From contig NZ_NBYK01000001.1 of the NCBI RefSeq assembly GCF_002197985.1, positions 615,840 through 679,839 of the forward strand: a DNA stretch of 64,000 nucleotides, given 5' to 3'. The DNA is from Halopseudomonas aestusnigri. GTDB lineage: Bacteria > Pseudomonadota > Gammaproteobacteria > Pseudomonadales > Pseudomonadaceae. A program made the translations under genes and the position numbers. The notes under the pieces are model-generated. The model made no database searches, was not told where the DNA came from, and saw only the letters and a list, made by a program, of their open reading frames with translations. This document shows, piece after piece, positions 1 through 64,000 of this stretch (positions are counted from its first letter, which is position 1; each line of letters starts with the position of its first letter).

Positions 1-25
1 CGGATTGCCCGGCTAAGCCAAAGGC

Positions 26-415
26 CTACCCGAGCGGACTTTGCACACCGGCAAAGGCATTACCAAGGACATGGGTATAAATCTGCGTAGTACGCACATC
101 AGCATGCCCCAGCAGCGGCAACCCCGTCGGTATCCGTGCAGGCGGCTTCGCCCGAGTGGCACCGCTATCGCCCACCAGCGCGTTGAACGGCTGATTCTGC
201 GTGACAGCAACCACATGGCGAATGACCGTCAGCCAACCAGAAAGCTCGCTGACCTCCGCGTGCCCTATCTCCAGAGGGTGGCGTTTCCGGTGGTAGCGCA
301 GGAAATAGCGTATCCACTACCAGCATGTCTTCTCGGTGCGAATGCTGTAGTGACTCACCCTGGCGACGTTACGAAACTGTGCCCACAGGCGTGGCTTGGC
401 TTGTATGGCACTCAT
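26..415 (-). pseudogene. intI: integron integrase intI, decayed (internal deletion and in-frame stop)
   Basis: Reading leftward from the ATG at 415, the translation begins MSAIQAKPRLWAQFRN and continues with HYSIRTEK and RKRHPLEIG. These match the N-terminal SAM-like domain of integron integrases. A TAG codon at 319-317 interrupts it at residue 33. After about residue 75 (TQNQPFNALV) the frame jumps to LLGHADVRTTQIYTHVL and ends QSPLG, the family's C-terminal catalytic segment with the GH and nucleophile-Tyr motifs. About 190 residues of the usual ~320 are missing, including the first catalytic Arg region, so the product should be inactive. The two halves remain in one frame. Its orientation, divergent from the cassettes, is the normal integron layout. 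Confidence 0.88.
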
Positions 416-427
416 ATCCCATAAATG

Positions 428-443
428 CTGCATGCTTGTACAG
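428..443. promoter_or_regulatory. LexA (SOS) box in the intI promoter
   Basis: The 16-mer ctgcatgcttgtacag fits the CTGT-N8-ACAG LexA consensus with one mismatch. It lies 12 bases upstream of the intI start codon. SOS control of intI by LexA is established for many integrons, so both location and sequence fit. The box has outlived the gene it would control. Confidence 0.6.
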
Positions 444-463
444 TGTTATTGGCGGCGTAAAAT
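436..463 (+). promoter_or_regulatory. candidate cassette promoter (Pc)
   Basis: TTGTAC at 436-441 and TAAAAT at 458-463 are 16 bases apart and point toward the cassettes. The -10 matches five of six consensus bases and the -35 only three of six, so this would be a weak promoter. It overlaps the LexA box, which suggests co-regulation. It is a motif call only. Confidence 0.35.
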
Positions 464-559
464 GAAGAAGTCACGATATTACAGATTGTGCGCCGTGGAA
501 GGGATATAAGTATTTGATTTAAATGTGAATAATCTGTTTTGGATAAGTGGGGCGTCGCG

Positions 560-620
560 TTGTTATGAAGAAGTCATTGATATGCAATGACGAAGCCGTC
601 GGTCTACTCAACTGTTAGGT
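560..620 (+). other. attI: attI recombination site
   Basis: The sequence aactgttaggt ending at 620 contains the GTTAGGY crossover (G614/T615) at the junction between the intI side and the first cassette. attI sites are not strongly structured, so the left boundary is approximate. The site is assigned mainly from position and the core heptamer. Confidence 0.55.
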
Positions 621-627
621 GTTCGCA

Positions 628-891
628 GTGAGCAAATTCAAGTTTCAGCCACGATGGAAAGAAGAACTTGTTGTAACAGGTGACGGAGGCCAATTTATCC
701 TTGAGCTTCCAATGGGAATTCTTTCTGCATATTTACCAACTGAGGAAGCTTGGAAATCAAAATCTCCTGATTGGGCGCGTAATCAGTATTCAGATTTGAA
801 GCAAGAACTCGAAGAATGGTGCAGAGAAAATAAAGCGAAATTCTATATCGATGAAACAGCAGGTGTAGGCATTGAGGGAAAATGGTCATAG
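628..891 (+). CDS. integron cassette 1: hypothetical protein, 87 aa
   Basis: A small soluble protein beginning MSKFKFQPRWKEELVV if the GTG at 628 is the start. The GTG at 619 would add three residues but sits inside the attI core. The bases taggtg at 616-621 would serve as a weak ribosome site for 628. The protein is acidic in its second half, with EELVV, ELPMGI and a Trp-rich stretch around SPDWARNQYS. There is no membrane segment or signal peptide. I do not recognise the family. It is in the first, best-expressed cassette position and ends eight bases before attC1. Confidence 0.6.
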   Translation: MSKFKFQPRWKEELVVTGDGGQFILELPMGILSAYLPTEEAWKSKSPDWARNQYSDLKQELEEWCRENKAKFYIDETAGVGIEGKWS

Positions 892-898
892 TCATCAC

Positions 899-972
899 AC
901 CTAACAAGTCAATTAACTTCGCGCCTGCGGCGCCGGACGCGCTAACGCGCGCCGGTTATTGAGGCGTTAGGC
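899..972 (+). repeat. attC: attC site 1
   Basis: R'' is ACCTAAC at 899-905 and R' is GTTAGGC at 966-972. Between them, caagtcaattaac pairs imperfectly with ggttattgaggcg (L''/L') around a GC-rich middle. The length is 74 bases. Crossover is predicted between G966 and T967. Confidence 0.85.
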
Positions 973-987
973 GCATAGGAGGATTGG

Positions 988-1662
988 GTGCCAAGACTGA
1001 AAGAAATCTGTGAAAACCTCAGCACTCATTCGAAGATGCTCGCGCAATCCTCAGAGGATAAATGGTCGGATAGTTCGTCTCCAGTAGATGAACCGGTGCG
1101 GAGGATCCTTCTTAGAGGTTCAGAAATCATTCGGGGAGCTATCGATCTCGGCTTGACAGAGAACCCGACAGCATTGGCCATCTTATCTCGGCAATTACTG
1201 GAGCTGTTTATCTCGCTCCATTGGGTGATATCGGATCCAGAACGGGCGGAAAGGTACGCGGAGTTTTCTACAAATGAACTCGATAGGCTTGCCCAGATGA
1301 CCATGAAAGACGGATTGCTCTCCGTCAAGTCAAAAGAAGATGGCACGGATGTCACCAATGATTTCCTATCAACTAGAAGCAAACCGAGAAAAGGGGTTTC
1401 GGTTGAGCAGCAAGCCCGTGAGTCTGGAATTTTACATCTGTATAAGATTTTCTACAGGTTTATGTCATTGGAAACGCACGGGAAGTCTGAAACAGTCGTT
1501 AATCCAACCGAACGTTCCGAGGTGACACTGGTGCACCTTCAAACGATAGGTGCGATATCACAAGTTTTTGGACATACGGCGATTTTATGGCTTCTTCACC
1601 GCCAGAAGATAACCAATGAGAAAATACGCGAACTCCTGGGGCTGAATAATGAGGTCGCCTAA
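988..1662 (+). CDS. integron cassette 2: helical protein with HEPN-like R-x6-H motif (DUF5677-like)
   Basis: A 224-residue protein that starts with GTG behind a strong taggagg ribosome site at 977-983. It appears all helical, without a signal or membrane segment. The stretch at about residues 60-90 (LSRQLLELFISLHWV, then SDPERAERY) resembles proteins annotated as DUF5677. Near the C-terminus Y-R157-FMSLET-H164-G gives an R-x6-H motif as seen in HEPN ribonucleases, followed by more helix. The stop codon TAA lies inside attC2, so the gene and its recombination site are tightly packed. The family assignment is from memory of motif pattern. RNase activity is an inference. Confidence 0.65.
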   Translation: MPRLKEICENLSTHSKMLAQSSEDKWSDSSSPVDEPVRRILLRGSEIIRGAIDLGLTENPTALAILSRQLLELFISLHWVISDPERAERYAEFSTNELDRLAQMTMKDGLLSVKSKEDGTDVTNDFLSTRSKPRKGVSVEQQARESGILHLYKIFYRFMSLETHGKSETVVNPTERSEVTLVHLQTIGAISQVFGHTAILWLLHRQKITNEKIRELLGLNNEVA

Positions 1663-1728
1663 CAAGTGTAGGCTGTAGGACAAATTTTCCGCTGCGCTCC
1701 AAATTTGCCGCAGCTACAGGCGTTAGGG
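1657..1728 (+). repeat. attC: attC site 2
   Basis: R'' is GCCTAAC at 1657-1663 and R' is GTTAGGG at 1722-1728. The inner arms tgtaggctgtag and cagctacagg are complementary. The length is 72 bases. R' ends in G instead of the consensus pyrimidine. Confidence 0.82.
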
Positions 1729-1744
1729 GCAAAAGACCGAGATT

Positions 1745-2680
1745 ATGAATAGAAAAGATATGGATGCCCTAGAACAGCATCTCAAGCAATGGAAGCAAAT
1801 ATCTGAGCGACTGCAAGGACAGTTAGGGCCAGTTATGGAAGCTCGAAAGGCGATAGAAAAAACTCTGGGCCCAACACTAGAACTTCAAAAAGCTATTAAA
1901 TCTTCATTAGAGCCCTTTCTAGAACAGCAAATAAAACTGCAGAAAATGTTTGAAGGTATAAATTTACCGAGCTGCCAGCTGCCTGACTTTCGTCCTTATG
2001 CAAAGCAAATCGAACAATACCAAAAAACTCTCAGCGGCATTATTAACCCAGCTTTTGAGGAAATACAACGTTCTTTTTTAGAGTTACCCCCGAGAGTTCA
2101 AGAAGCTCTGTTGCTGCTTGCACAGCACGGATGGTATTTAGATTTCAATATGCCGCTTCCAAGTTTGTGGGAAATAGAAAAGGCAATATCTAGTGGAGAA
2201 ATCGATGAGGTAGAAGAAGCTCTGGTAGAGTATTTTGATAGCCAACTAGATGAAATTGAAAAAGCAATTTCTGCTCAATTCCCTCACAGAGCACATATTA
2301 TTAGCTCTGCAATAAAAGCGCACAGAAGCGCAGAATTTTATTTGTCAATTCCTGTTTTTCTTGCTCAAGCAGACGGGATATGTAAGGAAGTAGTTGGCCA
2401 ATATCTGTTCATGAAAAAAGATAAAAAGCCTAAAACTGCAATTTATGTTGAGCAAATAGCGGCGGACACATACAAGGCGGCATTATTAAGCCCATTAGCT
2501 TCCAGTACTCCAATCGGCTTCTCTGAGCACGAGCGTGAAGAAGATTTCAATCATCTCAATAGACATATGGTATTGCATGGCGAATCATTGGACTATGGAA
2601 GTAGAGTGAATGGTTTAAAAGCACTATCTCTTCTGAATTATGTGTCGCAGGCATTGAAAAAAGATGAAGAATACCCCTAA
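1745..2680 (+). CDS. integron cassette 3: coiled-coil protein with C-terminal HEPN-like domain
   Basis: This 311-residue protein starts at ATG 1745. Residues 1-120 are rich in Q, E, K and L in heptad-like order and probably form a coiled coil. The C-terminal third is helical and contains N272-R273-HMVL-H278-G, a clean R-x4-H HEPN motif with the preceding Asn and following Gly, then DYGSRVNGLKALSLLNYV. HEPN domains of this type are the RNase part of many abortive-infection and toxin-antitoxin proteins. No signal peptide or membrane helix is present. Base composition is clearly AT-richer than the chromosome, as expected for a captured cassette. Function in defence is inferred. Confidence 0.7.
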   Translation: MNRKDMDALEQHLKQWKQISERLQGQLGPVMEARKAIEKTLGPTLELQKAIKSSLEPFLEQQIKLQKMFEGINLPSCQLPDFRPYAKQIEQYQKTLSGIINPAFEEIQRSFLELPPRVQEALLLLAQHGWYLDFNMPLPSLWEIEKAISSGEIDEVEEALVEYFDSQLDEIEKAISAQFPHRAHIISSAIKAHRSAEFYLSIPVFLAQADGICKEVVGQYLFMKKDKKPKTAIYVEQIAADTYKAALLSPLASSTPIGFSEHEREEDFNHLNRHMVLHGESLDYGSRVNGLKALSLLNYVSQALKKDEEYP

Positions 2681-2758
2681 CAAGGCCAGTCAAGGCGACG
2701 TCTTTTTCGTTACGGCTTCGCCTACACTACAAAGCCGCGCGTGCTGGCGGCGTAAAAA
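2675..2758 (+). repeat. attC: attC site 3, degenerate on the right
   Basis: R'' CCCTAAC at 2675-2681 and the inner arms (gccag against ctggc) are preserved. The right core reads GTAAAAA at 2752-2758 where GTTAGGG would be expected. Loss of the second T of GTT should impair recombination at this end. Confidence 0.6.
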
Positions 2759-2782
2759 GGCAGCAGATACATGGAGGTTGGC

Positions 2783-3058
2783 TTGAAAGAGTATTTTGCT
2801 GAAATCTTGTACGTGATAGCAATGTCCAAGAAGACTCAGTGGGCAATTATTCTGGGTATCGTATTCTTCATCGGCATTAGCCTTGTCGGTAGTTACCTTG
2901 CGAGCAATCTTCAGTTCAGCGGTTCGCTCCGAGGGCTTGAAGACGCAGTGGTAGGCAAACTCCTTAAGCGCTACGATAAAGTGGCTCTACTCGCATTAAT
3001 TTCATTCTGGGTGCTGGCTTTCAAGTGCTACCGCCGCGATAAAAACCGCTTTTGGTAG
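2783..3058 (+). CDS. integron cassette 4: small protein with two membrane segments
   Basis: A protein of about 91 residues with hydrophobic helices AIILGIVFFIGISLVGSYLA and VALLALISFWVLAF, separated by about 25 polar residues. It ends in the basic tail CYRRDKNRFW. Two starts are possible. TTG 2783 has ggagg at 2773-2777 with ideal spacing. ATG 2771 overlaps that ribosome site and adds four residues. I prefer TTG 2783. No family is recognised. It follows the HEPN cassette across a defective attC, so the two may now move or be expressed as one unit. Confidence 0.55.
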   Translation: MKEYFAEILYVIAMSKKTQWAIILGIVFFIGISLVGSYLASNLQFSGSLRGLEDAVVGKLLKRYDKVALLALISFWVLAFKCYRRDKNRFW

Positions 3059-3060
3059 CT

Positions 3061-3137
3061 GTCTAACAATGCGCTCAGATCGCTCGCCTCGTTCACAAGA
3101 ACCGGCTAAATCTGGCTCGTTAGCTTAATCGTTAGAG
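3061..3137 (+). repeat. attC: attC site 4
   Basis: R'' is GTCTAAC at 3061-3067 and R' is GTTAGAG at 3131-3137. Inner arms (gcgctcag/ctcgttagc region) pair only loosely. The length is 77 bases. It starts two bases after the cassette 4 stop codon. Confidence 0.75.
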
Positions 3138-3144
3138 ATCTTCC

Positions 3145-3687
3145 ATGTCCCGTGCATACCAAAGTTTTGAATATGGAATTAAAGATGCCGAAGAATTGCT
3201 CGCGCACTTTGATGCAATCAACGTCAATCCTCCGCCGTCCAACGCTGAGGTCCTGAAGCGAGCCGGTCTGGTAATGGCCTTAACCGCTTGGGAAACTTAT
3301 GTCGAAGATAGGCTTTTAGAGGAGATGAATAAAAAGCTTGGCGTGGTCGCCGGAAGCTACGTTGGTGATTTTGTCTTAAAGAAATTACACGCCGACCTTA
3401 AGCAGTTCCATAACCCAAGTTCGGACAAAACGAAACGTATTTTCCAGGAATACCTTGGCCTTGATGTAACTGAGGGATGGTCTTGGGCAAATTACGATCC
3501 TGCAAAGGCGAGAAGCACCTTAAATAGTTGGATAGGTAAGCGCGGAGATGCTGTTCACCGATCAAAGCCTATAAATAACGGAGCTCCAGTAGCGCACCTA
3601 ATCAAGCGTGATGAGCTGGAAAAAGTCATTCGCTTCATCAAAGAGCTTGTAAGATCTACTGACACGTATGTCGATAATAGTCTCTAA
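3145..3687 (+). CDS. integron cassette 5: HEPN-like protein (RiboL-PSP-HEPN type)
   Basis: A 180-residue helical protein starting eight bases after the attC4 core. Residues 40-65 read RAGLVMALTAWETYVEDRLL, the N-terminal helix typical of the RiboL-PSP/MAE_28990 HEPN groups. Near the end, K-R133-GDAV-H138 forms an R-x4-H motif, followed by a last amphipathic helix (ELEKVIRFIKELV). Such proteins are predicted ribonucleases linked to stress and phage defence. No signal peptide or membrane helix is visible. The TAA stop overlaps attC5. Family placement is by motif memory. The biochemical role is inferred. Confidence 0.68.
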   Translation: MSRAYQSFEYGIKDAEELLAHFDAINVNPPPSNAEVLKRAGLVMALTAWETYVEDRLLEEMNKKLGVVAGSYVGDFVLKKLHADLKQFHNPSSDKTKRIFQEYLGLDVTEGWSWANYDPAKARSTLNSWIGKRGDAVHRSKPINNGAPVAHLIKRDELEKVIRFIKELVRSTDTYVDNSL

Positions 3688-3775
3688 CATGGCACTTAAC
3701 CTCGCCCCTTTCGGTCGCTGGACTCGCCAAAGCTGCGCTTTGGCTCGCTGGTTAGCTCAAGGCTAGCTGTTATCC
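3682..3775 (+). repeat. attC: attC site 5 (end of cassette array)
   Basis: R'' is CTCTAAC at 3682-3688 and the terminal core is GTTATCC at 3769-3775. Inner arms cttaacc and ggttag pair, and the centre holds the palindromic gccaaagc/gctttggc. The length is 94 bases. The last three bases of R' deviate, but the GTT is intact. Confidence 0.7.
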
Positions 3776-3829
3776 CACCGCTTAACTCCAATCCACAAAC
3801 CACTTCGAACGAACCACCCAGCCCGCCTG

Positions 3830-4483
3830 TCAGCTCACCTTCCTGAACGTCAGGTTATATCGCACCGCGCCAGTGGCGGGGTGGCTGGCCTTTTTGGCCA
3901 GCGGTGCGACGCCGTGGAAGTACAGTCGACTGACGCCGCCCCAGACCACCACATCACCGTGCTCGAGCAGCCAGCGGCTGGTCGGGTCGCTGCGGTTGGA
4001 GCCGCCAAACAGGAAGGTGATGGGGGCGCCGAGGGAGATGGAGACGATGGGGGCGGTGAAGTCCTGTTCGTCCTTGTCCTGATGCAGGCCCATGCGGGCA
4101 CCGGTTTCATAGCGGTTGATCAGGCAGGCTTCCGGGGCGAAGTGGGTGAAGCCGGCGTTTTGGGCGGCGCGCTCGGCCAGTTCTGCGAACAATGCGGGCA
4201 TGGCGGGCCAGGGTTGGCTGGTTTGCGGATCGAGGGCGCTGTAGCGATAGCCGTGGCGATCGGTGACCCAACCATAGGCGCCGCAACTGCTCATGGCGGC
4301 GGACATCTGGTAGCCGCCGGGGGTGACCTGATGGCGGAAGGGTGCTTGCGCGGCGATCTGTTCAATGGCGGCCAGCAGGGCGTCGGCGTCATTCAGGGCG
4401 AAGCCTTTCAGCAGCCAGGCATCGGGGCCGATCTGCTGTCTCGCCTCGGACTCGGGCGCGGTGAGGTCAAGCAGGCCTTGCAT
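3830..4483 (-). CDS. alkB: alpha-ketoglutarate-dependent DNA dioxygenase AlkB
   Basis: A 217-residue Fe(II)/2-oxoglutarate dioxygenase that would oxidatively remove alkyl groups from N1-methyladenine and N3-methylcytosine. The iron ligands are visible: H134 and D136 in GLHQDKDE and H190 in LYFHGVAP. R208 and R214 in RYNLTFR bind 2-oxoglutarate. Length equals E. coli AlkB. It is the last gene of the leftward series and lies 98 bases after the small gene at 4582, so it may have its own promoter. It is the first ordinary chromosomal gene next to the integron. I see no ada or Ada-box nearby. Confidence 0.95.
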   Translation of the reverse strand: MQGLLDLTAPESEARQQIGPDAWLLKGFALNDADALLAAIEQIAAQAPFRHQVTPGGYQMSAAMSSCGAYGWVTDRHGYRYSALDPQTSQPWPAMPALFAELAERAAQNAGFTHFAPEACLINRYETGARMGLHQDKDEQDFTAPIVSISLGAPITFLFGGSNRSDPTSRWLLEHGDVVVWGGVSRLYFHGVAPLAKKASHPATGAVRYNLTFRKVS

Positions 4484-4581
4484 GGTGGCAGTCCGGATTG
4501 AATGGTAGGGCTGGGTAAGACGGCATGGGCAGACCGGTAGTTAAGGTGTCCGGCCATGATGCGGGAGCAACGGGTGTTTGC

Positions 4582-4857
4582 TCAAGCCTGTGACTGAATC
4601 AGGGCGCCGTCCCCAAGCAGAAGACTCAGACCGTTCGAGTCAGGGGGAGGGCAGGGGGCTGCGCCATGACGACGTGCAATGGTTTGCAGGCCGGGAGAGA
4701 AGTACAGAATCAGTTGGCAGTGCAGGTCGCCTGATTCGAGCTTTTGCATTACCGCTTCGCCGGCAGGCACAGGCGCCAGTTCGGCGCGCAGTGCCTCCAG
4801 CAGCGGCTCGGCCAGCGTTGGGTCGCCGACGACCCAGCGCGACCAGCCGGCGCTCAT
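4582..4857 (-). CDS. hypothetical protein, 91 aa
   Basis: A small protein beginning MSAGWSRWVVGDPTLAEPL. Its ATG overlaps the stop codon of the upstream dehydrogenase by one base (TGATG), which implies translational coupling. It has no signal peptide or membrane helix. The sequence LIQSQA closes it. I do not recognise the family. The coupled start and sensible codon use in this high-GC context support a real gene. Confidence 0.7.
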   Translation of the reverse strand: MSAGWSRWVVGDPTLAEPLLEALRAELAPVPAGEAVMQKLESGDLHCQLILYFSPGLQTIARRHGAAPCPPPDSNGLSLLLGDGALIQSQA

Positions 4858-5645
4858 CAGAACTTCATGCCCGGCAGGTTGAGCGAGGCGGTGTTGCCGC
4901 CGTCGACGGCCAGTGCCTGGCCGGTAACGAAGCTGGCGTCGTCGCTGGCGAGGAAGGCGATGGCGCCGGCGATCTCTTCCGGGCGGCCGTAGCGGCGCAG
5001 CTCGCAGCGGGTACCGAGCTTGTCTTCCTTGTTGTTTTCGCGGGCGTACTTGAACACCGGCGCGGTCATGCCGGTTTCAATCAGGCCGGGGCACACGGCG
5101 TTGACGCGAATGTTGAACTGGCCAAGGTCGCAGGCGGCGGTCATGGTGAAGTTGATCACGCCAGCCTTGGACGCGCTGTAGGCGTTGCCACCAGCACCAG
5201 AGCGAATGCCTGCCACGGAGGCAGTGTTGACGATGGCGCCGCTGTTCTGCTCGCGCATCTGGCGCGAGGCGTACTTGGTGAACAGCATGACGCCGAACAG
5301 GTTGACGTTGATGATCTTCTGCCAGGTTTCCAGGCTCTGATCGGTGGCGATGCTGTAGTCACCACCGGCGATGCCGGCGTTGTTGCACAGCACGTCCAGG
5401 CGGCCGTAGTGGGCGATGGTGTCGGCGACGCACTGCTCAACGGCGGCTTCGTCGCTGACATCCAGTGTGCGCTGCAGCACCTCGGTGCCGGCGGGCAGTT
5501 CCTTGATGGTCTGCTCCAGACCTTCGGCGTTGCGGTCCACCAGCATCAGGCGCGCGCCTTCGCTGGCCAGACGTTTGGCGGTGGCACGGCCGATGCCGCT
5601 GCCGGCACCGGTGATCAGGGCGATTCTGTTCTCGAAGCGTTGCAT
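4857..5645 (-). CDS. SDR-family NAD(P)-dependent oxidoreductase
   Basis: A 262-residue short-chain dehydrogenase. The Rossmann motif TGAGSGIG is near residue 12, followed by NNAG, then a catalytic Ser in TASVAG and the YSASK Tyr/Lys pair, ending in DGGNTAS. The chosen ATG at 5645 is preceded by aaaggag with good spacing. Longer in-frame extensions run into repetitive sequence. Substrate is unknown. It shares a transcription direction with the acyl-CoA dehydrogenase group to the right but is separated from surE by a 200-base repeat-bearing gap. Confidence 0.9.
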   Translation of the reverse strand: MQRFENRIALITGAGSGIGRATAKRLASEGARLMLVDRNAEGLEQTIKELPAGTEVLQRTLDVSDEAAVEQCVADTIAHYGRLDVLCNNAGIAGGDYSIATDQSLETWQKIINVNLFGVMLFTKYASRQMREQNSGAIVNTASVAGIRSGAGGNAYSASKAGVINFTMTAACDLGQFNIRVNAVCPGLIETGMTAPVFKYARENNKEDKLGTRCELRRYGRPEEIAGAIAFLASDDASFVTGQALAVDGGNTASLNLPGMKF

Positions 5646-5670
5646 TTCAAACTCCTTTGGGGCGAAAGCG

Positions 5671-5842
5671 GCAAGCCACAAGCGGCAAGCTGCAAGCAAA
5701 GCTGGCGCGGTGTTGACCTGCGCGGGTTGTCTCAAAGTCCAGCAGGGGCGTTACAGGCGGTGAAAACAATTGACTGGCCTGTCGCACAGCGCACCCTGTT
5801 GCAGCTTGCAGGGGGCGGCCATCCGCCTTGCAGCTTGCAGCT
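5671..5842. repeat. REP-like inverted element between SDR gene and surE
   Basis: The arm at 5671-5697 has caagc units spaced by ggc/tgc (ccacaagcggcaagctgc). At 5800-5842 the opposite orientation appears (gcttgcag, then ccgccttgcagcttgcag). The same word family recurs at 8679-8748. This is an intergenic repeat of the sort dispersed in Pseudomonas genomes. Exact borders are approximate. Confidence 0.5.
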
Positions 5843-5845
5843 GCG

Positions 5846-6682
5846 TTAATGACTAATACTCGGATCATCCGCCGCAGTATTGTTGGCGCCGTTCTGATCG
5901 ATACCCAGCTGGTCGGCCATGTCGCTGGTGTCGACTTGCCAGCTGCTGGCGATGTCGCGTTCAAAGCGTACCGGGGACAGGGCGATCAGGCCGTCGCGCA
6001 GGGCGCCGACGTCGGTCTGGCGGCCGGTGATGCGGTCGGTCTGGCGCTGGAAACCGAGCCAGTAGTAGGGCACGCCGCGGGTGTCTTCCCGGCGTTCGAT
6101 GTTCACGCCGCCGATGCTGCCGCGTTGCGGGCGGCAGATGGCGACGCCACGGACGTCTTCTGGTGCACGTGCCGGGAAGTTGATGTTCATGGCGCAGTCT
6201 TCCGGCCAGCCGGCGTCCAGCAGTTGGCGCACCAGGTTGGCCCCGTACTGGCGGGAGGTTTCCCAATATACGTCGTTGCCGGGGATATAGGCCTGGCTGA
6301 GGGCGATGGACGGGATGCCCAGCAGGGTGCCGGTCAGTGCGCCGCCGATGGTACCGGAGTAGGCGACCGAGTCGCTGATGTTGGCGCCGTTGTTGACGCC
6401 GGACAGCACCAGATCGGGTTTGACCGGCAGCAGTTCGGCCACGCCGAGCAGGACGCAGTCACTGGGAGTGCCACTGACGCTGAACCGGCGTTCTTCAAAC
6501 TGGTGAACGCGCAGCGGGTGGTGGACGGAGATGGACATGGACACGCCGCTCTGGTCCAGATCGGGCGAGACGATCCACACTTCTTCGGCGATCTCGTTGG
6601 CAATTTCTTCGAGCACTTGCAGGCCCGGGCCGCGCCAGCCATCGTCGTTGGTCAGCAGTACGCGTTTGACGGGTTTGCTCAT
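5846..6682 (-). CDS. surE: 5'/3'-nucleotidase SurE
   Basis: A 278-residue stationary-phase survival phosphatase acting on nucleoside monophosphates in the cytoplasm. The metal-binding N-terminus is VLLTNDDGWRGPG, followed by the conserved SVSGTPSDCV and SGVNNGAN segments and the SGTIGGA loop. I chose ATG 6682 because gagga lies six bases upstream. The TTG at 6688 would overlap it. surE usually sits beside pcm and rpoS, but here it follows a phosphotransferase gene, so it is out of the canonical context. Confidence 0.93.
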   Translation of the reverse strand: MSKPVKRVLLTNDDGWRGPGLQVLEEIANEIAEEVWIVSPDLDQSGVSMSISVHHPLRVHQFEERRFSVSGTPSDCVLLGVAELLPVKPDLVLSGVNNGANISDSVAYSGTIGGALTGTLLGIPSIALSQAYIPGNDVYWETSRQYGANLVRQLLDAGWPEDCAMNINFPARAPEDVRGVAICRPQRGSIGGVNIERREDTRGVPYYWLGFQRQTDRITGRQTDVGALRDGLIALSPVRFERDIASSWQVDTSDMADQLGIDQNGANNTAADDPSISH

Positions 6683-6724
6683 TGGCAATCCTCATTGTTC
6701 GAAACGGGTGGGGCTTGAATGTGC

Positions 6725-6750
6725 AACGGGGCAGCTTGAGCTGCCCCGTT
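6725..6750. terminator. perfect hairpin between phosphotransferase gene and surE
   Basis: aacggggcagc (6725-6735) and gctgccccgtt (6740-6750) form a perfect 11-bp stem with a TTGA loop, five bases after the phosphotransferase stop. The T-run is short on either strand, so it may be a weak terminator or an mRNA-stabilising hairpin. Confidence 0.5.
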
Positions 6751-6755
6751 TGGTC

Positions 6756-7802
6756 TTACTTCTGGGCGATTTCCCAGCCACGCTCAGCCAGCAGGCTGGC
6801 GCGTTTGCCGACTTCCAGGGCGTCGGCGTTGCTGGCGTTGCCTTGCAGTGCGCGGTGGTAAACACCCTGCACAATGGCGGCCAGACGGAACAGCGAGAAG
6901 GCGATGTAGTAGTTCCAGTTCGGCACACCGCTGCGGCCGGTGTATTCGCAGTACCAGTCCAGCAGTTGCTGCTCTTCCGGCAGACCGAGGGATTTCAGGT
7001 CGGCGCCGACCATGCCCTTGGCGCCGTCGACGTTGACCGGCATGTGGTACGGCAGACAGCAGTAGGCCAGATCCGACAGCGGGTGGCCGAGGGTTGCCAG
7101 CTCCCAGTCGAGGATCGACACGACCTTGGATTCGGTCGGATGCAGCATCAGGTTGCCGATGCGGAAGTCGCCGTGGGCGATGGTAGTGCTTTCGTCGGCC
7201 GGGATGTTCTCCGGCAGCCACTTCATCAGGGCGTCCATGGCGGGCATGTCGTGGGTGCGGCTGGCTTCGAACTGGCCACCCCAGCGTTTGACCTGACGGG
7301 CGATGTAGTTGTCGGGCTTGCCGTAGCCTTCCAGACCGATGGCCTTCCAGTCGGCGTTGTGCATCTTGGCCATGGTTTCGATCATCGACTGGTAGATCGG
7401 CATGCGCTCTTCCTGCGCAACCTCGCTCAGCAGCGGCTGGGAGTAGACGCGGCCTTCGACGTAATCCATGACGTAGAACGCGGTGCCGATGATCTCGGGG
7501 TCTTCACACAGCAGGCGTGCGGTCGGTACCGGTACGTCGGTCTTGCCCAGGGCGTTGATGACCTGGAACTCGCGCTCGACCATGTGGGCCGAGGGCAGCA
7601 GTTTTCCCGGCGGCTTCTTGCGCAGTACGTAGCGCTTGCCGGCGATTTCCAGCAGGAATGTCGGGTTGGACTGGCCACCCTGGAACTGCTGAACCTTGAT
7701 GCCCTGGTTGGCTCCCGGAAGGTAGTCCTGCAGGTAGTTGGCGAGTTTTGCCTCGTCGAACTTGTGGGCAGGCAATACGTCAATCAGGGTCGCTCCGCTC
7801 AT
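6756..7802 (-). CDS. phosphotransferase, ACAD10/LvaA-like (APH fold)
   Basis: A 348-residue aminoglycoside-phosphotransferase-fold kinase. The catalytic loop is HGDFRIGNLMLH and the metal-binding motif is ILDWELATLGHPLSDLAY. An N-terminal nucleotide-binding lobe contains KRYVLRKKPPG. ATG 7802 gives the usual MSGATLID start. Proteins of this group beside acyl-CoA dehydrogenases (human ACAD10/11, Pseudomonas LvaA/LvaC) phosphorylate 4-hydroxyacyl-CoA, and the dehydrogenase partner then eliminates phosphate. Here the partner is two genes upstream. The exact substrate is an inference. Confidence 0.88.
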   Translation of the reverse strand: MSGATLIDVLPAHKFDEAKLANYLQDYLPGANQGIKVQQFQGGQSNPTFLLEIAGKRYVLRKKPPGKLLPSAHMVEREFQVINALGKTDVPVPTARLLCEDPEIIGTAFYVMDYVEGRVYSQPLLSEVAQEERMPIYQSMIETMAKMHNADWKAIGLEGYGKPDNYIARQVKRWGGQFEASRTHDMPAMDALMKWLPENIPADESTTIAHGDFRIGNLMLHPTESKVVSILDWELATLGHPLSDLAYCCLPYHMPVNVDGAKGMVGADLKSLGLPEEQQLLDWYCEYTGRSGVPNWNYYIAFSLFRLAAIVQGVYHRALQGNASNADALEVGKRASLLAERGWEIAQK

Positions 7803-7896
7803 CTTTGAAGATCCTGTTGTTGATGGGTCAAGTCGGCAAAAGTAACACGCCAAGGCGAGCCCTGGCGCGTTGAACAGCGAGGTGAATCAGACGTTA

Positions 7897-8661
7897 TCAG
7901 GCAATGGTATCGCCGCCATCGGCGACGATGGTCTGCCCGGTAACATACGCCGAGGCGCTGGAGGCCAGAAACAGCGCCACCCCGGCGATATCCACCGGCT
8001 CGCCTACGCGGCGCAGCGGCAGCTTCTCTTCCACCTTGCGCAGGCGGTCCGGATCTTCCAGCAGGGCCTGGGCAAAATCGGTACGGATCAGGCCGGGGGC
8101 GATGCTGTTGACGCGGATACCCTGCGGGCCCCACTCCAGCGACAGGTTGCGGGCCAGACCGGCTTCCGCCGCCTTGGACATGCCGTAGACGCCGATATTG
8201 GCGCTGGCACGCAGCCCCGCAATGCTCGACAGCAGGACGATGGAACCGCCGCCTTGCTCGACCATGTGCGGGATGACCATGTTGCACAGCCAGAAGGTGC
8301 CCTTGACGTTGGTGCCCATGATCTTGTCGAAGGCCTCGTCGCTGACTTTGTGGGTCGGGCCGTAGACCGGATTGGTCGCGGCGTTGCAGACCAGTACGTC
8401 GATGCGGCCAAAGGCCTCCAGCGTGCGATCAACCAGATTCTGCAACTGGGCCTTGTCGCCCACATGACAGGCAACCGGCAGAGCGTCGAAGCCCTGACTG
8501 CGCAGCTCGTCTGCCACCTGCTGACAGGCGTCAGCCTTGCGGCTGGAAATCACCACCTTGGCCCCAGCCTTGGCGTATTCCTCGGCAATCGACTTGCCGA
8601 TGCCCTTGGTCGAACCGGTGATGATGGCGACCTTGCCGGTTAGGTCGAACAATGTGCTCAT
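7897..8661 (-). CDS. SDR-family oxidoreductase
   Basis: A 254-residue short-chain dehydrogenase with TGSTKGIG (cofactor), CNAATNPVYG, a catalytic Ser in SSIAGL, and YGMSK supplying Tyr and Lys. It ends VADGGDTIA. ATG 8661 follows gaggttct. Related genes are annotated as fabG-like or DHRS4-like. It lies between the acyl-CoA dehydrogenase and the phosphotransferase, so it probably reduces or oxidises a hydroxyacyl intermediate of the same pathway. Confidence 0.9.
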   Translation of the reverse strand: MSTLFDLTGKVAIITGSTKGIGKSIAEEYAKAGAKVVISSRKADACQQVADELRSQGFDALPVACHVGDKAQLQNLVDRTLEAFGRIDVLVCNAATNPVYGPTHKVSDEAFDKIMGTNVKGTFWLCNMVIPHMVEQGGGSIVLLSSIAGLRASANIGVYGMSKAAEAGLARNLSLEWGPQGIRVNSIAPGLIRTDFAQALLEDPDRLRKVEEKLPLRRVGEPVDIAGVALFLASSASAYVTGQTIVADGGDTIA

Positions 8662-8678
8662 AGAACCTCGCTTCGCTC

Positions 8679-8748
8679 GAGCCACAAGCTTCAAGCCTCA
8701 AGATAAAACCAGTGCACGGTCAGCTTGAGGCTTGCAGCTTGCGGCTTG
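8679..8748. repeat. REP-like inverted repeat pair
   Basis: The arm 8679-8702 is nearly the reverse complement of 8724-8748 (about 22 of 25 positions), with a 21-base centre. Both arms are built from caagc(t/c) units like those at 5671-5842. It fills the gap between the acyl-CoA dehydrogenase and SDR genes and could form a long mRNA hairpin. Confidence 0.6.
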
Positions 8749-8757
8749 ACGCTGCCC

Positions 8758-9954
8758 TTACAGATATTGGCTCATTTCCATCTTGGCGATGGCATTCAGG
8801 TGCACCTCGTCCGGGCCGTCGGCCAGGCGCAGGGTGCGGGCTTTGGCGTAGGCGGAGGCGAGGAAGGTGTCCTGGCACACGCCCTTGGCGCCGAAGATCT
8901 GAATCGCGCGGTCGATCACGTTGCAGGCCATGGTCGGGGCAACGGCCTTGATCATGGCGATCTGCTGACGGGCAACCTTGTTGCCGAACTTGTCCATGCT
9001 GCGCGCGGCGTGCAGGGTCAGCAGGCGCGCCTGGTCGATCTCGCAACGGGAGCAGGCGATCATTTCCGGCACGCTGCCCAGCTTGTACATCGGCTTGCCG
9101 AAGGCAACGCGCTCGCCAGCGCGGCGGCACATGGCTTCCAGTGCGCGCTCGGCGATACCGATGCTGCGCATGCAGTGGTGAATGCGGCCCGGGCCAAGGC
9201 GACCTTGAGCGATCTCGAAGCCACGGCCTTCACCCAGCAGGATGTTGGAAACCGGGACGCGAACGTTGTTGTATTCGATCTCGGCGTGACCGTGCGGGGC
9301 GTGGTCGTAACCGAACACATGCAGGTCGCGAACGATCTTCACGCCGGGGGTGTTCAGCGGTACCAGAATCATGCTCTGTTGCAGGTGCTTAGGCGCGTTG
9401 GCGTCGGTCTTGCCCATGACGATGGCGATCTTGCAGTGTTCGTTCATGGCTCCGGAGGACCACCACTTGGTGCCGTTGATGACGTACTCGTCACCTTCGC
9501 GGCGGATCTCGCACTGAATGTTGGTGGCATCGGAGGAGGCGACATCCGGCTCGGTCATGGAGAAGCAGGAGCGGATTTCACCGGCCAGCAGCGGCTTGAG
9601 CCATTGCTCTTTCTGCTCGTCGTTGCCGTAGCGTTCGATGGTTTCCATGTTGCCGGTGTCCGGCGCGTTGCAGTTGAAGACTTCGCCGGCGAAGGAGACG
9701 CGGCCCATGATTTCACACAGGTGGGCGTACTCTTCGTTGGTCAGGCCGGCGCCACGCTCGGATTCGGGCAGGAACAGGTTCCACAGACCCTGCGCACGGG
9801 CCTTTTCCTTGAGTTCTTCCAGGATCGCCGGGTGGCCCCACTTGTTCTGTTTTACCTGCTCGTAGAACACGGCTTCGTTGGGGTAAATGTGCTCATCCAT
9901 GAAGCCCTGGAGCTTGGCTTTCAGATCTTGTACGCGGGGGCTGAGGTCAAACAT
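8758..9954 (-). CDS. acyl-CoA dehydrogenase (ACAD10/11-like)
   Basis: A 398-residue FAD enzyme. The N-terminal helical domain begins [15 protein letters not shown]. The FAD/substrate segment [17 protein letters not shown] is in the middle, and [13 protein letters not shown] with [11 protein letters not shown] is near the C-terminus, which is typical of the ACAD10/11 group. It would act on a CoA thioester in fatty or hydroxy acid breakdown. It heads the leftward group with an SDR and an APH-type kinase. A short inverted repeat lies 114 bases upstream of its start. Confidence 0.92.
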
Positions 9955-10067
9955 GTTGAATCCTTTGGCGGTGGTTCGTGGGTATGTGCTGTGATGCTGC
10001 TGACCATATAGTCACAGCTGCCAAAGGAGAACGATGTAGTGTCGGTGGCAATAGGTATGCATAACTT

Positions 10068-10085
10068 ACCCTGATAACTCAGGGT
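10068..10085. promoter_or_regulatory. inverted repeat upstream of acyl-CoA dehydrogenase operon
   Basis: ACCCTG-ATAACT-CAGGGT is a perfect 6-bp-arm palindrome in the 162-base gap between the acyl-CoA dehydrogenase start and the neighbouring glycosyltransferase stop. It could be an operator or the terminator stem of the arsenosugar operon. No T-run follows on the minus strand. Confidence 0.35.
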
Positions 10086-10116
10086 GGGCATTATTAGTGC
10101 GGGCGAGACAAAATCG

Positions 10117-10743
10117 TCACGCACATGGGCGCGTTATATCCTGCAGTTCGCTGGGCAGGCGGCCAAGGTCCTCGGGTGTGTCCAGATCCCAGAGTGCCGG
10201 GCCTTCCCACAGCGTCAGGCCGGCAGCTTCAAGGCGTTTGCGGGTATCGTTCAGTACCTGCTCGTGACTCCAGTGCATGTTCTGAAAGGGGGCTGGATTG
10301 GCTTCACGCTGGCCTATCAGCACATAACCGCCGTCTTCACTGGGAATAATCGCGGTGTCGTGCCGATTTAGTGCACGGCAGGCGGCAAGCACGTGCGTGC
10401 TGTCCATGTCGGGGCAGTCGCTGCCAATCAGCAGGGCGCCATCGGGATGCTCGGCAATGGCATTGGCCATGCGTTCGCCGAGGTCTTCGCCGCACTGCTG
10501 CCGCAGCTTAAGGCCGTGTTCGCTGGCCAGTGCGCGCAGCACCGGGTGTTCGGGATTGGTGGCGTAGAGAAAGCGCGGCCCCGGCCAGTCGAAGGTCTGG
10601 GTCAGGGTGCGTTGCAGGAGTCTGAGGTAGAGATCACGGGCGCCGGTGGCGCCGAGAGCGGGGATCAGTCGGGTTTTCACCTGGCCGGGTTCGGGCGCCT
10701 TGGCGAAGATCAGCAGTGGCAGAAAGGCGGATTCAAATTGCAT
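10117..10743 (-). CDS. TIGR04282-family glycosyltransferase (arsenosugar cluster, DUF2064)
   Basis: A 208-residue nucleotidyl/glycosyltransferase-like protein. The start is MQFESAFLPLLIFAKAPEPG, followed by the KTRL nucleotide-binding stretch, IGSDCPDM and PSEDGGYVLIG, all hallmarks of the TIGR04282 group found beside arsS. It is the last gene of the leftward arsenosugar-type operon, 171 bases after the TIGR04283 gene. The acceptor is unknown. A sugar transfer step toward arsenosugars is the working assumption in these clusters. Confidence 0.88.
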   Translation of the reverse strand: MQFESAFLPLLIFAKAPEPGQVKTRLIPALGATGARDLYLRLLQRTLTQTFDWPGPRFLYATNPEHPVLRALASEHGLKLRQQCGEDLGERMANAIAEHPDGALLIGSDCPDMDSTHVLAACRALNRHDTAIIPSEDGGYVLIGQREANPAPFQNMHWSHEQVLNDTRKRLEAAGLTLWEGPALWDLDTPEDLGRLPSELQDITRPCA

Positions 10744-10914
10744 GGCTGTTTCTCGCTTGCAGGACACGTGGTGGCTGTGACCTGGACTCCTGCAAAATGT
10801 TCGCCAGTACGGTCATTGTTATCTGGCAACGGTGCCTTTTTGTGATGCAGGTCGGCGTTCTGTTTTTCAGCATAGATTCTTGTGCGGGGTGCTGTGGTGC
10901 CTGCCGACAACTGG

Positions 10915-11598
10915 TCACAGTTGACGACGGGGAGCGCTGTAGCGCCGGGCCAGATCACGCGGATCTGCCCCCAGCCAGTAACGCAGCCGCAGCTGCCACA
11001 TCAGCGCGATGGTGCGCAGGGTGCCGTTCTGCTGCCAGCGTCGGCTCGAGGTGGTGAGGCGCTCGGACAGGCACAGCGGCCTGCCGTGGCGGCGCAGCCG
11101 TTTGCTCAGTTCGATGTCTTCCATCAGCGCGATGGGCGCGTAGCCGCCCAGTTGCTCGAACAGGGCGCGCTCGACAAAGATGGCCTGGTCGCCGGTGCAC
11201 ACGGCAGTCAGCCGCGAGCGCCGGTTCATCATCCACGCGACCACCGCCAGCAGGGGCGAGGAGGGGCTGAGCCGGACGTCAAAACGGCCCCAGCGATGCG
11301 GGCTGCCTGGTTTTGGCAGCAGATCGATAAAGCCGTCGGGCAGGCGGGTGTCGGCGTGCAGAAACAGCAGCCAATCGCCTTTTGCCGGCGCCGCTCCAGC
11401 GTTCATCTGGGTTGCCCGGCCTGGAGCAGACTGGATCAGTTGATCGACCAGCGGCGCCGCGAGGTTGACGGTATCGTCGCTGCTGCCGCCGTCGACCAGA
11501 ATGAGTTCCAGCTCGCTGCGCAGCGGCTGCAATGGCGTGAGGGCGGCGAGGATCCCGGCCGCCTCGTTGCGCACCGGCATGATGATGGACAGCCTCAA
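10915..11598 (-). CDS. TIGR04283-family GT2 glycosyltransferase (arsenosugar cluster)
   Basis: A 227-residue GT-A enzyme. It shows LSIIMPVRNEA at the start, DGGSSDDTV, FLHADTRLP (the DXD-like metal site) and CTGDQAIFVER later. I chose TTG 11598: it is preceded by tggagg at good spacing and overlaps the upstream stop as TTGA. Upstream in-frame starts would overlap the preceding gene by about 70 bases. It is coupled to the TVP38-flavoprotein fusion. The family co-occurs with arsS. Confidence 0.88.
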   Translation of the reverse strand: MRLSIIMPVRNEAAGILAALTPLQPLRSELELILVDGGSSDDTVNLAAPLVDQLIQSAPGRATQMNAGAAPAKGDWLLFLHADTRLPDGFIDLLPKPGSPHRWGRFDVRLSPSSPLLAVVAWMMNRRSRLTAVCTGDQAIFVERALFEQLGGYAPIALMEDIELSKRLRRHGRPLCLSERLTTSSRRWQQNGTLRTIALMWQLRLRYWLGADPRDLARRYSAPRRQL

Positions 11599-13736
11599 CC
11601 GCGCCTCCAGGCGTGAAAGCGGGCGACCCATTGCAGCAGGCGTTCCGGCTGATGGGCACGTTTCCATTGGCCGGCGGCGTACTTGTTGGCTTCGCTCAGG
11701 GTCGGGTAGCTGTGCACGGTGCCGAGGATCTTGTTCAGGCCGAGGTTGTGCTTCATCGCCAGCACGTATTCGGCGATCAGCTCACCGGCGTGGGCGCCGA
11801 CGATGGTGGCGCCGAGAATGCGGTCGCGGCCGGGCTCGGTCAACACTTTGACGAAGCCTTCTGCGGCCTCGTCGGCAATAGCACGGTCCAGGTCGTCGAT
11901 ACCGTAGCGGGTTACCTCATATTCCACCCCTTGCTCCTGCGCTTCGGTTTCCGACAGCCCGACGCGGGCGACCTCCGGGTCGGTAAAGGTGCAGTGCGGG
12001 AGCACCCGGTAATCCACTTTGAAGCGGCGGAAGCTGCCGAACAGCGCGTTGACGGCCGCATACCAGGCCTGATGCGATGCTGCGTGGGTAAACTGGTACG
12101 GGCCGGTTACATCCCCCACGGCAAAAACGTTGGGGAAGCGGGTGGCGAGATACTCGTTGGTATCCAGCGTGCCGTTGTCGCGCACCGCGAGGTTCAGCGT
12201 TTCGATGCCGTAGCCGCTGGTGTTGGCTACCCGGCCGAGGGCGACCAGCACGCAGTCAAACTCGATTTCTACTGACTGGTCACTGTCCTGCGAGCGGCAA
12301 ATAACGGTCGGTGTGCCATTGCGCAGTTCAAAGCGCTCGGCCTGGTGGTTGAGGCGCAGATCGACCCCTGCGCTGCCCAGACTGACCGTCACCAGTTCGC
12401 TGGCGTCGGCGTCTTCACGGGGCAGCAGGCGCGCGCCGCGCTCAATCTGGATGACTTGTGAACCGAGCTGCTGGAAGGCCAGTGCCAGCTCGCAGCCGAT
12501 CGGGCCGCCGCCGAGTACCAGCAGTCGGCGCGGTTGCTCGCGCAGGTTCCAGACGGTATCCGAGGTGACCATCGGCACGCTGTCGAGCCCCGGCAAGTCC
12601 GGTACGAGGGGGCTCGCACCGGCAGCGATGATGATATTGCGCGTGCTGATGCTGCGCCCGTTTACCTCGACGTGCCAGGGTGAGGTGATGCGCGCCTCAC
12701 CGGTGATCACGTCGACGCCGAGGTCGGTGTAGCGCTCGACCGAATCATGTGGCTCGATCTGCTTGATTACCCGCTGGACGCGTTCCATTACCGCGGCAAA
12801 GTCGACGGTTGCTTCGGCGTGGCTGTAGCCCAACGCGGGCGCCTTGCGGACCTCGGCGGCCAGTTTTGCCGAGCGGATCAACGCCTTTGAGGGCACGCAG
12901 CCGGTGTTGAGGCAATCGCCGCCCATGGCGTGTTTCTCGATCAGGCTGACGTCGGCCTTGACCGCTGCGGCAATATACGCGCTGACCAGTCCGCCGCTGC
13001 CAGCACCAATTACCACCAGATTGCGGTCGAACTGTTTGGGCTTCTGCCAGCCTTTGTAGACGCGACGGGCCTTGATCACGTCCAGCAGGCGCCGGGCAAT
13101 CAGTGGGAACAGTCCCAGCAGCACGAAGGCGCCGAGCAGGCCCGGCGAGAGGATGCCGGCCAGTGAGTCCAGCTGCCCGAGTTCGCGGCCGGCGTTTACG
13201 TAAACCAGGGTGCCGGGCAACATGCCGAGCTGGCTGACCCACCAGAAGGTACGGGCGGGCAGGCGGGTGAGGCCCATTGCCAGGTTGATCAGAAAGAACG
13301 GAAACGCCGGCACCAGCCGCAGTGCAAACAGGTAGAACGCGCCTTCGCGGTCGATGCCCTGGTTGATGCGCTCCAGTCGTGGACCAAAGCGCTGCTGAAC
13401 CCAATCCTGCAGCAGAAAGCGGCTGATCAGCATCGCCAGTGTGGCGCCGGCGGTGGAAGCAAAGGACACCAGCAGCAGACCCCAGCCTAGGCCAAACAGG
13501 GCGCCGCCGATCAGGGTCAGCAGCGCGGCGCCGGGCAGCGACAGCGCCGTCACCAGCACATATAGCCCCACATACAGGGCGCTGGCGAGTATTGGCTGGC
13601 TGGTTACCTGCTGGTCAAGGACCTGCTGCTGGGCTTTCAGCGCGTCCAGACTCAGGTGCTGCTGCAGACCCGAGGCAAAGAAGCCTGCGACCAGCGCCAC
13701 GACCACGGCGAGCAGCAATAGACGACGCAGGTTCAT
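11595..13736 (-). CDS. fusion: TVP38/TMEM64 membrane domain + FAD disulfide oxidoreductase
   Basis: A 713-residue two-domain protein. Residues 1-220 form a TVP38/TMEM64 (DedA-like) membrane domain with about six hydrophobic segments and the FPFFLINLAMGLTRL loop. From about 240 it is a mercuric-reductase/lipoamide-dehydrogenase-type flavoenzyme: GAGSGG at 244-249, redox cysteines C275 and C280 in GGDCLNTGCVPS, a second Rossmann GGGPIGCE, AVGDV, and C-terminal HSYPTLSE. The metal-binding Cys pair at the end of MerA is absent. ATG 13736 overlaps the upstream stop (ATGA). It probably passes electrons to a membrane-associated or arsenic-linked substrate. Confidence 0.92.
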   Translation of the reverse strand: MNLRRLLLLAVVVALVAGFFASGLQQHLSLDALKAQQQVLDQQVTSQPILASALYVGLYVLVTALSLPGAALLTLIGGALFGLGWGLLLVSFASTAGATLAMLISRFLLQDWVQQRFGPRLERINQGIDREGAFYLFALRLVPAFPFFLINLAMGLTRLPARTFWWVSQLGMLPGTLVYVNAGRELGQLDSLAGILSPGLLGAFVLLGLFPLIARRLLDVIKARRVYKGWQKPKQFDRNLVVIGAGSGGLVSAYIAAAVKADVSLIEKHAMGGDCLNTGCVPSKALIRSAKLAAEVRKAPALGYSHAEATVDFAAVMERVQRVIKQIEPHDSVERYTDLGVDVITGEARITSPWHVEVNGRSISTRNIIIAAGASPLVPDLPGLDSVPMVTSDTVWNLREQPRRLLVLGGGPIGCELALAFQQLGSQVIQIERGARLLPREDADASELVTVSLGSAGVDLRLNHQAERFELRNGTPTVICRSQDSDQSVEIEFDCVLVALGRVANTSGYGIETLNLAVRDNGTLDTNEYLATRFPNVFAVGDVTGPYQFTHAASHQAWYAAVNALFGSFRRFKVDYRVLPHCTFTDPEVARVGLSETEAQEQGVEYEVTRYGIDDLDRAIADEAAEGFVKVLTEPGRDRILGATIVGAHAGELIAEYVLAMKHNLGLNKILGTVHSYPTLSEANKYAAGQWKRAHQPERLLQWVARFHAWRRG

Positions 13737-14692
13737 GACAGCATCTCCAGCGCACATAGCGTGTTGGCGAGGGTAAAGCCCTTGATGCAGGCCTGTTCGG
13801 GCGTCATGTCGGTTCCTTGGTTGATGCGCTGCCAATACGACAGCGCAGCGGATGAGTTGTCAGGCCACTGGCGTTTGAACTCAGCGGCAAAGGCGCGCTG
13901 ATCGTAAGTGACGGGCAGTGCTTCGACCACCAACGGGCCGACTTGCGCGCGGTAGAGCGCGGCGGCGGAAGCAGTGCGCGCGATGCGCGTGATCAGGCCA
14001 TAGCGGCCATTGTTGAAGTTGGGCATGCCGGCGGCACCGTTGTTGATCACTGCCCACTCGCCGTTGCTCAGGGCGGCCGGGCTGCAGGTGTGGCTGCAGG
14101 TCAGCACACGGATGCGGCGTTCCGTGAACCAGTGGTCCAGTTGCTGCTGGCGTTCGGCGCTTTGCAGTCGGGCATGATCGCACTGCCAGCCGGCCAGTGA
14201 CTGCTCATCGCCGTGGGTGATGGCGATGCGCTCGCCGGCGACGTTGGCTATCAGGGTGGTGGGGCGGTTGCCGAGCTGTTCAGCCATGCCGGGCAGGCCG
14301 TCGACGGCCTGTTGCAGCTGCTGGTGAATGCGGTTGGAGCGCTCGACGGTGGCGGCGTCGGTCTGCTCCGGGTAGGCGCAGCCGCAACCAAAGTCGTCGC
14401 CCGCGCGGGCCAGTTCGGTTTCTACATTGCCGCGCAGCGGGTAGTGGCGTTGCAGGCGTTGCTCTATGTCGCTGAACACCGCCGGGTCGCGGTCGAACCA
14501 GTGGGCGTCACCATTGAATACGGCTGTGGCGCCGGGTTCGCCAGCGACGCGCCGCTCGATGGCGTCCAGCGCCTGACGGTTGCCATAAAGCCCGCCGATC
14601 ACGTACAGCACCTCGCTCGCAAGGCTTGCGGGGGCGCTGAAGATCTCGGCGGGCAGGCGATAGTCTGTCGGGCAACTGCGGCCCTTGCTCAT
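13733..14692 (-). CDS. metallophosphoesterase-like protein with degraded metal motifs
   Basis: A 319-residue protein. Its layout follows calcineurin-like phosphoesterases: VIGGLYGNRQAL at 31-42 in place of the D-x-H-GN motif, NGDAHW at 60-65, LRGNVE in place of GNHE, THGDE, and CSHTC in place of GHTH. The first Asp and His are Gly and Tyr, so the usual bimetal site looks incomplete. It is coupled on both sides (ATGA overlaps with the symporter and the fusion gene). No signal peptide is visible. Members of this type occur in arsenosugar operons. The activity is uncertain. Confidence 0.72.
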   Translation of the reverse strand: MSKGRSCPTDYRLPAEIFSAPASLASEVLYVIGGLYGNRQALDAIERRVAGEPGATAVFNGDAHWFDRDPAVFSDIEQRLQRHYPLRGNVETELARAGDDFGCGCAYPEQTDAATVERSNRIHQQLQQAVDGLPGMAEQLGNRPTTLIANVAGERIAITHGDEQSLAGWQCDHARLQSAERQQQLDHWFTERRIRVLTCSHTCSPAALSNGEWAVINNGAAGMPNFNNGRYGLITRIARTASAAALYRAQVGPLVVEALPVTYDQRAFAAEFKRQWPDNSSAALSYWQRINQGTDMTPEQACIKGFTLANTLCALEMLS

Positions 14693-16071
14693 GCGGCTCT
14701 CCGGGTCATCATGCCGGGCAACAGGTAGCCGGCGGTACAGAGGATCAGTCCGTACAGGTTGGTGCCCAGCAGCAGCGCGTAGCGACCGTCACCAATGGCC
14801 CAGCTCTGCGGAATCCAGCCAAGGGTGAGGGCAACGCCCAGCCCGATACCGGTCCAGAAGCTCAGATGAAAACCGAGCCGGGTGGGCCGCACGAAACCGT
14901 GCAACAGGAATACCGGGGCCAACCCGATGACCATGGTGCCGCTGATGGTGGTGGCCTTGAGAATGTCGGTGCCGGCCAGCATCGGCAGGTTGCCGAGCAG
15001 GGCGAACACCAGCATGGTCGCCATGCCGACGCCGATGGCTTTCTGGCCCAGATCACGCTGCAGCAGGGCGGGCAGCTCGCGGCCGCTGAGGCGGGCGAGG
15101 CTGGAGAAGGTCGAGTCAAGGGTGGAGCCGGCGGCGGAAATCATTACCAGCGTCATCACGATCAGCGCGCCAACACCAAGACTTTTCGCCAGCGCCGCTG
15201 GTATGTTGCCGCCGGCCTCGATGCCGCCGAGGGTGGCATGCACGCCGATCAGGCTGAAGGCCAGAATGGCAACGAAGCCCAGCACACCAGCCAGGGTGAA
15301 GGCGCGCAGCATGGATTTCTCTTCGCTGATAAAGCCTCGGTCGGTCAGTACCGGGTCGTGAAAGGGGTAGCTCAGCAGCTGCAGGCAGGCGACCAGAAAC
15401 AGATCCACACCGGCGTTAAGCGCCCAGTGGCTGGTGCTGGTCAGCTCGGCGGTGCTGTGATTGGGCAATACCAGTCCCAGCACCCAGACCAGTGCGATGA
15501 CGAAGATCGCGGCCTGCGCCGCGTCGGTCAGGATCGAGCTGCGCAGCCCGCCACGCAGGCTGTAGGCCAGTGTCACGGCGGTAAACAGCAGGGCTGCGCC
15601 GATAAACGCCGGGCTGCCGCTGTCACCGTAGTAGCCGCCGACCACGGCGGTGTTGCTCCAGACCTCGTTGAACAGGCGAATCAGAATGGCCGCCGAGAAC
15701 GCCAGCGCAGCGCCGCGACCGTAGTTGCTGGTCAGAAAACTGACCAGGCTGGTTGCCTGAAAACGTCGGCGCAGGCGGTAGATCACCAGCCCGCAGAGCG
15801 GGATGGACAGCCAGTAGGTGGCGTAGGCCAGGCCACCGACCAGGCCGAACTCGGCGCCGAGGTTGGCGGCATTGGTGACTGACTTGGCGAAGATCCAGCT
15901 GATAAAGATGCTGGTGGTCAGCAGCAGTGGCGAGGCCTGGCGACCCTGGCTGTCTTCACCATTGAAGAAGCCGCCAATGGTCACAGTGCGCGGCGAGAGC
16001 CAGTACATCAGACCGCCGTAGGCGATCAGAAATCCCCAGAAAAACAGGCCGGTAAGGCTGGTAGCGGTCAT
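14689..16071 (-). CDS. sodium:solute symporter family protein
   Basis: A 460-residue membrane protein with about 13 hydrophobic segments. Conserved SSS features are ISWIFAKSVTNAANLG, YSLRGGLRSSILTDAAQ and ISAAGSTLDSTFSSLAR near the sodium site. ATG 16071 starts MTATSLTGLFFW. It overlaps the downstream phosphoesterase-like gene by four bases and lies 21 bases after arsS. The position implies transport of a precursor or product of the arsenosugar pathway, but the substrate cannot be read from sequence. Confidence 0.88.
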   Translation of the reverse strand: MTATSLTGLFFWGFLIAYGGLMYWLSPRTVTIGGFFNGEDSQGRQASPLLLTTSIFISWIFAKSVTNAANLGAEFGLVGGLAYATYWLSIPLCGLVIYRLRRRFQATSLVSFLTSNYGRGAALAFSAAILIRLFNEVWSNTAVVGGYYGDSGSPAFIGAALLFTAVTLAYSLRGGLRSSILTDAAQAAIFVIALVWVLGLVLPNHSTAELTSTSHWALNAGVDLFLVACLQLLSYPFHDPVLTDRGFISEEKSMLRAFTLAGVLGFVAILAFSLIGVHATLGGIEAGGNIPAALAKSLGVGALIVMTLVMISAAGSTLDSTFSSLARLSGRELPALLQRDLGQKAIGVGMATMLVFALLGNLPMLAGTDILKATTISGTMVIGLAPVFLLHGFVRPTRLGFHLSFWTGIGLGVALTLGWIPQSWAIGDGRYALLLGTNLYGLILCTAGYLLPGMMTRRAA

Positions 16072-16092
16072 GTGGTGCAATCCTGTCCCTGA

Positions 16093-17061
16093 TCAGTTTG
16101 TATTGAGAACGCCGCCGCAGCTGGAGCCCTGTCCGGCGGTGCAGGCGAAGCAGTGGTCGCGGGTGGCGATGGGGTGGTCGGGCAGATCGGCGTTGAGCAG
16201 ATCACGCAGGTGCGGACGGTCCGACGCCAGTACCGGCATGGGCAGCTCCAGCATCTGGTTGAAATCGCAGTCGTATAAATAGCCGCGCCAGTCGACACTG
16301 ACGGTACTGCGACACATCAGACCGGGCAGGTTGCCTGGGCTGAAGTTGTCGCGTAGCAGCTGCATGTACTGGTTGAACTGACCGCGGCTGACCAGCGTGC
16401 TGCCGAAGCGGGCAATCGGCTGGTTGGTGATGGTGTGCAGGTGGTTGAACTGGATGCCGAAGTCTTCCTGCAGGTGCTGTTTATAGTCCGCTTCCAGCGC
16501 TTGTTGCGGCGGCGGCAGGCTGGGGCCTTGCGGGTTGTAGACCAGATTCAGCTCCAAATCGCTGCCTGGCTGGCCGTAGCCCAGCGCGTTCAGCTGCCTG
16601 AGCCCGACGATGCTGCGCTCGAATACGCCGTCGCCGCGCTGGCTGTCGACGTTGTCGCGCGAATAGCAGGGCAGGGAGGCGGAGATCGCGACGCCCGAAT
16701 CGGCAAGGAATTGCGCCAGATCCTCATGGCCGGGTTCGGACAGGATGGTCAGATTGCAGCGGTCGATCACCTTAAGCCCTGCGGCGCGGGCGCGGGCGAC
16801 CAAGGTGCGAAACTGCGGATGCATCTCCGGCGCGCCGCCGGTCAGATCCAGCGTGCTGACCGGATGAGCGTCAATGACGTCACAGAGCAGCTCGATCAGC
16901 TCGTCCGACAAGGCCTCGGTGCGGGCTGGTCCGGCGTTGACATGGCAGTGCAGGCAACGCTGGTTGCAGCGGTAGGTGAGATTTACCTGTAGCGTTTCGA
17001 GTGCACTGCGCCGAAGCGATGGAAAGTCCAGCTGATTGAGTAAGGGCAGGGTGTCGCGCAC
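16093..17061 (-). CDS. arsS: arsenosugar biosynthesis radical SAM protein ArsS
   Basis: A 322-residue radical SAM enzyme. The 4Fe-4S cysteines are C32, C36 and C39 (TYRCNQRCLHCHVNAGPAR). DLTGGAPEMHP follows, and a C-terminal Cys-rich tail contains HCFACTAGQGSSCGG. This is the ArsS layout, an enzyme proposed to attach the 5'-deoxyadenosyl group to dimethylarsenic species. It is the first gene of the leftward operon, with a 125-base gap carrying an inverted repeat before the divergent methyltransferase gene. No arsM is seen in the window. Confidence 0.93.
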   Translation of the reverse strand: MRDTLPLLNQLDFPSLRRSALETLQVNLTYRCNQRCLHCHVNAGPARTEALSDELIELLCDVIDAHPVSTLDLTGGAPEMHPQFRTLVARARAAGLKVIDRCNLTILSEPGHEDLAQFLADSGVAISASLPCYSRDNVDSQRGDGVFERSIVGLRQLNALGYGQPGSDLELNLVYNPQGPSLPPPQQALEADYKQHLQEDFGIQFNHLHTITNQPIARFGSTLVSRGQFNQYMQLLRDNFSPGNLPGLMCRSTVSVDWRGYLYDCDFNQMLELPMPVLASDRPHLRDLLNADLPDHPIATRDHCFACTAGQGSSCGGVLNTN

Positions 17062-17086
17062 GGCATCTCCTCGTTGGTTACATATT

Positions 17087-17107
17087 AGATGCAGTTAATG
17101 CGCATCT
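17087..17107. promoter_or_regulatory. inverted repeat in the arsS / methyltransferase divergent gap
   Basis: AGATGC and GCATCT flank a 9-base AT-rich spacer 26 bases upstream of arsS and 79 bases before the methyltransferase start. It is a plausible operator for a regulator of the arsenosugar operon. The regulator is not identified. Confidence 0.4.
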
Positions 17108-17185
17108 GTTACAGGGCTGAACTATGCCCACTGATCTCAGTCTCTTATTCACGCTTCTATAAAATCCGCTTACAGAGGGGGAATC

Positions 17186-18031
17186 ATGCGAAAACTAGCT
17201 TATGCCTTGCTGCTAAGTGCCGCCACTGTTCAGGCTCAGCCGCCGACAGGGACAACTCCGCCACAGCTTGACCAGACGCAGGTGGAAGCGATTCGTGCTG
17301 CCGTTGGCAACAATGGTCGTACCATCACCAATGTTACGCGCGACGCCTATCGTAACCCCGAGCAAACCCTGACCTTTTTCGGCGTGACCCCCGAGCAGAC
17401 TGTAGTGGAAGTCTGGCCCGGCGGTGGCTGGTACACCGAAGTGTTGGCGCCGCTTCTGCGTGACAAGGGGAAGCTGATTGCCGCGCATTTTGACCCGGAG
17501 AGTGACGTCGGCTTTTTCCGGCGTTCCCGTGCCGAGTTCGAGGCGAAGCTGGCAGAGCATCCTGAGCGTTACGACCGGGTGCAACTCGCCTCCCTGAATT
17601 ACGACCCTGACCTGGCCATTTCCGAACCGGGTAGTGCGGACCGGGTGCTGACTTTTCGCAACGTGCATAACTGGCTCGCTGCGGGAGAAAGCGAGGCCAA
17701 GGTGATGTTTGAAAAATTTTTTGCTGTACTCAAGCCGGGCGGTTTGCTTGGGCTCGTAGAGCATCGCGCGAAGGTAAATACTAGTTTGGAGCAGATGGTT
17801 GATTCCGGCTACGTGACCGAAAAAAAGGTACGCGAGTTGGCAGCCAACGCCGGTTTTGAACTCCTCTCTGTTAGCCCGGTAAACCAGAATCCGCGGGATA
17901 CTGCTGATCATCCGGAGGGAGTCTGGACTCTGCCGCCCACCCTTCGGCTTGGTAACGAGCAGCGTGCGCACTACCTGGCCACGGGAGAAAGCGATCGCAT
18001 GACACTACTTTTTATCAAGCCGGAAGCCTGA
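17186..18031 (+). CDS. exported class I SAM-dependent methyltransferase (COG4798-like)
   Basis: A 281-residue protein with a signal peptide (MRKLAYALLLSAATVQAQ, cleavage after AQA or QAQ). A methyltransferase fold follows: VVEVWPGGGWYTEVLAP is motif I, TFRNVHNWL is motif IV, and KPGGLLGLVEHR follows. The ribosome site is aggggg. Such proteins are annotated as predicted methyltransferases, and substrates are unknown. It lacks the conserved cysteines of the ArsM arsenite methyltransferase and is exported, so I do not treat it as the missing ArsM. Its stop abuts the stop of the convergent AraC gene. Confidence 0.85.
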   Translation: MRKLAYALLLSAATVQAQPPTGTTPPQLDQTQVEAIRAAVGNNGRTITNVTRDAYRNPEQTLTFFGVTPEQTVVEVWPGGGWYTEVLAPLLRDKGKLIAAHFDPESDVGFFRRSRAEFEAKLAEHPERYDRVQLASLNYDPDLAISEPGSADRVLTFRNVHNWLAAGESEAKVMFEKFFAVLKPGGLLGLVEHRAKVNTSLEQMVDSGYVTEKKVRELAANAGFELLSVSPVNQNPRDTADHPEGVWTLPPTLRLGNEQRAHYLATGESDRMTLLFIKPEA

Positions 18032-19057
18032 TCAGCGTTTGCTCAGAGCCCGTCGATAGGCAGTTGGGCTCATGTCGGTCCAGCGGCGGAAGGCGCGGGT
18101 AAAGCTGCTGGGGTCCAGAAAGCCCAGCTCGTAGGCAATGCTGGTAAGCGAAAGCTGGCCGTCGCTGATCATGCGGAGGGCAGCTTCGCGGCGCACGTCG
18201 TCGGCCAGTTGCTCGTAGCTGGTCCCTTCCTGGCTGAGCTTTCTGCGCAGATGGCGCGGACTGATGTTGAGCGGCGCAGCTACCCGTTCAGCGCTGATGT
18301 CGCCTGAGCCGAGTAGCAGATGGATACGACGCTTGACCTGTTCGCTCAGCGCGTGGCTGGGCAGCACAGCCTGCATCGCTTCCAGGGTCTCGATCAGCCT
18401 CGGCAGGATGAAGGGGCTGGAGGTGGCGAGTGGCTTGTGCATCAGGCGGCGATCCAGAACCAGTCGGTAGTCGTCACCGAACTCTACTGTGTTGCGGGAA
18501 AACAGGCGCCGCTGGCCCTCCGGGTCTTCATCTGCGCGCACCAGCTGCAGCTTGCGCACCAGGCCCTGGTCATCCAGATCCAGGCGATTGAAATAGCGGG
18601 CCAGATAGCCGATCACCGCTTCCACGTGCTGCTGGTGGGGGCTGCCAATCGGGCGCAGTGTCAGCGCAATGCCTTCGTCATCGGGTTCGCACATCAGTTT
18701 CAGCTGAATGCTGAACAGGCTGAAGAAACGGGTCAGCAATGTCAGTGCCGCTTCGATATGCTCGCTGGCCGCTGCTGCCAGGGCGAGGGTGGCGAATGGT
18801 GTTGGCACAAACACCCGATGCATGCGCAAGGCGAAGTGGGGATCTTCCGAGACTTTCAGGGCTTCGCTCCAGCCGTGGGAACAAAGTGCCTGATCGACGA
18901 ACTGAGGTTGGCCTACTGGAAGCGTTATCCAGGGAGCCAGCTGGCTGGAGCTGCCCAGTGAGACGCCATACTGTTTCAGTGCCTGTTCCATGGCGCGCAA
19001 CCAGAAAGCACTTTCGCGCACCCGCGCGAAGGAATCTGAGCTTGAGTATTCGAGCAT
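18032..19057 (-). CDS. AraC-family transcriptional regulator (copy 1)
   Basis: A 341-residue regulator. Residues 1-200 form an arabinose-binding-like effector domain (PF12625 type). The C-terminal double helix-turn-helix includes LNISPRHLRRKLSQEGTSYEQL and LGFLDPSSFTRAFRRWTDMSPTAYR. ATG 19057 is chosen because its distance to the conserved Trp (19 residues) equals that in the paralogue at 22936. An upstream TTG is less likely. It is divergent from a DUF1302-DUF1329 pair and probably activates it through the direct repeats at 19405-19442. Confidence 0.92.
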   Translation of the reverse strand: MLEYSSSDSFARVRESAFWLRAMEQALKQYGVSLGSSSQLAPWITLPVGQPQFVDQALCSHGWSEALKVSEDPHFALRMHRVFVPTPFATLALAAAASEHIEAALTLLTRFFSLFSIQLKLMCEPDDEGIALTLRPIGSPHQQHVEAVIGYLARYFNRLDLDDQGLVRKLQLVRADEDPEGQRRLFSRNTVEFGDDYRLVLDRRLMHKPLATSSPFILPRLIETLEAMQAVLPSHALSEQVKRRIHLLLGSGDISAERVAAPLNISPRHLRRKLSQEGTSYEQLADDVRREAALRMISDGQLSLTSIAYELGFLDPSSFTRAFRRWTDMSPTAYRRALSKR

Positions 19058-19404
19058 CGAGACGCTGATCCATTCTTGTTGTGACAAAACAGCATTTTGT
19101 CTTTATCGCCGGGCAGTATAGCGATAAATCCGAGCGGGAAAAGCCTGTGCGCAGTTCCGCAGAGCAAAATTATGTTGCAGTTAATGTATTGGCTGCGTTG
19201 TTGGCTTTTTTTCTTGGTGATGTATTGCTTTGTGTCTGCCAGGCTGGGTGGGGTTTGGCGAAATTGTCGCGAAAGGCTGCTTGAGGATGACAAGATTCCC
19301 TTTAATTAGGGAGCTTCAGAGTATTTAGAGGCGTTGCCAGGCCCGGGCGGAAGCCTGATACAGCGACATCTGCTCATGCTTATAGTGTCAATTCATCAAA
19401 TGAA
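19058..19404. other. intergenic region between araC copy 1 and DUF1302 operator
   Basis: About 350 AT-rich bases with no credible gene. The short ORFs here lack ribosome sites. It should contain the leftward promoter of the AraC gene. I see no terminator, repeat or RNA gene. Confidence 0.5.
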
Positions 19405-19442
19405 TGTCCTTTCCGGTCAAGTATGTTGGCCGTATGGGGCAA
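19405..19442 (+). promoter_or_regulatory. tandem direct repeats, likely AraC-type operator of DUF1302 copy 1
   Basis: Two 16-base boxes, TGTCCTTTCCGGTCAA (19405-19420) and TGGCCGTATGGGGCAA (19427-19442), are spaced by exactly 22 bases, about two helix turns. The same arrangement is at 24112-24149 before the paralogous gene. Direct repeats near a promoter beside a divergent AraC gene are the usual activator layout. A shared ctcgtgacagact follows 16 bases downstream. Confidence 0.6.
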
Positions 19443-19532
19443 GTCTTTCGTGCTGGCCTCGTGACAGACTGCGGGAGCCTTGAACACGCACAGGTCGTGC
19501 GTGAGTTCATGTCACCCAAACGGAGCAGCACA

Positions 19533-21341
19533 ATGACAAAAAAAATGCATTGCTGGTCTCTTGCCGCATTGCCTCTGGCGATTGGCATGGCCACTTTCTC
19601 GGGCGCTGCAAACGCAGTCGCTTTCAATATCGGTGAAGTCGAAGCCCAACTGGACTCTCAGCTGTCCGTGGGTGTGAGCGTTTCGACTCAGAACGCTGAT
19701 AAGCGCTTTATCTCTGTAAATAACGGTGGTGAAGCAGCAGCGCGGACTTCTGACGATGGTCGCCAGAACTACGGTTCCGGTGATGCTTTCTCCAAAATTT
19801 TCCGCGGTGTTCACGACCTTGAGCTGCGCTACGGCGACTCCGGCGCATTCTTCCGTGGTAAGTATTGGTACGATTTTGAAACCAAGGATGGCCACCAGAG
19901 CTTCTATGATATCGACGATTCAAGTCGTGATCCGCTTCAGAAAGCTTCCGGCGTAGCGCTGCTCGACGCGTTCATCTATCACAACTACTTTATCGGCAAC
20001 AATCCCGGCAATATCCGCCTCGGCCGTCAGGTTGTAAGCTGGGGTGAGTCCACCTTTATTCAGAACTCCATCAACTCCATCAACCCGATTGACGTTGCCG
20101 CTCTGCGCCGTCCGGGAGCTGAGTTGAAGGAAGGGCTGCTGCCGGTCGAGATGCTTTATCTGTCTCAGGGCTTGACCGAAAACCTGAGCATGGAAGCTTT
20201 CTATCAGCTCAAGTGGGCTCCGACCGTTCTCGACAACTGTGGCACCTTCTTTGGTTCGGATACCTTGGCGAAGGGCTGTATTGATCGCTTGGTCTTCAAC
20301 GGAACAGACTTCCCGCAGGGTGAACAGCCTAATTTCACCTACATCGCCCGCAGCGAGAAGGATCGTGAGGCGAAGGACGAGGGGCAGTTCGGCGTTGCGT
20401 TCCGCTGGTTTGTACCTGAGCTGAACGACTCTGAGTTCGGTTTCTACGCTATGAACTATCATAGCCGCTCTCCGATTTACTCCAACATTGCTGGCGATCT
20501 GGCTGGTCCGTTCAACAATGGAATTCCGACACCTGGTCTTGATGGAACACTCGGTGCTGCCGGATATTTCTTTGAATATCCCGAAGATATTCGTCTGTAC
20601 GGCGTGAGCTTCCAGACCAGCGTGGCTGGTGCGTCAGTGGGTGGTGAAATCAGCTACCGTCCCAATATGCCGATGCAGATCAACACAGGTGATATGAGCC
20701 GTACAGCGCTGCAGCTGGGTGCCGACAATACTCACCGCGATTACGCGGATGTTGCTCCGGGAACCTACATTCCAGGCTATCAGCGTAAAGAGTTCTGGCA
20801 GGCTCAGGTCAGCGTAATTCAGTTCTTTGATCGTGTCCTGGGCGCAAGTCGTCTGGCTCTGGTCGGCGAAGCCGGCGTCAACTATATCGGTGGTCTGGGT
20901 GACGTGAAGTTTGGTCGTGACTCGCTGTTTGGTCAAAGCCCATTCGTCGATGGCGATACCGGTCTGGGCGCTTTGCCGGCCGGCCAGTGTTCCTCCAACG
21001 AGGGTACTGCTGCACCGGGTCGATCCCCGAATGCGGCAAGCTGGTGTGAGAACGATGGTTTCTACACCTCCTGGTCTTCTGGTTACCGCATCCGCGCGTC
21101 GCTGGACTACAGCAACGTTATCGCCGGTATCAACCTGAGCCCGAATGTGTCCTGGTCGCACGACGTTGAAGGCTATGGCCCGAACTTCACTGAAGACGCC
21201 AAGGCTATCAGCGTTGGGCTGAATGCGGACTACGGTAACAAGTACAACGCCAGCATCAGCTACACCGACTTCTTCGACGGCAAGTACAACACCGCCGTTG
21301 ACCGTGACTTTGCGTCCGTCAGCTTCAGCGTAAGCTTCTAA
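19533..21341 (+). CDS. DUF1302 family outer-membrane protein (copy 1)
   Basis: A 602-residue exported protein. The signal peptide ends ...GAANAVAFNIG and the mature part has alternating aromatic strands (RGKYWYDFETK, NIRLGRQVVSWGES), ending with FASVSFSVSF, an aromatic-terminated porin-like C-terminus. DUF1302 proteins are predicted outer-membrane channels often linked to uptake of hydrophobic substrates. The start at 19533 has cggagcagcaca before it, identical to the paralogue. The next gene, DUF1329, begins 24 bases later. It is highly similar to the copy at 24241 but has extra loop sequence (27 residues longer). Confidence 0.9.
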   Translation: MTKKMHCWSLAALPLAIGMATFSGAANAVAFNIGEVEAQLDSQLSVGVSVSTQNADKRFISVNNGGEAAARTSDDGRQNYGSGDAFSKIFRGVHDLELRYGDSGAFFRGKYWYDFETKDGHQSFYDIDDSSRDPLQKASGVALLDAFIYHNYFIGNNPGNIRLGRQVVSWGESTFIQNSINSINPIDVAALRRPGAELKEGLLPVEMLYLSQGLTENLSMEAFYQLKWAPTVLDNCGTFFGSDTLAKGCIDRLVFNGTDFPQGEQPNFTYIARSEKDREAKDEGQFGVAFRWFVPELNDSEFGFYAMNYHSRSPIYSNIAGDLAGPFNNGIPTPGLDGTLGAAGYFFEYPEDIRLYGVSFQTSVAGASVGGEISYRPNMPMQINTGDMSRTALQLGADNTHRDYADVAPGTYIPGYQRKEFWQAQVSVIQFFDRVLGASRLALVGEAGVNYIGGLGDVKFGRDSLFGQSPFVDGDTGLGALPAGQCSSNEGTAAPGRSPNAASWCENDGFYTSWSSGYRIRASLDYSNVIAGINLSPNVSWSHDVEGYGPNFTEDAKAISVGLNADYGNKYNASISYTDFFDGKYNTAVDRDFASVSFSVSF

Positions 21342-21365
21342 TACGGACCACAGGAGAGTAACACT

Positions 21366-22736
21366 ATGCGTATGCAACAAACTCTGATGGGTGTCGGCGG
21401 TCTGGCACTCAGCCTGATGGCCTCAAGCGTCATGGCCCAATCCTTGACCCAGGCTGAAATTGATCAGCTGGGTACTTCCCTGACGCCGATCGGTGCAGAG
21501 AAGGCTGGTAATGCTTCCGGGACTATCCCGGCCTGGACAGGTGGTCTGCCGACAGATGCCGGTCAGTCCTTGCCGAACAACTTCCTGGAGAATCCGTTCA
21601 AGGGCGAGCAGCCCGAGTTTGTGATCACTGCCCAGAACCTGGAACAGTACAAGGCCAACCTGACTCCCGGTCAGATCGCCCTGTTCGAGCGCTACCCGGA
21701 AACCTTCCGTATGCCGGTGTACAAGAGCCAGCGTACCGTCGCGTTCCCGCAATCTGTTTACGACCAGGTCAAGGCAACTGCCGGTCAGGCCAAACTGGTC
21801 AATGGCGGCGATGGTATCTCCAACTTCGCTCATGGCTCCTTCGCGTTCCCGATTCCGAAGTCCGGTGCTGAAGTGGTTTGGAACCACAACACCCGCTATC
21901 GCCTGAACGTGCACCGCTGGTACATGCAGGCAATGCCGCAGACCAACGGCTCCTTCACCCTGATCAAGATGGAAGAGGAAGTCGGTTATCCGGAGCAGAT
22001 GTCCGATGTTGATGCATCGACCATGCCGAACACTCTGCTGTTCTTCAAGCAGCGTGTAAATGCGCCGGCCCGTCTGGCAGGTAACGTACTGCTGGTTCAC
22101 GACAGCCTGGATCAACTGAAAGAGCCGCGCATGGCGTGGGTGTACAACGCCGGTCAGCGCCGTGTACGTCGTGCTCCGCAGGTTGCCTACGATGGCCCGG
22201 GTACCGCCTCTGACGGCATGCGTACTTCTGACAACTTCTCCATGTATAACGGTGCACCTGACCGTTACGACTGGACCCTGGTTGGCAAGAAGGAAATTTA
22301 CATTCCGTACAACAGTGGCAAGCTGACCGAGCCGGGCGTTCAATACGCTGATGTTCTGCAGGCTGGTCACATCAATCCGGATCACACCCGGTTTGAGCTG
22401 CACCGCGTATGGGAAGTGCAGGGTAACGTCAAGCAGGGTCAGCGTCACATTTACGCTCAGCGTAACTTCTTTGTTGACGAAGACTCCTGGATGATCAGCA
22501 TGGCTGATCATTACGATGGTCGCGGCACGCTGTGGCGCGTGGGTGAAGGCCACCTCGGCTTCAACTACCAGCAGAAGATCCCGGGTTATGCACTCGAGAC
22601 CCTGTACGACCTGCTGGCAGGCCGCTACATTGCTCTGGGTATGTACACCGAAGAGAACTCTGCACCGCAGTACGACTTCGACCCGAGCTACAACCAGTTC
22701 ACTCCGGCAGCACTGCGTGCATCCGGCGTTCGCTGA
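21366..22736 (+). CDS. DUF1329 family exported protein (copy 1)
   Basis: A 456-residue protein with signal peptide MRMQQTLMGVGGLALSLMAS...VMA. DUF1329 members are periplasmic LolB-like folds that accompany DUF1302 channels. Conserved patches seen in both copies include YPETFRMPVY, VRRAPQVAYDGPGTASDGMRTSDNF and RHIYAQRNFFVDEDSW. The first 41 coding bases are identical to the copy at 25998, a sign of recent duplication or conversion. It is followed by a strong terminator. The exact role is unknown. Coupling with the channel suggests handling of a hydrophobic ligand in the envelope. Confidence 0.9.
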   Translation: MRMQQTLMGVGGLALSLMASSVMAQSLTQAEIDQLGTSLTPIGAEKAGNASGTIPAWTGGLPTDAGQSLPNNFLENPFKGEQPEFVITAQNLEQYKANLTPGQIALFERYPETFRMPVYKSQRTVAFPQSVYDQVKATAGQAKLVNGGDGISNFAHGSFAFPIPKSGAEVVWNHNTRYRLNVHRWYMQAMPQTNGSFTLIKMEEEVGYPEQMSDVDASTMPNTLLFFKQRVNAPARLAGNVLLVHDSLDQLKEPRMAWVYNAGQRRVRRAPQVAYDGPGTASDGMRTSDNFSMYNGAPDRYDWTLVGKKEIYIPYNSGKLTEPGVQYADVLQAGHINPDHTRFELHRVWEVQGNVKQGQRHIYAQRNFFVDEDSWMISMADHYDGRGTLWRVGEGHLGFNYQQKIPGYALETLYDLLAGRYIALGMYTEENSAPQYDFDPSYNQFTPAALRASGVR

Positions 22737-22760
22737 GTTGAGCTGATCGCAGTACAGGAA

Positions 22761-22784
22761 GGGAGCCGCAAGGCTCCCTTTTTT
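22761..22784 (+). terminator. Rho-independent terminator after DUF1329 copy 1
   Basis: gggagcc-gcaa-ggctccc forms a 7-bp GC-rich stem with a GCAA tetraloop followed by a run of T (ctttttt), 25 bases after the stop codon. Confidence 0.88.
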
Positions 22785-22935
22785 GTTTATGGGGCTGGAG
22801 CTGAGTCGGGAATGTGGCGGGTGCCCGGCAGGATGGCCGGGTGAGTGCAGCTCCTGCGTAGGGACGCGACATGTCGCGTCCGTCAACGCTGGCTAGCTCG
22901 TCATGCCAAGCCCTGATGCAGGCCTGGGGTCGGTG

Positions 22936-23979
22936 TCAGGAGGGTACGGCGCTTTGCTTTGCCTGGCTGCGAAAGCTGGTTGGGCTCATGCCTGTCCAGC
23001 GTCGGAATGCGCGGGTAAAACTGCTGGGGTCAAGAAAGCCCAGTTCGAAGGCAATACGGCCCAGGTTCAGTTTCCCTTCCTTTATAAGGCGAATGGCAAG
23101 CTCCATTCGAACCTCATCCAGCAATTTCTCGTAGGTGGTTCGCGTCTCGCTGAGTTTGCGGCGAAGGTGCCTCGGGCTCATGTTGAATGGTGTTGCCACC
23201 AGTTCTTCAGATACCTCCCGTTCAGACACCAGAACCCGGATGCGCTGTTTGACCTGTTCCGCAAAGTCGAGGTTGGGCAGGTCGCTGAGCATGTCTTCCA
23301 GGGACGCGTCCAGGCGCTTGCGCAGGAAGGCATCGGCATTGGGCAGGGGCGTGCGCAGCAGGCTCCGGTTAAGGCGGAATGACATGCGCTTGGCGCCGAG
23401 GCGAACCCGGTTGCCGAGCAGTGTCTCGCACAGGTCCCGGTTGCGTTCGTGCTCGCCAGTGAGGCGGCTTTCCAGCATCAGCGAGGCCCGTCCGATGCCG
23501 AGCCCTTCCCAGATCTTGTTGCATTGGCTCATCACCGCTTCCATATGCAGTGGATGCGGGTTGCCGCGCGGCTGGAAGTACAACGTGAGGTACTGATCAT
23601 CCTCTACCGAGTAGAGTTGAACCTGGCTGCTGAAAATCGGCATGAAGCGGATCAGGCGCTGAATGGCTTCGCCCAGTGTTTCGCTGGAGGCGGCGGAAAG
23701 CGCCAGCAGGGAGAGGGTGTTGGACTGATAGTGGCGGCCCATACGCAGGCCGAAGCACTCATCCTGGGACAGCTTGGCCGCAGCGTTCCAGAGACGGTTC
23801 ATATCGCTCTGGCTGATGTGCATCTGGCTGAGGTCTGAAGGCTTGCAATGCTGGCGCAGGTCAGCGGGCAGGTCGCGGACTGTTTTGCCGTACAGTTCGA
23901 GCCCCTGGGCAATCCCCTGTGCCCAGAAGCAGCGTTCGTGCACGCGCTCCGAGGAAAGAGCATGGTTCTGTGAAGTCAT
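22936..23979 (-). CDS. AraC-family transcriptional regulator (copy 2)
   Basis: A 347-residue paralogue of the regulator at 18032. It has the same two-domain structure, with FNMSPRHLRRKLSETRTTYEKL and LGFLDPSSFTRAFRRWTGMSPTSFR in the DNA-binding domain. The ATG at 23979 (MTSQNHALSS) aligns exactly with the start of copy 1. The TTG at 24033 is rejected for lack of a ribosome site and of alignment. The effector domain is clearly more diverged than the DNA-binding domain, so the two regulators may sense different ligands yet bind similar sites. Confidence 0.92.
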   Translation of the reverse strand: MTSQNHALSSERVHERCFWAQGIAQGLELYGKTVRDLPADLRQHCKPSDLSQMHISQSDMNRLWNAAAKLSQDECFGLRMGRHYQSNTLSLLALSAASSETLGEAIQRLIRFMPIFSSQVQLYSVEDDQYLTLYFQPRGNPHPLHMEAVMSQCNKIWEGLGIGRASLMLESRLTGEHERNRDLCETLLGNRVRLGAKRMSFRLNRSLLRTPLPNADAFLRKRLDASLEDMLSDLPNLDFAEQVKQRIRVLVSEREVSEELVATPFNMSPRHLRRKLSETRTTYEKLLDEVRMELAIRLIKEGKLNLGRIAFELGFLDPSSFTRAFRRWTGMSPTSFRSQAKQSAVPS

Positions 23980-24111
23980 GGGCTTTGGCGCCTGAATTTT
24001 ATTATTTTGATCGACTGCAACTGGCGTTAACAATAAAACACAAAGTCCTATTGTGCAAAATTATGCAACGGATAATTGCGGGCTTTGGATCAAGGGTATT
24101 CAGCACGTGAA

Positions 24112-24149
24112 TGTCCCTAGCGGCCAAAAAACTCGTCCGAATCGGCCAA
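24112..24149 (+). promoter_or_regulatory. tandem direct repeats, likely AraC-type operator of DUF1302 copy 2
   Basis: TGTCCCTAGCGGCCAA (24112-24127) and CGTCCGAATCGGCCAA (24134-24149) are 22 bases apart. The consensus shared with the boxes at 19405 is TGTCC-n3-n-CGG-n-CAA. The two boxes match each other at 13 of 16 positions, better than in copy 1. ctcgtgacagact follows 14 bases downstream. Confidence 0.65.
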
Positions 24150-24240
24150 ATCGCGTTCCGATCTCGTGACAGACTTGGTTCCGGTGCTAGACGGCTCGCG
24201 TCGTCTTGAACCCATGATTCAAATCTAACGGAGCAGCACA

Positions 24241-25968
24241 ATGACAAAAAAAATGCATGCTTGGTCGCTTGCCGCATTGCCGCTGGCAATCGGTCTGGCC
24301 AGTTTCTCTGGATCGGCTGGGGCAGTTAACTTCAATATCGGTGACGTGGAAGCGCAGCTGGATTCGCAGGTGTCGGTGGGTATGAGTGTGTCTACTCAGA
24401 ACGCTGATAAGCGCTTTATCCATACCGGTTCGGGTGGCGAGGCAGCTGCAAGGACATCTGATGATGGTCGCTTGAATTACAGCTCCGGGGACGTTTTCTC
24501 CAAAATTTTCCGCGGTGTACACGACCTCGAGCTTCGCTACGGCGATTCTGGTGCATTTATTCGCGGTAAGTACTGGTACGATTTTGCGACCAAAGACGGC
24601 CACCAGAACTACTACGATATTGACGACTCTGGCCGTCCGCCGCTGGTCAAGGGTGCAGGCGTTGCGTTGCTGGATGCCTTCGTCTACCACAACTATTTTA
24701 TCGGTAATAATCCCGGCAACATCCGTTTGGGTCGTCAGGTAGTGAGCTGGGGTGAGTCTACCTTTATCGGTAACTCCATCAACTCCATCAACCCGATTGA
24801 CGTGGCTGCTTTCCGTCGCCCGGGCGCTGAAATCAAGGAAGGTCTGCTGCCGGTCGAGATGCTGTATATCTCTCAGGGCCTCACTGATAATCTCAGCATG
24901 GAGGCATTTTATCAGCTCAAGTGGCATCCCTCTGCGATTGATAACTGCGGTACCTTCTTTGGTTCAGATACTCTTGCGACGGGTTGCGTAGACCGCCTGG
25001 TGGTCGGCGGTGCCGACGCTCCTCAAGGTGATCCCAGCCTTGATGGCCGAGTGATATACCGAGATCGTAAGGACGAAGAAGCTAAAGATGAGGGCCAGTT
25101 CGGTGTTGCATTCCGCTGGTTTGTGCCAGAGTTGAATGACTCCGAGTTTGGCTTCTACGCTATGAACTACCATAGTCGTACGCCTATCTACAGCAACAAA
25201 ATTGGTGCTGGAGCTGGTTTGGGTGGCCTGACTGGCGGTGCCGGCTACTTCTTTGAGTATCCTGAAGACATTCGCCTCTACGGTCTGAGCTTCCAGACAA
25301 GCGTTGCGGGTACATCACTGGGTGGTGAAATCAGCTACCGTCCCAATATGCCAATGCAGATCACCACCGGTAACATGAGCGTATCTGCTCTCCAGGGGAA
25401 TCCTGCGGTTGTCGGTCGTGACAGCTTCGAAGGGAATGTCAACCCCGGCTACGATCGCAAGGGTTTCTATCAAGCACAAGTGACAGCGATCAAATTCATT
25501 GAACGCGTGCTGGGTGCCAGTCGTCTTGCTCTGGTTGGTGAGGTCGGATTCAACCATATCGAAGGCATTGATCACGAAAATGGCGGCACCTTCTACGGTC
25601 GTGATTCTCTTTTTGGCATGAGCCCTCAGGCTAATGGTACCTGCCCTGTTACCAGCGCAACAAACAATTGGTGTGAAACTGACGGTTTTTACACTAGTAA
25701 CTCTTGGGGCTATCGCCTTCGCGCCTCTCTGGACTACTCCAACGTGTTTGCTGGTATCAACCTGAGTCCGAGTCTGTCCTGGTCGCATGACGTAGAGGGT
25801 TATGGTCCGAACTTTAGTGAAGACGGCAAGGCTGTCAGCGTCGGTTTGACCGCAGATTATGCGAACAAGTACAGCGCTAACATTAGCTACACCGACTTCT
25901 TCGACGGTAAGTACAACACTAACGTTGACCGTGACTTCGCGGCCGTCAGCTTCAGCGTAAGCTTCTGA
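24241..25968 (+). CDS. DUF1302 family outer-membrane protein (copy 2)
   Basis: A 575-residue paralogue of the protein at 19533. The start MTKKMHAWSLAALPLAIGLA, signal peptide, NNPGNIRLGRQVVSWGES core and terminal FAAVSFSVSF are shared almost unchanged. Differences concentrate in predicted surface loops (around residues 255-275, 310-325 and 385-410), where copy 1 has longer inserts. That pattern suggests the same channel fold with altered outside specificity. The DUF1329 partner follows 30 bases later with an aaggag ribosome site. Confidence 0.9.
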   Translation: MTKKMHAWSLAALPLAIGLASFSGSAGAVNFNIGDVEAQLDSQVSVGMSVSTQNADKRFIHTGSGGEAAARTSDDGRLNYSSGDVFSKIFRGVHDLELRYGDSGAFIRGKYWYDFATKDGHQNYYDIDDSGRPPLVKGAGVALLDAFVYHNYFIGNNPGNIRLGRQVVSWGESTFIGNSINSINPIDVAAFRRPGAEIKEGLLPVEMLYISQGLTDNLSMEAFYQLKWHPSAIDNCGTFFGSDTLATGCVDRLVVGGADAPQGDPSLDGRVIYRDRKDEEAKDEGQFGVAFRWFVPELNDSEFGFYAMNYHSRTPIYSNKIGAGAGLGGLTGGAGYFFEYPEDIRLYGLSFQTSVAGTSLGGEISYRPNMPMQITTGNMSVSALQGNPAVVGRDSFEGNVNPGYDRKGFYQAQVTAIKFIERVLGASRLALVGEVGFNHIEGIDHENGGTFYGRDSLFGMSPQANGTCPVTSATNNWCETDGFYTSNSWGYRLRASLDYSNVFAGINLSPSLSWSHDVEGYGPNFSEDGKAVSVGLTADYANKYSANISYTDFFDGKYNTNVDRDFAAVSFSVSF

Positions 25969-25997
25969 TCAGACAGGCCATAAGGAGAAATAACAAT

Positions 25998-27368
25998 ATG
26001 CGTATGCAACAAACTCTGATGGGTGTCGGCGGTCTGGCCCTGAGCCTGATGGCATCCTCTGTAATGGCGCAAACCTTGACCCAGGCTGAAATCGATCAGC
26101 TGGGTACTTCCCTGACACCGATCGGTGCAGAGAAGGCCGGCAATGCTGCGGGCACCATTCCGGAATGGACCGGTGGTCTGCCGCGTGATGCCGGTAAGGA
26201 ACTGGAAGATCACTTCTACGAGAACCCCTTCGCTGGTGAGCAGCCGGAGTTCGTGATCACCGCTCAGAACTACCAGCAGTACAAGGACAATCTGACCCCG
26301 GGTCAGGTCGCCATGTTCGAGCGTTATCCTGAAACCTTCCGTATGCCGGTCTACCAGAGCAAGCGTACTGTCGGCTATCCGCAGTCTGTCTACGATCAGG
26401 TCAAGGCAACTGCCGGTCAGGCCAAGCTGGTCAACGGCGGTGACGGCATCTCCAACTTCAGCCACGGAACCTTTGCGTTCCCGATTCCGAAGTCCGGTGC
26501 CGAGGTTGTCTGGAACCACAACACCCGCTATCGCGTAAACGCTCATCGCTGGTACATGCAGGCCATGCCGCAAACCAACGGATCCTTCACGCTGATCAAG
26601 CTGGAAGAGGAAGTGGGTTACCCGCAGCTGATGCCTGACGTCGACGAGTCGACCATGCCGAACACCCTGTTGTTCTTCAAGCAGCGTGTGAATGCTCCGG
26701 CCCGTCTGGCAGGTAACGTACTGCTGGTTCACGATAGCCTGGATCAGTTGAAAGAGCCGCGTATGGCGTGGGTATACAACGCCGGTCAGCGCCGTGTACG
26801 TCGTGCTCCGCAGGTTGCCTACGACGGCCCGGGTACCGCGTCTGACGGTATGCGTACTTCTGACAACTTCGCCATGTATAACGGTGCACCTGACCGTTAT
26901 GACTGGACCCTGGTTGGCAAGAAGGAAATCTACATTCCGTACAACAGCGGCAAGCTGACCGAGCGTGGCACCCAGTACGCCGACGTTCTGCAAGCTGGTC
27001 ACGTCAACCCGGAATTCACCCGTTTCGAGCTGCACCGCGTATGGGAAGTTCAGGGCAACGTCAAGGCAGGTCAGCGTCACATTTACGCTCAGCGTAATTT
27101 CTTTGTTGACGAAGACTCCTGGATGATCACCCTGGCCGATCACTACGATGGTCGCGGTACTCTGTGGCGTGTAGGTGAAGGTCACCTGTCCTTCAACTAC
27201 GACTACCAGATCCCGGGTTACTCGCTGGAAACGCTGTATGACCTGCTGGCAGGTCGTTACATCGCACTGGGTATGTACACGGAAGAGGTCTCCGCTCCAG
27301 ACCTGACCTATGTACCGACCTACAATCAGTTCACACCGGCTGCCCTGCGTGCTTCGGGTATCCGTTAA
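25998..27368 (+). CDS. DUF1329 family exported protein (copy 2)
   Basis: A 456-residue paralogue of the protein at 21366, the same length with no gap needed. It has an identical signal peptide start, and long stretches of the central region (KQRVNAPARLAGNVLLVHDS and following) are unchanged. Differences are scattered near the N-terminal third and the last 20 residues. It ends the second module and is followed by a TTCG-loop terminator. Confidence 0.9.
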   Translation: MRMQQTLMGVGGLALSLMASSVMAQTLTQAEIDQLGTSLTPIGAEKAGNAAGTIPEWTGGLPRDAGKELEDHFYENPFAGEQPEFVITAQNYQQYKDNLTPGQVAMFERYPETFRMPVYQSKRTVGYPQSVYDQVKATAGQAKLVNGGDGISNFSHGTFAFPIPKSGAEVVWNHNTRYRVNAHRWYMQAMPQTNGSFTLIKLEEEVGYPQLMPDVDESTMPNTLLFFKQRVNAPARLAGNVLLVHDSLDQLKEPRMAWVYNAGQRRVRRAPQVAYDGPGTASDGMRTSDNFAMYNGAPDRYDWTLVGKKEIYIPYNSGKLTERGTQYADVLQAGHVNPEFTRFELHRVWEVQGNVKAGQRHIYAQRNFFVDEDSWMITLADHYDGRGTLWRVGEGHLSFNYDYQIPGYSLETLYDLLAGRYIALGMYTEEVSAPDLTYVPTYNQFTPAALRASGIR

Positions 27369-27400
27369 GTTCTGATGCTGCTGTAAACGTTTGGGTTTGA

Positions 27401-27429
27401 GGGGATATCTTCGGATATCCCCTTTTTTT
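27401..27429 (+). terminator. Rho-independent terminator after DUF1329 copy 2
   Basis: ggggatatc-ttcg-gatatcccc is a perfect 9-bp stem with the stable TTCG tetraloop, followed by seven T residues. It lies 32 bases after the stop codon. Confidence 0.92.
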
Positions 27430-27507
27430 GTCTCCGGTTCGCTCCCGACAGGGAGCTTCGTCCTTCACTCTGCTAAACTTCGGCTTTGTTAATTCCCGAA
27501 CTTCAGA

Positions 27508-28839
27508 GTGACTTCATTGTTCAGCCAATTTGATCTGCACGAGCGTCTGCTCAAGGCGCTTGCCGAGCTTTCCTTTCAGCAACCTACCGAGGTTCAGGCT
27601 GCAGCTATTCCGCCTGCCATTGAAGGCAAGGACCTTTATGTCATCGCCCAGACCGGCAGCGGCAAGACGGCCGCGTTCGTGCTGCCCATGCTGCAACGCC
27701 TGCTGGCAGACGAAAGCAAGCCGCTCGCGCCCCGCGCTCTGATCCTGGTGCCCACGCGCGAACTGGCCCGTCAGGTCTCGAAGGATTTTGCTGCGCTGGC
27801 CAGGTTCACCTTTATCAAGGCTGAGCAGGTTACCGGCGGCGAAGATTTCCGCGTCCAGGCGGCGCGTCTGCGCAAGAATCCGGACATTGTGGTGGCCACT
27901 CCGGGACGCGCGCTCGAGCAACTGACAGCGGGCAATCTAGATCTGGGCAGTGTGCAGACTCTGGTGCTGGATGAAGCGGACCGCATGCTGGATATGGGCT
28001 TTGCCGAGGATGTGGGCAAGTTGGCTGACGCCTGCCCGGGCGAGCGCCAGACCATGCTGTTTTCCGCCACCAAGGGTAATCGCGGTCTGCAGCGCATGAT
28101 CGACTCGGTTCTTTCCGAGCCGCAGATTCTTGAGCTGAACTCCGTACGCGACGACACGCCGAGTATCACTCAGCAAGTTATTCCTGCGGACGACAACGCC
28201 CACAAGGAAGCCATGCTCAAGTGGCTGTTGCAGAATCAGGGCGACGGCAAGACCATCGTCTTCACCAATACCCGGGTCATGGCGGATCGCCTGAACGGAG
28301 TGCTGCGGGCACTGGACCTGCGCGTCTACGTGCTGCATGGCGAAAAGGATCAGAAAGATCGCTATCTGGCGGTGGAGCGCTTCAAGCAAAGCGCCAACGG
28401 TATTCTGGTGGCGACTGACGTTGCTGCCCGTGGTCTGGATATCGTTGAGCTGGATCGGGTCATCAACTTTGACATGCCGCGCAGTGGCGACGACTACCTG
28501 CACCGGGTTGGCCGCACCGGCCGTGCGGGTGCCGAAGGTCTGGCTATTTCGCTGGTCAGCCCGCACGAGTGGAACCTGATGTCGAGCATCGAGCGCTACC
28601 TGCGCCGCCAGTTCGAGCGTCGTCTGCTGGCTGAAGTGCCCGGCAGTTTCAAGGGGCCTAAAAAGGTCAAGTCTTCGGGCAAGCCGGTTGGCAGCAAGAA
28701 AAAGAAAGACGGTAAAAAGGATGGCAAGAAGGCGGCGCCAAAGTCGAAGAAGCCGAGGGCGGGCAAGCGTCCATCACGTCCGCCGACAGGGCAGGTAGTG
28801 ACGTCGTCTGACGGTCTGGCACCGCCTAAACGTCGATGA
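27508..28839 (+). CDS. DEAD-box ATP-dependent RNA helicase
   Basis: A 443-residue helicase. Motifs in order are the Q motif (FQQPTEVQ), AQTGSGKT, PTRELA, TPGR, VLDEADRM (DEAD), FSATKG, then ARGLD and HRVGRTGRAG in the second RecA domain. The last 75 residues are a Lys/Arg-rich tail (SKKKKDGKKDGKK) likely to bind RNA non-specifically. It starts with GTG at 27508. SrmB/RhlE-like roles in ribosome assembly or RNA decay are probable. It sits just upstream of the DAHP synthase leader, but the attenuator region separates the two. Confidence 0.93.
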   Translation: MTSLFSQFDLHERLLKALAELSFQQPTEVQAAAIPPAIEGKDLYVIAQTGSGKTAAFVLPMLQRLLADESKPLAPRALILVPTRELARQVSKDFAALARFTFIKAEQVTGGEDFRVQAARLRKNPDIVVATPGRALEQLTAGNLDLGSVQTLVLDEADRMLDMGFAEDVGKLADACPGERQTMLFSATKGNRGLQRMIDSVLSEPQILELNSVRDDTPSITQQVIPADDNAHKEAMLKWLLQNQGDGKTIVFTNTRVMADRLNGVLRALDLRVYVLHGEKDQKDRYLAVERFKQSANGILVATDVAARGLDIVELDRVINFDMPRSGDDYLHRVGRTGRAGAEGLAISLVSPHEWNLMSSIERYLRRQFERRLLAEVPGSFKGPKKVKSSGKPVGSKKKKDGKKDGKKAAPKSKKPRAGKRPSRPPTGQVVTSSDGLAPPKRR

Positions 28840-28914
28840 TTGAAGGCAGAAGGGGGTTGCGCCCTGCGCAACTCATCCGTTAGAGTCAGGTTATTGTTTA
28901 AAGGTAATCAAGCC

Positions 28915-29031
28915 ATGACACACCGTTCCGCCCAGATTGTTGTCGCCAGCGCCCTGCGCGCTGTCGCTGCTGCGCGCGTGGCGGTTGGTTACTTTTATTT
29001 TGGGTATTGGTTTAGCCAAAGGCGCGCCTGA
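28915..29031 (+). CDS. aromatic leader peptide (38 aa) of the DAHP synthase attenuator
   Basis: The 38-codon ORF starts at ATG 28915 with aagg ten bases upstream and ends at TGA 29031. Residues 25-33 are GYFYFGYWF: three Tyr, three Phe and one Trp codon in nine positions. This is the hallmark of leader peptides that let ribosome stalling report charged tRNA levels. A pause hairpin begins within its last codons, and antiterminator and terminator elements follow. Control by Tyr/Phe supply of the downstream DAHP synthase is the expected role. Confidence 0.88.
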   Translation: MTHRSAQIVVASALRAVAAARVAVGYFYFGYWFSQRRA

Positions 29032-29046
29032 TACCCCACAGGCGCC
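29021..29046 (+). promoter_or_regulatory. attenuator pause hairpin (1:2 stem)
   Basis: ggcgcgcctg pairs with caggcgcc across an accc loop, with a small CG bulge. It covers the end of the leader ORF, so a ribosome stalled at the aromatic codons would leave it free while a ribosome reaching the stop would melt it. Confidence 0.6.
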
Positions 29047-29055
29047 CTGAATTGA

Positions 29056-29098
29056 CGGGTCGCCACCAGAGAATCAAGAAACCCCGGTCGGCTACCCG
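29056..29098 (+). promoter_or_regulatory. predicted antiterminator of the aromatic attenuator
   Basis: cgggtcgccacc (29056-29067) can pair with ggtcggctacccg (29086-29098), giving about 11 pairs with a mismatch and a bulge. This pairing consumes the left arm of the terminator, so the two structures exclude each other, which is the logic of attenuation. Confidence 0.6.
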
Positions 29099-29112
29099 AC
29101 CGGGGTTTTTTA
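29080..29112 (+). terminator. attenuator terminator upstream of DAHP synthase
   Basis: aaccccggtcgg-ctac-ccgaccggggtt is a perfect 12-bp stem followed by T6. It lies 49 bases after the leader stop and 170 bases before the DAHP synthase start. Confidence 0.92.
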
Positions 29113-29140
29113 TTTGGCTTTGCAGATTTGAGGAATGACC

Positions 29141-29242
29141 ATGTACGCACAACGCTCTTACAACCCGCGCTTTTACTGCAGCTGGCGATTTTGCTTCGGC
29201 ACCCTGACCTCACGACATTCACTCGATCGAACACCAAGATAG
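29141..29242 (+). CDS. second aromatic-rich micro-ORF (33 aa) upstream of DAHP synthase
   Basis: The ATG at 29141 has gagga six bases upstream. The peptide begins MYAQRSYNPRFYCSWRFCF: within the first 19 residues there are three Tyr, three Phe, one Trp and two Cys. It ends at TAG 29242, 40 bases before the synthase start. It lies downstream of the transcription terminator, so it cannot drive that attenuator. A small hairpin (ggcgg-caaga-ccgcc) lies between its stop and the synthase ribosome site. It could be a translational leader. Function is inferred from composition and position. Confidence 0.6.
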   Translation: MYAQRSYNPRFYCSWRFCFGTLTSRHSLDRTPR

Positions 29243-29282
29243 CGTCGCGGCGGCAAGACCGCCCCGGCTAAGGAAGCAAAAG

Positions 29283-30347
29283 ATGACTGCCACTGTAACC
29301 GCACTTGCCAGCGCTGCTCCGACCACCAAGAGTGCCGCCCGCCGCACTCAGACCCTGCCGACACCGGCTCAGCTGCGCGAACGCCTGCCACTGAGCGACG
29401 CTCAGGCCGAGGCCATTGATGCTCAGCGCCAGGCTGTTCGTGACATCCTTGATGGCAAGGATGACCGTCTGCTGGTGATTACCGGCCCGTGTTCCCTGCA
29501 TGACCCCGACGCCGCGCTTGAATACGCCGAGCGACTGGCCCAGTTGCAGCGTCGTGTTGCTGATCGCCTGCTGCTGGTCATGCGTGCCTACGTCGAAAAA
29601 CCGCGTACCACGGTTGGCTGGAAGGGCATGCTCTACGATCCGCAGCTCGACGGCAGCGGTGACATGGCGGCCGGTCTGGCGCTTTCCAGACGCACCATGC
29701 TGGCAATCAGTGAGCTGGGTCTGCCGATTGCAACCGAGCTGCTGCAACCGCTGGCCGCCAGCTACCTTGATGACCTGCTCAGCTGGGGTTGCGTTGGTGC
29801 GCGTACCAGCGAGTCGCAGATTCACCGGGAGATGGTCAGCGGGTTACACCTGCCGGTTGGCTTCAAGAACGGGACCGACGGCAGTGTGGCGGTTGCCTGT
29901 GATGCCATGCGATCCGCCCGGCATCCGCATCAGCATTTCGGCATGGACATGCATGGCCGGCCGGCGCTGGTTGAAACGACCGGCAATGCGGATACGCATA
30001 TTGTGCTGCGTGGCGGTCATGGCGGCCCGAATTACCAGGCCGAAGCCGTAGCGAGGGTGCGAGCAGAGCTCGAGCGCCTGGGCATGCCGGCCTCGCTGGT
30101 GGTCGATTGCAGTCACGCCAACAGCGGCAAGGACCCGCTGCGTCAGCCAGAGGTACTGGCTGATGTGGTTGCCCAGCGCGCTGCGGGCGACCTCAGCCTG
30201 CGTGGCGTGATGCTGGAAAGCCATCTGTTTGACGGTTGTCAGGCACTGTCCGGTGAGCTGCGTTACGGCGTATCCATCACCGATGGTTGTCTGGGTTGGG
30301 AGGCTACCGAGCAGGCTTTGCTTGCTGCTGCCGATCGACTTCGCTGA
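29283..30347 (+). CDS. class I 3-deoxy-7-phosphoheptulonate (DAHP) synthase, AroF/G/H type
   Basis: A 354-residue enzyme for the first step of the shikimate pathway, joining phosphoenolpyruvate and erythrose 4-phosphate. Conserved segments are VITGPCSLHDPDAALEYA, MRAYVEKPRTTVGWKG, ARTSESQIHRE, GFKNGTDG, GGHGGPNY, DCSHANSGKD and SITDGCLGWE (metal-binding Cys, His, Glu, Asp included). Length matches the type I-alpha isozymes. Which amino acid feeds back on the enzyme cannot be decided from the sequence. The leader codon bias toward Tyr and Phe hints at a Tyr- or Phe-responsive isozyme. The ribosome site is aaggaag. Confidence 0.95.
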   Translation: MTATVTALASAAPTTKSAARRTQTLPTPAQLRERLPLSDAQAEAIDAQRQAVRDILDGKDDRLLVITGPCSLHDPDAALEYAERLAQLQRRVADRLLLVMRAYVEKPRTTVGWKGMLYDPQLDGSGDMAAGLALSRRTMLAISELGLPIATELLQPLAASYLDDLLSWGCVGARTSESQIHREMVSGLHLPVGFKNGTDGSVAVACDAMRSARHPHQHFGMDMHGRPALVETTGNADTHIVLRGGHGGPNYQAEAVARVRAELERLGMPASLVVDCSHANSGKDPLRQPEVLADVVAQRAAGDLSLRGVMLESHLFDGCQALSGELRYGVSITDGCLGWEATEQALLAAADRLR

Positions 30348-30431
30348 GCCGGCCGCCAGCTGACGCAGGTTAAACCGGGGGCGGCCGAGCAAGCGTCACC
30401 AGGAACCGACGGTGGCGTTTGCCCAGGTGCC

Positions 30432-31616
30432 TCATGCCATTTGTGGCTCGCTGTGTGCGGAACACAGCAAGAATCCACCCAGCGAGCACAGCGCGGCTGC
30501 GCTCAGCAGCAGGCCCAGCGTCAGTGACGGTGGCTGGGCAACGGCACTGACCAGGCCGGTGCCGATGGCGGCGACGGTCATTTGCAGAAAGCCCAATAAC
30601 GATGATGCCAGCCCCGCCTGCTCGGCGAAGGGTTGCAGGGTTACTGCGGTGCCCAGCGGGTTGATCACGCCCATACCGGCCAGAAACAGACAGATTGCCA
30701 GACTGAATTGCAGCAGATCCTGGCTTTCATGCAGCAGTACCTGCGACACACCACCTGACAGCGCAAGCAGACTGCCAATAATCACCACTGGAATGGCGCC
30801 CCATCGCTGGGCCAGTCGCGGAGCCAGTATTCCCGCGCTGAAAACCACCAATACCGTCGCGGCAAAGAACAAACCGAGCTGCAGGCTGCTGTAGCCCATC
30901 CCGCGTATCATGATCGTTGGTGCAGATGCAAAGAACGCATAAAGCCCGCCGATTACCAGACTGACCGACAGCGCCGGCAGAGCGAATCGGCGGTCGCCAA
31001 GCAACTGCATATAGGCCTTTGCTGTACCGGCTACAGTCATCTTCAAGCGTGCTGAAGGCGCACGGGTTTCATCCAGCAACAGGCTGTAGCTCAGGATCAG
31101 CGCCGAACCCGCTGCGGCGACCAGTACAAAGCTGGTGCGCCAGCCAAACTGACTGTCTATCAAGCTACCTATCAAGGGCGAGAAGCCCGGTGCGGCGGCC
31201 ATGGCAACCATGATGAAAGCCAAGGCCTTTGCCAGCAGCGGGCCGTCATACAGGTCGCGTGCCACCGCTCGCGCCAGTACCGATGCAGCGCACACACCGG
31301 CTGCCTGAATCACCCTGGCGGCCACCATGGTGCTCAGGTCGGTTGCGCCAGCGCCGAGCAGGCTGCCAAGCACAAACAGCGTCAGACCACCGAGAATCAG
31401 CGGCCGACGACCGTAGCGGTCGGAAAGCGGCCCTACCAGCAGTTGTCCGACAGCAAACACCAGAAAGAAGCTGCTCAACGTCAGCGCCATGTCGGCCGGG
31501 GCGGCATTCAGCGATGCGGCCATCGCCGGGAAGGAGGGCAGAATGATGGTGGTCGACAGTGTGCCGACAGCCGCCAGCCCGGATAGCAGTACCAGCGTGC
31601 GGGTCGAGGTGCTCAT
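30432..31616 (-). CDS. Bcr/CflA-type MFS drug efflux transporter
   Basis: A 394-residue, 12-helix major facilitator. Motif A appears as GPLSDRYGRRP. The motif C-like helix 5 region (GFSPLIGSLIDSQFGWR) is typical of 14.1.2 Bcr/CflA drug:proton antiporters. ATG 31616 overlaps the upstream hydrolase stop as ATGA. Export of a small toxic compound is expected. The hydrolase partner may act on the same compound. Confidence 0.9.
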   Translation of the reverse strand: MSTSTRTLVLLSGLAAVGTLSTTIILPSFPAMAASLNAAPADMALTLSSFFLVFAVGQLLVGPLSDRYGRRPLILGGLTLFVLGSLLGAGATDLSTMVAARVIQAAGVCAASVLARAVARDLYDGPLLAKALAFIMVAMAAAPGFSPLIGSLIDSQFGWRTSFVLVAAAGSALILSYSLLLDETRAPSARLKMTVAGTAKAYMQLLGDRRFALPALSVSLVIGGLYAFFASAPTIMIRGMGYSSLQLGLFFAATVLVVFSAGILAPRLAQRWGAIPVVIIGSLLALSGGVSQVLLHESQDLLQFSLAICLFLAGMGVINPLGTAVTLQPFAEQAGLASSLLGFLQMTVAAIGTGLVSAVAQPPSLTLGLLLSAAALCSLGGFLLCSAHSEPQMA

Positions 31617-32431
31617 GCCTGGTCTCCGGCTTTGTGGGTGCCGCTCAGCAGAGCGCAGCTGCGTGAAATCACCTGCGGGTCGGTCAGGATTCTGCGGTGC
31701 CCCAGACCTTCCAGCTCGACCAGTTCGGAGTCGGCCCAATGGCGGTGCAGGTCAGCCGATGCGGCGAATGGCACCACACGGTCGGTCGGGTCGTGCATGA
31801 TCAGCGCCGGGTGCCGCAGCCCGTGCTTGAGCGCCGGCAGGTCCATCTCCGCCGGCGGTATGCCGATATGCTGCTCCACCCACGTGCTGAATTCGCGCTG
31901 CTCTTCGGCTGTAAGTCCATGCCCCAACGCCTGCAATTGCAGCATGGGGCTGAGCGAGGAAGGGCCACATAGGTGTACGCTGGCGTTGACCCTCAGCCCG
32001 TGGTCAAACGCCCAAAGGCTGGCTGCCGACCCCAGCGAGTGAGCAATCACGCCGTGGATTGGGCCAAGGTGTTCTGCCAGTGCGGCCAGAGCGCGTCCGG
32101 CGTGCACCGGGCTGCTGAGACTTCCACCAGAATCACCATGCGCTGGCAGGTCGAAGAGGGTGACTGCGAAGCCAGCGCGCAGCAGCGGCTCGACAAAGGC
32201 CGCCAGGTGTGAGCCGCGGCTGTCCCAGCCGTGTACCAGCAGCACGCGCGGGCCGAGACCCATGTTCCAGACGGAGATGTCGCCATCAGCGTAGGGGAAG
32301 GTGCTGTGCTGAGCCTGGGAGAGAAGCGCGCGCTCCAGGCTGCTTGCCTGTATGCGCTGCGGCACGCTGAATGCGCGACAGGCACTATCGATCGCAGAGG
32401 ATGGTGCGGTGCTGGCATGAGAGCTGTTCAT
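31613..32431 (-). CDS. alpha/beta hydrolase
   Basis: A 272-residue alpha/beta-fold enzyme. Oxyanion-hole HGWDSRGS is near residue 67, the nucleophile elbow is AHSLGSA, an acid is in MHDPTDRVVP, and His lies in GLGHRRIL. This is a complete Ser-Asp-His set. No signal peptide is present. It is translationally coupled to the MFS gene. A palindromic AT-rich operator-like sequence lies 23 bases upstream. The substrate is unknown. Confidence 0.88.
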   Translation of the reverse strand: MNSSHASTAPSSAIDSACRAFSVPQRIQASSLERALLSQAQHSTFPYADGDISVWNMGLGPRVLLVHGWDSRGSHLAAFVEPLLRAGFAVTLFDLPAHGDSGGSLSSPVHAGRALAALAEHLGPIHGVIAHSLGSAASLWAFDHGLRVNASVHLCGPSSLSPMLQLQALGHGLTAEEQREFSTWVEQHIGIPPAEMDLPALKHGLRHPALIMHDPTDRVVPFAASADLHRHWADSELVELEGLGHRRILTDPQVISRSCALLSGTHKAGDQA

Positions 32432-32453
32432 GGCGGGACTCCTTTTTAAATTA

Positions 32454-32478
32454 CGACTTTAATCTAAATTAAATGTCG
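32454..32478. promoter_or_regulatory. AT-rich palindrome upstream of hydrolase-MFS operon
   Basis: cgactttaat and attaaatgtcg are inverted around a four-base centre (one extra base in the right arm). Its place just upstream of the hydrolase start is suited to a repressor operator. The cognate regulator is not evident; the LysR gene immediately upstream is the nearest candidate. Confidence 0.45.
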
Positions 32479-32524
32479 GCCATCATCTTAAAGGAGTCAA
32501 GCTTTTTCGCCGTCTCGGAAATGG

Positions 32525-33454
32525 TCAGCTGGAGATAGGAGTGCCTGCCAGCGCCTCGAGGAAGCTTTCCAGTACCAGATGGGGGCGTCTGCCCTTGCGA
32601 GTGACTGCAGACAGCACCAGGTCGTAGTGATAGCGAGTGGGATCAAGTGCGCGCATGCGCCCGCTGGCAACCCATTGGGCCGCATAGTGGTCCGGCAGAT
32701 AGCCGATGTAATGCCCGGTCAGCAGCAGGAATGCAATGCCCTCGCGGTCGGAGGCTGTGGCGGTACAGCGCAGGGCCTGAAACTGTTGCTGAACCTCAGC
32801 CGGTACGCGAAAGCTGGGAGAGATGGCATCGTGGCGGCGCAGTTCTTCCAGTGTCAGCTTGCTGTCCTCCAGTGCAAACAGGGGATGGCCGGCAGCGCAA
32901 TAGAGTTCGGCGCGCTCGCTGTACAGCGGCTGGTACTCAAGCCCTGACAGCGCGCCGACCTGGGGAATCACGCCAACGTGCAGGCGACCGTCCAGTACAC
33001 CTTGTTCGACCTGGCCCGGAGCGGACATGCTGATCTGTATGCGCACGTCCGGCCCTCGGGTTTTCAAACGTGCCAGCGCATCGGTGACCCGCATGTGCGG
33101 CATGGTGACAAGGTTGTCGGTCAGGCCGATGTTCAGTTCGCCGCGCAGGTGCTGGTGCAGACCATTGACCTCGGTACGGAAGTTTTCCACCGCCGAGAAC
33201 AATTGCAGTGCAGCCTGATAGACCTCGCGGCCGTCCTCGGTCATGGCAAAGCCCGCGCGCCCGCGCTGGCACAGGCGCAGGCCCAGACGTTGCTCCAGGT
33301 CGCTCATCTGCTGGCTGATCGCCGAGCGGCCGATACCCAGCACGCTTTCGGCGACCGAAAAGCCGCCGCATTCGACGACCGTGCGAAACACACGCAGCAG
33401 GCGCAAATCAATATCCGAAAGCTGTGCAAGGGGGGCAGGGCGGCGGGATTTCAT
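32525..33454 (-). CDS. LysR-family transcriptional regulator (BauR-like)
   Basis: A 309-residue regulator. The N-terminal winged helix is DLRLLRVFRTVVECGGFSVAESVLGIGRSAISQQMSDLEQRLG, and the effector domain follows from about residue 100. It is divergent from the beta-alanine aminotransferase gene across a 128-base gap, the arrangement of bauR-bauA in P. aeruginosa, and so probably activates the bauA-mmsA operon in response to beta-alanine. The assignment to BauR rests on position. Confidence 0.88.
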   Translation of the reverse strand: MKSRRPAPLAQLSDIDLRLLRVFRTVVECGGFSVAESVLGIGRSAISQQMSDLEQRLGLRLCQRGRAGFAMTEDGREVYQAALQLFSAVENFRTEVNGLHQHLRGELNIGLTDNLVTMPHMRVTDALARLKTRGPDVRIQISMSAPGQVEQGVLDGRLHVGVIPQVGALSGLEYQPLYSERAELYCAAGHPLFALEDSKLTLEELRRHDAISPSFRVPAEVQQQFQALRCTATASDREGIAFLLLTGHYIGYLPDHYAAQWVASGRMRALDPTRYHYDLVLSAVTRKGRRPHLVLESFLEALAGTPISS

Positions 33455-33582
33455 TGTTTAGTTATTTCCAAACTGAAGATATGAAAAGTCATGTTTTATC
33501 ATACCTTTTGCTGTGGCACCGTATAGCCATTGAAAACACCGGCGTAGACGCGCCTTTTGCCGACTTTTCGTGAGGCACCAGC

Positions 33583-34923
33583 ATGCAAGACCAAAGCACC
33601 CAACAGCTCGCCGGCCAGCTCAAGCTGGATGCGCACTGGATGCCGTTTTCGGCCAACCGCAACTTCCATCGTGACCCGCGCCTGATCGTTGCTGCGAAAG
33701 GCAGCTGGCTGACCGATGCCGACGGACGGCAAGTCTACGACAGCCTGTCTGGCCTCTGGACCTGCGGTGCTGGACACTCGCGCAGCGAGATCCAGCAGGC
33801 GGTCGCCCAACAGTTGGGGACGATGGATTACTCACCGGGTTTCCAGTTTGGCCACCCGATGTCGTTCCAGCTCGCTGAACAGATTGCTGCCAAACTGCCG
33901 GGTGACTTGAATCATGTGTTCTTTACCAACTCCGGGTCCGAGTGTGCCGATACGGCGGTAAAAATGGCGCGTGCCTACTGGCGCTTGAAGGGCCAGCCGA
34001 ACAAGGCGCGGATGATTGGTCGCGCCCGTGGCTACCATGGCGTGAACATCGCCGGCACCAGTCTGGGCGGCATTGGTGGTAATCGCAAAATGTTCGGTCA
34101 GTTGATGGAGGCCGATCATCTGCCGCATACCCTGCAGCCGGGGATGGCGTTTACCCGCGGAATGGCCGAGACCGGCGGTGTCGAGCTGGCCAACGAGATG
34201 CTCAAGCTGATTGAGCTGCATGACGCCTCCAATATCGCGGCGGTCATCGTTGAGCCGATGTCAGGCTCGGCGGGTGCCATCGTACCGCCCAAGGGCTACC
34301 TGCAGCGTCTGCGCGAAATTTGCGATCAGCATGACATTCTGCTGATTTTTGACGAGGTCATCACCGGTTTTGGTCGCCTCGGTTGCTGGACCGGCGCCGA
34401 GTACTTTGGCGTCACCCCGGACATCATGAACCTGGCCAAGCAGATCACCAACGGTGCCATTCCAATGGGGGCGGTGGTTGCAACCAGCGAGATCTACAAC
34501 ACCTTCATGCAACAGAATGCCCCGGAGCACGCGGTCGAGTTCGGTCACGGCTACACCTATTCGGCGCATCCGGTGGCCTGCGCTGCCGGTCTGGCCACCC
34601 TGAAACTGCTTGAAGACGACGCGCTGGTGCAACAGGCTGCCGAGCTGGCACCACACTTCGAGCGCACATTGCACGGCCTGCAGGGCGCGAACCACGTACT
34701 GGATATCCGTAATTGCGGACTGGCGGGAGCCATTCAGCTGGCACCGCGCGGCACTGATCCGATCATTCGCCCCTTTGAAGCCGGTATGGCGCTCTGGAAG
34801 GCAGGCTTTTATGTTCGCTTTGGTGGCGATACCCTGCAGTTTGGACCGACTTTCAATGCGCGGCCTGAGGATCTGGACCGCCTGTTTGATGCCGTGGGCA
34901 GCGTGCTGAGCACGCTTGACTGA
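33583..34923 (+). CDS. bauA: beta-alanine (omega-amino acid)--pyruvate aminotransferase
   Basis: A 446-residue class III PLP aminotransferase converting beta-alanine and pyruvate to malonate semialdehyde and alanine. HWMPFSANRNFHRDPR, YDSLSGLWTCGAGHSR, NSGSECADTAVKMARAYW and the GYHGVNIAGTSLGGIGGNR stretch closely follow P. aeruginosa BauA. IFDEVITGFGR holds the PLP Asp, and LAKQITNGAIPMG holds the catalytic Lys. It is the first gene of a two-gene operon with mmsA. Confidence 0.93.
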   Translation: MQDQSTQQLAGQLKLDAHWMPFSANRNFHRDPRLIVAAKGSWLTDADGRQVYDSLSGLWTCGAGHSRSEIQQAVAQQLGTMDYSPGFQFGHPMSFQLAEQIAAKLPGDLNHVFFTNSGSECADTAVKMARAYWRLKGQPNKARMIGRARGYHGVNIAGTSLGGIGGNRKMFGQLMEADHLPHTLQPGMAFTRGMAETGGVELANEMLKLIELHDASNIAAVIVEPMSGSAGAIVPPKGYLQRLREICDQHDILLIFDEVITGFGRLGCWTGAEYFGVTPDIMNLAKQITNGAIPMGAVVATSEIYNTFMQQNAPEHAVEFGHGYTYSAHPVACAAGLATLKLLEDDALVQQAAELAPHFERTLHGLQGANHVLDIRNCGLAGAIQLAPRGTDPIIRPFEAGMALWKAGFYVRFGGDTLQFGPTFNARPEDLDRLFDAVGSVLSTLD

Positions 34924-34975
34924 CTTTTTCGGCTGCCTGCACAGCGGGCAACGCCATGTTTCCCAGGAGTAGATG

Positions 34976-36472
34976 ATGACCAATATTACCCATTTGATCG
35001 ACGGCCATCCGGTGGCTGGCAGCGGCCGCAGTGCCGACGTGTTCAACCCGTCCACTGGCGCGGTCAGCGGTCAGGTACCGCTGGCCGATGAGTCCGTCAT
35101 CCAGCAGGCCATTGATTCGGCCAAGGCTGCCTTCCCGGCATGGCGGCGTACGCCGGCGGCCAAGCGTGCGCAGATCATGTTCCGCTTCAAGCAGCTGCTG
35201 GAAGAGAATGAAAACGCCATCGCAGAAATGATCAGTGCCGAGCACGGCAAGACCATCGAGGATGCCATTGGCGAACTCAAGCGCGGTATCGAGAACGTCG
35301 AATACGCCTGCGCCGCCCCGGAGGTTCTCAAGGGCGAATACAGCCGCAACGTCGGCCCGGATATCGACGCCTGGAGCGACTTTCAGCCGGTCGGCGTGGT
35401 GGCCGGTATCACCCCGTTCAACTTCCCGGCCATGGTGCCGCTGTGGATGTATCCGCTGGCCATCGTCTGCGGCAACTGCTTCATTCTCAAGCCGTCCGAG
35501 CGTGATCCGACGTCAACCTTGTTCATTGCCGAATTGCTGCACCAGGCCGGTCTGCCCAAGGGTGTACTGAACGTCGTCCATGGCGACAAGCAAGCGGTCG
35601 ATGCGCTGATCGCCGCCCCCGAGGTCAAGGCGCTGAGTTTTGTCGGCTCGACCCCGATTGCCGAATATATCTACGCTGAAGGCACCAAGCGCGGCAAGCG
35701 CGTGCAGGCGCTCGGCGGCGCCAAAAATCACGCGGTGCTGATGCCCGATGCGGATCTGGATAACGCGGTCAGCGCATTGATGGGGGCTGCCTACGGCTCC
35801 TGCGGCGAGCGCTGCATGGCGATTTCAGTAGCGGTTTGTGTGGGTGATCAGATTGCCGATGCACTGGTCGAGAAACTGGTACCGCAGATCAAGGCACTGA
35901 AGGTCGGTCCAGGCACCACCTGCGGTCTGGATATGGGGCCGCTGGTGACCGGGCAGCATCTGGACAAGGTCACAGGTTACGTCGAAGACGGTGTGAAGGC
36001 TGGTGCCGAGCTGGTTGTCGATGGTCGCGGGCTGAGCATCGATGGCCACGAACAGGGCTTCTTCCTCGGTGGTTGCCTGTTCGATCGCGTGACTCCGGAG
36101 ATGCGCATCTATCAGGAAGAAATCTTTGGCCCGGTGCTCTGTGTCGTGCGCGTCAACAGCCTGGAAGAGGCCATGCAACTGATCAACGATCACGAGTACG
36201 GTAACGGCACATGTATCTTCACCCGTGACGGTGAGTCTGCACGTCTGTTCTGTGATGAGATCGAAGTCGGTATGGTCGGCGTCAACGTACCGCTGCCGGT
36301 GCCGGTCGCCTATCACAGCTTTGGCGGCTGGAAGCGCTCGCTGTTTGGTGATCTGCACGCCTATGGCCCGGACGGGGTGCGTTTCTATACCCGCCGCAAG
36401 GCAATCACGCAGCGCTGGCCCAAGCGCGCCAGTCATGAGGCGGCGCAGTTTGCGTTCCCCAGCAATGGCTGA
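34976..36472 (+). CDS. mmsA: CoA-acylating (methyl)malonate-semialdehyde dehydrogenase
   Basis: A 498-residue aldehyde dehydrogenase that would oxidise malonate semialdehyde from BauA to acetyl-CoA. It shows GITPFNFPAMVPLWMYP, KPSERDPTSTL, LGGAKNHAVLMPDAD and the catalytic Cys in GSCGERCMAIS, the MmsA/IolA signature that lacks the usual ALDH catalytic Glu. Two adjacent ATGs occur (34973, 34976). The second has aggag at better spacing. A strong terminator follows, so bauA-mmsA is a closed operon. Confidence 0.93.
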   Translation: MTNITHLIDGHPVAGSGRSADVFNPSTGAVSGQVPLADESVIQQAIDSAKAAFPAWRRTPAAKRAQIMFRFKQLLEENENAIAEMISAEHGKTIEDAIGELKRGIENVEYACAAPEVLKGEYSRNVGPDIDAWSDFQPVGVVAGITPFNFPAMVPLWMYPLAIVCGNCFILKPSERDPTSTLFIAELLHQAGLPKGVLNVVHGDKQAVDALIAAPEVKALSFVGSTPIAEYIYAEGTKRGKRVQALGGAKNHAVLMPDADLDNAVSALMGAAYGSCGERCMAISVAVCVGDQIADALVEKLVPQIKALKVGPGTTCGLDMGPLVTGQHLDKVTGYVEDGVKAGAELVVDGRGLSIDGHEQGFFLGGCLFDRVTPEMRIYQEEIFGPVLCVVRVNSLEEAMQLINDHEYGNGTCIFTRDGESARLFCDEIEVGMVGVNVPLPVPVAYHSFGGWKRSLFGDLHAYGPDGVRFYTRRKAITQRWPKRASHEAAQFAFPSNG

Positions 36473-36485
36473 GCAGTAGGTCTAA

Positions 36486-36510
36486 AGGCCGCCTCCGGGC
36501 GGCCTGTTTG
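36486..36510 (+). terminator. Rho-independent terminator after mmsA
   Basis: aggccgcc-tccg-ggcggcct is a perfect 8-bp stem followed by gtttgtttt, 14 bases after the stop codon. Confidence 0.85.
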
Positions 36511-36675
36511 TTTTGGCCATCATTGTTCGCAGTCGAGCCCTAAGCGGTGTTCCTTGAAGGCTTGATTACGATTTTTGATGCCTGTTCAGGTTGGCGGTCT
36601 GTGATGTGGCACCTACAATGCGGAGGCTTACGCATTTTGCGTTCTGCCAGCGGGTTCAGGAGCGAACATCCAGGC

Positions 36676-37764
36676 ATGTCAAATAAAAACAGCGCGGATA
36701 TGCACCGCAGTGAGCAACGTCCCGAGTTCTGGGCCTTGTCCATGCGTTGTTGCCAGTTGGCCGGCACGGTTGATATCTGTTTCTTTTTTATCTTCCTTTG
36801 GCTTGGTTCTCCGATTCTGGCCTGGATCAATGTGATCAGCGTCGGCATGTACGTTTGGGCCTATCGTGCTTTCCGCGATCGTCGCAACCGCCTGGCTATC
36901 ATGCTGATCCGCACCGAAGTGCTGGTGCATGCGGCACTGGGAACGGTGCTGGTTGGCTGGGACAGCGGTTTCCATTATTTCCTGCTGATGTTCATTCCGG
37001 CGCTGTTTGCCACCATGCGCCAGCGCAGCGCCTGGACTCTGGCGGTCTGCCTGTGGGGCTATTACGTCGGTCTGTATGTGTTGATGTGGTTTATTGAGCC
37101 ACTGCAGCCGATCTCGCCCAACGCGCTGTTGTCCGTCAACATCTTTAACTTCACGACCGTTTTCCTGATGTTTGCCTACCTGACCATGTATTACGTGGTG
37201 ACGGTGACCCGGGCGCACCGGCGACTGGCACGCATGGCGACCACCGACCCGTTGACCGGCCTGTTCAATCGGCGGCATATGGTTGACCTGACCGAAAAGC
37301 TGCTTGCCCGGGAACAGCGTCAACAGGGGAAGCTGACGCTGATGCTGATGGACCTTGATCATTTCAAGGACATTAACGACCAGTATGGTCATGAACTGGG
37401 AGATCGGGTGCTGCAGCGGGTTGCGCTGCTATTGCGTGATCAGGCCCGTGAACAGGACTTTGTTGGCCGTTGGGGTGGCGAGGAGTTTCTCGTGGTACTG
37501 CCGGAAACCGATCCGGAGCAGGCCCTTGTAGCCGCAGAGCGGATTCGGGCTGCGGTGCAGGCGCTGGATTGGACTGATCTGAAGCCGGGCCTGCAGGTCA
37601 CGCTCTGTGCGGGTATCAGTCAGTTGAATGACCGGGAAAGCTTCAGCAGTGCCATTGCCCGTGCCGATCGTGCGCTTTACCGGGGCAAGGCGCACGGCCG
37701 CAATCGAGTGGAGCAGGCTCGCCTGGGTGATGCAGGTCTGGGGCTGGCAGAACAACCCGTCTGA
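36676..37764 (+). CDS. GGDEF diguanylate cyclase, membrane-bound
   Basis: A 362-residue protein. Five or six hydrophobic helices fill residues 25-185, then a GGDEF domain starts at TTDPLTGLFNRRHM and has the active motif RWGGEEF plus the metal Asp in MDLDHFKDIND. It should make cyclic di-GMP. The RxxD inhibitory site is not obvious. The ATG 36676 (MSNKNSADMH) is used. An in-frame GTG upstream would add 43 residues that do not look membrane-like. Its stop is four bases from that of the convergent phosphatase gene. Confidence 0.9.
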   Translation: MSNKNSADMHRSEQRPEFWALSMRCCQLAGTVDICFFFIFLWLGSPILAWINVISVGMYVWAYRAFRDRRNRLAIMLIRTEVLVHAALGTVLVGWDSGFHYFLLMFIPALFATMRQRSAWTLAVCLWGYYVGLYVLMWFIEPLQPISPNALLSVNIFNFTTVFLMFAYLTMYYVVTVTRAHRRLARMATTDPLTGLFNRRHMVDLTEKLLAREQRQQGKLTLMLMDLDHFKDINDQYGHELGDRVLQRVALLLRDQAREQDFVGRWGGEEFLVVLPETDPEQALVAAERIRAAVQALDWTDLKPGLQVTLCAGISQLNDRESFSSAIARADRALYRGKAHGRNRVEQARLGDAGLGLAEQPV

Positions 37765-37768
37765 GTAC

Positions 37769-38584
37769 CTAGTCGGCGTCCAGCGACGGGCCGATCATCC
37801 CGGCGACCTGATCGTATACGCCGGGGCAGGCGACCAGGTAGGGGTTGCCCTTGAGTAGCCCTTCGCCGCGCAGGAAGTTGTTGCTGCGCCCGCCCGATTC
37901 AGCCAGCAGGGCCAGGCCGGCAACACAATCCCAGCTTTTCAGACGGGTCTCGTAGTAACCCAGCAGCCGCCCGGAGGCGACGTAGGCGGTCATCAGTGCG
38001 CCCGAGCCGTTGCGCAGGAACATCCCTCCTGCGTCCAGCAGTTTGCCCAGGAATGGCATGAAGTGCTGCTTTCCGTCTGCGTAGAAGGTACCTACACCCA
38101 GCAATCCGGCATGCAGGTCGGTTGCCTCGCTGACCCGCATCGGTTGCGCGTTGACCCAGGCACCGAAACCGCGACCGCCATGAAACACCTCGTCGTGATT
38201 TGGGTCTGCTACGACGCCAATGGTCGGTACGCCATCGACCAGCAGGCCGATGGACACGCACCAGTTATGCAGGCCGTGGAGAAAGCAGGCGGTGCCGTCA
38301 ATGGGGTCAACCACCCAAACACAGCGCGCATCGAGTCGCTCGGCGCCGGTTTCCTCGCCAACAAAGCCGTCCTCGGGGAACGCGGCCATCAGCTGCGCAC
38401 GGATGAGGTCTTCGAGTTCGCGGTCGGCAGCGCTGACCATATCCTGGTTAAAGCCGCCCTTGTGCTCTACCGCCAGCTGATCGCGCTGGCGATAGAGGGT
38501 CAGACCGCGCTGAGCCGCCTCGCGTGCCAACTGGCAGGCCAGCTGGTAGCGACTGTCGAGATCCTGCTCAGGGGCGTCATGCAT
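37769..38584 (-). CDS. inositol monophosphatase family protein (HisN-like)
   Basis: A 271-residue Mg-dependent phosphatase. Metal ligands are seen in VGEETG, WVVDPIDGTACFL and KSWDCVAGLALLAESGG, the three IMPase motifs. The IMPase family includes histidinol-phosphatase and inositol phosphatase members. Which one this is cannot be decided. Its ATG overlaps the end of the upstream retropepsin-like gene by eight bases, implying an operon. Confidence 0.9.
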   Translation of the reverse strand: MHDAPEQDLDSRYQLACQLAREAAQRGLTLYRQRDQLAVEHKGGFNQDMVSAADRELEDLIRAQLMAAFPEDGFVGEETGAERLDARCVWVVDPIDGTACFLHGLHNWCVSIGLLVDGVPTIGVVADPNHDEVFHGGRGFGAWVNAQPMRVSEATDLHAGLLGVGTFYADGKQHFMPFLGKLLDAGGMFLRNGSGALMTAYVASGRLLGYYETRLKSWDCVAGLALLAESGGRSNNFLRGEGLLKGNPYLVACPGVYDQVAGMIGPSLDAD

Positions 38585-39101
38585 TGCCGGTCGTGCAGTC
38601 GGGAGAGGTGGTGAAGGTACGCGAGCTGTCTACGTTGCCCAGTCGGTCCAGAGTACGACGTCCCAGCAGAACCGGGTAATGCATATTGCTGCGGTCGCGC
38701 AGGGAAAACTCTTCATTCAGACGCTCGCCGGCAACACACACATCCATGCGCACGACCGGACGCTGTTCCGAACCGCCGGCACCGCGCACGCGAAGATCGC
38801 GCTCCAGAGGTCGCTCAAAGGTTTCGCTGATCAGACTGTCTGATTTCAGGTCTTCCAGAGTGACCTTGAAGCGCACCCATTGCCTGCCGTCGCGTTCGAA
38901 GCGCTCAATATCTTCGGCGTGCATGGAGGAGGTGAGCGCACCGGTATCGAGCTTGAACTTGACGGTCATGTCGGCCGGCTCGATGACGCCATGTTCGATC
39001 CAGCCGAGGTTACGGGGAGATTCAGCGTGAGCCAGAGGGGATAAAGCGGTGACGCCTGCAAGCAGCGCAGGCAGGAACAGATTCTTGAAAGTGGAAGGCA
39101 T
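38577..39101 (-). CDS. retropepsin-like (RimB/PF05618, 'ATP-dependent zinc protease') exported protein
   Basis: A 174-residue protein with signal peptide MPSTFKNLFLPALLAGVTALSPLAHA. The aspartyl-protease-like core contains FKLDTGALTSSMHAEDIE (DTGA motif) and YPVLLGRRTLD near the end. This family is misnamed zinc protease in many annotations. It resembles retropepsins. The target is unknown. It overlaps the downstream IMPase gene by eight bases. Confidence 0.85.
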   Translation of the reverse strand: MPSTFKNLFLPALLAGVTALSPLAHAESPRNLGWIEHGVIEPADMTVKFKLDTGALTSSMHAEDIERFERDGRQWVRFKVTLEDLKSDSLISETFERPLERDLRVRGAGGSEQRPVVRMDVCVAGERLNEEFSLRDRSNMHYPVLLGRRTLDRLGNVDSSRTFTTSPDCTTGNA

Positions 39102-39248
39102 CGGAATGTCTCCTGTTTACAGCCATTTCAATATGCACAAATGGAATGACCACGGGAAGCGGTAGATAATTCCGCTCCCCCTGACAGGAAAGGGTCCGTT
39201 TTCACTATCGAGGGCGGGTCGCTGCTGTCTTTGCATCGACCCGCTCTA

Positions 39249-40865
39249 TCACTGAGGGGTTAGTCGATAGAGGCCGTTGTCGATGTCGGAGGCGAAGTAT
39301 ACGCGCCCCTGCGCATCCACCGCCAGAGCCGTTGGAATACCGGTCGGAGGCATCCCCGGCCCGGGTTTGAGGCCTATCGGCAGCTGCTCGACAGCGATTG
39401 TGCTCTCACCAGTTTGGGGGTTGATGGTCACCAGGCGCTGGGCGCTTGGCTCGGCTACCAGGAGATGACCATCAGGCAGCTCGGCAAGCCCCTCCGGCAG
39501 ACGCAGGCCTTCGGCTACGCTGGTCAGTTCACCCGTAGCAGGGTTGAAGCGGCTCAGGACGCCGCTCATTTGCGTCAGATAGACCATGCCGTCACGCGCC
39601 AGGATCATCTGTACGGGGCCCTGCAGCCCGTTGAGGACGTCGATGCGCTCGCCAAGATCAGCCCCCATCAGCCGCAGCAGCTTGCCGGTGCCCATTTCGC
39701 TGACCAGGATACTGCCATCATCCAGCTCAACGGCCGCCGACGGGGCATTGAGCTGATGGACCATCGCCAGCGTGCTGTTGTCGGCGCGACTGATCAACTG
39801 CAGGGTGCCGGTCGAGAAGCTGGTGACCAGCAGGCGCTCTTTGCCGAGACCGACATTGATCGGGTACTCGGCGTCGGAACCGTGGGCCCGGCGCAGGTCG
39901 GTCACCTTGCCACTGGCGGTGTCGATCGCACGCAGTGCGAAAACGTCGGCGATATACAGGGTCTTGCCGTCTTCGCTCAGGGTCAGCCCGGCCGGAACCG
40001 CCAGTTCGCCGCCGACAATCTGCCGGGCTTCACCGGTCTGCGGGTTGACCTGGGTGATGCGGTTGTTGGCCATGTTGGACACATAGATGTTGTCCTGCGC
40101 GTCCAGCGCCAGATTATCCAGTGCGCTGTCGAGCTGGGCGATCACACGGGTTTCGCCGCTGCGCTGGTCAACCTGTTTGAGTTGCCCGCTGAAGGTATCG
40201 ATCGCGTAGAGGTTGCCTTTGGAGTCGAAGTTGGCTGCAGCCGGGGTCTTGAAGTCACTGGAGATGATCTTGATCTCGCCATCATCCGGGTTGATGCGTA
40301 CCACCTGGCCCTTGAACCAGAGCGGGCCATACAGCCAGCCGTCGGCTCCGACTTCGAAGCCATTGAAGCCGCCCATGTCCCGGGCGATCAGTCTGGGTGG
40401 TTGCTGGCCGGTGCGGTCGACCTCCCACAGGGCATCGCCGAGAAATACCTGACTGGCGTAGAGCGCGCCGGTTTCGTCGTTGAAGTCCAGCGAGTTGATG
40501 CCGGGCAGGTCGCTCGCCAGTACCTGGATCGGAGCGTCGTCGTTTTCCCGATACAGCACGCGGCCGGAGTAGAAACCGGTCCAGGCCATCTCGCCGTTGG
40601 GGCCGATGGCGATGTCGTCGGCCTGGCCGTCGTCCGGGCCGATCAGGGTGCTCACGCTGCCGTCGTCGATATCAACCTGATAGATGCTGTTGCCGACCAC
40701 GCTGCCGGCAAGCAGGCGGCCAAGCCTGTCGACGGCCAGGCCGTGGACGCCCTTGAACGGGGAGGGATCAACGATGACTTCAGGGCTTGAGTAGCTGGTG
40801 GCGAGCGCCAGAGGGGCCAGGCTGAACAGCCCGGCCAGGGCCAGAGCCCGCATGGGATACTTCAT
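39249..40865 (-). CDS. exported NHL/SMP-30-like beta-propeller protein
   Basis: A 538-residue protein with a signal peptide (MKYPMRALALAGLFSLAPLALA). It consists of about a dozen repeats of the type GLAVDRLGRLLAG, NLALDAQDNIYVSN and ALAVDAQGRVYFASD, i.e. NHL/SGL-type propeller blades, enough for two propellers. Such proteins bind ligands or cell-wall polymers or act as lactonase-like enzymes. No catalytic residues can be assigned. It stands alone with about 100-150 bases on either side. Confidence 0.8.
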   Translation of the reverse strand: MKYPMRALALAGLFSLAPLALATSYSSPEVIVDPSPFKGVHGLAVDRLGRLLAGSVVGNSIYQVDIDDGSVSTLIGPDDGQADDIAIGPNGEMAWTGFYSGRVLYRENDDAPIQVLASDLPGINSLDFNDETGALYASQVFLGDALWEVDRTGQQPPRLIARDMGGFNGFEVGADGWLYGPLWFKGQVVRINPDDGEIKIISSDFKTPAAANFDSKGNLYAIDTFSGQLKQVDQRSGETRVIAQLDSALDNLALDAQDNIYVSNMANNRITQVNPQTGEARQIVGGELAVPAGLTLSEDGKTLYIADVFALRAIDTASGKVTDLRRAHGSDAEYPINVGLGKERLLVTSFSTGTLQLISRADNSTLAMVHQLNAPSAAVELDDGSILVSEMGTGKLLRLMGADLGERIDVLNGLQGPVQMILARDGMVYLTQMSGVLSRFNPATGELTSVAEGLRLPEGLAELPDGHLLVAEPSAQRLVTINPQTGESTIAVEQLPIGLKPGPGMPPTGIPTALAVDAQGRVYFASDIDNGLYRLTPQ

Positions 40866-40971
40866 TTGCGATCTTCCTTGTTGTTATTGATCTGCTCTGT
40901 GATTCTAGACCCTCATAGCCGCCCGTGCGGGCGGCATCATCTGGCTTGATGACGGCGGATAAGCGCAAGGC

Positions 40972-42825
40972 TCAGGCCGGCTGGCCGGTTTCCTCCAGGT
41001 CTTCGCCGATGAATCCGCCGGATTGGCGCGCCCACAGACGGGCGTAAACGCCACCCTGTGCCAGCAGCTCGGTATGGGAGCCCTGTTCGATGATCCTGCC
41101 TTGCTCCATCACCACCAGTCGATCCATCTGCGCGATGGTGGACAGGCGGTGAGCGATGGCGATGACGGTCTTGCCGTCCATCAGCCGGTTCAGGTTCTGC
41201 TGGATGGCGGCCTCTACGTCGGAGTCCAGTGCCGAGGTGGCCTCGTCAAGGATCAGGATGGGCGCGTCCTTGAGCATGACCCGGGCGATGGCGATGCGTT
41301 GGCGCTGACCGCCGGACAGTTTGACGCCCCGCTCGCCAACGTGGGCGTCGAAGCCGCGGCGACCCTGGGCATCCTCCAGCGTTGCGATGAACTGATCTGC
41401 TTCGGCGTCTCGGGCTGCCTGCAGCATCAATTGCTCATCGGCGTCGGGACGACCGTAGAGGATGTTGTCGCGCACAGAGCGATGCAGCAGCGAGGTGTCC
41501 TGGGTGACCATGCCAATCTGCTCACGCAGACTGTCCTGCCTGACCTCGGCAATATTCTGGCCATCAATCAAAATACGGCCGCCTTCAACGTCATAGAAGC
41601 GCAGAAGCAGGTTGACCAGGGTCGATTTGCCGGCGCCGGAGCGGCCAACCAGGCCGATCTTCTCGCCAGGGCGGATATGCAGGTTGAGGTGATCCATCAC
41701 GCCGCCGCCCTTGCCATAGTGAAACTCCACGGACTCGAAACGGATATCGCCCTGCGTTACCCGCAGCGCCGGCGCCTGAGGCTTGTCCTCGACCAGCTGG
41801 GGGCGGGAAATCGAACTGATGCCATCCTGCACGGTACCGATGTTTTCAAACAGCGCCGACAGCTCCCACATGATCCACTGCGACATGCCCCACAGGCGCA
41901 GCACCAGGCCAACGGCGACGGCCACGGCGCCGACGCTGATACTGCCTTGCACCCAGAGCCACAGCGCCAGCCCGGCGACGCCCAGCAGCAACAGGGCATT
42001 GAGCAGGTAGAGCAGGGTATAGAGGGTGGTGACCAGCCGCATCTGGGTGTAAACGGTGGTCATGAAGCCGTCCATGCCTTCGCGTGCATAGGCGGATTCG
42101 CGGCGGGCATGGGAGAACAGCTTGACCGTCTGGATATTGGTGTAGCTGTCAACAATTCGGCCGGTCATCACCGAGCGCGCATCGGCCTGGGCTTCGGCGA
42201 CGCGGCCGAGAATCGGGATATAGTGCCGCATCAGCAATACATACCCGACCAGCCATCCCAGCAGAGGCAGTATCAGACGCCAGTCGGCGTTGCCAACCAG
42301 CAGCAGGGTGCCGATAAAGTAGACGCAGATGTAGTTCAGCACGTCGATCAGCTTGATCACGCATTCGCGCACGGCCAATGCGGTCTGCATCAGCTTGGTT
42401 GCAATGCGGCCGGCAAACTCGTCCTGGTAGAACGCCATCGACTGCCGGAGCAGGTAGCGGTGGACCAGCCAGCGGATGCGCATAGGATAGTTGCCCATCA
42501 GCGTCTGGTGCGTCATCAGGCTGTTGACGAAGATCAACGCCGGCAGTGCGACCAGCACCATGAAGGCCATACCCGCCAGCTTCCAGCCTTCTGTTTGCAG
42601 GAAGGTGTCGCGGTTCTGCACTGAAAGCCAGTCAACAATGCTGCCCAGAAAGCCGAACAGCCAGACCTCGGCAATGGCAATGCAGGCCATCAGCAGCGAG
42701 GCGAGAATGATGTAAGGCCAGGCTCCACGGGTGAAGTGCAGGCAAAATGGCAGCAGCCGGCGCGGTGGTTCGCTCAGCTCTTCGGTGGGATAGGGGTCAA
42801 GACGTTTTTCGAACCAGCGGAACAT
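40972..42825 (-). CDS. ABC exporter (fused permease and ATPase, MsbA/MDR type)
   Basis: A 617-residue half-transporter. Six transmembrane helices lie in residues 30-320, then the nucleotide-binding domain with GLVGRSGAGKSTL (Walker A), LSGGQRQRIAIAR (signature) and ILILDEATSALD (Walker B). The start is taken at ATG 42825 (MFRWFEKRLDPYP), the form typical of homologues. The ATG at 42843 adds six residues. Neither has a clear ribosome site. The exported substrate may be a lipid or drug. Confidence 0.9.
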   Translation of the reverse strand: MFRWFEKRLDPYPTEELSEPPRRLLPFCLHFTRGAWPYIILASLLMACIAIAEVWLFGFLGSIVDWLSVQNRDTFLQTEGWKLAGMAFMVLVALPALIFVNSLMTHQTLMGNYPMRIRWLVHRYLLRQSMAFYQDEFAGRIATKLMQTALAVRECVIKLIDVLNYICVYFIGTLLLVGNADWRLILPLLGWLVGYVLLMRHYIPILGRVAEAQADARSVMTGRIVDSYTNIQTVKLFSHARRESAYAREGMDGFMTTVYTQMRLVTTLYTLLYLLNALLLLGVAGLALWLWVQGSISVGAVAVAVGLVLRLWGMSQWIMWELSALFENIGTVQDGISSISRPQLVEDKPQAPALRVTQGDIRFESVEFHYGKGGGVMDHLNLHIRPGEKIGLVGRSGAGKSTLVNLLLRFYDVEGGRILIDGQNIAEVRQDSLREQIGMVTQDTSLLHRSVRDNILYGRPDADEQLMLQAARDAEADQFIATLEDAQGRRGFDAHVGERGVKLSGGQRQRIAIARVMLKDAPILILDEATSALDSDVEAAIQQNLNRLMDGKTVIAIAHRLSTIAQMDRLVVMEQGRIIEQGSHTELLAQGGVYARLWARQSGGFIGEDLEETGQPA

Positions 42826-42943
42826 GCATCGGGCCTGCGACATGAGCTATAGGGCGGGCCGAGCATTATGAGCGCCGCCGGGGCGAGGCTCAAGCCGGCA
42901 CTGCCTTGTGTGTCTCTTGGCGCAAATCGATATCGGATCGTCC

Positions 42944-43723
42944 TCAGAAGAACGGCAGGCCACCGCTGGCAACAAAATGCGGGTTCTCGAAACCGGGTTT
43001 GCCATAGAGCAGCGGTGCGCCATCGAACGTCTGGATCTGGCCGCCAGCGGCCGCGAGTACGGCATGACCCGCTGCAATATCCCACTCCATGGTGCGTCCC
43101 TGTCTCGGATACAGGTCTGCCTTGCCCGCAGCGATCAGGCACAGTTTCAGTGACGAGCCTGCGTTGATCAGGTTACGAACCGGGCGGCCGGCCAGCAGCC
43201 GCTGGAGTGCGTCTGCATCGCCGTGAGAGCGGCTGGCCAGCACATCCATGCCATCAGCGGCAGGCTGGCGCACCCGAATCGCGTGTCGCCCGCTACTGTC
43301 CTGGTAAAACGCACCCCCGGCCAGTGAGCCGGTGTACAACTGATCCAGGGCCGGAGCCAGAACCACCCCCAGTATCGGACGTCCGTGCTCAATCAGGGCA
43401 ATGTTGACGGTAAATTCGCCGTTGCGGTTGACGAACTCACGGGTACCGTCCAGCGGGTCGACCAGCCAGAAGCAGTCGCCGACATCAGGGATGTTGCCGG
43501 CTGCACAGGCTTCTTCTGCCACCACCGGAAAGGACAATGGCAGGGCGGCCAACCCCTCAAGAATAATGGCTTCGGCCTTTTCGTCGGCTTCTGTGACCGG
43601 AGAGGCATCCGCCTTGCCCCGCACGGCAAAATCGCTGTGGTAGATATCCATGATCAGCCTGCCGGCCGCACGACTGAGCGGGATGAGTGCGTCTACGAGC
43701 TGCTGTTGGTCACTGGCCTGCAT
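42944..43723 (-). CDS. cysQ: 3'(2'),5'-bisphosphate nucleotidase CysQ
   Basis: A 259-residue IMPase-fold enzyme that hydrolyses 3'-phosphoadenosine 5'-phosphate formed during sulfate assimilation. The metal motifs are VVAEEAC, LVDPLDGTREF and MEWDIAAGHAVLAAAGG. The GTREF (not GTACF) form separates it from the IMPase at 37769. The 100-base gap before the ABC exporter holds no gene. Confidence 0.92.
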   Translation of the reverse strand: MQASDQQQLVDALIPLSRAAGRLIMDIYHSDFAVRGKADASPVTEADEKAEAIILEGLAALPLSFPVVAEEACAAGNIPDVGDCFWLVDPLDGTREFVNRNGEFTVNIALIEHGRPILGVVLAPALDQLYTGSLAGGAFYQDSSGRHAIRVRQPAADGMDVLASRSHGDADALQRLLAGRPVRNLINAGSSLKLCLIAAGKADLYPRQGRTMEWDIAAGHAVLAAAGGQIQTFDGAPLLYGKPGFENPHFVASGGLPFF

Positions 43724-43787
43724 GGCGGTTCCTGAAACGGTTGAGCGAGCCTGAAGGATACCATCAGGTTCCGCGCAACAGGGTTGT

Positions 43788-44417
43788 TCAGTTCATCTTG
43801 CCGGACAGACTCGACCAGCGCCACTCGGCAGGCTGGGTGCACAGTCCGGCTGCGACCGGACTGTTGTGGACCTGGCGGATGGCGGGCGGTATTTCCCGTG
43901 CGTCCGGAATGTAGCGATCCCAATAGTCGCGCATCCACAGCATGCGTCCGGGTGTTGGCAGTTGCAGCTCTTCCTTGTGCATCAGCATCCAGCGAGTCGT
44001 AGCTGTTTTCCAGGCCTGGACGATGCGCGGCATCGAGTAGGTCGGTTCGAGCAGGATGTGGGCGTGGTTGGGCATGATGCACCAGGCGATCAGCTTGTAG
44101 CGCTTGCGGTTGTGCAGCTCCAGCGCGTCGGTCAGCTCGGCAGCCATCAACGGGTGCTGCAGCAGGCAGCAACCCTTGCCTTGCTGCAGTACTTCTTCCA
44201 GTTGCTGACGTCGCTGCAGTGCCCGCTGGGCCTGCGGGTAGTCCCTGATGGCGTGACTGATGGCGCGCTGGCTGCTTTGCGGAATGGCATCGGCCAGTTT
44301 CAGGGTAATCAGTTGAACATCATAGGGAATCTGACGTTCAGGCTGAGCGTTGGGGCGCTGCCAGCCTTGCCAGAGATGGGTGCGATCAAATCGGGGGCTG
44401 AAGTAGTCGCGGGACAT
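43788..44417 (-). CDS. RAYT-like Y1 transposase (REP-associated)
   Basis: A 209-residue HUH-type protein. The metal-binding histidines are in MPNHAHILLEP and a candidate catalytic Tyr in RDYWDRYIPD, with the ending EWRWSSL. This is the RAYT layout (IS200-related, domesticated). ATG 44417 has ggaaga upstream; longer starts lack one. No terminal inverted repeats or target duplications are apparent at its sides, in keeping with RAYTs being single-copy genes that handle REP sequences elsewhere. Two REP-like elements occur at 5.7 and 8.7 kb. Confidence 0.82.
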   Translation of the reverse strand: MSRDYFSPRFDRTHLWQGWQRPNAQPERQIPYDVQLITLKLADAIPQSSQRAISHAIRDYPQAQRALQRRQQLEEVLQQGKGCCLLQHPLMAAELTDALELHNRKRYKLIAWCIMPNHAHILLEPTYSMPRIVQAWKTATTRWMLMHKEELQLPTPGRMLWMRDYWDRYIPDAREIPPAIRQVHNSPVAAGLCTQPAEWRWSSLSGKMN

Positions 44418-44544
44418 TGATCTTCCTTGTCGTTGTTCCAATGGGAACCTTAGCAGCGGGAAGCTGGAAGTCCTGACGATGAATTCAGAAGATGTGATGC
44501 AAATAGTGTTTTTGGCTCGAGCATGGCTCGAATGGGTGAGGTGG

Positions 44545-44925
44545 CTAAGATCGAACGTGCCGGGTCAACATCAGCCAGGCTGCAATCAGCAGTAGCCCGG
44601 CCACCAGCCCGGTGCTGTTTGCCAGAATGTCCCCCCAGTCGGGGGAGCGGGTGGGGTGCAGTGACTGGACCAGTTCAACAGCCAGTCCGACCAGGCTCAT
44701 AAAGCCGGCGCGGAACCACCAGCGCCAGCGTGGAAAGGCTGCAAAGCTGAGCAGGGTCAGGGCAAAAATGCCTCCGGCGTGATAACCGGAGGCCTGCCAG
44801 GCATAGGCTGTGGGGGGCGGTGTTGGGCGCATGCCCAGGTACAGGCCCAATGCGAGCAGTGCAAAGAATGTCAGTTTGAACCACAGGCTGTAGCGCACCA
44901 TCAGGCGCTCGATGAGCAGCTTCAT
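44545..44925 (-). CDS. VanZ-like family membrane protein
   Basis: A 126-residue protein with four hydrophobic helices. The VanZ-type motif is in the third/fourth segment (GLAVELVQSLHPTRSPDWGDILANSTG). Its ATG is two bases from the YjbH stop, so it closes the exopolysaccharide operon. VanZ-like proteins often accompany surface polysaccharide genes. The role is not known. Confidence 0.85.
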   Translation of the reverse strand: MKLLIERLMVRYSLWFKLTFFALLALGLYLGMRPTPPPTAYAWQASGYHAGGIFALTLLSFAAFPRWRWWFRAGFMSLVGLAVELVQSLHPTRSPDWGDILANSTGLVAGLLLIAAWLMLTRHVRS

Positions 44926-44927
44926 GG

Positions 44928-47051
44928 TCAGCGTGTCAGATTCTGAAAGCTGTTGTCGAAACGGTCCAGATCCCGGTCTTGAGTCAGACGGTAGAGTTCA
45001 TAGTTACGCCAAAGCTTGGCGCCACCATCTCGGGTCAGTGGGTTCCAGCTGAGCGTACCCACGGACTTGGTCGAACTCAGGAAAAAGGCGTCGAAAGGCA
45101 CCCTGAGGTAAACACCCTTGTCGAAGCTGCCTTCGCCAAACTCTTCCTTGGATACGTCGGTAAAGGTTGCCCAGCCACCAAACTCGAAGCCGTTGCGGAA
45201 GCGTCTGGACAGATCAATGGTACCGCCAATGTCCCCGGCCAGATAACGACCTACGCTGCCCTTGATCAGCACGTCATGGAAACCGGTGCGCAGGTAGCCG
45301 GTGACATGGCCTGTCAGCGTCGAATAATCACGGAAGCTGAAGTCTTGTCTGTAGCCACGCTGCTTGACCCAGTTGACGTCTACGCCGACCGCCCAATCGA
45401 CACCATGCGGCCGATAGAGCACCTCAGCGCCAATGCCGCCGTACATGTCTTCCAGCAAACCGGCATACGCCATGCCGAACCAGTCGCGATTGATCTGCTC
45501 GGTCTGCGTATATTGCAGACGGTTCAGCTGAACGTCAGAGCTCGTCAGGTACTGGCGCAGGTCCGTACGAACACGCGGCAGGTTGCTCGGGCCGTCGTAT
45601 TCGAACTTGTCATAGTTGTTCAGCAGGTTGATGCCCACTGTGCCATCAAGCCATTTGTTGCGGTCGAAGTAGAACTGACCGTTGGCGCGCAGCAGGAACT
45701 GGTAGAGGATGAAGCTGTCCGGCCCGCCCACGTTCTGCCGGTAGCCGAGTGCCAGGCCTGCGTTGGCTCGATCAAGCTTGCCGTTGTATACCTCGCCACC
45801 CTGGCGTACCGCGGGAACCGCGTTCTCCATGCCATAGCGCAGAGCACGACGGTCTGTTTCGAAGCGCTCGTATTCGCGCAGTGTCTGTGCATTCACACTG
45901 GTCTGGTTAAGCGCCATGCCATAGGGCTTGTGTACCAGCGTGTACCAGTCGTAGCTGCCTTCTCCCAGGCTGTTATCCAGCACCCGGGCGGCTCGACTCA
46001 TACCCTCCGCATCACTGGGATAGGTGGTCTGCTGGCCGGTAATGACTACCTCATCGCCGTTGACGGCGATACTCTCAACCGCGATCCCGGCGTTGTCTTC
46101 CAGTCTCTGGCTGATATTGGCCCAGTCGACATCTGCGCCACTGACGCCTGCGGGAAGCGGGCGGCGGGGTTCGGGAGCCGGATCCAGCAACTTGGGTGGG
46201 CGTTGTACGAACTTGACGTTGGAGCGCAGGGTAATGCCGAACATGGCCGTATTGCCGCGCTCCCAGGCTGCCGTCAGGTCAACGTTGCTGCCCAGGCTGT
46301 AGAGCACTCCGAGGTTGACCGGGTGGTCCTGCGTCTGGTTGTTACGGAACGGTTCCGACTGGTAATCGTTACCCTCAACCTCCAGTTTCAGCCGCACGTT
46401 GTCCCACGGCGTCTGGTACTCGATACCGCCGAACAATGCGGGGCGACCACTGAAATAGCTGCTGGTATTCAACGTGCCGCCGGGGTCGTCGTTGCGGGCA
46501 CGATCATCAAAACTGTCGCTGATCAGCGACAGGGGATTGCCGAAGTCACCGCGGTTCCCGATGTAGCCCCAGGCTACGCCAAGACTGAAATCCAGGTCGT
46601 AGAAGCGTTTGTTGGCGACAATGAATTCACTCGAGAACAGGCCGGTACCGCCGATGTCGCGAAAACCCAGAGCAACCTGCGGCAGCCAGCGACTCTCTTG
46701 CCAGAGTCGAAACTTGGCATCGATTGCCTTGTCTTTCAGGCTCTGGTCGCTGAAACCCTCGTCGCCATAATTGATGTTGCTGATCGCGATATAGCGGATG
46801 GTACTTTCCAGCCACGGTAGCGGTTGCACCGAGATGCTGTAGCGTGAGTAGGGCGAGGTGCGGTTGGCATTGAAACTGAACTCGCCTGCTGGCGCCATGC
46901 GTGCAGTGGGCGTTTGCAGCAGACCGACACCGCCAAAGTCGTGCTGGGTGGTGCGGTAGCGCGGGTTCTCACTGGCCAGTGCGCAGCTGGCTCCGGCGGC
47001 CAGCAACGGTAGCGTGGATACGGTGGCCAGTCGACGAAGCAGGTTACTCAT
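44928..47051 (-). CDS. yjbH: YjbH/GfcD-family outer-membrane exopolysaccharide protein
   Basis: A 707-residue exported protein. The signal peptide is followed by GGVGLLQTPTARMAPAGEFSFN, the YjbH family start, and many beta-strand pairs, consistent with a large outer-membrane barrel ending QNLTR. In E. coli, GfcD/YjbH is needed for group 4 capsule or Yjb polysaccharide. Its start overlaps the YjbG stop by eight bases. No enzymatic motif is visible. Confidence 0.88.
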   Translation of the reverse strand: MSNLLRRLATVSTLPLLAAGASCALASENPRYRTTQHDFGGVGLLQTPTARMAPAGEFSFNANRTSPYSRYSISVQPLPWLESTIRYIAISNINYGDEGFSDQSLKDKAIDAKFRLWQESRWLPQVALGFRDIGGTGLFSSEFIVANKRFYDLDFSLGVAWGYIGNRGDFGNPLSLISDSFDDRARNDDPGGTLNTSSYFSGRPALFGGIEYQTPWDNVRLKLEVEGNDYQSEPFRNNQTQDHPVNLGVLYSLGSNVDLTAAWERGNTAMFGITLRSNVKFVQRPPKLLDPAPEPRRPLPAGVSGADVDWANISQRLEDNAGIAVESIAVNGDEVVITGQQTTYPSDAEGMSRAARVLDNSLGEGSYDWYTLVHKPYGMALNQTSVNAQTLREYERFETDRRALRYGMENAVPAVRQGGEVYNGKLDRANAGLALGYRQNVGGPDSFILYQFLLRANGQFYFDRNKWLDGTVGINLLNNYDKFEYDGPSNLPRVRTDLRQYLTSSDVQLNRLQYTQTEQINRDWFGMAYAGLLEDMYGGIGAEVLYRPHGVDWAVGVDVNWVKQRGYRQDFSFRDYSTLTGHVTGYLRTGFHDVLIKGSVGRYLAGDIGGTIDLSRRFRNGFEFGGWATFTDVSKEEFGEGSFDKGVYLRVPFDAFFLSSTKSVGTLSWNPLTRDGGAKLWRNYELYRLTQDRDLDRFDNSFQNLTR

Positions 47052-47823
47052 GGTCTGCGGAAGCCTCTACGCCGGTGTACTGGGTTGCAAGCAAGGCTGC
47101 CATCTCGTTATTGAAGGTATTTCCGCTGTCACTGAACAGCGCCGCGCGCAAAGGGACATAGATCATGCCGCCCTCTGCGAGCCAGGCATCTTCGCTGTTC
47201 CATGATGCAACACCCAGACGGGTAACAGCCCCGTCCGGTTGTATCAAATAGATCTCGTCGGGGTTTGCTACCCAGTGACGTGGGCACTGATCGATATATC
47301 GTTGGGGACGCAAGCCCGATACAAAGTCCAGAGTGCAGGTCGCAGTGACCGCTCCGATAACCTTGATCGTACCGGGATTTGCCGGGTAGACCAGATGATC
47401 GCCAGGCTCAAGCAGCGGATTGTAGCGAGCCAGGCGCTGCTTCAGCGGATTCATCTCGGCCTGGATTCTGCCGGTTGTCGGCATTCGCAGTACCTGCTCC
47501 TGCAGATCGGAAAGCAGATCCGTGAGGGAATTGTCGCCTATGGTCGCGGCCTTGACCCGGGCGGTGCCCAGGTCGAACAGAACGCCCGCCTTGAGTTTGC
47601 GTTGGTCCGGTTCCGCGCTCTCACGCAGCAATGCGGCACCTAATGGCCAGCTGTTAACGCTGACGCCGGCTGAGGTTGTCAGATCCAGCAGGCGTAATCC
47701 GTCCCGCCAGGCGTACTCTCCGGGAGACTCAACCTGCCCCTCAACCATCAGGTTGCTGGCCATCAGCGGTGCGCCGGACAGCGCAGGGATCAGCGCAAGC
47801 AGCGGAAGTATCAGCCGTTTCAA
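47044..47823 (-). CDS. yjbG: YjbG/GfcC-family periplasmic protein
   Basis: A 259-residue exported protein with signal peptide MKRLILPLLALIPALSGAPLMA. NLMVEGQVESPGEYAW is the SLBB-like ubiquitin-fold segment known from GfcC, a partner of Wza-type channels. Translation is coupled to yjbF (ATGA overlap) and yjbH. It would act in the periplasm in polysaccharide export. Confidence 0.86.
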   Translation of the reverse strand: MKRLILPLLALIPALSGAPLMASNLMVEGQVESPGEYAWRDGLRLLDLTTSAGVSVNSWPLGAALLRESAEPDQRKLKAGVLFDLGTARVKAATIGDNSLTDLLSDLQEQVLRMPTTGRIQAEMNPLKQRLARYNPLLEPGDHLVYPANPGTIKVIGAVTATCTLDFVSGLRPQRYIDQCPRHWVANPDEIYLIQPDGAVTRLGVASWNSEDAWLAEGGMIYVPLRAALFSDSGNTFNNEMAALLATQYTGVEASADHE

Positions 47824-48467
47824 GGTTGCTTGCCCCGAGCCGGTTGGTGGGTAAACAGCAAGTCAAACCTTGGCAGGCCGGGTGCCGGATTCTGGATGCT
47901 GCGGCGCACGCGGCCGGTGTCCGGGTCGAGCCAGTAGTAATTGGTTGTCTGGAAACCAATCTGCTCCATTCGGATATGTTCGTCGATACGTTGCAGCGAT
48001 TGCTGACCGATTGCCTCAAGGGGGCCGCGATAGTAGACCGCCTCCTGGTGCAGGCCGGTTTGATAGGTCAGCGGCAGATCTACCAGCCGGCTGATGCGGG
48101 TACCGTCGGCTACGCCAATCAGGCCGCTGCGGAATGGATCGTTGGCTGCAAGCGGAACCAGAACGTCGACGTCCATGCCAACCAGCTGGGTAATGCGGCC
48201 GTTATCGGTCTCAAGCTGTTCGGTCACACCTCGCCACTGAATCTGGCCGTGGCTACCGGGCGGTGCAATAAATAGACCCTGAGCACTGGCGGTGGACACC
48301 AGCAGAGTGTCTGCGCGGGGATCGTTTACCCGCTCCGCCGGTATGCGATTGCGGTCTTCGTCGAACAGCAGTCGAAAGGACCTGATGGTGTCTGACGTCA
48401 ACGAGTTGCAGGCGGTCAGAATTAACAGCCCGCACAGCACTGCACCGGTCCGTAGTGAGATCGTCAC
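47820..48467 (-). CDS. yjbF: YjbF/GfcB-family lipoprotein
   Basis: A 215-residue lipoprotein. The lipobox LLILTAC is at residues 14-20. The conserved domain includes WRGVTEQLETDNGRITQLVGMD and a Tyr-rich TNYYWLDPDTG, typical of the YmcC/YjbF group. It lies 12 bases after wza and overlaps yjbG by four bases. Confidence 0.85.
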   Translation of the reverse strand: MTISLRTGAVLCGLLILTACNSLTSDTIRSFRLLFDEDRNRIPAERVNDPRADTLLVSTASAQGLFIAPPGSHGQIQWRGVTEQLETDNGRITQLVGMDVDVLVPLAANDPFRSGLIGVADGTRISRLVDLPLTYQTGLHQEAVYYRGPLEAIGQQSLQRIDEHIRMEQIGFQTTNYYWLDPDTGRVRRSIQNPAPGLPRFDLLFTHQPARGKQP

Positions 48468-48478
48468 TGTCAGACCTG

Positions 48479-49597
48479 TCAGTTGTCGTTACGCAGATCG
48501 TCGTAGTCGCTACCCACCCGAACGGCGGTACCGATGATATTGGCGCTCGGGAACAGCTGGCTGACGAAGCGATTCCAGCGTGTGATGCCGGCGGCGCCAA
48601 CAAACACCACGTCCTGGGGCCGCATTTCGAACTGGTCGGCCAGGATAAAGGCGGATGGAGATTGGGCATTCAGCTGGAAGATGGTCGCTTTCTCGGTTTC
48701 CAGGTTCTCGACACCACGGATAACGTAGACCTCGCGGCCGCTGGACGTTGCGGGGGAGGGGCCGCCGACGGTTGCCAGAACCTCGCTGAGGGTCATGCGG
48801 CTGGTGCTGTAGGACAGCGCGGTCGGCCGTGCTACTTCACCCATCACAAAGACCTTGCGTGCATCGTTGAGCCCCAGATGCAACTTGTCACCGGCCTTGA
48901 GATAGATGTTGCCGATGTCACTGGGATGGCTGGTCAGGTAGTCGTAGTCCAGTGTAAAGACTTGGCCGTTGCGGATCAGATTCAGGCGAGACAGGTCTGC
49001 ACGCTCGCTGTCGATACCGGCCTCACCGACAGCCTGCAGCAGCGTCAGCGGCTGCGAGGTAATGGCACGGAAGCCAGGCTGCATGAAGGCGCCGCTGAGC
49101 GTTACCTTCTGGCTGTTATAGCCAATGATGTTGATGTCGACCTGGGGCTGTTCGATGTACCGAGCCAGGCGTTGGGTAATGACCTTGCGCAGCTCTTCCT
49201 GAGTCATGCCGGCAACCTGGACGCTACCGATAAACGGGTAGAACAGGGTGCCGTCGTCCCTCACGACGCGGGCGTTGGCCTCGGTGGCCTGCTGCTGGCC
49301 GCCGGGTACAGTCAGTTCGGGGTGATCCCAAACGGTGATGAACAGGCCGTCGTTCGGGCCGAGACGATAGTTGTCCGGGGTGTAGTCCAGCAGGGCTGCC
49401 GGTACCTGACGGTTGGGCTGTACGGCCTGTTCCTGGGTCAGCACCTTGGGCGTGATCTGAACCATTTCGACCAAACTTTCCTCGGCGGAGTCTTCGGCCA
49501 GCAGCCTGTCGGTATCCATGTGCATGCCGGGAGAGAACATGCAGGCTTGCAGAAACAGGGCTGAGAGACTCAGTGCGGCGAGAGGAAAGCGGTTCAT
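48479..49597 (-). CDS. wza: Wza-type polysaccharide export lipoprotein
   Basis: A 372-residue outer-membrane channel protein. The lipobox is LFLQAC (Cys19). A poly_export domain (YRLGPNDGLFITVWDHPELTVPGG) is followed by SLBB repeats (VTLSGAFMQPG, VFVMGEVARPTALSY) and a C-terminal helix region (ITRWNRFVSQLFP) of the transmembrane barrel. ATG 49597 (MNRFPLAAL) is used rather than an upstream start. It corresponds to GfcE in E. coli. Confidence 0.92.
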   Translation of the reverse strand: MNRFPLAALSLSALFLQACMFSPGMHMDTDRLLAEDSAEESLVEMVQITPKVLTQEQAVQPNRQVPAALLDYTPDNYRLGPNDGLFITVWDHPELTVPGGQQQATEANARVVRDDGTLFYPFIGSVQVAGMTQEELRKVITQRLARYIEQPQVDINIIGYNSQKVTLSGAFMQPGFRAITSQPLTLLQAVGEAGIDSERADLSRLNLIRNGQVFTLDYDYLTSHPSDIGNIYLKAGDKLHLGLNDARKVFVMGEVARPTALSYSTSRMTLSEVLATVGGPSPATSSGREVYVIRGVENLETEKATIFQLNAQSPSAFILADQFEMRPQDVVFVGAAGITRWNRFVSQLFPSANIIGTAVRVGSDYDDLRNDN

Positions 49598-49690
49598 AGG
49601 TTTGATCTTATTCGCGTTGTTGACGGGCCAGAACAAAAAGCCATCTGATGATAAGGGTCAGATGGCTTCGATTGCTTTAAAAACCGGTGC

Positions 49691-49963
49691 TTAGTTGGAG
49701 CCGGTGGTGCCGGTTCCGCCGGTGTTATCGGAGCTGCCGCCAGAAGAGCCGGCTGCAGCTGCAGCACCGGCAGCCAGGCCAACACCGAGAGCTGCACCAC
49801 CCATTCCGCTCAAGCCACCTTGGGCGTCAGGCAGGGTGTCGCCATTTTGGGTCACGGTCGGATCGTTGACCTGTTGGGTAGTATCATCCTCTGATTGGGC
49901 ATATGTGACGCTGGAAGCAATCAGCAGGCCCGCAGCAATAACTGAAACCAGTTGCGTTTTCAT
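49691..49963 (-). CDS. YjbE/GfcA-like small exported Gly/Ser/Thr-rich protein (1)
   Basis: A 90-residue protein with signal peptide MKTQLVSVIAAGLLIASSVTYA. The middle is acidic, then an Ala/Gly hydrophobic segment (ALGVGLAAGAAAAAG) and a tail of S, G, T and N ending TGTTGSN. The same architecture is known from E. coli YjbE and GfcA, encoded at the matching place in the operon. The role is unknown; it may be an envelope-attached helper of polysaccharide export. Confidence 0.75.
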   Translation of the reverse strand: MKTQLVSVIAAGLLIASSVTYAQSEDDTTQQVNDPTVTQNGDTLPDAQGGLSGMGGAALGVGLAAGAAAAAGSSGGSSDNTGGTGTTGSN

Positions 49964-50079
49964 GGGTATCTCCTTGAGTCCGTGAGCGCGTGCCCACCTG
50001 ATTATACGCAATGACCTTGGCAAGGGAAGTGCAGGCCGTTTGCTACTGTGGTTGGGCAGGCGTGCGCCCAACCCGGTTG

Positions 50080-50397
50080 TCAGTTGGTACCGGTAGAACC
50101 GGTTGTACCACTGGTGCTGTCGGAACCGCCGCCGGAAGAACCCAGTGCTGCACCAGCGCCAATAGCTGCCGTTACCCCCAGGGTCCAGCCGCCAAGATTG
50201 GAAAATCCGCCTTGAGGCTCGGGCTGTTCGGCGATATTGGCCGGCGGTATGGAAGCCGGAGGACGCGGCAGGTCCTGAATCATGGGCGGTTGCTGCTGAA
50301 ACCAGCTCCAGGGCTTGTACCAGAGCGATTGTGCCTGTGCGGCGCCGGCCCCAAGCAGCAGGCTGACGGTGATTCCCGAAATGATCTTGTGCTTCAT
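50080..50397 (-). CDS. YjbE/GfcA-like small exported Gly/Ser/Thr-rich protein (2)
   Basis: A 105-residue second protein of the same plan. Signal peptide MKHKIISGITVSLLLGAGAAQA is followed by a Trp- and Pro-rich stretch (LWYKPWSWFQQQPP), a Gly/Ala hydrophobic segment (TLGVTAAIGAGAALG) and a tail GSSGGGSDSTSGTTGSTGTN. It shares the hydrophobic-segment-plus-GST-tail design with the gene at 49691 but has a longer unique N-terminal half. Duplication with divergence is likely. Confidence 0.75.
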   Translation of the reverse strand: MKHKIISGITVSLLLGAGAAQAQSLWYKPWSWFQQQPPMIQDLPRPPASIPPANIAEQPEPQGGFSNLGGWTLGVTAAIGAGAALGSSGGGSDSTSGTTGSTGTN

Positions 50398-50468
50398 GTT
50401 TGTTCCCGAATAGGTTGCTTACGCTGGCATCGAGTATACGTCACGATGCCAGCGCGTACAGTACTGCG

Positions 50469-52694
50469 TTACTTTTTGTCCGACTTGTACTCGTACTGGT
50501 AATAGCCGTAATTGCCATAGCCATAGGCCGAGGCTTTCTTTTCGACTGCGTTGAAAATCGCCCCTTTGATCTCGACACCGTTGTTGCGGAAGCGTTGCAG
50601 GGTTTGCTCCACTTCCTTCACCGGGTTGAGACCAAAGCGCGACACAATCAGGCTGGTGCCGGCCAGGCGGCCAACCAGAGCAGCGTCGGTCACAGCCAGA
50701 ATCGGCGGCGTGTCGACGATCACCAGGTCATACATGCCACTCAATTGCTTCAGCAGTGATTCGAAGTTCACATGCATCAGCAGCTCGGACGGATTCGGCG
50801 GAATCTGGCCGCGCGGAATGAAGTGCAGGTTGGGCACTTCACTCTTCTGCAGGACGTCGGCCAAGGTATGGGTATTGACCAGCAGGTTCGACAGCCCGGG
50901 CTCCGCTGGCAGGCTCATCAGCTTGTGGGCGTAGCCCTTGCGCATGTCACCGTCGATCAGCACGACTTTCTGACCGGCCTGGGCGACGATGGCAGCCAGG
51001 TTGGTGGAGATGAACGACTTGCCGACACTGGGGCTGGGGCCCGAGATCATCAGAATGTTGTTGCGTGCTTCCATCATGGCGAAATGCAGGCTGGTACGCA
51101 GGCTGCGCAGGGCCTCAATGGAGAGGTCTGCCGGATTGGTAGCTGCCAGCAGTTGCGAGTTCTGGGTGATGGTCTTGCCTTTGGCATTGCGCTCGATCTG
51201 CTGCTGATCCTTGCTGAACGGGACGGACGCGTAAACAGGCAGGCCGATCTGCTCCAGCAGCTCCGGGTTTTCGATGCCGCGATTCAGCGCGTGGCGCAGC
51301 AGGGCAATGGCAACGCCCAGCATGCCACCCAGCAGGGTTGCCAGAACGACGATCAGCGCTTTCTTCGGCTTGACCGGCTGGCTGGTATCGACCACCGCAT
51401 CGTCAATGATCCGGACGTTGCCAACGGTGCCCGCGCGCACCACATCCAGCTCCTGCGAGGTGTTGAGCATCGCGGTATAGATTTCGGTACTGACCTTCAC
51501 GTCACGCGACAGGCGCAGCAGCTCTTGCTGGGTAGCAGGCAGATCGCCGACACGGTCAACCAGCGCATTACGGCGGCTGTTCAACTGATTGAGCTGTTCC
51601 ATCAGTGCCTGATAACTGGGGTGCTGGCGGGTAAAGCGGCGCTCCATTTCCGAGCGCTTGAGCTGCAGCTCCGAAATGGATGTGTCCAGCTCAACCACCT
51701 GATCCAGAACCGCCTGGGTCTCGAGGGTGATGTCGACCGATCCCGCTTTGGCCTGGTAGGCGTTCAGCGCCTGCTCGGCTGCTTCGAGTTGGCGTCGGAC
51801 GGTGGGTAGCTGCTCTTTGAGGAAGTCGAGGCTTTGCTGGGCCTCTGCAGATTTTCGCTGGACGTTTTGCAGCACATACAGGCGGCTTACTTCATCAAGG
51901 ATCCGGGCCGCATCGGCCGGGCGCGGACTTTCCAAGTTCAACAGAAGAATACCGGAGTCGCGACCCTTTTCACTGACACCGATGTCACGCTGATAGGCGA
52001 GGGTGGTGCTCAGGCTGTTGCGCTTGGTCACCAGAAACTCGGTCCCGGGGTTGGCAATCAGCTTGGCGATCTGGACGCGAAAGCCCTGTTCTTCTATGCG
52101 GGTACCGACTTGCCCCTCGAGCAGCAGCTCATCTTCATCATTGAGCAGCGCGAACTGCCCCTCAGCCCCCGCCCGCAGGATAAGCTGCTTGCCTTCCCAG
52201 GCTGCGGGCACCTCAAGCTGAAAGATATCCAGCTTTTCACCGCCCCAGGCGTAGCTGTCCATGCCCAGCAGGGCGTCAGCAACCGGCTGTTGATCCGTCG
52301 GGCTGTGGCGACGGTAGAAATACGAGCCGATCACGGGGTACAGCTTGGGTTCGGCCACCACATCCAGCTTGAGATTCTCGACGGTCTGACCAATTACCTT
52401 ACGTGATTTCAGCAGTTCGATTTCGGTCGCAGCGGCGCTGGTACTGGCGAACATGTCGGCGGCACCGGCATCGCCAAGCAGACCACCGAGGCCGCTGGAT
52501 TTCTCTTCAATCTGGATTACCGCATCGGCCCGGTAGATGGGCGTTGCCAGCAGCGCGTAGGCAATACCGACGAACGCAAACACCAGTGTGCAGATGATGA
52601 TGGTCAGCTTGTGATCGATCAGAGCGCCCAGCAGGGCCAGCAAGTCGATTTCGTCTTGGTTGTTTTGTGCGGCGGCGGGGGTGCTGTTCTGCAT
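50469..52694 (-). CDS. wzc: polysaccharide co-polymerase / BY-kinase (Wzc, Etk-like)
   Basis: A 741-residue inner-membrane tyrosine autokinase. It has an N-terminal Wzz domain with a transmembrane helix near residue 40, a long periplasmic coiled coil, a second helix near residue 440, then the kinase: SGPSPSVGKSFISTNLAA (Walker A), VLIDGDMRKG (A'), LVIVDTPPIL (Walker B). The C-terminus is a Tyr cluster (YGYGNYGYYQYEYK), the autophosphorylation site. ATG 52694 is chosen; a TTG at 52700 is less likely. The cognate phosphatase gene lies directly upstream. Confidence 0.93.
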   Translation of the reverse strand: MQNSTPAAAQNNQDEIDLLALLGALIDHKLTIIICTLVFAFVGIAYALLATPIYRADAVIQIEEKSSGLGGLLGDAGAADMFASTSAAATEIELLKSRKVIGQTVENLKLDVVAEPKLYPVIGSYFYRRHSPTDQQPVADALLGMDSYAWGGEKLDIFQLEVPAAWEGKQLILRAGAEGQFALLNDEDELLLEGQVGTRIEEQGFRVQIAKLIANPGTEFLVTKRNSLSTTLAYQRDIGVSEKGRDSGILLLNLESPRPADAARILDEVSRLYVLQNVQRKSAEAQQSLDFLKEQLPTVRRQLEAAEQALNAYQAKAGSVDITLETQAVLDQVVELDTSISELQLKRSEMERRFTRQHPSYQALMEQLNQLNSRRNALVDRVGDLPATQQELLRLSRDVKVSTEIYTAMLNTSQELDVVRAGTVGNVRIIDDAVVDTSQPVKPKKALIVVLATLLGGMLGVAIALLRHALNRGIENPELLEQIGLPVYASVPFSKDQQQIERNAKGKTITQNSQLLAATNPADLSIEALRSLRTSLHFAMMEARNNILMISGPSPSVGKSFISTNLAAIVAQAGQKVVLIDGDMRKGYAHKLMSLPAEPGLSNLLVNTHTLADVLQKSEVPNLHFIPRGQIPPNPSELLMHVNFESLLKQLSGMYDLVIVDTPPILAVTDAALVGRLAGTSLIVSRFGLNPVKEVEQTLQRFRNNGVEIKGAIFNAVEKKASAYGYGNYGYYQYEYKSDKK

Positions 52695-52740
52695 CAACAA
52701 TCAGGTTCCGTGACAGAGTAGGGCGAAGGGTGTAGGGCGA

Positions 52741-53175
52741 TTAAAGATAGCGCAACCAGGCAGTTGTTGCCTTGTCGAGCACCTTGAAAACGTGCTCGAA
52801 CGCTGGCAATTGCTGACGATAGGGGTCTGGTACTTCAGCGTTGTCCAGCCATTTGCCGATCAGCAGCGCCTTGCCGCGGGTCTCGGGTGCCAGGCTGTGG
52901 AGTTTTTGCAGGTGACGCTGCTCCATGGCCAGGATCAGATCCGCCGCATGCAGCATCTCGGGGGTGACTTGACGGGCCCTGTGCTCTGGCAGCGTAAGGC
53001 CGGCGGCGGCCATCACCTGTGCGGCTGAGGCGTCTACCGGTTTGTCCACCAGTGCTCCCAGCCCGGCAGAACTGACCGTGATGCCTTTGCCGGCGAGCTT
53101 TTGCTGCAGCAGCGCCTCAGCCGTAGGGCTGCGGCAGATGTTGCCGACACAGACAACCAGAATCTTCTTGATCAT
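52741..53175 (-). CDS. wzb: low-molecular-weight protein-tyrosine phosphatase (Wzb/Etp-like)
   Basis: A 144-residue phosphatase. The P-loop is VCVGNICRSPTAE (C-x4-C-R-S) and the acid is in VPDPYRQQ. The start MIKKILVVCVGN at 53175 is used, since a longer frame contains an unrelated N-terminus. It should dephosphorylate the Wzc Tyr tail and so time polysaccharide assembly. It is the first gene of the operon. Confidence 0.92.
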   Translation of the reverse strand: MIKKILVVCVGNICRSPTAEALLQQKLAGKGITVSSAGLGALVDKPVDASAAQVMAAAGLTLPEHRARQVTPEMLHAADLILAMEQRHLQKLHSLAPETRGKALLIGKWLDNAEVPDPYRQQLPAFEHVFKVLDKATTAWLRYL

Positions 53176-53469
53176 AGGTTCGCAGGCCTTTGCCATTGCC
53201 ATTGCCAGGTACGCCATCGCAGTCACAGGCTGTCTGGCGTCGTCAATTCATCCCTTGGGCCGGGCATGATAACAGGCTCTGCACGGATGAGAACCCATGG
53301 ATGTTGCAAATCTGGCGTCAGCAATTTGATGTGCAGGGTGCCTCCGGTCGGGCGGTAAGGCGTATTCAACGGATTGTTCCAGTGTGTTCGCGTCAGACTG
53401 TCGCCTTTTATCCCTCTGACTTGGCTTAACAAATCGCTGGGTCAGGCGCAGATTCGTCGACCGGAAGAA
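53176..53469. other. intergenic region upstream of the wzb-wzc operon
   Basis: About 294 bases between the lapD stop and the wzb start. It must carry the operon promoter. I found no convincing terminator, JUMPstart or operator. A leftward 69-codon ORF here has no ribosome site or recognisable motif. Confidence 0.5.
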
Positions 53470-55413
53470 TCAGTCGCGCCATTCTCCTGGTTCGGCCAGC
53501 GCCCGGCCTTGCATGGCCTCAATACCCAGTTGTTTCAGTGCCGCAACCTCGCGCGGGCTCTGTACCTGCTCCGCGATCAGCAGCAGGTCGATCCGTTGTG
53601 CGGTGCGCACCAGTGCTTCCAGATACAGATGCTTGTCGCTCTCGGTATCCAGGTCGCGGATGAAGCTGCTTTCGATCTTCAGGTAGCTCAGGCCAATAAG
53701 GGCCAGTTCGCCGATCAGACTGAGCTGGCGGCCAAAGTGCTGAAGGCCCACTTGCACGGACAGCGGGCGCAGCTCCTGAGCCAGGCTGGCCAGGTCGTTA
53801 CACCCTTGCAGGTAGCGCGCGTCAACTTCCAGCGTCAGATGGGCGGCCTCGGTTCGATGCTGCTCCAGCAATTGGCGGATCTGCTTGCGATGCTCTGCAT
53901 TGTGCAGCGTGTCATTGGTAATGCTGAGTGCCAGCGGGCCCGGATGACGCTGAAGGTGAGACAGGGCCAGCCCGACCATGCAGCGATCGAAGGCGGGCGA
54001 TAGCCCCAGGCGCTCTATCCATGGCAGAAACTGGCCGGCCATCATGAGTTTGCCATCAGTGCCCCGCAGGCGAACCAGAGCCTTCTGATGCAGCAGTTGC
54101 TTGAGATCGTGGCCGTGCAGTACCGGCTGGAAGTGCAGGGTGAAACTGAAGTCCTTCAGCGCGGCTTCGAGCAGCTCGCGCCAGTCGTGGCTGCTGCCCG
54201 GTGACTGACTGCTTTCGTTTGCGGGTTCATAGCCGGGCTGGATGGTTGCGCCGTTCAGGCTCGACTCGGTCATGGCCTGATCAAGTCGCCGCAGTACTTG
54301 CTTGCTGTCATCACCAATCCGGTAGCCGGTAATGCCGAGCTCAATCGGTTGTGCTTCGCCCAGCGACGTCAATGTCTCCAGCGACGCAACCTGAGTTGCC
54401 AGTTGCTCTGCCAGTTTGCGGATATCGGCGAGGTCGCCGCCTGGCGCCAGGGTGAGAAATTCGCCACCGCGTGAGCGGCAGCAGAGCCAACTGGGGTGGG
54501 CGTTCTGCAGGGCCTGCAGCTGGGCGCCGATGCTTTTGAGCAGCGCGTCTGTGCTGGCTGCGCCGAGTTGCTGATTGATCCGGTTGAGGTCGGATACCCG
54601 CAGGCCGAGCAGCATGCCGTCGGGATTTTCCGTCGAGGTGAGTGCTGCGGCCAGTGCATGATCAAAGGCCAGTCTGTTCGGCAGGTCTGTCAGGGCGTCA
54701 TGGTAAGCCTGACGGCGGTAATGCTCGGTCCGCGCTGCCTCTTCCTCGAACAGGGTCTTTAGCTTGCCGACCATTTGGTTCATGGCGACGACCACGTGCT
54801 TGAGCTCGGGCGTACGGGGGATTCGTGGCAGCGTCCGATACTCGCGCCGGGTGATTGCTTCGGCCTGGTCCGCCATGGACATCAGCGGCGTCAGTTGACG
54901 CTTGAGCAGCAGAGCGCCAAGAAGGGCGCTGAATAATCCGCAGGCCACCAGCCAGGCGAGGGTACCCAGGGCGCTGTCCCAGAGTTTGTTCAGGGCGAAC
55001 TGCGGATGGCTGACAACCTCGACGCGTGCGGACTGTTGCCAGCCGTCCATGACGATAGCGTCACCGGCCTGCTCCTGCAGATTGACCAGGTTGACGAACC
55101 AGCCAGGCGCCTTGGTCTCGTCAAGGCTGCGTGTGCGTTCAACCAGAATCTCGCCATTGCTGACCGCATAAACGCGAATGCGAGCGAAGTAGCCACTGTC
55201 AAAGATCGAGCTGACCATCAGCTCGATCATGGCCGGATCTCTGACGTGGGGTGTCAGGGACAGGCCAAGCGCGGTAGCGGCGTCCTGAGCATGGGAGCGC
55301 AGCTGGGTCTGCAGCTGGTTGCGGGAGCTTTCCAGACTGACGATGAAGCTTCCGCTGAAGGCGACCAGCAGGAACAGACAAATCGCCAGAATAAGCTGTT
55401 TGACCAGTGACAT
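53470..55413 (-). CDS. lapD: LapD-type c-di-GMP receptor (degenerate GGDEF-EAL)
   Basis: A 647-residue inner-membrane protein. N-terminal helix (LILAICLFLLVAFSGSFIV), a periplasmic LapD_MoxY domain, a second helix (LGTLAWLVACGLFSALLGALLL), then HAMP, GGDEF and EAL domains. The GGDEF motif is SRGGEF (degenerate) and the EAL motif is KALVRL, so it should bind rather than make or break c-di-GMP. ATG 55413 (MSLVKQL) is used. The gene lies 17 bases after lapG, as in Pseudomonas. In the known system it sequesters LapG when c-di-GMP is high. Confidence 0.92.
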   Translation of the reverse strand: MSLVKQLILAICLFLLVAFSGSFIVSLESSRNQLQTQLRSHAQDAATALGLSLTPHVRDPAMIELMVSSIFDSGYFARIRVYAVSNGEILVERTRSLDETKAPGWFVNLVNLQEQAGDAIVMDGWQQSARVEVVSHPQFALNKLWDSALGTLAWLVACGLFSALLGALLLKRQLTPLMSMADQAEAITRREYRTLPRIPRTPELKHVVVAMNQMVGKLKTLFEEEAARTEHYRRQAYHDALTDLPNRLAFDHALAAALTSTENPDGMLLGLRVSDLNRINQQLGAASTDALLKSIGAQLQALQNAHPSWLCCRSRGGEFLTLAPGGDLADIRKLAEQLATQVASLETLTSLGEAQPIELGITGYRIGDDSKQVLRRLDQAMTESSLNGATIQPGYEPANESSQSPGSSHDWRELLEAALKDFSFTLHFQPVLHGHDLKQLLHQKALVRLRGTDGKLMMAGQFLPWIERLGLSPAFDRCMVGLALSHLQRHPGPLALSITNDTLHNAEHRKQIRQLLEQHRTEAAHLTLEVDARYLQGCNDLASLAQELRPLSVQVGLQHFGRQLSLIGELALIGLSYLKIESSFIRDLDTESDKHLYLEALVRTAQRIDLLLIAEQVQSPREVAALKQLGIEAMQGRALAEPGEWRD

Positions 55414-55430
55414 GGTTGGGTCCTCTTGAC

Positions 55431-56099
55431 TCAGGGTAAGCCGGGGGCATCGAAGCCCTCGTTCTGCATTTTTTTCAACAGATCCTGCCAGCGCGACAGT
55501 TGTTTTGCCGAGCCGGTCTGGGTGTTGCCGCGGCCGGCCAGCCATAGCCCTTCCGCATTGAAACTGTAAACCGGCAACAGGTCGCTGCGCTGCGATGCGG
55601 GCAATATGCGATCGGTCAGGTTGTCCAATACCAGCGGTTCGCTATCGGGGGTGGCGTAGTAGGTCAGCACCATATGAGCCTGATTCAGCTCCAGCGCCTT
55701 TACATAGGTCAGGCGTAGCTGATCGTTGGATATGCCGGCCCGGCGCAGGCTGAAGTATTTGGCGATGGAGTAGTCTTCGCAGTCTGCCGCACCCTTGACC
55801 ATGGATTCGGCCGGTGATGCCCAGTAGTCCACCTGGCCCCAGATATCGATGTCGTCGCTGAAGCGCAGGCGCTGATTGAAAAAGGAGTTGATGGTTTCGA
55901 GCTTCTGCGCTTGCTCGAGCGCCTGGCTGTTGTCGAGCATGCTGCGCCATTCCTGCAGGCGCCACTGGGCTTGCATGTCCGGACGATAGAGGATGTTGAT
56001 GCGCGCGAAAATCTGTTCGTAGTCCCAGCCGATCGCAGACAGGGCGACCAGCAGCAGACTGGCAGGGAAAAAGAGCTTGAGTTGGGTGGGTAGGTTCAC
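55431..56099 (-). CDS. lapG: LapG-type periplasmic cysteine protease
   Basis: A 222-residue transglutaminase-like cysteine protease (BTLCP). The catalytic triad is probably C107 (GAADCEDYS), H142 (NQAHMVLTYY) and D159 (VLDNL). A signal-like helix is at residues 8-24. LapG cleaves adhesins of the LapA type near their N-terminus to release biofilm. No LapA-like adhesin is in this window, so the target must lie elsewhere. Confidence 0.92.
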   Translation of the reverse strand: MNLPTQLKLFFPASLLLVALSAIGWDYEQIFARINILYRPDMQAQWRLQEWRSMLDNSQALEQAQKLETINSFFNQRLRFSDDIDIWGQVDYWASPAESMVKGAADCEDYSIAKYFSLRRAGISNDQLRLTYVKALELNQAHMVLTYYATPDSEPLVLDNLTDRILPASQRSDLLPVYSFNAEGLWLAGRGNTQTGSAKQLSRWQDLLKKMQNEGFDAPGLP

Positions 56100-56194
56100 T
56101 GCAGTGGCATTCCGGCAGCGTTAGCCGAGGTAATGCCACCCAGTGTAGGCAAGCGCGCGCAGTTCGTCATGTCTGCTGCGCGCATCCGGGCGGC

Positions 56195-56782
56195 TCAGGA
56201 GCGTTTCAACAGGGCTGGACGAGGCTTTTCTTCCGGTGCGTGGAACAGCAGGAAAAGCTGGGTGAGTACCTGCGGAATGTGCTCGACCATATCCTCGACC
56301 ATGTCTTCGTCCTGCTCGATCTCGGCGAACTCGGGTTGATCGGCAAACAGGCCGGAGCCGACCATGACGGGCAACAGCAACTCGCTGACCAGCTCTTCGT
56401 CATTGCTGAACCAGGCTTCCTCACGCAGGAAAACCCCCTCCATAAAGCCGATACACCAACTGCGCAGGTCCGAGTAATCGGGCTCGTCACCCAGGGTCAG
56501 TTCACAGGGCAGTTCGAGATCCTCGTCGCTGGCCAGCTCGCGAGCGATGCGGGCCTTGAGCTCCAGCAGCGTGCCGATGATCTCGTCCTGCTGCTCGGGG
56601 CTCTCGTAGGGCGGGGTTTCGGCGAACAGCTCTGCCAGCAGCTCCTCGTCGGCAACCGGCTCCGGGCTGATGGCCAGTGCGCTCAGGTAGCCACAGGCGG
56701 CCATGTAGTCCAGCGCTTCGTCGTGCAGGTCATCGGCGTCCAGAAAAGCTTGCAGGCGCTGGAGTTGGTCATTGAAGGACAT
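56195..56782 (-). CDS. YecA/UPF0149 family protein
   Basis: A 195-residue acidic protein. The UPF0149 domain is seen in DYMAACGYLSALAISPEPV and SDLRSWCIGFMEGVFLREEAWF. The C-terminal Cys-rich SEC-like zinc tail of some members is missing and the protein ends in PALLKRS. The function is not established. It is a lone gene between lapG and the divergent recQ. Confidence 0.85.
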   Translation of the reverse strand: MSFNDQLQRLQAFLDADDLHDEALDYMAACGYLSALAISPEPVADEELLAELFAETPPYESPEQQDEIIGTLLELKARIARELASDEDLELPCELTLGDEPDYSDLRSWCIGFMEGVFLREEAWFSNDEELVSELLLPVMVGSGLFADQPEFAEIEQDEDMVEDMVEHIPQVLTQLFLLFHAPEEKPRPALLKRS

Positions 56783-56902
56783 GGGACACCTCTCATTGTT
56801 TGTCCGGTTATTTTACGCATGCCCCGGGCAATTGCCAAAGACGTTATACTCTGCGGCCGCTGATTCTGCCCATCAACGGAATCGGATCTGGTGAGGAGAC
56901 CC

Positions 56903-59032
56903 ATGCGCGAGCAGGCACTGCAGCAACTCAGGAACGTGTTTGGCTACGGCGAATTCCGTGGTCAGCAAGCGGATATCATTGATCAGGTGGCCTGTGGCGG
57001 CGATGCGCTGGTCTTGATGCCGACCGGTGGTGGCAAGTCACTGTGCTATCAGGTGCCCGGGCTGCTGCGTGAGGGGCTGACAGTGGTGGTTTCGCCGCTG
57101 ATTGCGTTGATGGACGATCAGGTCGCGACGCTGAATGAGCTGGGGTTGACGGCGGCGGCGCTCAATTCCACGTTGAGCGAAGACGCCCAGCGCGAGGTGG
57201 CCCGGCAGATGCGCGCCGGTGAGCTGCAGTTTCTCTATCTGGCCCCGGAGCGTCTGCTCAAACCCCGTACTCTGAATTTTCTGCAGTCTTTGCCGATTGC
57301 CCTGTTTGCGATTGACGAGGCGCACTGCGTCTCCCAGTGGGGCCATGATTTTCGCCCCGAGTATCTGCAGCTCGGCCAGTTGGCGGAGCTGTTCCCCGGT
57401 GTACCGCGCATGGCGCTGACCGCCACGGCGGATGAGCGCACGCGTGAGGAGATGGTCCAGAGGCTGAAGCTGGAGCAGGCTGCCTGTTTTGTCTCCGGCT
57501 TTGATCGCCCCAATATTTTTTATCGCATCGTGCCCAAGGATAAGCCCCGTCAGCAGTTGCTCGGTTTTCTGCGCGAGCACAAGGGTGATGCCGGTATTGT
57601 CTACTGCCTGTCGCGCAAGAAGGTAGAAGAAACCGCCGCCTGGCTGTGCGAGCAGGGCTGGCCTGCCTTGCCCTATCATGCGGGCTTGCCGCAGGAGTTG
57701 CGCTCCACGCATCAGCGCCGCTTCCTCAACGAAGAGGGGCTGGTAATGGTCGCGACCATCGCCTTCGGTATGGGTATCGACAAGTCCAATGTGCGCTTTG
57801 TCGCCCATCTGGATCTGCCCAAGAGTGTCGAGGCCTACTACCAGGAAACCGGTCGTGCCGGCCGCGATGGTCTGGCTGCCGACGCCTGGATGGCCTACGG
57901 CCTGCAGGATGTGCTGATGCTCAATCAGATCATGGCCGGCTCGGAAGGTGACGAGCGCCATAAGCGCATTGAGCGGCACAAGCTTGACGCCATGCTGGCC
58001 CTCTGCGAACTGACTACCTGTCGCCGGCAGACGCTGCTGGGCTACTTCGGTGAAACCCTGGAGCAACCCTGTGGTAACTGTGACAACTGCCAGGAGCCGG
58101 TTTCGACCTGGGACGGCAGCGAGGCGGCGCGGATGGCGCTGTCAACCATCTATAGAAGCGGCCAGCGTTATGGTGTGGGTCACCTCATCGACATTCTGCT
58201 CGGTCGCGATAACGAGAAGGTGCGCAGCGCCGGTCATCAGCATCTGTCTACCTACGGGATTGGCAAGTCACTGGGCGAAAACGAATGGCGCTCAGTGTTC
58301 CGCCAGCTGATCGCCCGCGCGTTGGTCGAGGTGGATCTCGATGGCTATGGCAGCCTGCGCCTGAGCGAACGCTGCCGTCCGCTGCTGCGTGGCGAGCAGA
58401 GCCTGCAGCTGCGCCGCGATGTCAGCAAGCCGGCAGCCTGGGGTAGCCGGGGCAGCAACAAGCCAGTGATTGCCGAGGCTGATCGCGCCCTCTGGGAGTC
58501 GTTGCGCACCCTGCGCAAACAGCTGGCGGACGCTCACGGTGTGCCGCCCTATGTCATCTTCACCGACAATACGCTGGTCGATATGCTGCGTCAGCGGCCG
58601 ACTACCCTGCAGGATATGGCGCTGGTCAGTGGCGTCGGTTCGCACAAACTTGAGCGCTATGGCGCTGATTTTCTTCAGGTTCTGGCCGGTGATGGAGCGG
58701 CGGCACAGGCTCAGGAGGCCCGTGATGCCCATGAGGCGATTGCCATGGTGCGCGCCGGCATGAGCCCCGAACAGGCAGCCATGCAGCTGGGGCAACCGCT
58801 GCGCAAGGTCTACGGTCAGCTGGCGCAGGCGATTACCACCGGCAACCTGACCCTGGAGCAGGCCATCGATATCGGACCCGCTCAGCTTGAGCGGTTGCAG
58901 GATGCCTTTCTCAATTTCGACGGCGAGGATCTGCCCGGCGTAAAAACCCTGGCGCGCGAGCTGGACGAGCCGGTTGACGAAGGGGTGTTGCACTGCATCC
59001 GTGCCGCCCTGGTGCTGGAAATCAGCGGCTAG
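56903..59032 (+). CDS. recQ: ATP-dependent DNA helicase RecQ
   Basis: A 709-residue helicase. It has [14 protein letters not shown] (Walker A), [18 protein letters not shown] (DEAH), [11 protein letters not shown], then the RQC zinc-binding cysteines (CRRQ...PCGNCDNC), a winged-helix part and an HRDC domain (about residues 530-600). The C-terminus ([22 protein letters not shown]) goes beyond the short E. coli form (about 610 residues) by ~100 residues, as in other Pseudomonas RecQ. ATG 56903 has gaggag at ideal spacing. Confidence 0.95.
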
Positions 59033-59044
59033 GGGGCTGCCGGT

Positions 59045-61222
59045 TCAGAACGTCTGGCCCAGCTTCATGTACAGGGCTTCGTGGCCCTCTTCGTTGACGC
59101 CCAGCCCGAAGAACAGCGGGCCAACCAGCGTATCCATGCCCATCAGCAGGCTGCCGGCACCGAAGTAACCGGTATCGAAGCCTGCGTCATCGCGGTTGTA
59201 TACCCGGCCGTATTCCAGGCTGGCGCCCAGGTAGAATGGCAGGCTGAGCGTGTTGAAGTAGCTGGGTGCCAGGCGCCGATAATAGACCAGCCGGCCGAGC
59301 TGGTAGTTCTGACCGGCAAGGCCGTCCTGGCGGAAACCGGAAAACCAGCCGGGGCCGCCGAGACTGAAGCTGCTTTGCGCCACATCCACGTCACTGTCGG
59401 TACGACCGATAAAACCGCCCAGTTGCAGGCTGTTGGGGCCGAAGCCGAAGGCTTTGTTGACCCTGAACTCGATCTGCTGGTAACGCGCGTCGGCCCCCAG
59501 ATCCGGCTCGGACTGGCGCCAGCTCAGGCGGGCCTCTTCCCCCGAATGCGGGAAGTTCACATCGTCTAGCGTGTCGCGGTCGATCTCCAGCGAATAGAAG
59601 GCTTCGTTGAAGTCGATGGAGGGCAGGTCGGGGTCTCCGATGCGTACTCGCGAGTTTCCGCGGTAGCGCGACAGGCCGAAGCGCACTTCACCGCTGTTGG
59701 CGATCTGGCGGCCCAGATTCAGGCCGGCACCATAGCGTTTCTGGCGGTAGCCAACGATCGGATCGTCGTCGTCAATAACGTCGATGTTGCGCGCTTCGGC
59801 ATCGATAAAGGGCGCAACAAAATAGCGTGAGCCATAGTCAAGCGGCTGGTAGAACTCGGTATAAAGCTCCTGTTCCGACCCGACCTGCAGCCGGGTCAGC
59901 CATTCCGCGCCGAGCGGGTTGAGACCGTTGACGCGAAAGCTGGCGCCAACGTTGTACTGACTGTCGCCCTCAAAGTCGTCTACCAGATTCAGGCCCAGAC
60001 GCAGATAATCGGTGCCGGTGCGGCGGCCGGCCGTATGTACCAGCAGGGTGTTTCGGCCCTGGTCGTGGACGATTTCGTAGGTGACTCGGCTGAAATAGTC
60101 GGTGCCGTAGATGGTGCCCATGTCGGTTTGCAGGCGGGCCAGATTCAGAGGCTCGCCGATTGGCTGGCGGATCATGCCGAGCACAACCTCGTCGGCCACC
60201 TTGCCGCTGTTGTCCACTTCGATGGCATGAATGATGGCCTGGCGCTGAGGCCTGCTGCTGGCCAGGTTGCCGCCGCTGTCGGCACCGTCCGGGGCGACGA
60301 AGGCCAGCACGCCATTGGCCTCGGCGAGGCTGCGGGCGCCGGCATCAATGGCCTGCTGTGCGTCGGCGAAGCTGCTGAACCCCATGTTGCCAAGCGCCGG
60401 TTGCAGCAGCAGGTCACGATCGGTCAGGGTGGCAAGCTGCTTCTCGGTGTTGGTGCGGGTCAGCAGGGTCGTTGTCTGATCCATGATGTCGAGCACCGAG
60501 GTCAGCTCGCTGGCAGACTTCAGCGGAGTACCGATGTCGACCACGATGACCCGATCCACGCCCATGGCTCGGGCGACGTCGATGGGCACGTTTTTGCTCA
60601 GTACTCCGTCCACCAGCAGGCGGCCATCAACTTCGACCGGGGCGAAGAATCCGGGCAGTGCCAGGCTGGCTCGGATGGCCAGCGGCAGGTGCCCGTGGTC
60701 GAATACCACGGCTTCACCTGTGGCAATGTCGGTCGCCACGGCACGGAACGGGATAGGCAACCTGTCGAAGTTGTCGATTTCATTGGTGTGGACCAGCAGG
60801 CTTTCCAGCACCACTCCCATGTTCTGGCCCTGCAGCAGGCCAAGCGGCAGGCTGAGAACGCCGTTGTTGAAGGTGAGCCGTTGCTTGACCAGGAAGTCAC
60901 GGTCGTCCTGTTTGCGACGGTAGGGTATGTCTTCGCGCTGGGGGGAGTCACTCAGCGCATCCTGCCAGTCCAGTTCGAGTGCGAGCTTCTCCAGTTCTTC
61001 GGCACTGTAGCCTGAGGCATAAAGGCCGCCGATGACCGCGCCCATGCTGGTGCCGGCAATGGCGTGGATCGGGATGTTGAGTTCTTCCAGCTGCTTCAGT
61101 ACGCCGATATGGGCCAGGCCACGGGCACCGCCGCCGGACAGCACCAGACCGGTACGCAAGGGTTCGGCCGCGGTCCAGCCCGAAAGGATCAGCAACAGTA
61201 ACGGCAGCAGGCGTTTGAACAT
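59045..61222 (-). CDS. PlpD-type patatin-like phospholipase with beta-barrel
   Basis: A 725-residue type Vd autotransporter-like protein. A signal peptide (MFKRLLPLLLLILSGWTAA) is followed by a patatin domain with SGGGARGLAHIG (oxyanion hole), GTSMG (nucleophile elbow) and VDGVLSKN (second catalytic Asp). A POTRA-like stretch and a 16-strand barrel follow, ending HEALYMKLGQTF. The Asp sits in VDGV, not the common DGG. ATG 61222 is chosen. The convergent recQ stop lies 12 bases away. Confidence 0.92.
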   Translation of the reverse strand: MFKRLLPLLLLILSGWTAAEPLRTGLVLSGGGARGLAHIGVLKQLEELNIPIHAIAGTSMGAVIGGLYASGYSAEELEKLALELDWQDALSDSPQREDIPYRRKQDDRDFLVKQRLTFNNGVLSLPLGLLQGQNMGVVLESLLVHTNEIDNFDRLPIPFRAVATDIATGEAVVFDHGHLPLAIRASLALPGFFAPVEVDGRLLVDGVLSKNVPIDVARAMGVDRVIVVDIGTPLKSASELTSVLDIMDQTTTLLTRTNTEKQLATLTDRDLLLQPALGNMGFSSFADAQQAIDAGARSLAEANGVLAFVAPDGADSGGNLASSRPQRQAIIHAIEVDNSGKVADEVVLGMIRQPIGEPLNLARLQTDMGTIYGTDYFSRVTYEIVHDQGRNTLLVHTAGRRTGTDYLRLGLNLVDDFEGDSQYNVGASFRVNGLNPLGAEWLTRLQVGSEQELYTEFYQPLDYGSRYFVAPFIDAEARNIDVIDDDDPIVGYRQKRYGAGLNLGRQIANSGEVRFGLSRYRGNSRVRIGDPDLPSIDFNEAFYSLEIDRDTLDDVNFPHSGEEARLSWRQSEPDLGADARYQQIEFRVNKAFGFGPNSLQLGGFIGRTDSDVDVAQSSFSLGGPGWFSGFRQDGLAGQNYQLGRLVYYRRLAPSYFNTLSLPFYLGASLEYGRVYNRDDAGFDTGYFGAGSLLMGMDTLVGPLFFGLGVNEEGHEALYMKLGQTF

Positions 61223-61382
61223 GGTGTGGGTCCGGATAAGGCAACGGCTGGAGGTCGCCATTGTATACGAAGCGGCGAAGTCCTGCGGTGCTGTGGTGTT
61301 GTCATATTGCGGTCATCCGGATGACACAGTCCGGTCACTGCCGGACGGTAGCGTGAAGACAACTTCCCGAGGAGGCAGGCGC

Positions 61383-62201
61383 ATGAATACAGCGGTGTTG
61401 TTGCCAGAGGCGCAAAAACAGCGGGTCAGGACGCTGTGGATATCGGATCTTCATTTGGGCACGCGCGGATGCCAGGCCGACAAGTTGGCGACCTTCCTCA
61501 AGTCTGTCGAGTGCGATCAGCTGTATCTGGTGGGCGATATCATCGACGGTTGGCGGCTGCGCAAGGGTATCTACTGGCCCCAGGCGCATACCAACGTATT
61601 GCGGCGTATCCTCACCATGAGCAAGCGCGGCACCCGGGTAACCTATGTCACCGGCAATCACGACGAGTTTCTGCGGCGCTACTCCACTCTGGTGCTGGGC
61701 AATATCGAACTGGTTGACGAGGTGGTACATCAGTGCGATGACGGACGCCGGCTGCTGGTAATCCACGGCGACCAGTTCGATGTCATTACCCGCTGCCACC
61801 GCTGGCTGGCCTTTCTCGGCGATCACGCCTATGAGTTCAGTCTGGTTCTGAACCGCTGGCTCAATCACTGGCGTTCGCGCTTCGGCCTGGGCTACTGGTC
61901 ATTGTCAGGCTATCTCAAGCATCGGGTGAAGAAAGCGGTTAACTTCATCAGCGAGTTTGAGGAGGCGCTGGCGCACGAGTGCAATAAGCGCGGTCTGGAT
62001 GGCGTGGTGTGCGGGCATATCCACCATGCCGAGATCAGCAGGGTCAGCGGTATCGATTATCTCAACTGCGGTGACTGGGTTGAGTCTTGTACGGCGCTGA
62101 TCGAACACCAGGATGGCCATATTGAGCTCTATCGCTGGCATGATGCTCAAGCGCAAATGCTGCAGCCGGTGAACGAAGCGCTTGAGGGACGGGCGGCCTG
62201 A
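61383..62201 (+). CDS. LpxH-like UDP-2,3-diacylglucosamine-diphosphatase family phosphoesterase
   Basis: A 272-residue calcineurin-like phosphoesterase. The metal motifs are complete: SDLHLGTRG, VGDIIDGW, TGNHDEF, IHGDQFD and CGHIHHAE. It is longer than canonical LpxH (about 240 residues) and belongs to the paralogous group often annotated UDP-2,3-diacylglucosamine diphosphatase. The true substrate may differ. ATG 61383 has aggagg eight bases upstream. Confidence 0.88.
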   Translation: MNTAVLLPEAQKQRVRTLWISDLHLGTRGCQADKLATFLKSVECDQLYLVGDIIDGWRLRKGIYWPQAHTNVLRRILTMSKRGTRVTYVTGNHDEFLRRYSTLVLGNIELVDEVVHQCDDGRRLLVIHGDQFDVITRCHRWLAFLGDHAYEFSLVLNRWLNHWRSRFGLGYWSLSGYLKHRVKKAVNFISEFEEALAHECNKRGLDGVVCGHIHHAEISRVSGIDYLNCGDWVESCTALIEHQDGHIELYRWHDAQAQMLQPVNEALEGRAA

Positions 62202-62207
62202 TGCCGT

Positions 62208-63587
62208 CTAGACAATGACCTTGTCGCGCAACTTGCGGGCGGCCTGCTCCAGTGCCTTGATGATCTGTTCCTTGTCATAGTTGCGAACGTGAGTGGTGTC
62301 CAGATACATCGAGAAACCGGTCAGTTCGTGCTCCACATAGGTCGGCGCGGCGCCCAGTTCGCGACGCAGTCCGACCACTTCGTAAATCTGCACCGGTCGT
62401 GAGAAGCCTTTCACGCTGATCTGGCCCTTGTCGCGGCACATGATCAGTTCCTTCACCAGGGAGTAGGTCTCGTGCGAGATGAGAATCTCGCCGGCGTCGG
62501 CTGCGCCCTCCAGGCGGCTGGCCAGATTCACCTCGCGGCCGATGATGGTGTAATCCATGCGGGTCGCGGTGCCGAAGTTGCCGACGGTGCAGTAACCGGT
62601 GCTCAGCCCCATGCGGATTTCCAGCGGCTTGGTGATGCCGCGGCTGCGCCACTGCTGGCGCAGCACCTTCATATGCTTGCGCATGGCAATGGCCATGGAG
62701 ACCGCAGCCTCTGCGTCCTGCTTGGCGCCACGTGTTGACGGGTCGCCAAAGAAGACCATGACGCAATCACCGACGAACTTGTCGATGGTGCCACCGTATT
62801 GCAGGGCGATACGCGACATCTCGTCCAGGTAGTTGTTCAGCAGGTCGGTCAGGGCTTCGGCTTCCAGTTCCTCGGCCAGTTCGGTGAAGCCGCGAATGTC
62901 CGAAAAAAATACGGTCAGCTTCTTGCGTCGTGTTTCCAGTCGAGCGCTGCGTTTACCCGAAAAAATGGATTCCCAGACCTGCGGCGACAGGTATTTGGAT
63001 AGGTTGGCGGCCAGCCGTGACGTCTTCTCCTGCTCGCGTTGCAGCTGCTGCTGGGCCTGTTCCAGGTGGCGGCCCTGGCGATGCACGAATGCCGCGACGA
63101 TCAACAGGAAGAAGCCTCCGCTGATAAGGCTGACCAGGGTCACCAGATTCGAACTCGCGAAGACCAACTGTGGCTGAAAGGCTGCCGCGCCCAGCAGGGC
63201 GCCGGCGATAGTCAGCAGACTGCCGGCGATCAGGTAGGTTGAACCCCCGGCAATCAGGCAGGAGAAGCCCACCAGCAGAAAGAACACCAGGCTGGGTACC
63301 ACGGTGAATCCGAGCACCGCCATGAACCCGCCGGTATGAACGGCATCGAGGGCAAGCAGGGTAAGGCGCTTGGTGGTTGAGTGTTGGGGCGGGACCTTAC
63401 GGCTGATCAGGTGAGCCAGTTGCGGATAGGCAAGCGCATAGAGAATGCTGATCAGATAAGCCAGCTGATGGCCGCGTTCGACCAGCACGGCGCTGAAGGT
63501 CAAAGCGACGCACAGGTAGGCAATCGTGCGCGAGTAATAACCTTCAAGGGGTGGTTTGGCGAGCGGTTTGTGGGTGTCGGTGATCAT
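62208..63587 (-). CDS. class III adenylate/guanylate cyclase with MASE2-like membrane domain (CyaB-like)
   Basis: A 459-residue membrane protein. Residues 15-175 hold about six helices (MASE2 region), a short coiled coil follows, then the cyclase domain: VFFSDIRGFTELAEELEAE, FVGDCVMVFFGDP (metal Asp residues) and GLSTGYCTVGNFGTATRMDYTIIGREVNLASRLE. This is the P. aeruginosa CyaB pattern, the main cAMP source for the Vfr regulon. ATG 63587 (MITDTHKPL) is used. An upstream frame extension is not cyclase-like. Confidence 0.9.
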   Translation of the reverse strand: MITDTHKPLAKPPLEGYYSRTIAYLCVALTFSAVLVERGHQLAYLISILYALAYPQLAHLISRKVPPQHSTTKRLTLLALDAVHTGGFMAVLGFTVVPSLVFFLLVGFSCLIAGGSTYLIAGSLLTIAGALLGAAAFQPQLVFASSNLVTLVSLISGGFFLLIVAAFVHRQGRHLEQAQQQLQREQEKTSRLAANLSKYLSPQVWESIFSGKRSARLETRRKKLTVFFSDIRGFTELAEELEAEALTDLLNNYLDEMSRIALQYGGTIDKFVGDCVMVFFGDPSTRGAKQDAEAAVSMAIAMRKHMKVLRQQWRSRGITKPLEIRMGLSTGYCTVGNFGTATRMDYTIIGREVNLASRLEGAADAGEILISHETYSLVKELIMCRDKGQISVKGFSRPVQIYEVVGLRRELGAAPTYVEHELTGFSMYLDTTHVRNYDKEQIIKALEQAARKLRDKVIV

Positions 63588-63727
63588 GTTCAGTCGAATC
63601 CGTGGCCGGGCAAGAGCACCGAGCGGGTGTCTGTGACTGGGCATGATAGGCCGTAATCCGCACGGCGGACAATGCCGCGCGGACAGGCTGCGAGTTGCTG
63701 GCGAGGTGCGGATCAATGCCGCGCGTA

Positions 63728-63751
63728 ACCGGGCGTAGCGCAATACCCGGT
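63728..63751. repeat. inverted repeat in 3' region of HD-domain gene
   Basis: accggg (63728-63733) and cccggt (63746-63751) flank gcgtagcgcaat. There is no T-run, so it resembles the short REP-like hairpins common in Pseudomonas intergenic DNA more than a terminator. Confidence 0.35.
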
Positions 63752-63775
63752 ACGTGCGCCGCCCCCGCTGCTTGC

Positions 63776-64000
63776 CTAGACCTTGTAGATACTGTTGCGC
63801 GGTTTGGCGAATACGCGGCGCAGCATGGGTTCGAAGAATTCCAGCGGCTCGCTTTCATAATCCGGATCGAAAGCCGGTGCATCGTACTTGGCGCAGAACT
63901 CGGCGGTGTACTGATACTGCGGATGATCCTTGAACTGGTCGCGCAGATGCCGATCCATACCGAGGTGGTGGAAGAAATAGTACCCCTGGAAGACGCCGTG
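63776..64000 (-). CDS. HD-domain protein, 3' part (cut by window edge)
   Basis: An open frame enters from the right edge and ends at 63776 (75 codons to the stop). It reads HGVFQGYYFFHHLGMDRHLRDQF, then AFDPDYES and ends RNSIYKV. The HG-FQGYY-FHHLG pattern and the FEPMLRRVFAKP tail resemble HD-domain phosphohydrolases of the MIOX-like/phosphonate type. The start and most of the domain are outside the window, so the call is tentative. Confidence 0.55.
   Translation of the reverse strand, partial: HGVFQGYYFFHHLGMDRHLRDQFKDHPQYQYTAEFCAKYDAPAFDPDYESEPLEFFEPMLRRVFAKPRNSIYKV

Follow-up and report, generated by a model that had tools for sequence, protein, structure and literature searches.

Solo HEPN-type proteins, predicted ribonucleases with a candidate anti-phage role, in a decayed chromosomal integron of Halopseudomonas aestusnigri

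Our analysis indicates that an integron cassette array of Halopseudomonas aestusnigri holds two, perhaps three, single-gene HEPN-type proteins that are predicted to cut RNA and that probably shut cells down under phage attack. Cassettes 3 and 5 would encode the HEPN ribonucleases, and cassette 2 encodes a DUF5677 protein that is possibly a divergent HEPN relative. We lean toward the reading that the decayed integron stores solo, antitoxin-less RNases of the abortive-infection type, with both the phage role and the RNase activity predicted.

The array lies at the start of the window, the whole stretch of 64,000 nucleotides that was analyzed, and consists of five cassette ORFs on one strand that follow minus-strand remains of the integrase gene intI.

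29..115, minus strand: C-terminal remnant of intI (profile positions 285-313; TIGR02249, E=1.3e-8), whose frame reads LGHADVRTTQIYTHVLGNAFAGVQSPLG
173..382, minus strand: N-terminal remnant of intI (profile positions 3-72; TIGR02249, E=2.7e-10), with one in-frame TAG
614..620, plus strand: GTTAGGT core, presumed attI/cassette 1 junction from its place between the intI relic and the first cassette
619..891, plus strand: cassette 1 ORF, 90 aa, with relatives in Paraburkholderia plasmids (45%)
899..972, plus strand: attC1 (ACCTAAC...GTTAGGC), a bottom-strand hairpin with 15 arm pairs
988..1662, plus strand: cassette 2 ORF, 224 aa, DUF5677, conserved R68, E72, Y156 and H164 (Pfam PF18928, alignments, AF2)
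1657..1728, plus strand: attC2 (GCCTAAC...GTTAGGG), paired arms, overlapping the cassette 2 stop codon
1745..2680, plus strand: cassette 3 ORF, 311 aa, invariant R273-H274-x3-H278-G279 and D210 (phrog_28904, alignments, AF2, Foldseek)
2675..2757, plus strand: attC3, degenerate right end (CGTAAAA), homologous to the attC behind the same cassette in other bacteria
2771..3058, plus strand: cassette 4 ORF, 95 aa, hydrophobic, two likely membrane helices
3061..3137, plus strand: attC4 (GTCTAAC...GTTAGAG), paired arms
3145..3687, plus strand: cassette 5 ORF, 180 aa, RiboL-PSP-HEPN protein with R133-G-D-A-V-H138 and helix-2 E50 (Pfam PF18735)
3682..3775, plus strand: attC5 (CTCTAAC...GTTATCC), imperfect terminal attC at the right end of the array
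3808..3809, no strand: right junction with the chromosome (comparison with congener G389)

The cassette organization read from the sequence alone was borne out, as cassettes 1, 2 and 4 are each followed by an attC whose arms pair in the canonical way, and the sites behind cassettes 3 and 5 are degenerate. The attC covariance model did not find the consensus pairs, and the paired arms were therefore scored by a script, which also picked up about 5% of control ORFs; a simple attC scan across whole loci was too noisy and was set aside. Cassette 4 has a 61% relative on a Vibrio alginolyticus replicon.

In contrast, the element is not a working sedentary integron, because its integrase is a deletion relic. 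In place of the intact intI of a functional integron, the window holds two remnants, one of them with a TAG, and most of the catalytic domain between them is missing, on which the profile match and the reading frame agree. The sole other integron integrase of the genome (G000:C1:137.7-138.5 kb) also has a stop codon (TAG). A sister species (G389) presents the empty site: its yigZ-like (left) and alkB-like (right) genes are adjacent and the insert is absent, which indicates an insertion reaching from about 130 bases before the left edge of the window to position 3808 (the join, at 8766/8768 of the congener locus L103, corresponds to 3870/7809 of L009, where window position 1 is 4001). A second congener (G384, locus L104) retains an array end next to this right-hand flank. 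The array is thus a decayed chromosomal integron between the yigZ-like and alkB-like genes. The integrase relic, the stop codon in the other genomic intI and the empty site in the sister species together suggest that the cassettes are probably frozen. No promoter-like site was found upstream of any of the five cassettes and, given the dead integrase, the array may be barely expressed.

These features raise the alternative that the cassettes are decaying passengers of a fossil array that has neither an integrase nor a recognizable promoter, and that the genes are out of use. The deletion in intI, the degenerate attC3 and attC5, the lack of promoter-like sites near the cassette starts and the absence of the insert from the sister species are all in its favor. 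However, all five ORFs are intact in the ORF listing, cassettes 3 and 5 retain their catalytic residues, and cassettes can carry promoters of their own. We consider this alternative unlikely, though it deserves to be taken seriously.

The three larger ORFs had been described, from the letters alone, as encoding unrelated helical proteins that may be undescribed HEPN nucleases, on the strength of R157/H164, R273/H278 and R133/H138 pairs. The ORFs at 988-1662, 1745-2680 and 3145-3687 are present with these residues, profile-profile comparison detects no similarity between the three families, and the proteins of cassettes 2 and 3 are predicted by AF2 to be helical. The comparisons among the families were not significant despite in-register alignments of the motif or of helices 1-2. 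As HEPN evidence, the bare R-x4-6-H motif was rejected, since it occurs at chance level: it is found in 41 of 48 long ORFs elsewhere in the window (26 of 48 when only the last 45% is counted), and when the three proteins are shuffled, 57-79% of the resulting sequences still contain it. Conservation was therefore the deciding test. It upholds the motif in cassettes 3 and 5, where R and H are invariant among relatives, but not in cassette 2, where R157 is not family-wide. The HEPN reading divides in the same way: it holds for cassette 5 through the PF18735 profile and is well supported for cassette 3, while the proposed pair of cassette 2 fails. The term “undescribed” fits the cassette 3 family only, since cassettes 5 and 2 fall in a named HEPN family and a named DUF, respectively. 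PDB sequence searches with the proteins and profiles gave no significant HEPN match for any cassette, and PADLOC likewise matched none of them.

Membership of cassette 5 in the HEPN superfamily is established, and RNase activity is predicted from its sequence. The protein covers the whole of Pfam model PF18735, HEPN_RiboL-PSP (E=2.3e-29; 103.1 bits against a cut-off of 28.4), and R133 and H138 are the sole invariant columns when 16 members of the family are aligned. It shares the R-x4-H motif with this family but falls in the R-G-D-x-x-H subgroup, whereas the commoner form is R-N-x-x-x-H. An 80% relative lies between transposases in Aeromonas caviae.

Cassette 3 has no family in Pfam, NCBIfam or PADLOC, and matches phrog_28904 with E=1.6e-35; OAS1_C and other weak Pfam matches were judged to be due to chance. 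One genome scan yielded 15 relatives, ranging from Gammaproteobacteria to Kiritimatiellae, Planctomycetota and Bacteroidetes, several of them in metagenome bins. More were found on plasmids and phages, such as phi3T_86, which lies three genes from the arbitrium receptor aimR. The protein has a low-confidence helical or coiled N-terminal part (about residues 1-112) and a HEPN-like C-terminal domain (about 150-305). Among cassette 3 and its 15 relatives (n=16), R273, H274, H278, G279, Y284, G285 and N289 are invariant, and R273 and H278 stay so once the most distant aligned relatives are added (alignment of 15). The helix-2 acid D210, within helix 198-217, is also invariant (n=16) and is D or E in distant relatives.

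The AF2 model of cassette 3 is modest (mean pLDDT 63) and best at residues 160-215 and 280-300. Its topology of helix 180-194, helix 198-217, a long insert, short helix 273-277 and helix 287-303 fits the published HEPN layout (PMC3710099), with the R-x4-H motif at the end of the short helix and ahead of helix 4. Among viral models (BFVD), the top Foldseek match was a “DUF4209 domain-containing protein” (E=2.5e-8, prob 1.00). Foldseek against the PDB gave nothing significant (best E=1.6); chains of Csm6 and AbiV, both HEPN proteins, were among the best of these non-significant matches. The cassette 3 profile drew only coiled-coil look-alikes from PDB sequences, through its N-terminus. The invariant RHx3HG with a polar residue (H274) behind the Arg, D210 in helix 2, the placement of the motif and the viral fold match make the HEPN assignment of cassette 3 well supported, as judged from alignments and a model, and RNase activity is predicted.

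The DUF4209/C6orf70 family (PF13910) was assigned to HEPN in 2013 and occurs in restriction operons (PMC3710099). Cassette 3 has in common with it the fold match, R-[NH]-x3-H-G and an in-register helix 1-2 pattern, but differs in having His for Asn after the Arg and an N-terminal region of its own. The Pfam model matched neither cassette 3 at E<=1 nor its relatives at E<=0.1, and the profile comparison, though in register, was not significant. Because of this weak profile match we do not file cassette 3 under DUF4209; it is probably a HEPN-type family allied to it.

The cassette 3 family also appears to travel. In two relatives (loci L037 and L038) a well-paired attC lies exactly at the stop codon of the gene, where the paired test has a control rate of about 5%, and in four others (L033, L034, L036 and L039) an attC-like sequence at the stop codon was recognized by eye. 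The presence of attC at this position in other bacteria indicates, at the sequence level, that several bacterial lineages have copies of the gene in cassette form. In one of these arrays (L011/L034), the cassette after the cassette 3 relative encodes a 254-aa protein that looks AbiV-like by eye and that no library recognizes.

The assignment of cassette 2 is about evenly balanced. The protein is a member of DUF5677 (PF18928; E=1.7e-12, 48.2 bits against a cut-off of 27.1), for which we found no published function and which is absent from the HEPN survey (PMC3710099). In an alignment of this family (n=13), E72, Y156 and H164 are invariant and R68 is nearly so. The proposed catalytic pair R157/H164 does not survive this comparison, as H164 is family-wide while R157 is present in the two nearest relatives and not in DUF5677 at large; no conserved Arg lies in helix 3. 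Viral contigs gave no usable relatives, and the AF2 model was therefore made from the single sequence (pLDDT 59). It predicts helices 34-53, 60-82, 139-166 and 173-206, a layout that would suit HEPN, with R68 and E72 within helix 60-82, followed by an insert, and H164 at the end of helix 139-166. Its Foldseek matches were generic helical bundles and were discarded as uninformative. Cassette 2 may be a divergent HEPN relative.

Outside integrons, relatives of these genes have defense-gene surroundings, as seen at individual loci without a matched control count. Cassette 3-type genes lie between a type IIG RM enzyme and Dsr2 (L042), beside a type ISP RM enzyme (L039) and beside HsdS (L012), while a cassette 2-type gene adjoins PifA (L031) and a cassette 5-type gene adjoins a MoxR-vWA pair (L030). 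Of the proposed “defense island”, these neighbors and published work on integrons support the general idea, while the phage role itself is a candidate. The absence of obvious antitoxins was confirmed: no library recognized an antitoxin family in cassettes 1-5, and no adjacent antitoxin gene of a type II or type VII toxin-antitoxin pair was found among them.

The neighbors also admit the explanation that the HEPN proteins are effectors parted from their sensor partners, MoxR-vWA for cassette 5 and a PifA-type NTPase for cassette 2, and that here they are inert, act as decoys or serve a partner encoded at another genomic site. A 48% relative of cassette 5 on a Vibrio plasmid (L030) is directly downstream of bpMoxR and vWA genes, a cassette 2 relative on a Shewanella plasmid (L031) is directly upstream of PifA, and MoxR-vWA modules have been described as NTP-dependent conflict systems whose effectors are interchangeable (PMC7159879). 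However, there is one example of each, and most relatives seen are solo genes. Furthermore, a 49% relative of cassette 5 on a Klebsiella IncC plasmid stands alone, directly adjoining a mobile integron integrase and with attC-like repeats on its flanks, an arrangement that suggests selection for the solo form. We regard the parted-effector explanation as improbable. Toxin cassettes are known to stabilize integron arrays. That integron HEPN RNases induce dormancy or stabilize the array rather than defend against phage, as put forward for such cassettes in 2013 (PMC3710099), seems less probable still, since addiction is hard to explain with no antitoxin partner and the neighbors of the relatives are anti-phage genes, not stress genes.

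We thus favor solo RNases of the abortive-infection type stored in a decayed integron. Each protein would dimerize, and the R-x4-H pairs of two subunits would form a metal-independent RNase site, assisted by the helix-2 acid (E50 in cassette 5, D210 in cassette 3). In healthy cells the enzyme would stay inactive with no antitoxin to restrain it. By analogy with Tha, an infection product may be sensed by the long helical N-terminal region of the cassette 3 protein. Upon phage entry, cellular and phage RNA would be cut, translation would stop, and the infected cell would be lost ahead of phage release.

More tentatively, the cassette 3 family (phrog_28904-like, a DUF4209-type HEPN with a long helical sensor at its N-terminus) might represent a kind of RNase not described so far, one that senses phage, consists of a single gene without an antitoxin, moves between unrelated bacteria in integron cassettes, and occurs also in restriction and Dsr2 islands and in SPbeta-like phages. 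Integrons would then concentrate such suicide RNases because these fit a one-gene cassette. We hold this wider proposal to be possible rather than probable.

Our study extends the set of HEPN RNases with a probable protective role against phage by a compact family that has no curated name and whose candidate catalytic residues are fixed by conservation, and it shows why the bare R-x4-6-H motif must not serve as HEPN evidence. It also provides candidates, including the HEPN cassette beside the integrase on the Klebsiella plasmid, for how antitoxin-less RNases stay silent in integron arrays.

HEPN genes in integron cassettes have been predicted RNases since 2013, and the family of PDB 3jrt is likewise a HEPN-type protein on an integron cassette (PMC3710099); sequence searches with each cassette or cassette alignment did not find 3jrt. 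Integrons were shown to be stores of anti-phage cassettes in 2025 (Darracq 2025, Kieffer 2025, Getz 2025; reviewed in PMC12409362). Our array resembles these stores in its small single-gene cassettes with no assigned function, its chromosomal location and its likely anti-phage role. In contrast, their cassettes were phage-tested, whereas the present array is a small one with a relic integrase, described here from its sequence. What is new here is the cassette 3 family and the residue-level evidence from conservation; integron HEPN proteins and integron defense stores were already published.

The closest parallel to cassette 3 is Tha, a single-gene HEPN system of an S. aureus prophage with 301 aa, an unresolved N-terminus and a C-terminal HEPN domain with R265NSIMH270, which is activated by phage tail proteins and whose defense is abolished by H270A (PMC11087260). 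The two proteins are alike in length (301 and 311 aa), in the unresolved N-terminal half and C-terminal HEPN domain, in an R-x4-H near residue 270 and in being encoded by a single gene. However, they have no sequence similarity and belong to different PHROG families, and homology with Tha (Tha-1/Tha-2) was ruled out on these grounds. By analogy, cassette 3 may work like Tha, as its functional analogue.

Two further features of the window are as follows.
2771-3058: cassette 4, encoding a small, probably two-helix membrane protein and placed between the two HEPN-type cassettes (3 and 5)
28989-29106: Pseudomonas sRNA P15 (Rfam RF00627), an assignment that puts the host within Pseudomonas or close to it

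Relatives of cassette 4 were found in Vibrio and Alteromonas replicons. The host genome carries a second integron integrase, which adjoins purL (G000:C1:137710-138519; L105 5695-6553) and is broken too by a stop codon; a run of N adjoins it.

In the congener G384, a remnant array occupies the same chromosomal site as the window array (L104 2320-2616). Its last ORF contains NRHGITH...DYG, which resembles the motif region of cassette 3, and is possibly a truncated second member of the cassette-3 family. A relative of the cassette-3 HEPN-like domain, phi3T_86 of Bacillus phage phi3T (L019 3878-4591), lies a few genes away from the arbitrium receptor gene aimR and may be a defence gene borne by a prophage. 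In another array (L011 658-1422, minus strand / L034 3710-4471), a relative of cassette 3 is followed by a 254-aa cassette that appeared AbiV-like by eye (FLGITCEEEAA, NRRNQAIYA) and had no match in any library.

On Shewanella putrefaciens plasmid pSA70-2 (L031 3986-7090), a DUF5677 gene, the cassette-2 type, is directly followed by a PifA-like gene (PADLOC E=1e-83).

The RiboL-PSP-HEPN gene, the cassette-5 type, was located on two plasmids. In Klebsiella pneumoniae IncC plasmid NZ_CP102989.1 (L029 2005-4650), it is the sole visible cassette, flanked by attC-like repeats, of a mobile integron with a 323-aa integrase within a TnAs1 region, and is a candidate defence cassette carried by a conjugative plasmid. 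In Vibrio halioticoli plasmid pIAM14596 (L030 1-3537), the gene row bpMoxR - vWA - RiboL-PSP-HEPN suggests that the last gene encodes a HEPN effector within a MoxR-vWA conflict system.
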